A stretch of 22,295 nt of DNA, taken from positions 1-22,295 of the IMG/VR virus record IMGVR_UViG_3300011115_000477. One strand, 5' to 3'. The notes beneath the pieces were generated by a model. It searched no databases and had not been told where the DNA came from. It worked only from the letters and a program-made list of their open reading frames with translations. The position numbers and the translations under genes are program-made. The stretch is from a virus. Positions 1 to 22,295 of this stretch are shown piece by piece (the first letter of the stretch is position 1; each line of letters starts with the position of its first letter).

Positions 1-213
1 CCGCTTGATGCGCTGCTTGAGTCGCCCATTCTCTTCCTCAAGCTCGGAGATGTGCTGCTCCTGCAAGCGCAGGTGTTCATCTCCAACATAGATTTGTCTC
101 TTGTAGCACTCCTTCGTTCTCCAGAGTGCGTCATTGAATCGCACTCCACAGGACCAAGTGGTGTCTTTTAAAACTGGATCAACTCCAGAATGACAATGTG
201 GGCAAAAGCTCAC
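1..213 (-). CDS. Small Cys-motif plus coiled-coil protein, 3' end beyond window
   Basis: The reading frame starts at a GTG at 213-211 and stays open for 71 codons to the left edge, so the C-terminus is missing. The GTG lies inside a GTGA overlap with the TGA stop of the preceding gene, the same arrangement as the neighbouring genes, which is the main support for this start. Near the N-terminus FCPHCH gives a CxxC pair, followed by WSCG and KEC. This could be a small zinc-ribbon-like knuckle. The second half, with LQEQHISELEEENGRLKQ, is strongly predicted to be a coiled coil. The fold is inferred from cysteine spacing alone. Function is unknown. It belongs to the chain of small coupled genes at the end of the recombination module. 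Confidence 0.6.
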   Translation of the reverse strand, partial: MSFCPHCHSGVDPVLKDTTWSCGVRFNDALWRTKECYKRQIYVGDEHLRLQEQHISELEEENGRLKQRIKR

Positions 214-413
214 GGGTTGGCCTCCTTCAACGCTTCAAAAGCGATCTGCGATTCGGTCGAGCGGTTTCCTCGATAGTCCTGATTAGAAATGCGGAAGAGC
301 GCAATTTCAAGGCGCGTGATGCGAGCCTTCAACGCTTCGTTCTCCTTCGCCATGTCACCGATAAATTTGCACATCGCTTCGTGAACCTCAACGTGTGGTA
401 GTTTGTCGCTCAC
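210..413 (-). CDS. Hypothetical coiled-coil protein (67 aa)
   Basis: A short acidic/basic helical protein starting at GTG (413-411) that overlaps the upstream TGA by four bases (GTGA). The central part, AKENEALKARITRLEIAL, has heptad-like leucines and charged residues and looks like a short dimeric coiled coil. The rest is polar. I recognise no family. The start is chosen because it makes the junction identical in form to the flanking gene junctions. The gene is probably translated by reinitiation from the gene before it, since no good Shine-Dalgarno is seen. It could be a regulator or anti-host peptide, but nothing in the sequence says which. Confidence 0.6.
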   Translation of the reverse strand: MSDKLPHVEVHEAMCKFIGDMAKENEALKARITRLEIALFRISNQDYRGNRSTESQIAFEALKEANP

Positions 414-673
414 AGCTTGTCCTCCTTGGCTTTGATCCAGTTGTCCACCTGCTGATCGTCATACGCATCGTAACAGATTTGGCGGTATGCGTTCGCCATT
501 ACATCCCCCGCTTCCTCCAGCCGTTTGATGCGCTGTTGAGCGGCGGCAAGTTCGCGTTCGATGTCGCAACCAACGCGCCAGACATCGCCAGTGCCGTGTT
601 CAATAGCAGCCATCTGCGCTGCTTTCATTCTCGGCGTCTCGACCATTTTGTTGGTGTCACCAAGATGGCTCAT
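410..673 (-). CDS. Hypothetical helical phage protein (87 aa)
   Basis: An 87-residue protein starting at ATG (673-671) in an ATGA overlap with the preceding stop codon. Residues near 38-55 (ERELAAAQQRIKRLEEAGD) form a probable coiled coil. The QRIKR block also occurs in the coiled coil of the gene at the left edge, and the DNA there is almost identical over 15 bases (1-15 and 521-535), so the two may share a coiled-coil ancestor. The C-terminus contains a Trp and is Lys-rich. Proteins of this type (short, a LEEAGD-like helix, small accessory ORF) are common in siphovirus and podovirus early regions and are uncharacterised. No catalytic motif is visible. Confidence 0.6.
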   Translation of the reverse strand: MSHLGDTNKMVETPRMKAAQMAAIEHGTGDVWRVGCDIERELAAAQQRIKRLEEAGDVMANAYRQICYDAYDDQQVDNWIKAKEDKL

Positions 674-909
674 TTCGCCTCCCTCGCTTTGAGCATTGCG
701 TCGGCAATCTTGTATGCGTAGATCGGATACGGATCATCGACCTGACATTGGCTGGACATTAGTCCCTGCATGATGACCGCTGCGAAGTAGTCGCGTAAAC
801 TGATCTGTGGAACCACCGCTGCTGGATAATGTTGCATTGGTTGATACGAGAATGTGTTTGCGAGTGGCGAGTTCGATCCTTGAATTGGATCTGGATAAAC
901 GTGGTTCAT
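670..909 (-). CDS. Hypothetical phage protein, LRDYFAA / ADAML type (79 aa)
   Basis: The start is ATG at 909-907. A longer reading beginning at 942 is possible, but 909 forms an ATGA overlap with the upstream stop and has a GGAGG-type ribosome site (GGAGGAGGCGAA) just before it. The N-terminal half is Pro/Gln-rich. The C-terminal half carries LRDYFAAVIMQGL and then YKIADAMLKAREAK. From memory, this pairing of an LRDYFAA helix and an ADAML...RE helix recurs in many small uncharacterised phage proteins. No function has been assigned to it that I know of. The two helices could form a small helical hairpin or dimer. Confidence 0.65.
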   Translation of the reverse strand: MNHVYPDPIQGSNSPLANTFSYQPMQHYPAAVVPQISLRDYFAAVIMQGLMSSQCQVDDPYPIYAYKIADAMLKAREAK

Positions 910-1256
910 TTCGCCTCCTCCACGACTCCACAAGGGAGCCACGTTTTTCCACCGTCGGTGCTGTGTTCGCGTTCATCCATCCACAAGTCCCTGTCGGCTT
1001 GCACCGATACCCAGCCGAGAAGAACTCGGTCCTGTGGGTTGCGCTTGAATCTCATCCACGCACCCAAAGGCACCTCGTCCGCAGTCCACGGGCGGAGCTT
1101 GGCGGTGGGTTTGATGCGCCATACAATGTCATCAAAGTTCCAACATGGATCTGAGACATCCACCCAATGACCAATGATTGTCTGGGCTTGCACTTCCTTC
1201 CCATCCACAAAAGCCTGCATTACTTTGATTGCTTCGATTGTTTGTTCGCGTGTCAT
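906..1256 (-). CDS. Hypothetical phage protein with W-rich 'WRIKP' module (116 aa)
   Basis: Starts at ATG (1256-1254) in an ATGA overlap with the previous small gene. The N-terminal helix (EQTIEAIKVMQAFVDGKEVQ) leads into a Trp-rich beta-like segment, DPCWNFDDIVWRIKP, then LRPWTADEVPLGAWMRFK and a C-terminal part with STDGGKTWLP. The order 'helix - W...W/YRIKP - RPWT.DE' matches a common uncharacterised phage protein of roughly this length that I recall from siphovirus accessory regions. The family has no known activity. The protein is soluble, with no signal or membrane segment. It is coupled to the other early small genes. Confidence 0.65.
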   Translation of the reverse strand: MTREQTIEAIKVMQAFVDGKEVQAQTIIGHWVDVSDPCWNFDDIVWRIKPTAKLRPWTADEVPLGAWMRFKRNPQDRVLLGWVSVQADRDLWMDEREHSTDGGKTWLPCGVVEEAK

Positions 1257-1408
1257 TTTGATTCCTTCTTCTTCCGGTTCCTAGTCCAGTAACTGATTTC
1301 ATAGGCCATCACTCGCTTGGCTGCTTTGTACGCTTCACCGGCATCCTTGCGGCTCATCACCATCACGCCGGTTCCTGCGTTTGAGATCTTCTTCACGTTC
1401 TCGCTCAT
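1253..1408 (-). CDS. Very small basic protein (51 aa)
   Basis: A 51-codon gene translated by hand. It begins MSENVKKISNAG and ends in a strongly basic tail, WTRNRKKKESK. It fills exactly the space between its neighbours: its ATG (1408-1406) lies in an ATGA overlap with the TGA of the resolvase gene, and its own TGA (1255-1253) lies in an ATGA overlap with the ATG of the next gene. Two matching overlaps are strong evidence for a real gene despite its size. The basic C-terminus would suit nucleic-acid binding, but that is only inference. The central AYKAAKRVMAYEISYW is probably a helix. No family is recognised. Confidence 0.7.
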   Translation of the reverse strand: MSENVKKISNAGTGVMVMSRKDAGEAYKAAKRVMAYEISYWTRNRKKKESK

Positions 1409-1863
1409 CGCCCACCTCCCAGTGCGTAGTGAAGCACCAGCAGGGCATCACAGTTCTTCAGGCTGACATCGAGATGCGGGTACAGCTCCTGAGCCTTGGC
1501 CTTGAGCTTGCGCTTCCATTCGGGTCCGGTGGCGCATGCTTTGCGACCTCCGAGTCCGAGAGGTTCCTGCCACACCTTGGGTTCGACTCGGTGCAGTGCG
1601 TAGCCCTGTGAGTAGGCCAGTCCTTGGATGATGCCGTAGTTCTCGTGGAGCGTGGCAACCGCTGCTGCCGGGGTCAGCTTGCTCACGAACTTCGGGACCT
1701 TCTCGATCCACAGGTGGGAGTCGGCCACCTTGAATCCGCTTAGTAGTTGCGCCATGTCCGGCAGTGATTCCGGCATTGGGAACAGGAGGATGCCGTTCAC
1801 GGTATGGACCGCGAATCCTCCGTTCACGCCTGGATCACAGGCTACGATTGTTTTGTTGCTCAT
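1405..1863 (-). CDS. RuvC-like Holliday junction resolvase
   Basis: A 152-residue protein with an RNase H-like nuclease fold of the RuvC/phage resolvase group. It has DPGVNGG near the N-terminus (candidate catalytic Asp10), LWIEKVP with Glu54, and a C-terminal KNCDALLVLHYA block with Asp139. Their order and spacing match the acidic metal-binding residues of RuvC. Such enzymes cut four-way junctions with two metal ions. The length is close to the usual 150-180 residues. The protein follows RecT, RecE and helicase genes, which fits a final resolving step in recombination or replication. The start overlaps the upstream membrane-protein gene by 29 bases. Its stop overlaps the 51-residue gene as ATGA. 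A debranching role before packaging is an alternative. Confidence 0.82.
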   Translation of the reverse strand: MSNKTIVACDPGVNGGFAVHTVNGILLFPMPESLPDMAQLLSGFKVADSHLWIEKVPKFVSKLTPAAAVATLHENYGIIQGLAYSQGYALHRVEPKVWQEPLGLGGRKACATGPEWKRKLKAKAQELYPHLDVSLKNCDALLVLHYALGGGR

Positions 1864-1975
1864 TGGTTTTGGTGTTCTGTGATTTGATGGTGAGAGAGTG
1901 GCCTACATAGATCCCTGCGATTACGCACAGGGGCATCAGCACAGCCATGCACACGATGGTGATGACTGTGTTCAT
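1835..1975 (-). CDS. Single-pass membrane mini-protein (46 aa)
   Basis: A 46-codon gene starting at ATG 1975-1973, in an ATGA overlap with the helicase stop. Residues about 4-25 (VITIVCMAVLMPLCVIAGIY) form one strongly hydrophobic segment. A polar, Asn/Gln/Lys-rich tail of about 20 residues follows. By the positive-inside rule the Lys-containing C-terminus may face the cytoplasm, but charge is sparse. A longer in-frame reading from 2092 is rejected because it runs through the helicase gene. The membrane segment amid DNA-metabolism genes is unusual. It could anchor a replication complex, or be a small superinfection or host-modulating protein. No family is recognised. Confidence 0.65.
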   Translation of the reverse strand: MNTVITIVCMAVLMPLCVIAGIYVGHSLTIKSQNTKTNEQQNNRSL

Positions 1976-3096
1976 TGGATCGAGCATCCGAGTTCCTTGT
2001 AACATTTGATCCGCTTCTTCGCGTGGGCTTCCGCCAGTGGGTGGAAGGTATCCTTGAAGTCGCAGATGAAAGCGGTGTCTTTGCCTTCGCAACGCCGCAG
2101 CGCACGGCTGGCTCGCTGGATGGTTTTCTGTGCGCTCCTACCACCAGAGACCATGACCAGCGTGTGGACGTTTGGCAGATCCAATCCCTCATCGGCCAGA
2201 GAGGTGGCGATCATCACGCTGATGTTCCCCGCTCGGAACTCCTCCATCACCTCACGCCGCGCCTTCTTTGGCATCTTGGAGTGGACGAGTACCGCGCCAT
2301 TGATACTCAGCGCATAATGCTCTCCAAGGGTCACGCGAGGAACCAGAACGAGTGTCGGGTACTTCGGTCCACTGGACGCTGCCATTATCATGGCGGCATC
2401 GTTGCGAGTTCTGTTCTGGCAGATGCCAATGTCGGTCACTGCTTCCCAAGCGCACATGGCTCGGAGTTCCTGGTGTCGGATACGCATGTAGCGTTTGCGA
2501 TCAGCGAAGAGTCTCTCTATCTGATCATCGATCCTCTGCTGGAGTCCGACATCGGTGGCGGTGCTGATGAAGACGTTCGCGTGGGCCAGAACATTGGCTA
2601 GTTCCTCGCGCTTGATCTCGTACTGGTTGTTGCGAAAGAGGCTGCGAAGGATGGCGTTGCGCTCTGGATCGTCGCACCAAGGGGTCGCATCGAATCCGAA
2701 GATCGATCCGGGGCATGACTCAATGATCCTGCTCCATGTAACCGCTGGCGCATGCTTCGCCTCATCCACGATCAGGACGGCCTTCTTGCTGAAGTCCACC
2801 GACTCATGCGGGCATCGGACTTCGACGCGAGAGATATCCACTCCAGCAGCGATGAGTGCTTTTGTTGCTTGCTGGCAGGTCTCGCGGGTGGGAGCGAGCC
2901 ATCCAAAGCTAACAGTTGGAAATTTGGCGGCAGCTTGTTTGATGATGGCGGAAGCGATCAGTGTCTTCCCGCATCCTGCTGGTGCGATGATGAGTCCGCT
3001 ATGCGATAGCATGGCCCACTCGACTGCTCGTTGCTGATACGGGCGGAGTAGAAAAGCTTGCTTCGTTGGCGTTTCGATATGATCTTGGATCTGCAT
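1972..3096 (-). CDS. SF2 DEAD/DEAH-type helicase
   Basis: A 374-residue ATP-dependent nucleic-acid translocase with a full set of superfamily 2 motifs. It has a Q-like LRPYQQRAVEWA (17-28), Walker A APAGCGKT (38-45), LAPTRE (68-72 region), Walker B VDEAKH with DEAK in place of DEAH (111-114), motif III-like FDATP (135-139), LVLVPR (motif IV, about 249-254), ATSLADEGLDLPNV (motif V, 297-310) and QRASRALRR (motif VI, 327-335). The length is compact, two RecA domains with little else, like phage RAD3/UvsW-type helicases. It sits between the ssDNA-binding candidate and the resolvase, so branch migration or fork remodelling is a plausible job. No Shine-Dalgarno is obvious. The leader is A/C-rich and preceded by a strong hairpin. 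Confidence 0.88.
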   Translation of the reverse strand: MQIQDHIETPTKQAFLLRPYQQRAVEWAMLSHSGLIIAPAGCGKTLIASAIIKQAAAKFPTVSFGWLAPTRETCQQATKALIAAGVDISRVEVRCPHESVDFSKKAVLIVDEAKHAPAVTWSRIIESCPGSIFGFDATPWCDDPERNAILRSLFRNNQYEIKREELANVLAHANVFISTATDVGLQQRIDDQIERLFADRKRYMRIRHQELRAMCAWEAVTDIGICQNRTRNDAAMIMAASSGPKYPTLVLVPRVTLGEHYALSINGAVLVHSKMPKKARREVMEEFRAGNISVMIATSLADEGLDLPNVHTLVMVSGGRSAQKTIQRASRALRRCEGKDTAFICDFKDTFHPLAEAHAKKRIKCYKELGCSIQ

Positions 3097-3139
3097 AGCG
3101 TGTCGTTGCGACTATGTTTGTTGGTTTTGGACTCATTCA

Positions 3140-3167
3140 CCCCCCGGAGGCTGCACACTCCGGGGGG
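3140..3167. terminator. Perfect GC-rich hairpin in the only sizeable intergenic gap
   Basis: CCCCCCGGAG (3140-3149) and CTCCGGGGGG (3158-3167) are perfect inverted copies separated by an 8-base loop. On the plus strand the hairpin is followed by CTTTGTTTT, as in an intrinsic terminator. All genes here run on the minus strand, where the hairpin is preceded by the complementary A-rich run and followed by GTGAATGAG with no U-tract. It begins about 15 bases after the stop of the DUF669-like gene and ends about 43 bases before the helicase start. It may therefore stop antisense transcription, act as an attenuator or RNA-processing or stability element, or terminate without a U-tract. Confidence 0.6.
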
Positions 3168-3181
3168 CTTTGTTTTAGTGG

Positions 3182-3601
3182 TTAGATGGTATCGTTATCA
3201 GACGGCACCTTCTTCATGCGGCGAACGCGGAGCGTAGTCTGCTCGGCACCGTTCTTGTCGGTGTACTTCTCTTCTTCGAGGACCACCACGAGGGAGAGTC
3301 CAACGAATCCTTGGAGGAACCGGAAGAAGGCACCGTTGACGCTAAAATCGAACTCGGCCCCATCATCGATGTTGGCTTCGGTCGCGGAGATGAGGGCCTG
3401 GACGCGCCACATCATCGTCTCCTTGAGGATGAACCGGTCGCTGATGACCTCGCCGCCCGGACCCTTGTATCGGAGGGTGGCAACGCTGTTCCCGTTCTTG
3501 TCGAGGCCGTCATCCTTGCAGGATTGGACCACCACGGTGTACTCGCCGGGGGCGGCGAACGGCTTCACTTCGGCTGCTGAGCGATCAACTTTGAATGTCA
3601 T
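3182..3601 (-). CDS. DUF669-like, possible ssDNA-binding protein
   Basis: A 139-residue, beta-rich protein. The N-terminus MTFKVDRSAAEVKPFAAPGE leads into YTVVVQSCKDDGLDKNGN, then a variable core and a C-terminal LRVRRMKKVPSDNDTI. The pattern 'PGEY.v.v......KnG...' followed by DRF.LKE and a late basic strand resembles phage DUF669-type proteins, which lie beside RecT or annealase and exonuclease genes and are thought to bind ssDNA. The position between the RecE-like nuclease and the helicase supports this. The assignment rests on weak sequence likeness plus context. An OB-fold recombination accessory protein is the main alternative. The leader has no Shine-Dalgarno and is a CAACAACAACGACACA-like A/C-rich stretch. 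Confidence 0.55.
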   Translation of the reverse strand: MTFKVDRSAAEVKPFAAPGEYTVVVQSCKDDGLDKNGNSVATLRYKGPGGEVISDRFILKETMMWRVQALISATEANIDDGAEFDFSVNGAFFRFLQGFVGLSLVVVLEEEKYTDKNGAEQTTLRVRRMKKVPSDNDTI

Positions 3602-3628
3602 GTTAGTAGGTATGTGTCGTTGTTGTTG

Positions 3629-4405
3629 TTATTCGGACTGACGCGCCGCCCACACGGGCAGCGAAAGGGATTGGATCTGGGAGGAGTAACAAGGCCAAGA
3701 GTTAAGCTGTTGGCATTCGACGAAGGTACGGAGCTGCTCATCGATGATGGACTGGCCGACATCGATGGCCTGCGGATCGAGTTCGTAGCAAGCGACACCG
3801 TAGGGTGCCTCCTTCTCGACTGCGATGAACACGAACCGGTTGATGCCGGTGATGCGCTGATACCAAGCGGCTTGGACATGGTATCGGAACTGAGCGACCG
3901 ACTTGGCGAACGCATTCGGAGATGCGTCCTGGGTGGTCTTGAGATCGATGATGTAGTCTTTGCCCATGCCATCGATACGAGCTTTGACATCCACGCCTAG
4001 CCAGTTGTCGAAGCACGAGACCTCGGCCTTGATTCCATTGAGTAGGCCAGCGGCTGCTGGGTGAGCGTGAACCGCAGCGGCGACTCCGGTGATGTTGTCC
4101 CACTGATCCTGAGCCAGAGGGGTCTTTCCTGAGTCTAGGATGGCCTGCCACGCGGCTTTGCCTTCCTTGGTGCGTCGATCTCCATTGAAGACCGTGTACT
4201 TCGCAATGAAGAGTTCTGGCTCAAGCACAGCGCAATGGGCGGCTGTTCCGAATTCGAGGGCTGGGCTGGACTCAAGCCTAGTCTGTCCATCCTGCCATGC
4301 GCGGAAGTGCGCGGGCGATTTGCGGAACTGATCGAGACCGCTCTTCGAGAGTGCCTTGGTGGAGTGGTAAATCTCCGCCGCCATGTTGTGGATGGTATCA
4401 GCCAT
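3629..4405 (-). CDS. RecE/exonuclease VIII-like PD-(D/E)XK nuclease
   Basis: A 258-residue nuclease that would digest one strand from dsDNA ends to make 3' overhangs for annealing. The fold signature is complete: STKALSKSGLDQFRKSPAHF at 15-34, FGTAAH (52-57) with His57, KAEVS with Glu128, ARIDG with Asp145, IDLKTT with Asp154 and Lys156, and the downstream YHVQAAWY (176-182) Q/Y helix seen in RecB-type nucleases. This matches the PDDEXK-type exonuclease domain (DUF3799-like) of RecE proteins. A GGAGG six bases before ATG 4405 supports this start over a second ATG at 4384. The gene overlaps the RecT gene by eight bases, so the pair is co-translated as in RecET systems. Confidence 0.85.
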   Translation of the reverse strand: MADTIHNMAAEIYHSTKALSKSGLDQFRKSPAHFRAWQDGQTRLESSPALEFGTAAHCAVLEPELFIAKYTVFNGDRRTKEGKAAWQAILDSGKTPLAQDQWDNITGVAAAVHAHPAAAGLLNGIKAEVSCFDNWLGVDVKARIDGMGKDYIIDLKTTQDASPNAFAKSVAQFRYHVQAAWYQRITGINRFVFIAVEKEAPYGVACYELDPQAIDVGQSIIDEQLRTFVECQQLNSWPCYSSQIQSLSLPVWAARQSE

Positions 4406-5180
4406 TGGACACCTCCGTGGCGACGATCTCGGGGCTGACGATGACCGGCAGCTTGGAGAGGATCAGGTCGGGCTTGGCGATGTACTTGCTGGCGAATCCA
4501 TCGGGGAGATCGCGGAAGGTCTGACCTTCTTGGATGCGACCGGCCTTGATGAGCAGGGCGTTCACATCCTCCTCACGATCCTCGAACAGGGCTTCGAGCT
4601 TGGCGGTGATATCGAAGCTCTTGGTGGGAGCGGCGACCTCGGTGATCGCGGGCTGGAAGTCCTCGGTCTCTTCCGGTGTGTAGATCCCGGCAACCACTTC
4701 AGGAGCGAGCATGCGAACCGCTTTGCTGATGCAACGAGCGCGGAGCATGGCACTCGGATCTTTGGCCCACCCAGAACCCGGCTTGGCGGGGAGTAGGCCA
4801 GCAAGCTTCGCATCTTCGGTGGTGAAGGAGATCTCGCAGGAGTTGCCGTCATAGGTCCAGAGGGCGATGGCCGCTCTGGCATCGAACTGCTTCCAGAGAA
4901 CCTTGCCACCACGGGCGCGGTAACCGGCGAGCATGGCATCGGAGCGCATGGAGAGAGAACCATTGATGATGTGGTACTCGCGCTTGAAATCGAACGGGGT
5001 CTTCTTCTCGGCGGCGCACTGCCAAGCGATGAGTTTCCCTTGTTCGACCTTGGTGCAACCAAGCATTCCGCTGGCTGCGATCCACTCGCCCATCTTCTCG
5101 ATGGCGGTGATGGGGTCACCGATCTTGGCGTACATTTCGCCTGAGTCGGTCTGTTGCGTTGTCGTTGCTATTGCGTTCAT
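4398..5180 (-). CDS. RecT family single-strand annealing protein
   Basis: A 260-residue recombinase that would coat ssDNA and promote annealing and strand invasion with the neighbouring nuclease. Family features are the QGKLIAWQCAAEKKTPFDF segment (47-65), NGSLSMRSDAMLAGYRARGG (73-92), and the C-terminal core WAKDPSAMLRARCISKAVR (138-156) followed by LAPEVVAGIYTPEE, which is typical of RecT. The start is ATG 5180. A longer frame reaches 5354 but crosses the HTH gene, and 5180 forms an ATGA overlap with that gene's stop. The last 70 residues after the core are less conserved and acidic, as often in RecT. No Shine-Dalgarno is seen. Confidence 0.88.
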   Translation of the reverse strand: MNAIATTTQQTDSGEMYAKIGDPITAIEKMGEWIAASGMLGCTKVEQGKLIAWQCAAEKKTPFDFKREYHIINGSLSMRSDAMLAGYRARGGKVLWKQFDARAAIALWTYDGNSCEISFTTEDAKLAGLLPAKPGSGWAKDPSAMLRARCISKAVRMLAPEVVAGIYTPEETEDFQPAITEVAAPTKSFDITAKLEALFEDREEDVNALLIKAGRIQEGQTFRDLPDGFASKYIAKPDLILSKLPVIVSPEIVATEVSNG

Positions 5181-5350
5181 TGTGGGTTTTGTCGGAGGAG
5201 TTCCTCGATTACATCGGAGCGGACACGGATCGTGCGCTTCGTCGCCTTCATGGCTGGAAGCTTTCCTGACCGAATCCACCGCCGCACCGTCTCGGGATGA
5301 GTCCCGAGTGCCGAAGCGATCTCTTGGACGGTTAGAAGTTTTACGCTCAC
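5177..5350 (-). CDS. Excisionase-type helix-turn-helix DNA-binding protein
   Basis: A 57-residue MerR/excisionase-type HTH protein. LTVQEIASALGTHPETVRRW is a winged HTH of the kind placed in HTH_17, followed by IRSGKLPAMKATKRTIRVRS (the wing) and a final helix, DVIEELLRQ. The GTG at 5350 is preferred because family members usually start a few residues before the LTVQEIA helix. TTG codons at 5359 and 5377 in the same frame would give 60 or 66 residues. The stop overlaps the RecT start as ATGA. As the first gene of the recombination module it may regulate this operon or a nearby integration or excision step. No integrase is in the window, so the regulator role is favoured. Confidence 0.78.
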   Translation of the reverse strand: MSVKLLTVQEIASALGTHPETVRRWIRSGKLPAMKATKRTIRVRSDVIEELLRQNPQ

Positions 5351-5403
5351 GCAAGCCAATGTAGCAGCGTGTTGCAAACTGTCGAGAGAAATCTTTTGGA
5401 GAT

Positions 5404-8049
5404 TTACTCGGAGGAGTCCGAACGAAGGTATCTCATCACCGTTTGCTGCATCTGAGCTGGGGGCAATTCAGCCAATCGGGCAAGTGCTTCGAGCTGATCT
5501 CTGCGACGAATCATACCGGTTGCTCCAGCACCGTGAGCCAGTGCTGCGGCCAGCCCCTCATAACCGATGAAATCGACCATCGATCCCAATCCTGGGGTGG
5601 TAGCAAGTTTTTCAAACGCTGATCCGCTGACCGTCGCGCCAGCACCTGCGGCCCGCTGCTTGGCCTGATTGATAACCCTGAAACCCGGCACGATTTGATT
5701 CTGAACAATGTCGAAAAGATTTCGACCAAGGATAGTTTGGAGCTTGGCCGCGCTGTCTGTCCCAGCCATTTCCTTGAGCGATTCCAATCGGGCTGTCATC
5801 CCGGCAGCACCGGGGGTTCCAGCGCGAGTTCCGCCGCCTTCAGCGACCTGAAGCAAAAGCTCTTCGATAGCCTTTGCTCGGATTGCATTCTGAGTAGCTC
5901 GGGCAGATGCAGAACCAGCTACAGCCCTGCGCTCAAGAGCATCCATCACTGTTCGAGTGGTGGCGACATCAGGCAGATACTGAACCGCACGAGAAACGAT
6001 TCCAAGGCTCGCAGGGGTTCCATGCTGAAGTAGAGCAAGCACGGCTTCCGGTCCCTGCCGCTGAGCTTCTGGCAGGCTCTCAACAAATTGAACGAACCGA
6101 TTCAGTTCTCTGGTGCTTCCAAAACCAAGTTGATTCAATCCGCCACCGCCCTGGCGTTGGACGCTGTTGAGGTCCGCAGCAAGATTGTTCAGGTTGATTT
6201 CCCCTGTGGATTGGTTAATGGATCGGTTTACGATGCCCGATTTTACGATGTCGGAAATTTCGGTTGAACTCGGCACGTTCCGAACACCTGATGCTCTCAG
6301 ATCATTGATCAGGCTTACGGGATTTGAAAACGCCGGGGTTTCGGAACCCTGTCGAGCCACTCGCTCGGTCATTACGTCGGCCATCTGCCCCCGCTCAAGT
6401 TTCTCTGGCTTGAACGCCTGAAAAACACCGAACTCATCAAACCTAGGGCGGAACTTGGAATAGAACGAGTTGGCAGTGCGAAGAGATGCCGCATCGGCTG
6501 CGCCAAGATACGAAGGAGCTTGATAGTCGATTGTCTGAGTGATGAGGTCGGCTATCCGCCGAAGCTCGTTTTTCTCAGGTGTTCCAAACACCTTTCCTGC
6601 TTCATCGGATGCGGTGTAAAGGTTTCTCCGAATCACCCTCAGTTCGCTCAATGAAGCTGGGATATTTTGGTCAAGGATGGCATTTAGACGCGTGAGATAC
6701 GGAGAAAACACTCGACTTTGATCACCGCTGACAAGTCGAGGATACTTGTCGTTAAGATCAATGATGGCCTGCTCAACTGAAGGCAGGGTTCTTCCTGACC
6801 TTTGAGTCAGAACGAACACTGGCCGATCTTCAAAGAACCTTACAGGTGTGTAGAGGATGTCCGAATGATCGTCGAATGCAGCCTTTGTTTTTTCGATTGT
6901 TCCTTCAACTCTGGCACCCATCTGAGGGGACATGTATTGAGGAGTTGAAAGCAGTCGAGTTTCCCTGTTGATGGCCCTGCGAAATGAGCCTTCAGCGTCG
7001 GTGAGAGCTTCTTGAGCAAGGCTTTGCTGCGCCCCTGTGCGAGCCTTATCAATGGCCTGTTGAGCGGTGGTCATTCCCTTCGCTTCATCAACGAGTCGAT
7101 TCACGGTATTTGCATCCGTGATGCCGAACTCATTGAGAATTTGGCGAACAACGCTTTGGGTATCTCCTGCCTGCCCTTGGATTCCCCGAACAGCAGCAGT
7201 GATTGCATCTGATTGCTCAAGAAGCTGACGGTTCAGTTCTTCGCCACCAGTTCTTGCTGCGATTCGCTTTTCAGCACCGGCCAAGAATGGGAATGCCTGA
7301 CCAACTGTAGCCCTAACACCGGGTCCAATGCGTTCAACATCCTGAGCATTTTCAACTGCTCGATTGATCATTCCAGCACCGGCTCTTGCGCCCGCACCAA
7401 GAGTTGCCAATGCGCCTGGAATTGCTGCTCCGATTGCAGTTTCTTTGATCGCACTTCCCGCACTTGAAAGAGGGTCTTCAAGAGGGTTCTCGATTTTTCC
7501 TTCAACTGCTCCCGCTGCAAGACCACCCAAGCCTCCCGCAGCTATGGTCGCTCTAGTTGCTCCTGGAAAACCTCTGAATATGGGTACACCTCCTCGAATT
7601 CCCGCTCCGAACATTTCCCCAACCCGATACTTTTGATCTTCATCAAGTTTCTCGACGGTTTGCGCTCCAGCTTCTCCAAGAAAAGAAGATCCCGCTCCTG
7701 CTGCGATTTGGGCTGGAATACTGGCTCCGCCGGTTCCCAGCGCGACCGCCAACGGAACCCCGTATCGAAGAGCCGTTTTGGGATTGAGCTTAACTGGTGC
7801 CTCCTCATCGAAAACACTCGGTGCGCCAGCCTCGGCAAGCCTTTGCTCCTCGGCCTGCATCGCTGCACCCATCTTCTGCTCTTGAGTTGGATTGAATCCC
7901 GGCTGCTCCTCTCGACGACGCATCTCGGCAATCGTGGCAGGAGCCTTTTCGGACGCATATCTCCGCACGGTATCAGAGATGACATCGCGAGAAGTACCAT
8001 CGGGAAATGACAGTATTCCAATCCCCTCAACTCTTACTTTGATAGCCAT
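5404..8049 (-). CDS. Large putative internal virion / DNA-ejection protein (881 aa)
   Basis: The start is ATG 8049, just after the TAA of the previous gene. A longer reading to 8085 crosses that gene. The N-terminus carries VEGIGILSFPDGTSRDVISD, a short motif I recall at the start of phage injection or internal virion proteins. Gly/Ala-rich hydrophobic stretches follow at about 97-128, 150-182 and 205-227, resembling membrane-active segments. The remainder is long helical, Gln/Arg-rich sequence, including several repeated QQ and DAI-type helices. No lysozyme or transglycosylase signature was noticed. Its place as the last and largest gene of the structural block, after other ejection-like genes, parallels the big internal proteins of T7-like phages. 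The precise role is inferred. Confidence 0.62.
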   Translation of the reverse strand: MAIKVRVEGIGILSFPDGTSRDVISDTVRRYASEKAPATIAEMRRREEQPGFNPTQEQKMGAAMQAEEQRLAEAGAPSVFDEEAPVKLNPKTALRYGVPLAVALGTGGASIPAQIAAGAGSSFLGEAGAQTVEKLDEDQKYRVGEMFGAGIRGGVPIFRGFPGATRATIAAGGLGGLAAGAVEGKIENPLEDPLSSAGSAIKETAIGAAIPGALATLGAGARAGAGMINRAVENAQDVERIGPGVRATVGQAFPFLAGAEKRIAARTGGEELNRQLLEQSDAITAAVRGIQGQAGDTQSVVRQILNEFGITDANTVNRLVDEAKGMTTAQQAIDKARTGAQQSLAQEALTDAEGSFRRAINRETRLLSTPQYMSPQMGARVEGTIEKTKAAFDDHSDILYTPVRFFEDRPVFVLTQRSGRTLPSVEQAIIDLNDKYPRLVSGDQSRVFSPYLTRLNAILDQNIPASLSELRVIRRNLYTASDEAGKVFGTPEKNELRRIADLITQTIDYQAPSYLGAADAASLRTANSFYSKFRPRFDEFGVFQAFKPEKLERGQMADVMTERVARQGSETPAFSNPVSLINDLRASGVRNVPSSTEISDIVKSGIVNRSINQSTGEINLNNLAADLNSVQRQGGGGLNQLGFGSTRELNRFVQFVESLPEAQRQGPEAVLALLQHGTPASLGIVSRAVQYLPDVATTRTVMDALERRAVAGSASARATQNAIRAKAIEELLLQVAEGGGTRAGTPGAAGMTARLESLKEMAGTDSAAKLQTILGRNLFDIVQNQIVPGFRVINQAKQRAAGAGATVSGSAFEKLATTPGLGSMVDFIGYEGLAAALAHGAGATGMIRRRDQLEALARLAELPPAQMQQTVMRYLRSDSSE

Positions 8050-8050
8050 G

Positions 8051-9568
8051 TTATTTGATCTCCCTTCCTTGAGCATCCATGTCAATGATAGTGTCCATCA
8101 CATTGGTTCCACCTGCCGGGACCACTTGTCCGATCTTGCCCTTCTTACCAAGGTTTAGGAAACCGAATTGATCTCTAGTATCAAACCAGTTCTGCCTCGC
8201 ATCCTGAACCTCTTTTTGAGTTGCCGGATCAACAAAGATAGCGTTGCGATTAAACCGCCTTTCAATGACATCATCCTTAAACGCAGAATCAATGAGCTTC
8301 AATGCGCGAGGCAAGAAGTTGGCCGACTCTGGATCGCCAAACAACATCTTTGCAGACCTTAGCTCATTTCCAGTAAGAGAAGCACCAAACAGTGTTTTCC
8401 TCTTTCCAGAAACATAGGCTTCAAACTCTTGTATCACATCGTTCAGAGCGGCATACCTTGCATCTTCAACACCGTATTTGTTTTTAATACCAGTAATCCA
8501 CGCCTTGAATCCGTTGAACCCTTTCTGAGAAACCTTTGCCAAATCTCCAGTTCCTTGTAGCGCAGATATTGATTGAGCAAGAGTTCCAGCCATTCCGAGT
8601 CCCTCAACATAAGAATTAAGAGCATCTCTTTCATCCTTGGCCATAGGTCTAGTAACACCAGCAGAAACTCTAAATGCTTCGTTATCCTTGGATGTCTCAG
8701 GCAACTGAGAGTACAAAGACTGGAGCTTATCTTTGTCTGGTTTTTCAGACTTAAGTTCTTGCATGAACCCTTTGAGGGCTTCCTGTTCTACCTTGTACTT
8801 TTCTTCAAATGCGTACTTCTTTGTTCTATTGGCGTAATTCGCCTTAGCTATATCAGCTTCAGCAATAGCTCTTGCAGGAGAAAACGATGAAACGTCAGAA
8901 ACCATTGGATAATCTCCAGTTTGCTGGAACGCTTGAAGTTCTCCGATGGCCCTCTTTCCAGCCTCTTCTGTGTAAGCACCAGCCTGAATGGTTGGACGCT
9001 TGGATTCGATGGCTGCTTGAATTTCTCCAGCAGTGGAATCTGGTCGAACATTGATTCCAAAACCCTTTGCTTGGTTGAACAGATTTGTTCTCTGAATGTC
9101 CTCAGTTTGCTGCAACTCAGCCCTTCTCTTTTCCAATTCTGCTTGAGCCTGAGTCGCTGAAATTTGGAATGCAGGATCAAATTGATACGGAGATTGATAG
9201 GGTCCGATTGGGCTTTGAAGACCTTCTTTTGTTCCCTGTACTGTAGCTAGAGTCCTGCGAAGAGCTTTATTCCTATAGTCGGCCATCTTCTCCTCAAGCG
9301 TTGCACCAGCAGGAGCCTCGATGCCGCTTTGAAGCGCGTTGACCATCAACTGACGAGCCAGCGTTCGCTCCTCATCCCGCTTGTTCATCTCCTCCTGGAG
9401 CAATGCCTGACGCGCACGAGCGGCTTCTTGAGCCTTCTGAGTGCTTCCAGTGATCTGACCAGCCAATCCTCCAGTGAGGACGTTGAAGATATTTGAAGCA
9501 ACACCGGGACGATATTGAGCCGCCGTTTCGATGTTTGCAGGATCGGGATAGTTGTAGTTCGTAGCCAT
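8051..9568 (-). CDS. Putative virion/ejection protein (505 aa), N-terminus paralogous to next-upstream gene
   Basis: The ATG at 9568 has GGAGG ten bases before it, inside the end of the previous gene. Residues about 18-40, with FNVLTGGLAGQITGSTQKA, and a following QALLQEEMNKRDEER helix closely match residues of the 145-residue protein next door (NLLTGGIYGQASGMNEK, QLIQDELQRRMEER). This suggests a duplicated module. The rest is helical and rich in Gln, Ala and Lys, with coiled-coil stretches and no catalytic motif. The DNA is visibly more A/T-rich than its neighbours from about 8150 to 9200. Presumably a structural or internal virion protein by position. An ejectosome component is the likeliest specific guess. 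Confidence 0.55.
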   Translation of the reverse strand: MATNYNYPDPANIETAAQYRPGVASNIFNVLTGGLAGQITGSTQKAQEAARARQALLQEEMNKRDEERTLARQLMVNALQSGIEAPAGATLEEKMADYRNKALRRTLATVQGTKEGLQSPIGPYQSPYQFDPAFQISATQAQAELEKRRAELQQTEDIQRTNLFNQAKGFGINVRPDSTAGEIQAAIESKRPTIQAGAYTEEAGKRAIGELQAFQQTGDYPMVSDVSSFSPARAIAEADIAKANYANRTKKYAFEEKYKVEQEALKGFMQELKSEKPDKDKLQSLYSQLPETSKDNEAFRVSAGVTRPMAKDERDALNSYVEGLGMAGTLAQSISALQGTGDLAKVSQKGFNGFKAWITGIKNKYGVEDARYAALNDVIQEFEAYVSGKRKTLFGASLTGNELRSAKMLFGDPESANFLPRALKLIDSAFKDDVIERRFNRNAIFVDPATQKEVQDARQNWFDTRDQFGFLNLGKKGKIGQVVPAGGTNVMDTIIDMDAQGREIK

Positions 9569-9571
9569 AGA

Positions 9572-10009
9572 TCAGTATCCTCCAGCGAAAGTGTTGCGTT
9601 TGCGAAGTGTTCCGGGTTCGACGGGCATGGGCATTGCGCTGCGGTCGGGATTGAGTTCGCTCCCCACAGGCTCGGGAACCGGCGCAGAGCCGTATTGCTT
9701 CATGCGCTCCTCCATCCGCCGCTGAAGTTCATCCTGGATGAGCTGCTGCTTCGCCATGTCGCGTTGCTCCAGCTTCTCGTTCATTCCACTGGCCTGCCCG
9801 TAGATCCCTCCGGTAAGGAGATTCCCGAGGCGTTCCATGATGCTCGGGTCGTACTTGGCGGCTTCGCGCACCAGCTCTGGATTGGCGCGGAACGCCTCGG
9901 CCTCGGCCATCTTTTGACGTTCGAGTTCCTTGTCACGCCCACTCAGGCTGTTGTACAGCCCAGCGGTGGCGAAGTTGGCAGCGTTCTGTAGGAAGTTCTC
10001 GAAAGCCAT
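9572..10009 (-). CDS. Small putative virion protein (145 aa) related to the next gene
   Basis: A 145-residue helical protein. The N-terminus is MAFENFLQNAANFATAGLYN. Residues near 53-100 contain YDPSIMERLGNLLTGGIYGQ, then MNEKLEQRDMAKQQLIQDE and a MEERMKQYG helix. This block lines up with the start of the 505-residue protein immediately downstream, so the two are probably paralogues, one much longer. The C-terminus is Pro-rich and ends in NTFAGGY. The gene starts six bases after the TAA of the 346-residue gene. It may act with its long paralogue in the particle. No other family is recognised. Confidence 0.55.
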   Translation of the reverse strand: MAFENFLQNAANFATAGLYNSLSGRDKELERQKMAEAEAFRANPELVREAAKYDPSIMERLGNLLTGGIYGQASGMNEKLEQRDMAKQQLIQDELQRRMEERMKQYGSAPVPEPVGSELNPDRSAMPMPVEPGTLRKRNTFAGGY

Positions 10010-10013
10010 AATG

Positions 10014-11054
10014 TTAGTACATCAGAGATCTTCCCGCGCTACGTCCACGAATCACCCTCATTGCCGCTGCAAGAATCTCATCGGGGTCATAGTTGATATC
10101 TTGAGAGTATCCAGGAGCAAGCAGTTCCGCGGCCCTGCGAGGTGCGATCGGAACTTCCGTTGGCATCTTAAACGGTATTACGCGCCCAGGATTACGCACC
10201 GGAGTGGTAGTATTTGGGAGTTCTGTAATATCAAGATTAGGTTTAGGGATAGAAACGACTGGTCTCGGCCTAACAATGGTAGGCAAATTAGGTGTATTAG
10301 TAATTCCTATCGGGTATATTGGAACCTCTTCTCGAGAAGGTAACGCAGGAAGAGGCGTTTGACCTGCAAGCATTTGCTCAACCTCTTCTGGAGTAAAATA
10401 TTTTACAGACTCATCTTCTTTAGGAGGAGCAGGTTTATCGGGCTTTCGGATATAACGATCAACATACTTCCATTGATCGTAGTCCATAACAGGATCCAGC
10501 ATTCCAGGAGGAATAGAAGGAAGTCCCAACCTTGGTGGGTTTGGAAGAACTCTCGGTTCTACAAAGTCAGGGTTTGGAACAACTTCAATAGGTAACCCAG
10601 TGTTTGGGTCCATTATTGTTGTTGCACTTGTGCTTAATTGTTCTGCTACAGGATTTAACTGTTCTTGATTTAAAGCCTGAGGATTACTCAAATCTGGATG
10701 CAAGTAATAGCTCATCGGATCCACAGGAGGTTGAGCGTATTCTGATGCCGTTACAGGCCCAAACTTGCTGGCTGGAGATACTTGAACAGCCGCAGGAGCG
10801 GCCATCGGTGTAAAATCTAGAGCAGAAGGTTCCTGATATGAACCGGGTGTAAATTCAACGGGAGCTTGAAGGTTCTCCAGAGCCATTAGGTACCTCTCAA
10901 ACGGTGATATTTCTAAGCGTTGAGAGGGCGGAGCAGCCTCGTCTTCAAATGGAGGCTTTGATCCTGTGACATTGTATCTTTGCTCGGTTAAAGGATCGAG
11001 CGGAGTTCCAATGTTATTGAAAAACTCAAACGAATTTGGAATCTCGTTCGCCAT
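10014..11054 (-). CDS. Proline-rich, probably disordered virion-associated protein (346 aa)
   Basis: A 346-residue protein with very high proline content (for example LPNPPRLGLPSIPPGMLDP and VRPRPVVSIPKPNLDI). It has few hydrophobic cores, so it is probably extended or disordered. The last 40 residues, with APRRAAELLAPGYSQ and DPDEILAAAMRVIRGR, are helical and basic. No family is recognised. The start ATG 11054 follows the upstream TAA by one base, so coupling is likely. The DNA is markedly A/T-rich (about 38% GC by hand count in 10201-10260), unlike the flanking structural genes, which suggests a later insertion or relaxed codon use. Its place among ejection-type genes suggests a particle component or linker. 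Confidence 0.5.
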   Translation of the reverse strand: MANEIPNSFEFFNNIGTPLDPLTEQRYNVTGSKPPFEDEAAPPSQRLEISPFERYLMALENLQAPVEFTPGSYQEPSALDFTPMAAPAAVQVSPASKFGPVTASEYAQPPVDPMSYYLHPDLSNPQALNQEQLNPVAEQLSTSATTIMDPNTGLPIEVVPNPDFVEPRVLPNPPRLGLPSIPPGMLDPVMDYDQWKYVDRYIRKPDKPAPPKEDESVKYFTPEEVEQMLAGQTPLPALPSREEVPIYPIGITNTPNLPTIVRPRPVVSIPKPNLDITELPNTTTPVRNPGRVIPFKMPTEVPIAPRRAAELLAPGYSQDINYDPDEILAAAMRVIRGRSAGRSLMY

Positions 11055-11057
11055 AGT

Positions 11058-12410
11058 TTAAGCCTTTGGGACCAAGCTGTTGATACGAGATATCATCCAG
11101 TTGGCCACAAGCTTCTTGACCTTCGGCTTGTTCTTGAGCCACTTCGCGAACTTCTCGGCATTGCTGTCGTAGAAGCTCTTGAACCACTTCGGTCCAACGA
11201 GTTCCTTCCAGAAGTAGAACGCCTCCCACTGATCCGGAATACACTCGCGAGCAACATGGCAGGCTATAGCAGCACTTCCAAGCGATCCAATCGCGCTTGT
11301 AACACCCTTAAGAATGGCCAACGGAGATCCAGCTTGAGAGGCTTGAAACTGATTCTGAGCATTCTGAAGAGCGAAGCTGGATCCAGTCTGGAGCAACTGA
11401 CCTGGGCCGGCTTGCTGCATACCTTGGATGTATTGAGGCGGAGCAAACGGAGACGCACCCTGCTGGAGGTTACCAAGCTGGGCGGCTTGAGAAACAATCG
11501 GCTGGAGTCCCAGAGCGGACTGGATATTCGCAATGTTCTGCTGCTGGGTACCCTGACGTTGCTGTTGCGAAGCCATCTGGCCCGCAAAGCTTTGCTGCAT
11601 TGCGGTGTTTCGCTGGCCGGTGGCTGCGAGGATGTTCTGGAAGGCTTCTTGAGCTTGACGATTGGCGACATCGCTGCTGGTCTGACCGCTCTGAAGCAGC
11701 CCGAGAGCTTGCTGCCGGCGTTGGACATCGGCGTTGGAGATGGCCTCGTTTACGGCGCGGGCTTCGCGGAATGCCGAAAGATTGCCAAGGAGATTGCCAG
11801 TGGAAGTTCCGCGGGCGCGAGCAGCTTGCTCCGCACCTCGGATCATAGCTGGATCAAGCGTACCGGCTTGAGCAAGACCAGAACTGATCTGCCGCTCAAG
11901 ATTGCTACGGATTCTTACAGCCTCACCAGTGTCTTGAGGACCACCCGGCATGCCTACGCGCTCGTAGGAAGGGGACTCAATCGTGTCTTCGGGAATCTGA
12001 TTGTTTCCAGACTTAAGATCCTGAAGGAAATTTTCATAAAGAGCGTAACGAGTAGGATCAACTTCTTGAAGCTCGGACCTTCTTTGAGCAGCAAATTGAC
12101 GACCATACTTTTGAGCTACAGCAAGTTGAGCCGCAGCCTGTGGATCAGCCAACTCATTGGATACTTGAGCAATTTGTCGGGTTAGATCTACATCTCCCTG
12201 ACCGGAGAAATCGTATTCACGAATTTGAGTTTTACCGGTTTTGGGGTCAATGCGAGGATTCCCATCCTTATCGAGCATGACATACGATCCTTTTGTTCCA
12301 AGTCGAGAAGCTGACTCCAGCTCTCGAATGATAGGGAAAGTCTCCGCTTGGGCATAAACTGCCTCGCGGTTTGCCGCTGCCATGTCTGGTGCTTTATATG
12401 ATCCGCCCAT
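11058..12410 (-). CDS. Putative ejection / internal virion protein (450 aa), CHVARE C-terminus
   Basis: ATG 12410 with AGGA upstream, overlapping the GNAT-like gene by 17 bases. The N-terminal third is soluble and helical. The middle (about 150-370) is rich in Gln, Ala and Ser, with RGAEQAARARGTSTGNLLGN and many QQ runs. The last 67 residues form a distinct domain beginning CHVARECIPDQWEAFYFWK and ending in basic, Trp-containing helices. I recall this CHVARE...W...F..W C-terminal domain from many freshwater and gut podovirus virion proteins next to tail genes. It has no known function. The Ala/Gln-rich body resembles DNA-injection proteins such as P22 gp7 or gp20. The role is inferred from composition and position. 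Confidence 0.6.
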   Translation of the reverse strand: MGGSYKAPDMAAANREAVYAQAETFPIIRELESASRLGTKGSYVMLDKDGNPRIDPKTGKTQIREYDFSGQGDVDLTRQIAQVSNELADPQAAAQLAVAQKYGRQFAAQRRSELQEVDPTRYALYENFLQDLKSGNNQIPEDTIESPSYERVGMPGGPQDTGEAVRIRSNLERQISSGLAQAGTLDPAMIRGAEQAARARGTSTGNLLGNLSAFREARAVNEAISNADVQRRQQALGLLQSGQTSSDVANRQAQEAFQNILAATGQRNTAMQQSFAGQMASQQQRQGTQQQNIANIQSALGLQPIVSQAAQLGNLQQGASPFAPPQYIQGMQQAGPGQLLQTGSSFALQNAQNQFQASQAGSPLAILKGVTSAIGSLGSAAIACHVARECIPDQWEAFYFWKELVGPKWFKSFYDSNAEKFAKWLKNKPKVKKLVANWMISRINSLVPKA

Positions 12411-12822
12411 AAGAAATCCTCTTGTTCATCAGTAGTTTGAAGTACCTATCGAAATCGTACAAACGGGAAATGCCCTTTCTAAAACCACCCAGCTTGGTGA
12501 CGTTTTTAGAGCATAACCGCATCATTGCCATCCAAAGAGTTTGAACCGCATACGGCTCGGTACCAATAGCGATCTCGATCCACGCGATATGGCCATCAGG
12601 GAAGTTGTTGTTGAGATCCTCGGACTCCTCAATGGAGTTCAGGAATCGAACAGCTCCTACACCGACACACTTTCCTTCATCGTTTTTCACAATGCCAAAC
12701 AGTTTCTTGGAACTAAAGATCCCGATCCAGTTGAGGATCTGGTCATCGTTCCATGTGGAACAAGTTGGCCAATGCTCTCGCAGTAGCTTTGCCGCTTCAA
12801 TGTTTGTTGGATGAACGCTCAT
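12394..12822 (-). CDS. GNAT-like small protein in the tail/ejection block
   Basis: A 142-residue protein with a probable acetyltransferase-like fold. KCVGVGAVRFL (51-61) fits the central beta strand, and GHIAWIEIAIGTEPYAVQTL (77-96) fits the strand-loop-helix after the acetyl-CoA site. The usual RxxGxG/A loop is absent or changed to GTEPYA, so cofactor binding is doubtful. T7 gp13, also about 140 residues and next to tail and internal virion genes, is likewise described as GNAT-related, and this gene may be its counterpart. It overlaps the tail-hub gene as ATGA. A catalytically dead structural or assembly role is more likely than an enzyme. Moderate to low certainty. Confidence 0.5.
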   Translation of the reverse strand: MSVHPTNIEAAKLLREHWPTCSTWNDDQILNWIGIFSSKKLFGIVKNDEGKCVGVGAVRFLNSIEESEDLNNNFPDGHIAWIEIAIGTEPYAVQTLWMAMMRLCSKNVTKLGGFRKGISRLYDFDRYFKLLMNKRISYGRII

Positions 12823-14777
12823 TGTTGAGGGCGCACAGAGTCTACGAAGCCAGAGAGAATGGTGGATTGCAGAGACAAGCGACCAGCGTCTGTGGTTACC
12901 TTGAATTGCAAAGTATTCCAGCGACCTTGGCTGATTAGGTTGTAAGCCTTCAGGAACTTCTGGCTTGAGGTGATCGCAAGCGCGGAATCGAGAGTTACGA
13001 ATGTGTCCGACATATTCTTGGCCAACGACACTGCGGCGGTCGTGGTCGATGTGGTGTACGGATTATCGAAAGCAAACTGTACGCTGTACCCGATCTTGTC
13101 GGCGATAGGCTCGCTGAGGTTGTAAGCCTTGGTGATCACCGTGGATTGATAATCTGCACCGCCATCGGTGTATGCGGAGCTTGAGACGGGATCCAGCCGG
13201 CTGTTTGCGAGGTAATCGTTGAATGACCAGACCTGGCCTGCTCCCGCTGACACCGAGACGATGTCGCCCGCAAACATGAGTACGGGTCCAAATGTTGAGA
13301 ACGAGGTTGGGATGAAGTCGTTAACGATCCAGTTGTCCCAATATCCAAGCCACGAGCGGGCCAGTGAGTGGTAGACTATGACCGCGTTGTTCTCGTTGAG
13401 TGCGCCTTCGAGCGCGATATCGACGCTGTTCTCGGTCAGTAGCGCGTACTCGCTTTCGAGTCCAAGAATTGCTGGCTCCTCGGTAACGAACGGAACGGCC
13501 AATAGATAACGGTTGTTCCAGAATACACCGTCGCAGAGATCAAGCTTAGTCTTGTTGATCCTGCTGATGAGGTCATTGATTGGGCTGGAGAGCGCGAGAC
13601 CTACGCTGGTCTGTGTACCGGCTTGAATCTGCTGGAGGGAGCGGATGCCGTCGCGGGACATGAAGAATACATCGGGACCAACCGCGGCGATTGAGCGGTG
13701 CGATGAGCATCCGATATTACCGCTGATGAGTGATATGGTCCAATCGGCAGCATCCTGCGTAGGATCGGCATTTACGCTCCAAATAGAGCGTTCCTTGAAG
13801 ACGATGAGTTGATAGCCAAACCAAGAGTAGAGTCCCTTAATGGGATCGCCATCGCCACCGATACGGATGGAGCCGAGAGGATCCCAAGATTCGCCATCGA
13901 GGATATCCGAGAAGTAGAGAGTATCGGGCTGGATCGATGTATCCGCGGAAATTGCGAACAACCGATTGGTATGGGTGGTGAGAAAGATCGGCTTGGCAGG
14001 AGGCGTGAGCGAAACAAAGGCGACCGCGTGAGATGAAGCAGCCGGAGAAATAGTAATCGCTGGAGCGGTCGTATAGCCGCTGCCAGGATTGGTGATCGTT
14101 ATGAAAACGAGGTTACCGTCATTGGAAACAACAGCGGTTGCGGTTGCGGTTACGCCGCTGGGAGGTGCTGCAACGGTTATCGTTGGAATGGATGAATGGT
14201 TCGATCCTTGATTGATGACATCGATGCGGCTGATTTTGCCGGCTGTGGTCGAGCTATCGAGGTTCGCGCTGGAAACGTACTTCAGCGTTCCCAAACCGTC
14301 CGAATAGAACAGCTTGTCATTTAATTGAGCAAAATAGACGTAGGAAGCGGAAGCGTTGAGCGTTGATCCCGAAATCAGGTTATAGGAAACGCCGGGTGAT
14401 CCGTAGTAGAGGCTTTTGGTGGAGGTGCTATTGTCATTAACAGCGATAACGAGGCGTTCGGATGCGGCTGTATCGAAGTAGAAACCGGACAATACCGTGG
14501 CATTGGTTGGGAGATTGCTTCCGAAGTTGGAAGTTGTTGACTCCCAGTTCGTGATGACGTCCTCCCAGTTGGCAGTGATGCTGTTGCCGGCCAGTGAAAC
14601 GGTTCCGAGACGGGTGACGATGTTGCCGAAATCGTCATAGTCCATGTTGATGGCCGATTCCATGCTGGTCGCAGGGATGCCATCGGGACGAGTGGCTGAA
14701 ATTACGCCGGTCGAAAACCCAGTGCTTCCATCCAGAAGCATCTGGTCATCGAGAGCATCTGAGGATTGGAATGGCAT
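12819..14777 (-). CDS. Tail hub / nozzle-like beta-propeller protein (652 aa)
   Basis: A beta-rich 652-residue protein. N-terminal NWEDVITNWES is followed by repeated 'LYYG', 'LFYSDG' and 'LFAIS...DTLYFSDILDGESWDP' blades (about 120-300), then GGDGDPIKGL and the YQLIVFKERSIWSVN strand pair (about 307-335). This 'lyfS..gd.e.wd.......gdg..I..l......l.vfke.siw' pattern is shared by tail tubular B/nozzle-type proteins of short-tailed phages and by P22 gp10. A Gly-rich repeat (about 183-250) is inserted before it. It would form the tail tube or nozzle below the adaptor. The gene order adaptor, hub, ejection proteins supports this. Confidence 0.72.
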   Translation of the reverse strand: MPFQSSDALDDQMLLDGSTGFSTGVISATRPDGIPATSMESAINMDYDDFGNIVTRLGTVSLAGNSITANWEDVITNWESTTSNFGSNLPTNATVLSGFYFDTAASERLVIAVNDNSTSTKSLYYGSPGVSYNLISGSTLNASASYVYFAQLNDKLFYSDGLGTLKYVSSANLDSSTTAGKISRIDVINQGSNHSSIPTITVAAPPSGVTATATAVVSNDGNLVFITITNPGSGYTTAPAITISPAASSHAVAFVSLTPPAKPIFLTTHTNRLFAISADTSIQPDTLYFSDILDGESWDPLGSIRIGGDGDPIKGLYSWFGYQLIVFKERSIWSVNADPTQDAADWTISLISGNIGCSSHRSIAAVGPDVFFMSRDGIRSLQQIQAGTQTSVGLALSSPINDLISRINKTKLDLCDGVFWNNRYLLAVPFVTEEPAILGLESEYALLTENSVDIALEGALNENNAVIVYHSLARSWLGYWDNWIVNDFIPTSFSTFGPVLMFAGDIVSVSAGAGQVWSFNDYLANSRLDPVSSSAYTDGGADYQSTVITKAYNLSEPIADKIGYSVQFAFDNPYTTSTTTAAVSLAKNMSDTFVTLDSALAITSSQKFLKAYNLISQGRWNTLQFKVTTDAGRLSLQSTILSGFVDSVRPQQ

Positions 14778-14783
14778 GGCGGA

Positions 14784-15545
14784 TTACAGGATGTCTTGGA
14801 ACGTGTAATCGTACAAGCTATCTGGGATGATGCGGCTAATCTGCTGTTGTTGGCCGCGTTCCATGTCCTTCATAATGGTGACTTGAGCGGCTCCCTCTTG
14901 GAACTTGGCTTGGGCTTTACCGTACTGACGGCTGTATTCGAGGAGATCGCCTTCGGTGTAGGCCATTAGAGCGTTCTCTACGCCTCGTAGCTCAAAGTTG
15001 GTATCGTTGGAGATGGTTGTGGCCTCACCGAACTGCCGCATCTGGGACTGTTTCTTGGCGAGGATGAACAGGGTGCCATCGGCATTGGGCGTGGGAACGA
15101 GTTTGATGCGGGGAACACCGGCCTCGCCATAAGCTCCTCCAATGAGCCGGGTCCAGTTAACAAAGTTGCCGGGGGTGGCTTTGCGGCTATCGACGTTGTT
15201 CCAGGTGTTGGGATCGAGCTGGAAGAACGAGACCCATTCCGCGGCGGGGACTTCGATACCATCGGTATCTCCGGTGACGGTGAAACGAATGGCGACGGGG
15301 AAGTCGATGAATGTATTGTACCCGGTACCTGAAGCGTAAGCTGAAGTGACGTAATCGGAAAGGGTGACAATCTCAGTGCCGGCGGTGACCGGATGAGAGA
15401 TAATGCCGAGGGTATCGTTCCACAGGCAGGAATCCCAGATCATCGAATAGCGGCGGATACAGAACTTCTTGGCCAACGCGATGGTGGCCGAGTCTGTGAA
15501 CGACAGCTTATCGCAAGCCGCCTGAGCCGCTTCGGAGGGTTTCAT
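14784..15545 (-). CDS. Putative head-tail adaptor / tail tubular A-like protein (253 aa)
   Basis: A 253-residue protein beginning MKPSEAAQAACDKLSFTDSA, followed by a helical stretch LAKKFCIRRYSMIWDSCLWND. A beta-rich middle with DFPVAIRFTVTG comes next, then a long C-terminal helix ALMAYTEGDLLEYSRQYGKA that runs into QGAAQ-type residues. This layout (N-terminal helices, beta domain, long helix) and the location just before the tail-hub gene fit a head-tail connector or tail tubular A protein of podoviruses. No exact family can be named. AGGAG lies a short distance upstream of ATG 15545, which overlaps the fibre stop by one base (TAATG), so translation is probably both coupled and independent. 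Confidence 0.58.
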   Translation of the reverse strand: MKPSEAAQAACDKLSFTDSATIALAKKFCIRRYSMIWDSCLWNDTLGIISHPVTAGTEIVTLSDYVTSAYASGTGYNTFIDFPVAIRFTVTGDTDGIEVPAAEWVSFFQLDPNTWNNVDSRKATPGNFVNWTRLIGGAYGEAGVPRIKLVPTPNADGTLFILAKKQSQMRQFGEATTISNDTNFELRGVENALMAYTEGDLLEYSRQYGKAQAKFQEGAAQVTIMKDMERGQQQQISRIIPDSLYDYTFQDIL

Positions 15546-16765
15546 TATAAATACTCCTGAAGTGTCATTGAGGAAGACGTTGAAACTAACAAATCGTTTA
15601 CCGCATAATTAAGATACAGATTCTGCTGACTTGTTGGGCCGTAATTAAACAACTTGTATGTTGTAGCAGAAGTTGTATTTGGAGAATCTAAAAACTGAAT
15701 CGTTTTATTACTAATTGTCGGAAGATCATCGTCTTCGTATGATCCGCTTGATATGCCTTTTGTGTTAGCTCCAGTGGATGTTCCTAGTTCGGTTGATCCC
15801 CTTGTTAACCTGAAAAGAATGAATTGAGATCCGTTTGTAATTGCTGAATAGTTTATTACAACAGTTACAAGTATTCTTGAAGAAGCACTTGTTGGAGTTA
15901 TTGATGTGGTAAGTACCGTTATTTCCTGACCAGGAGCAGTCGCTGATCCTCCGTATACTTGCCTTGTGGTATCAACAGTTTGAACGCATTTAGCTATTTG
16001 TCCAAACGAACTCGCAGTAACAACCTTAACCTTGCTGGAATCGCTCGCATCAGTGATCAGCACCTTGTCGGCTGCAAGATCAACCGTGACTGTTGAAATA
16101 TTTGGAGTCGTGATGTTGTCCGAGTTCAGCGTCAGCGTGTCAGTGCCAGCATTTCCAAGTGTGGTGTTTCCATTGGCTGCAAGATCACCGGTCAGCGTGG
16201 TATTGCCAGTGACTCCAAGAGTCGTTCCAACCGTAGCAGCACCCGTGACTCCAACGCTGGCCAACGTAGTGGCTCCGGTTACGCCAAGAGTCGTTCCAAC
16301 CGTAGCGGCTCCGGTCACGCCAACGCTTGCCAAGGTGCTTGCTCCCGTGACCCCGAGGGTACCGGTAACAGCGGTATTGCCGGTTAGAGTGGAGGTTCCA
16401 GTGACTGCAAGGTTACCTGGGACCGTGAGGTTGCCAGTGAGCGTAGTTGCTCCGGTGACATTGAGCGCACCGCCTATGGTCGCTGCACCGCTCGTAGCGA
16501 GGCTTGAGAGGCTGGTAGCCCCGGTCACACCAAGAGTGCCCGCAACAGCCGTGTTGCCGCTTGCAGAGGCCACTGTGAGCTTGTTAGTGGCTACGCTAAA
16601 ATCTCCTGTCGCATTGACTGCGGCGTTGGAGATCTGGAGTGCGGAATCATTACCGCTGCCGTCGCTGATGGTTTTGAGCGTTGCGCTTACTGTGGAGTTG
16701 TCGGAGTTCTTGAGTAGGCCAGTGTAAGTCGATGCGACGCTACTTCCTGTAAGTGGTGTTCCCAT
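15545..16765 (-). CDS. Tail fibre 2 with 23-residue repeats and a variable tip
   Basis: A 406-residue Ala/Thr/Gly-rich fibre. Residues about 70-210 are repeated beta units of the 'LGVTGATTL' type, with two near-perfect 23-residue copies ([20 protein letters not shown] plus ASV) at about 149-194. These fit a triple-beta or collagen-like trimeric shaft. From about 257 onward the composition changes: SRILVTVVINYSA and FILFRLTRGSTELG resemble the jelly-roll-like tip of receptor-binding fibres. GC drops from 67% (16501-16560) in the shaft to 32% (15541-15600) in the tip gene segment by hand count. The tip probably contacts the host surface. No chaperone domain is present. Confidence 0.75.
   Translation of the reverse strand: MGTPLTGSSVASTYTGLLKNSDNSTVSATLKTISDGSGNDSALQISNAAVNATGDFSVATNKLTVASASGNTAVAGTLGVTGATSLSSLATSGAATIGGALNVTGATTLTGNLTVPGNLAVTGTSTLTGNTAVTGTLGVTGASTLASVGVTGAATVGTTLGVTGATTLASVGVTGAATVGTTLGVTGNTTLTGDLAANGNTTLGNAGTDTLTLNSDNITTPNISTVTVDLAADKVLITDASDSSKVKVVTASSFGQIAKCVQTVDTTRQVYGGSATAPGQEITVLTTSITPTSASSRILVTVVINYSAITNGSQFILFRLTRGSTELGTSTGANTKGISSGSYEDDDLPTISNKTIQFLDSPNTTSATTYKLFNYGPTSQQNLYLNYAVNDLLVSTSSSMTLQEYL
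16215..16352. repeat. Tandem 69-bp repeat in the fibre shaft gene
   Basis: Two adjacent copies (16215-16283 and 16284-16352) with a perfect 23-base start in each, then diverged to roughly three quarters identity. One repeat equals 23 codons and keeps the reading frame, so it adds or removes whole shaft units. The first shared block begins CCAAGAGTCGTTCCAACCGT. Further, weaker copies of the nine-residue LGVTGATTL-like unit extend toward 16560. The same residues ([13 protein letters not shown]) also occur once in fibre 1 at 18552-18590. Confidence 0.8.
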
Positions 16766-16766
16766 A

Positions 16767-16997
16767 TCAGTTCTTCGGTAAAACGTACCAACCAGCCGGC
16801 AGAGTGACGGTGGACGGCCCCACCAGCTTCTTATCTTTGTCGAATCCGTAGACGCTGGCCTTGGTAGGCTTGGCCAGCATCACCGGATCACCGCTTGGCA
16901 CTAGGACCACTCGCGTCATCTGACAGCCCAGGCAGATCGGCAACACGGCCAGCCAGATCATTCTTGAGATCATCAGGTGCTTTACCATGTTGCACAT
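16767..16997 (-). CDS. Small probable lipoprotein, o-spanin/Rz1-like candidate
   Basis: A 76-residue protein. It has a short basic/hydrophobic leader (about residues 5-24, HLMISRMIWLAVLPICLG) ending at Cys25 in a CLGC context, a weak lipobox. The mature part has RVVLVPSGDPVMLAKPTKA and ends GPSTVTLPAGWYVLPKN. The latter pattern (val-rich strand, PSGDP, then LPxGWY near the end) recurs, as I recall, in small lipoproteins of phage lysis regions. It overlaps the preceding 57-residue gene out of frame by about 110 bases, like nested Rz1 genes. ATG 16988 is an alternative start. An outer-membrane spanin role is inference. It could instead be an exclusion lipoprotein. Confidence 0.5.
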   Translation of the reverse strand: MCNMVKHLMISRMIWLAVLPICLGCQMTRVVLVPSGDPVMLAKPTKASVYGFDKDKKLVGPSTVTLPAGWYVLPKN

Positions 16998-17061
16998 CGG
17001 TGGGTGGTGTTTCGCGGAACCAATCGAGCAAGGCCTTAAGGATCTGGTAGACCCAGTTCAC
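16888..17061 (-). CDS. Small helical protein (57 aa), GTG start
   Basis: A 57-codon gene read by hand, beginning at GTG 17061-17059 in a GTGA overlap with the previous stop. The N-terminal NWVYQILKALLDWFRE is an amphipathic or marginally hydrophobic helix with three Trp. The rest is polar and ends in SGPSAKR. It overlaps the following lipoprotein gene for about 110 bases in a different frame. The arrangement resembles an Rz/Rz1 pair, but the helix is not a convincing full transmembrane segment and no coiled coil follows, so this is not a normal i-spanin. The chance that it is only an incidental open frame is moderate, but the coupling overlap argues for translation. Confidence 0.5.
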   Translation of the reverse strand: MNWVYQILKALLDWFRETPPTDVQHGKAPDDLKNDLAGRVADLPGLSDDASGPSAKR

Positions 17062-17249
17062 GGCTTAGTGACTTCGGCTTCCTTGGCATCCTTGGCCCAG
17101 ATCAAACCAATGCCAGCCGTGACGGCAGCAATTGTCGCAGCGATATCCAGATTGGTTGTCGGATCGCCATCAAAGACAGCCCGTAAGGCACCGCCAACAG
17201 CAATAAGGATAGCACCAACACCGGCGAGAGTTGTTTTCGTGTTTTTCAT
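17058..17249 (-). CDS. Two-helix membrane mini-protein (63 aa), holin candidate
   Basis: A 63-residue protein beginning MKNTKTTLAGVGAILIAVGG at ATG 17249. The ATG lies in an ATGA overlap with the preceding stop, and a longer reading to 17336 is rejected. Two hydrophobic segments, about 8-22 (LAGVGAILIAVGGAL) and 39-54 (IAATIAAVTAGIGLIW), are separated by a short polar loop, FDGDPTTN, and followed by a charged tail. Size and two-helix topology match class II-like holins or pinholins, which permeabilise the membrane at the end of infection. No endolysin gene is visible nearby, so the lysis role depends on context and is a hypothesis. Confidence 0.6.
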   Translation of the reverse strand: MKNTKTTLAGVGAILIAVGGALRAVFDGDPTTNLDIAATIAAVTAGIGLIWAKDAKEAEVTKP

Positions 17250-17425
17250 TTTGAGCGGAATAATCGATATGCGCCGTAAATAGCGCACAGTAAGCCAATC
17301 ACGGCGGTGATAAGTCGAACGATGTCGGTGAGCCATGGGATGAATGAAACAGCGGTGGCCGCTGCTGCTCCTCCCATGGAGACAATCATCTGATTTGTGT
17401 CACCGCCGTGATTGGATGTGTCCAT
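17246..17425 (-). CDS. Membrane mini-protein (59 aa)
   Basis: A 59-codon gene found by hand translation, beginning MDTSNHGGDTNQ. Its ATG directly follows the TAA of the previous gene and its TGA overlaps the next ATG. Residues about 13-29 (Met/Gly/Ala-rich, ending AVSFIPW) are mildly hydrophobic. Residues about 35-52 (IVRLITAVIGLLCAIYGA) are clearly a transmembrane helix, followed by a basic end, YRLFRSK. One or two membrane passes are possible. With the next gene it forms a pair of adjacent small membrane proteins, as in holin/antiholin arrangements. The pairing is suggestive only. Confidence 0.6.
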   Translation of the reverse strand: MDTSNHGGDTNQMIVSMGGAAAATAVSFIPWLTDIVRLITAVIGLLCAIYGAYRLFRSK

Positions 17426-17575
17426 TTACTCGGGCTTGTTTTGGGCTGCTGCAATGATGATGTCGGCCAAAGGAACGGCCACCTTCGCGTTCTGGATACC
17501 GCCGGCTTTCACGGCGATATCAATGAGCTGAAGGAGGCTGTTGGCTTGTTCTGTAGTGAGTTCGATCTTGATCAT
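17426..17575 (-). CDS. Small helical phage protein (49 aa)
   Basis: A 49-codon gene, MIKIELTTEQANSLLQLIDI followed by an AVKAGG turn and a second helix ending in AAAQNKPE. ATG 17575 lies in an ATGA overlap with the stop of the 123-residue gene, and its TAA abuts the next ATG. The two amphipathic helices joined at VKAGGIQNAKVAVP recall a recurring small phage protein ('LTTEQ..LL.QLIDIAVKAGG'), which I know only as uncharacterised and usually near lysis or tail genes. No membrane segment is present. The tight coupling on both sides makes it a confident gene in spite of its size. Confidence 0.68.
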   Translation of the reverse strand: MIKIELTTEQANSLLQLIDIAVKAGGIQNAKVAVPLADIIIAAAQNKPE

Positions 17576-17943
17576 GCGGCGGAAGCATCGGCCACAACCT
17601 CAGGCTCGGCAACAACAACCGGAGGAGGCACCGGCACCCACGGCAGCGGCAAAGCAACCACGGGCGGGTCGATCTGATTCTGGATCTGGAGCGAGACGTT
17701 GGCTTCGATGGCCGCTTGATCGACTCCGTTGGCGTAGCACCAGTCCAGCACCTGCTGCTCGGTGAGCTGGTCGTACGGAGTGAACGAGCCACTCGGCGGT
17801 TGGAATGAGCAGCTACCGTAGCAGGTGCCGCTGTAGGTTTCGTCAGTGCCGTTGCACCGCCAGTCGGCATTGATTACGACATCGGTGTAGGAGCCTTCAA
17901 CGGGCTTTACGAGGAGGCGTTCGATGAGCCAAGAGAGGGTCAT
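17572..17943 (-). CDS. Uncharacterised phage protein with YSGTCYGSC motif (123 aa)
   Basis: The N-terminal half has GSYTDVVINADWRCNGTDE, then YSGTCYGSCSFQPPSG with a CxxxC pair (plus the earlier Cys in WRCNG). Next come SFTPYDQLTEQQVLDWCYAN and a C-terminal Pro/Val-rich tail. I recall this architecture as a widespread small family in cyanophage and freshwater phage genomes, located near tail and lysis genes, with no function known. The cysteines could form a disulphide or bind metal, if exported or on the particle. The gene follows fibre 1 after 11 bases with an A/C-rich leader (CCAATACCAAT) and no Shine-Dalgarno. Confidence 0.62.
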   Translation of the reverse strand: MTLSWLIERLLVKPVEGSYTDVVINADWRCNGTDETYSGTCYGSCSFQPPSGSFTPYDQLTEQQVLDWCYANGVDQAAIEANVSLQIQNQIDPPVVALPLPWVPVPPPVVVAEPEVVADASAA

Positions 17944-17954
17944 ATTGGTATTGG

Positions 17955-18773
17955 TTAGGCTGCGGCTATGGTGGTGATAGTGCCAGACGATCCACGGAAC
18001 TTTAGTGCACCGGATTCAACGTAGAGTTGACCGCCGGTGACGTTTGCGGTCGGAGCGGTTCCGTTGGCAATCTGGATGGTTTTAGCAGCGGTGGTTCCGG
18101 CGGTGGTAAGACCCACCAACAAATTCCCACTCGCATCCAGCGTCATCTTGGCCGTCGCGAAGTCGGTGATAGTAGCGTTAACAGCTCCCGAAGCAGCAGT
18201 GAACCAACTATGTGTGCCGCTGATTAACTGATACAATAAAGCGGCACTGGCGTTTTTGTACTTCCAATCCGTTCCGTTAAAGAATCCGTTATTAACTATT
18301 GATAGTGTACCTGAAGATGACACAGCAGCAGCACTGCCTCCAGTGTTCAAATCAATAACGCTTGTGCCAGAACCCCACGCACTCGGCGTAACTCCGATGC
18401 CGAGGTTGCCGGAGGAGTTCACACGATAACGCTCAGTGCCACCTGTTGTGACAGCAAACGTGTCGGCAGCAGGATAGTAGATTCCGGTGTTAGTGTCTCC
18501 GGTCGTTGTAAGAGCAGGAAGCAGCGCAGTGCCAGCAGCAAACGTAGACACACCAGTCACACCCAGCGTCGTCCCCACCGTAGCCGCGCCGGTGATGCTG
18601 GCGGAGGCGAGAGTGGCGGTGCCGGATGCTCCGAGGATGTTGTTTACGCTGATCTTCTTCGTAGTGCCACTTGCCGCCATCGAGGTATCGCTGACATCAA
18701 CGATAGGGATAACGTCATTAGCCGGATCAGCGGCGGTCAACGCCGTCAGTGCTGTAATCTTTGTGTCTGCCAT
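17955..18773 (-). CDS. Tail/head fibre protein 1 (272 aa)
   Basis: A 272-residue Thr/Ala/Gly-rich fibre. The N-terminus [20 protein letters not shown] resembles the particle-binding end of many phage fibres. [14 protein letters not shown] at 61-74 matches the shaft repeat of fibre 2. Later parts include [34 protein letters not shown] and [15 protein letters not shown], all typical beta-repeat fibre units. The C-terminus ends with [18 protein letters not shown]. No peptidase S74 chaperone tail is seen. The gene begins after a TGATATGG junction, as does fibre 2. It may be a spike or short fibre that works with fibre 2. Confidence 0.7.
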
Positions 18774-18774
18774 A

Positions 18775-19014
18775 TCAGTAAACTGTTAGAATGAATTTGT
18801 CGGATGCTTCGGTTAAAATGAGATCTGTGCCTTGCTCAGTAGCCATTCGATCGTAGGTGCCAAAAGACAACACGATCTTTCCAGTGCCATCCTCTTGTAA
18901 GACGAAGAACTCGTCTTCCTGCAAAAGATCCCGGCGCATGATCGGCGGATCAACGGGCGTGACGTTTCCGCCAGACCCGCTTGAAGCCAATCGTGTTCCG
19001 AGAGCGAGAGTCAC
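18775..19014 (-). CDS. Hypothetical head-region protein (79 aa)
   Basis: A 79-residue protein, probably starting at ATG 19014. The N-terminus has Ser/Gly-rich linker [18 protein letters not shown]. The C-terminal half [18 protein letters not shown] and [15 protein letters not shown] looks like four short beta strands ('l.l.ed...ki.l...'), with an ILTE-type repeat. Small beta proteins of this kind between head and fibre genes are often fibre-attachment or decoration proteins, but no family can be named. Its stop is one base before the fibre 1 ATG, so the two genes are probably coupled. Confidence 0.5.
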
Positions 19015-19018
19015 AGGT

Positions 19019-19285
19019 TTAAGAGCTAATCACTCCGTTGAATGCGACTACCTGACCACTCGAAATCTCAAAGCTTGTAATCGGCCCAGGAAGCGTGATG
19101 CCAGCGGGGATAGCCACTGTGGACCAAGAGCCGCTGATACCATTTCCGGTGATCGAAGTGAAAGTGGTGACGGCAATCGTGGTGATCGCAACGAACGGGC
19201 CAGTGGTCAACCCGGTGGAGGCCACGAGCTGGAAGCCCCCATTGCCCATCGAATACTCGGTTGCTAGATTAGATTCTATGCTCAT
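19019..19285 (-). CDS. Hypothetical beta-rich protein (88 aa)
   Basis: An 88-residue protein, ATG 19285 in an ATGA overlap with the upstream gene's stop. The sequence is dominated by Thr, Ser, Gly, Ile and Val (for example VAITTIAVTTFTSITGNG and SWSTVAIPAGITLPG). This predicts a small beta-sandwich or beta-spike with few charged residues. It has no basic or coiled-coil part, so it is unlikely to bind nucleic acid. Position among capsid-proximal genes suggests a capsid decoration or fibre-attachment protein. The family is not recognised. Confidence 0.55.
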   Translation of the reverse strand: MSIESNLATEYSMGNGGFQLVASTGLTTGPFVAITTIAVTTFTSITGNGISGSWSTVAIPAGITLPGPITSFEISSGQVVAFNGVISS

Positions 19286-19536
19286 ATGTCCCAGATCTTG
19301 CGAATTTGATTCTTGCTGAAAGTGCTTTCAAAGCGGGTTCCCTGCCGGTCTTCCATCCGGCTAAAGCCCTGCTTTACCTTGTCCTTGAGTTCGGCTTCGC
19401 GAGCGCAACCGGTAACCCCGAAGCGGGCCACCGGCTGTCTCGTCCAGCGTTCACCCTTGATAACAAGAGAGTCGGTTCCCATAGGAGCGATTTGCTCCAC
19501 GGACTTGCCTTTGTTCTCGAAGGTGTAGATGGGCAT
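19282..19536 (-). CDS. Hypothetical phage protein, MPIYTFEN type (84 aa)
   Basis: The ATG 19536 is chosen over 19569: it directly follows the previous stop and has GGAG seven bases upstream. The first residues, MPIYTFENKGKSVEQIAPMG, look like the opening of FmdB-type zinc-ribbon proteins (MPxYxFxC...C), but the cysteines that would bind zinc are missing. The next part, GERWTRQPVARFGVTG and a C-terminal QGFSRMEDRQGTRFESTFSK, is basic and helical. I recall similar 80-90 residue proteins near capsid genes, uncharacterised. A degenerate relative of FmdB-type proteins is one idea. Confidence 0.55.
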   Translation of the reverse strand: MPIYTFENKGKSVEQIAPMGTDSLVIKGERWTRQPVARFGVTGCAREAELKDKVKQGFSRMEDRQGTRFESTFSKNQIRKIWDI

Positions 19537-19537
19537 G

Positions 19538-19924
19538 TTAGGACTCCATTTCGCTGTCGTACTCAGCAACCATGTTACGCATGCCTTTTTCGTCCATGGG
19601 GCCTTCCTTTTCCATACCCTTATCCTCGTACTCAGCGGGCATGCCGTTCACGCTTTTGATCTCAACGTAAGCCTCACCGTTTTCGAGCTTCTTGAGAACG
19701 CCCCGAACTTCCTGTAGGACAATTTCATCACCAACCTCGGGAGAAGCCTGTTGGCCATCTTCCGTATCAGTGGAAAGAGCCTCGACTGGAATCGCAATCA
19801 TTGGCGCATTGTTGTCAGCCTCATCACATCCGCAAGCGGAATGAGAAGGGGCACCACCGATTTCTCGATGATGCCCCTTTGGGCCGACGGCAATCACCAT
19901 GATGGTGGCCGTCTTAGGTCTCAT
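19538..19924 (-). CDS. Hypothetical acidic protein downstream of capsid (128 aa)
   Basis: A 128-residue protein starting at ATG 19924 two bases after the capsid stop codon. Residues about 15-38 are Gly/His/Cys-rich (KGHHREIGGAPSHSACGCDE). The core, about 42-95, has MIAIPVEALS, EVGDEIVLQEVRGVLKKLEN and AYVEIKSVNG, a compact beta pattern. The C-terminus is very acidic with several Met (EDKGMEKEGPMDEKGMRN). The 'vGD.v.l...G.v..le.g.ayVe...vNg' core occurs, as I recall, in small proteins next to capsids of gut and freshwater phages. The role is unknown. A capsid-stabilising or decoration protein is possible. Confidence 0.55.
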   Translation of the reverse strand: MRPKTATIMVIAVGPKGHHREIGGAPSHSACGCDEADNNAPMIAIPVEALSTDTEDGQQASPEVGDEIVLQEVRGVLKKLENGEAYVEIKSVNGMPAEYEDKGMEKEGPMDEKGMRNMVAEYDSEMES

Positions 19925-19925
19925 A

Positions 19926-21080
19926 TTACAGCGTGGTAGAGGTCTTAGTACGATGCACCAAGTACCAAGTAGGATTGGCAGTGGAGCCGGTGTTACCAGC
20001 GGCCAAACGCAGAGCGGCGAAGTACAGCTTCACACCAACGGTGACGAGCTGGTTCAACGGATCGCTCTTGTCGGGGGTATCGGTGATCACAACCTTCGGG
20101 GACAACGGATCATCACCGGTCAAAGCAGGGATACCAAAGGACTCGTTACCGAAGAAGAACGAGGCGATGATGTCCTTGCTGACCGCCAGACCGCCACCCG
20201 CGGCGGAAGCCTGATAGATGAACTCGTCAGCCGCAGTACCGGAGCCAGTGCTGACAAATGAGTTAGTCTGAGTGACAACGCGGCAACCGTAGATGGAACC
20301 CACCTCGCCCTTGTAGAACGGGGTACCCTTGTTGCCGTAGTTAGAAGCGTTCAACCAATCGGCATCGCGCATCAAATCACGAGTAACACGAGGATCGGTC
20401 GCAAGGACGTAGCCGCCATTGATCATCGGAGCGCGGTTACGCTTCAGGCGGGTCATGGAATCAAGGACAGCCGAAGCGGTCATCGTGGCATCAGCAGCGG
20501 TAGTCGCGCTGTTCAAACCCGAGAACGTCTGAGTGGTCAACGTAGCGGGGTTTCCGTACACCTTAATACCGCCGGAAGAAGCGGCAGTGTTACAAGCATC
20601 CGAGTTATCGAACGTACCACCACCCTCAGCGGCGGAACCGATAGATGAACCACTGGCGGTGAGGTTGGAGCCAACCAGGGTGTTACGGATAACCGAGTCA
20701 ACCCAGAGAGCCATATCCAGACCGGAGGTCTTGGTGGCCTGCTGGAGCGAGTTGAACAGGTCCGTAGCGCGGAGGATGTCGGTCAATCCGATTACCTGAC
20801 CGTACTGAGCGAGCGACTTGCTGAGGCTGTTGAGAACAAGAGAACGGTAGCTACCGGAGCTGATAGGAGTACCTTCAGAACTGATGGCCTGGACACCAGC
20901 GACGCTCGGCGCACCGAAGCGGAACATCGTGATGGCCTTGTTACCATTGTTCTTGGGAATCGGAGCCTTCATGGAGAACTGATCAAGAATCGTCTCCTGT
21001 TGGACGATTGAGAGCAGCTCCTTGCTGAAGAAGTTCTGGAACTGACTGGTAAGTGTGGTTGAAGTAGTAATGCCTGCCAT
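19926..21080 (-). CDS. Major capsid protein, N4-gp56 family-like
   Basis: A 384-residue HK97-fold capsid subunit of the N4-gp56 type. Features include N-terminal LTSQFQNFFSKELLSIVQQE and IPKNNGNKAITMFRFG, SEGTPISSGSYRSLVLNSLS, YGQVIGLTDILRATDLF (the 'GQ.i..sd' helix), and a Gly/Ser/Thr-rich middle. The conserved NGGYVLATDPRVTRDLMRDADW, IYGCRVVTQTNSFVS and SFFFGNESFGIPALTGDD follow. The length fits this family (about 330-420). It is preceded by the scaffold-like gene after a short A/C-rich gap, CAACCACAACTAAAAT, without a Shine-Dalgarno, which is notable for what should be the most highly expressed gene. The assignment is by motif memory. Confidence 0.85.
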   Translation of the reverse strand: MAGITTSTTLTSQFQNFFSKELLSIVQQETILDQFSMKAPIPKNNGNKAITMFRFGAPSVAGVQAISSEGTPISSGSYRSLVLNSLSKSLAQYGQVIGLTDILRATDLFNSLQQATKTSGLDMALWVDSVIRNTLVGSNLTASGSSIGSAAEGGGTFDNSDACNTAASSGGIKVYGNPATLTTQTFSGLNSATTAADATMTASAVLDSMTRLKRNRAPMINGGYVLATDPRVTRDLMRDADWLNASNYGNKGTPFYKGEVGSIYGCRVVTQTNSFVSTGSGTAADEFIYQASAAGGGLAVSKDIIASFFFGNESFGIPALTGDDPLSPKVVITDTPDKSDPLNQLVTVGVKLYFAALRLAAGNTGSTANPTWYLVHRTKTSTTL

Positions 21081-21098
21081 ATTTTAGTTGTGGTTGTG

Positions 21099-22055
21099 CT
21101 ATTGGTTGCTTTCCCGGTCGAACTCTCTTGTCGCCCTCATAAGGGCCTCCCTTTGCTCCTTCTGGGATAGCTTGGAAAAATCCTTTTCCTCTGCTTTGAG
21201 TTGTCCTGCCGGAACGCTTTTACCAATGGCGGTCTTCTGCTGGAGCTTATTGAGCTGTTCTTTCAGAGCTTTATTCTCGGCTTCTACAGACTGATATCGA
21301 CCCGCAGTATCTTGGAGCTTCATCAATTCTACCGCATGGGCCAACCCATTTGGCAGCGTTGTTAAAATCGGAATGCGCTGCAACAACTCAACCGTTCGCT
21401 TGTACTCGTTACTGGACTGATCCTTCAGCCAAGTCTCCTTCTCGGACAACTTGTTGAAATTATCTGCCCAAGTCTTTGTAAAGCGTTCCTGCTGAACCTG
21501 CTGCTGCCTCACACTCACGCTTTTACGGACGCCATCAGCCTTAGCTCGCGCTGCCTTGGCCAACTGAGAGTCACCATCCGCATCGAATTCCTTGGCCGCA
21601 GCCTCGTAATCCTCCGCAGTGTAACCCTTCTCGTCCCGAAAAGAATTGGTATCGGCAACACTGGATTGCTCCCGTTGCTTGCTCCATTCCTCCCGTTCAC
21701 GCCTCACCGCCTCGCGCTCAGCCCTGATGGCCTCCTTCTCAGCGTTGATTTGTTCCCAGGTCTTGGTCTTTCGATTCTGATCCTGGGCGAATTTGCTCTT
21801 CTGATCCTTCGGCTTCTCCTCCTTCTGCTTGGCCTTTGAATCGTTCTCTGACTTGCTGCTCGTGCCTACATCCTCTTGCTCGCCACCATCAACCTCTTTA
21901 CTGGCACTCCTCTCATTGGAGGAATCTTGCTCAACCGAAGCTGACTCGTTTTTATTTTGAGTCTGCTCCCGTGGTTGGCTGTCGATATCGACACCAGCAT
22001 CGTGATCATTGGCCAAAGCGAGCATCGCATCGGCACTCATTGTTTCATCTGACAT
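21099..22055 (-). CDS. Scaffold-like coiled-coil protein (318 aa)
   Basis: A 318-residue protein, start ATG 22055 (the reading from 22103 has a less likely N-terminus). Residues about 25-105 are highly charged and Ser/Asn/Gln-rich (for example SKSENDSKAKQKEEKPKDQK), presumably disordered. A long coiled coil with AEKEAIRAEREAVRREREEW follows. A second helical part near residues 240-270 ends in VEAENKALKEQLNKLQQK, and the C-terminus is basic and Gln-rich (LSQKEQREALMRATREFDRE). Low-complexity acidic N-terminus plus coiled coils immediately before the capsid gene is the standard picture of a phage scaffolding protein, which guides capsid assembly and then leaves. No protease motif is seen. Confidence 0.75.
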   Translation of the reverse strand: MSDETMSADAMLALANDHDAGVDIDSQPREQTQNKNESASVEQDSSNERSASKEVDGGEQEDVGTSSKSENDSKAKQKEEKPKDQKSKFAQDQNRKTKTWEQINAEKEAIRAEREAVRREREEWSKQREQSSVADTNSFRDEKGYTAEDYEAAAKEFDADGDSQLAKAARAKADGVRKSVSVRQQQVQQERFTKTWADNFNKLSEKETWLKDQSSNEYKRTVELLQRIPILTTLPNGLAHAVELMKLQDTAGRYQSVEAENKALKEQLNKLQQKTAIGKSVPAGQLKAEEKDFSKLSQKEQREALMRATREFDRESNQ

Positions 22056-22111
22056 ATTGTGCTTATATTCGTTTGCTGGTCCGCACAGACGCAGCAACCG
22101 CAACTTTGATC

Positions 22112-22295
22112 CTATGTGTTCGTGGCAGAATCTGGATCATCTTCCTGCCCCGTAATTGATTCCTGATCGGCCATCATCTCGATGACCTTCACAAGACTGG
22201 CCTGACCCATTGCAAATCCAGAGGAATATTGCAAATGGTTTCTGTCCGTTATAGCAGAAGCGTTCTGCATAAGAACAGTATTCAGGAGAGCGTCC
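22112..22295 (-). CDS. 3' end of an unknown protein upstream of the scaffold
   Basis: Sixty codons remain before TAG at 22114-22112. The start lies beyond the right edge. The residues include LNTVLMQNASAITDRNHLQY, SSGFAMGQASLVKVIEMMAD and an acidic end, EDDPDSATNT. Helical, with no recognisable domain. In podoviruses the portal gene or a small post-portal gene usually lies here, so it may be the portal C-terminus or a separate protein. The sequence alone cannot decide. It is followed by about 56 bases without a gene before the scaffold start. Confidence 0.55.
   Translation of the reverse strand, partial: DALLNTVLMQNASAITDRNHLQYSSGFAMGQASLVKVIEMMADQESITGQEDDPDSATNT

Follow-up and report, generated by a model that had tools for sequence, protein, structure and literature searches.

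Two-component spanins are encoded by embedded, overlapped, or adjacent gene pairs and consist of an i-spanin, a type II inner-membrane protein with an N-terminal transmembrane (TM) domain, and an o-spanin, an outer-membrane lipoprotein with a lipobox. The combined non-membrane length of known two-component spanins is 62-300 aa (Kongari et al., 2018; PMC6139136). Holins are recognized as small proteins with one to three TM segments encoded in a lysis cassette. In function, spanins fuse or disrupt the outer membrane during lysis, and holins permeabilize the membrane at a set time. A complete lysis cassette includes a muralytic enzyme, either in the cassette itself or elsewhere in the genome. Exclusion lipoproteins of the T5 Llp type bind and block the receptor after infection, and the gene for T5 Llp adjoins the receptor-binding gene. 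In cultured cyanophages, a DUF7936 gene is followed by genes for small, mostly TM proteins and then by a lysozyme-like gene.

Here we describe a block of small genes in a viral record of 22,295 bases (hereafter, the window), which is one whole IMG/VR contig and probably a fragment. The phage genes of the window lie on the minus strand. We consider it reasonably probable that four of the small genes, m59, m63, s57, and L76, supply the membrane components of a split lysis system.

Gene layout and conservation

The five small ORFs have the lengths, positions, and tight packing reported in an earlier note on this DNA (Table 1). The junction of h49 and m59 has zero gap, m59/m63 and m63/s57 each overlap by 4 nt, and 1 nt separates the end of L76 from the next fibre gene. 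The interval 16767-17943, which that note had assigned to five genes, does hold all of them but also contains a sixth, d123, such that its count was incomplete.

Table 1. Features of the small-gene block and of neighbouring regions in the window.
Feature	Coordinates	Strand	Description
Recombination block	1405-5354	minus	RuvC-like resolvase, helicase, ssb, exonuclease VIII, RecT
Downstream fibre gene	15545-16765	minus	406 aa; PHROG tail fibre matches
L76	16767-16997	minus	76 aa; lipoprotein precursor
s57	16888-17061	minus	57 aa; GTG start
s57/L76 overlap	16888-16997	minus	110 nt; different frames
L76 lipidated Cys codon (C25)	16923-16925	minus	read from sequence
m63	17058-17249	minus	63 aa; two-TM hairpin
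m59	17246-17425	minus	59 aa; membrane protein, two predicted hydrophobic segments
h49	17426-17575	minus	49 aa; helical
d123	17572-17943	minus	DUF7936 (E 1.9e-23) / phrog_7802; comes after fibre
Upstream fibre gene	17955-18773	minus	272 aa; PHROG tail fibre matches
g79 + g88	18775-19285		upstream of fibre

In scans of IMG/VR viral contigs, m63 had 447 relatives and the lipoprotein 159; the 80 loci nearest to m63 were kept for comparison of gene order. The genes m59, m63, and s57 are each present in 80/80 of these contigs and L76 in 79/80, the sole locus without it (L035) being cut by the contig end. The order m59-m63-s57-L76 is identical throughout, which answers, for four of the five genes, the question raised with the first description of whether the arrangement recurs in other phages. 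The reading frames are likewise conserved among relatives. As simple pairwise estimates from related sequences, made with no formal test, dN/dS values are 0.08 for m59, 0.05 for m63, and 0.15 for h49, and, outside the overlap, 0.10 for s57 and 0.07 for L76. Within the overlap the s57 frame gives 0.33 and the L76 frame 0.46, as compared with 1.9 and 2.9 for the flanking parts read in the wrong frame as a control. All five ORFs are genuine coupled genes under clear purifying selection, and both reading frames are constrained across the 110-nt overlap.

The unit m59-m63-s57-L76 is common to two unrelated phage backbones: lineage A, to which the window belongs, and lineage B (G005, G006, and G011-G013), whose structural genes differ from those of lineage A. 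Counted at the same locus, h49 and d123 occur together in 38 cases, both are missing in 24, d123 occurs without h49 in 3, and h49 alone in 0; the four-gene cassette is kept where d123 and h49 are absent. Because h49 is found only alongside d123, these two genes are best assigned to the fibre side, outside the lysis core, and the five-gene cassette originally proposed reduces to a core of four. The genes g79 and g88 also precede the fibre gene in lineage B, at lower identity, and the exchanged block may therefore start at g79/g88.

Among 50,697 deposited phage records there were no relatives of s57, m63, or L76, and BLAST of the same three proteins against cultured phages returned no real match. 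Family searches of the five small proteins (Pfam, PHROG) gave nothing significant.

Exchange of membrane genes around a fixed pair

TM segments were judged by hydropathy, as the best 19-residue window (KD19), instead of by TMHMM/SignalP. The two maxima are 1.95 and 1.54 for m59 and 2.04 and 1.79 for m63, which, as a small protein with two segments encoded in this cassette, fits a holin in size, TM segments, and gene location. Neither m63 nor m59 matches any holin family, and m63 did not reach the profile cut-off for Phage_holin_10 (PF23987) in Pfam.

Another 80 loci, termed type C, were reached through a divergent L76-like gene located near an end of contig G006; all of them have the order Phage_holin_10-type gene, s51, and lipoprotein L80. 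Their overlaps are mostly of 4 nt, and of 77-116 nt for s51/L80. In L090 the Phage_holin_10 profile matched at E 3.6e-20, and in L082 at 3.3e-17, both holins passing the cut-off; across about 80 loci, the position of m63 is thus occupied by the family of Pam3 gp28. The type C holin and m63 are unrelated (hhalign probability 1%). Similarly, the place of m59 is taken in relatives by tm64, to which m59 is unrelated (hhalign probability 1%), or by a protein with a coiled coil and a TM segment. A third scan revealed mixed cassettes, in which an m59-like gene is combined with Phage_holin_10 (L170, L186), an m63-like gene with another multi-TM protein (L247-L249), or the coiled coil+TM protein with Phage_holin_10 (L183-L185, L241, L082). 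Every mixed cassette ends in the s-L pair. As read from these gene orders, the membrane genes are swapped around a fixed overlapping s/L pair.

The presence of a curated holin family at the place of m63 in relatives is the main argument for a role in lysis, which it supports well. On this basis m63 is a holin candidate, and m59 a candidate holin partner or antiholin. The same evidence bears on a different reading, in which the whole block would be a fibre-accessory or membrane moron module, active in fibre maturation or host takeover and with no part in lysis. The block does move with the fibres and DUF7936 between backbones, and m59 weakly matches a moron PHROG annotated as "membrane protein" (E 0.009). 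However, recognized holins stand at the same place in the type C relatives, the cassette persists without d123 and h49, and DUF7936 genes of cultured phages lie ahead of small, mostly TM proteins and lysozymes; we regard a moron module as quite improbable.

Several observations concern the type C loci themselves. Contig G006 (43.9 kb) contains two cassettes, one of type C (L090, 83-1348) and one of type A (L056, about 4377-5170), each behind a fibre gene; this is explained either by a single phage with two fibre+lysis modules or by a chimeric assembly. In type C, a proline/glycine/tyrosine-rich protein of 47-63 aa (SGPYK...PQKP) is encoded immediately after the lipoprotein (L170, 2635-2799; L183, 10299-10460; L186, 5344-5535; L195, 10301-10444), and it is absent after L76 in the lineage of the window. 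L082 is filed under the MAG 'Candidatus Aquidulcis'; the contig is short and phage-like, carries ORFs resembling terminase and portal genes on the other strand, and is probably misbinned, so that this host assignment is not trusted.

The overlapping s57/L76 pair

L76 has a signal and a conserved lipobox (...CLGC-Q), in which the residue after Cys is Gln rather than Asp, consistent with sorting of the lipoprotein to the outer membrane. Across relatives the lipobox reads LGC-Q, SC-A, or TGC-T, and position +2 is never Asp in the sequences read. The mature part was modelled as a small beta domain (strands with pLDDT about 87), for which Foldseek returned no informative match, the sole match being a 73%-identical phage protein. 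At the sequence level L76 agrees with the definition of an o-spanin, and it looks like an o-spanin-like outer-membrane lipoprotein. L80 and L76 are homologues, with an hhalign probability of 98.9%. For s51 and s57 the probability is 74% (E 2.8e-5), and intermediates in L034, L082, and L247 give a continuous alignment between them; the two are probably homologous.

The s57/L76 genes overlap in the +1 frame, as known spanin gene pairs may do, and both frames are selected; the combined non-membrane length of about 90 aa is within the known range. The s57 protein itself has no TM segment and no export signal. Its predicted helices span residues 3-17, at the N-terminus and strongly amphipathic (moment 1.8), and residues 30-41, which are short; KD19 is about 0 and the octanol value +1.8 kcal/mol, as compared with a KD19 of 2.6 and an octanol value of -8.9 for the lambda Rz control. 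The earlier note had remarked that the 57-mer does not look like a normal i-spanin, and these values bear that out. Its broader proposal, of a possible lysis cassette with holin and spanin parts, most likely holds for the holin-like membrane proteins and for the o-spanin-like L76. Because s57 lacks the TM domain that defines an i-spanin, we do not file the pair as a spanin; at most, it may work like Rz/Rz1. A disruptin-like identity for s57 was also considered and rejected, since the net charge is -2 and the protein is not cationic.

An ordinary two-component spanin with a short i-spanin anchor, in which s57 or s51 would insert through its N-terminal helix, could account for the overlap architecture and the lengths, and the type C s51 N-terminal helices are indeed more hydrophobic (KD19 1.2-1.7), though borderline. 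The near-zero KD19, unfavourable octanol value, and strong amphipathicity of the s57 helix, set against the lambda Rz control, make such an anchor rather unlikely.

Alternatively, m59 and m63 could act in lysis while L76 is a receptor-shielding lipoprotein similar to T5 Llp, with s57 a small regulator and the overlap incidental. A short lipoprotein encoded beside fibre genes, an enzyme gene outside the cassette (see below), and the missing i-spanin anchor of s57 would all agree with this. Yet the L gene is tied to the s gene by a long conserved overlap and comes after holin genes in every backbone seen, while the fibres vary; an exclusion gene would be expected to follow the fibre and to diversify along with it, but the mature domain of L ranks with the most conserved parts (dN/dS 0.07). 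We therefore think a shielding role for L76 unlikely, and retain, as the preferred explanation for all four genes, a split lysis system to which they contribute the membrane part.

Search for a wall-cutting enzyme

At profile sensitivity no endolysin was found in the window, in agreement with the earlier note, which had supposed the enzyme to be elsewhere or unrecognized. Both descriptions apply, depending on lineage. A profile search placed a stand-alone SLT/lysozyme gene elsewhere in 15/17 records of other lineages, and in 0/8 lineage-A records, where the enzyme is unrecognized; in neither set are the records independent. The SLT/lysozyme gene has a PDB lysozyme match (E 2.4e-10). In lineage B the distance between this gene and the cassette is about 10 kb or more; in lineage C the gene sits among others on the opposite strand.

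Because contigs G001 and G003 of lineage A have their breaks at different points, the two jointly span the complete circular gene map, which measures about 36 kb, and no recognized enzyme was found in it. Unassigned lineage-A proteins gave no muralytic family against Pfam and PHROGs, a comparison that a very divergent enzyme could escape, and searches of the lineage aimed at Phage_lysozyme, SLT, and Amidase_2 likewise found nothing. The window and the eight same-lineage records accordingly contain no muralytic enzyme recognized in this way, and a standard lysis cassette elsewhere, envisaged at the outset as an alternative, was not found in the lineage. In a phage genome this small, with the wall enzyme unrecognized, a new endolysin family may emerge by elimination.

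Two candidates were rejected. A 652-aa protein has a PHROG "amidase" match (E 3.9e-12), but many tail and head-closure profiles also match it, partly over the same stretch, and it has no PDB match. The protein e203 has no family match and is also present in G006 and G013, which bear the SLT gene. Its core (L083, 250-861, and homologues; alignment A14) is nearly invariant in lineage A and in G006 of the unrelated lineage B. No homologue of the endolysin of Akkermansia phage Chantilly was identified in the fetched loci. Separately, one lineage-A protein (alignment A12) matches ART-PolyVal, the ADP-ribosyltransferase domain of polyvalent proteins (E 4.7e-6).

Proposed function and comparison with known systems

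We infer the following sequence of events. The candidate holin m63, assisted or regulated by m59, would build up in the inner membrane and open it at a set time, presumably by pore formation, releasing a wall-cutting enzyme encoded elsewhere. L76 would be exported, lipidated at Cys25, and wait at the outer membrane, while s57 would bind the membrane through its amphipathic helix and not span it. Once the wall has been cut, L76 and s57 might make contact and together disrupt the outer membrane, the task of Rz/Rz1. Counting against lysis are the lack of a recognized lineage-A enzyme, the lack of a holin family match for m63 and m59, a site between fibre genes that would also suit surface exclusion, and the lack of a TM segment or export signal in s57, which leaves its route to L76 hard to account for. 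The nearest relatives of the lineage-A terminase belong to Akkermansia phages (31-36% identity), a faint hint that the host may be verrucomicrobial, with an outer membrane.

More speculatively, s57/L76 could be an outer-membrane disruptor of a new class, with an amphipathic and possibly cytoplasmic inner partner that meets L76 only once the holin has opened the membrane, alongside a lineage-A wall enzyme from a family not yet described; we hold this to be a possibility, if a fairly improbable one.

Judged from gene content and order, the cassette is most likely a conserved modular lysis set of uncultured, mostly freshwater phages. Its plan is ordinary and its protein families are new; what is unusual is the TM-less Rz-like partner and the unrecognized enzyme of its own lineage. 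Environmental phages commonly carry this cassette, and four linked genes gain a testable role. It also offers a natural case in which membrane genes are swapped around a fixed overlapping pair.

Among known systems, the cyanophages KBS-S-2A, S-CBP3, and S-EIVl share with this locus a DUF7936 gene ahead of small, mostly membrane proteins, but no s57/L76 pair was seen in them and, unlike in the window, the enzyme is inside their module. Endolysins of the SLT/lysozyme type are encoded by stand-alone genes (about 105-130 aa) in cassette-bearing relatives, sited away from the cassette, whereas none was recognized in the lineage of the window. The Phage_holin_10 gene of relatives corresponds to m63 in place, size, and its two hydrophobic segments, though m63 is not a member of that family. 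No sequence relation of s57/L76 to any named spanin family was found, and the pair differs from the named two-component spanins in that s57 has no N-terminal TM domain or clear coiled coil, and L76 is beta-rich, not proline-rich. With lambda Rz/Rz1, P2 LysB/LysC, and T7 gp18.5/18.7, however, it shares a lipoprotein gene that starts inside its partner in the +1 frame, an SPII-type signal, holin-gene neighbours, and a total length within the known range.
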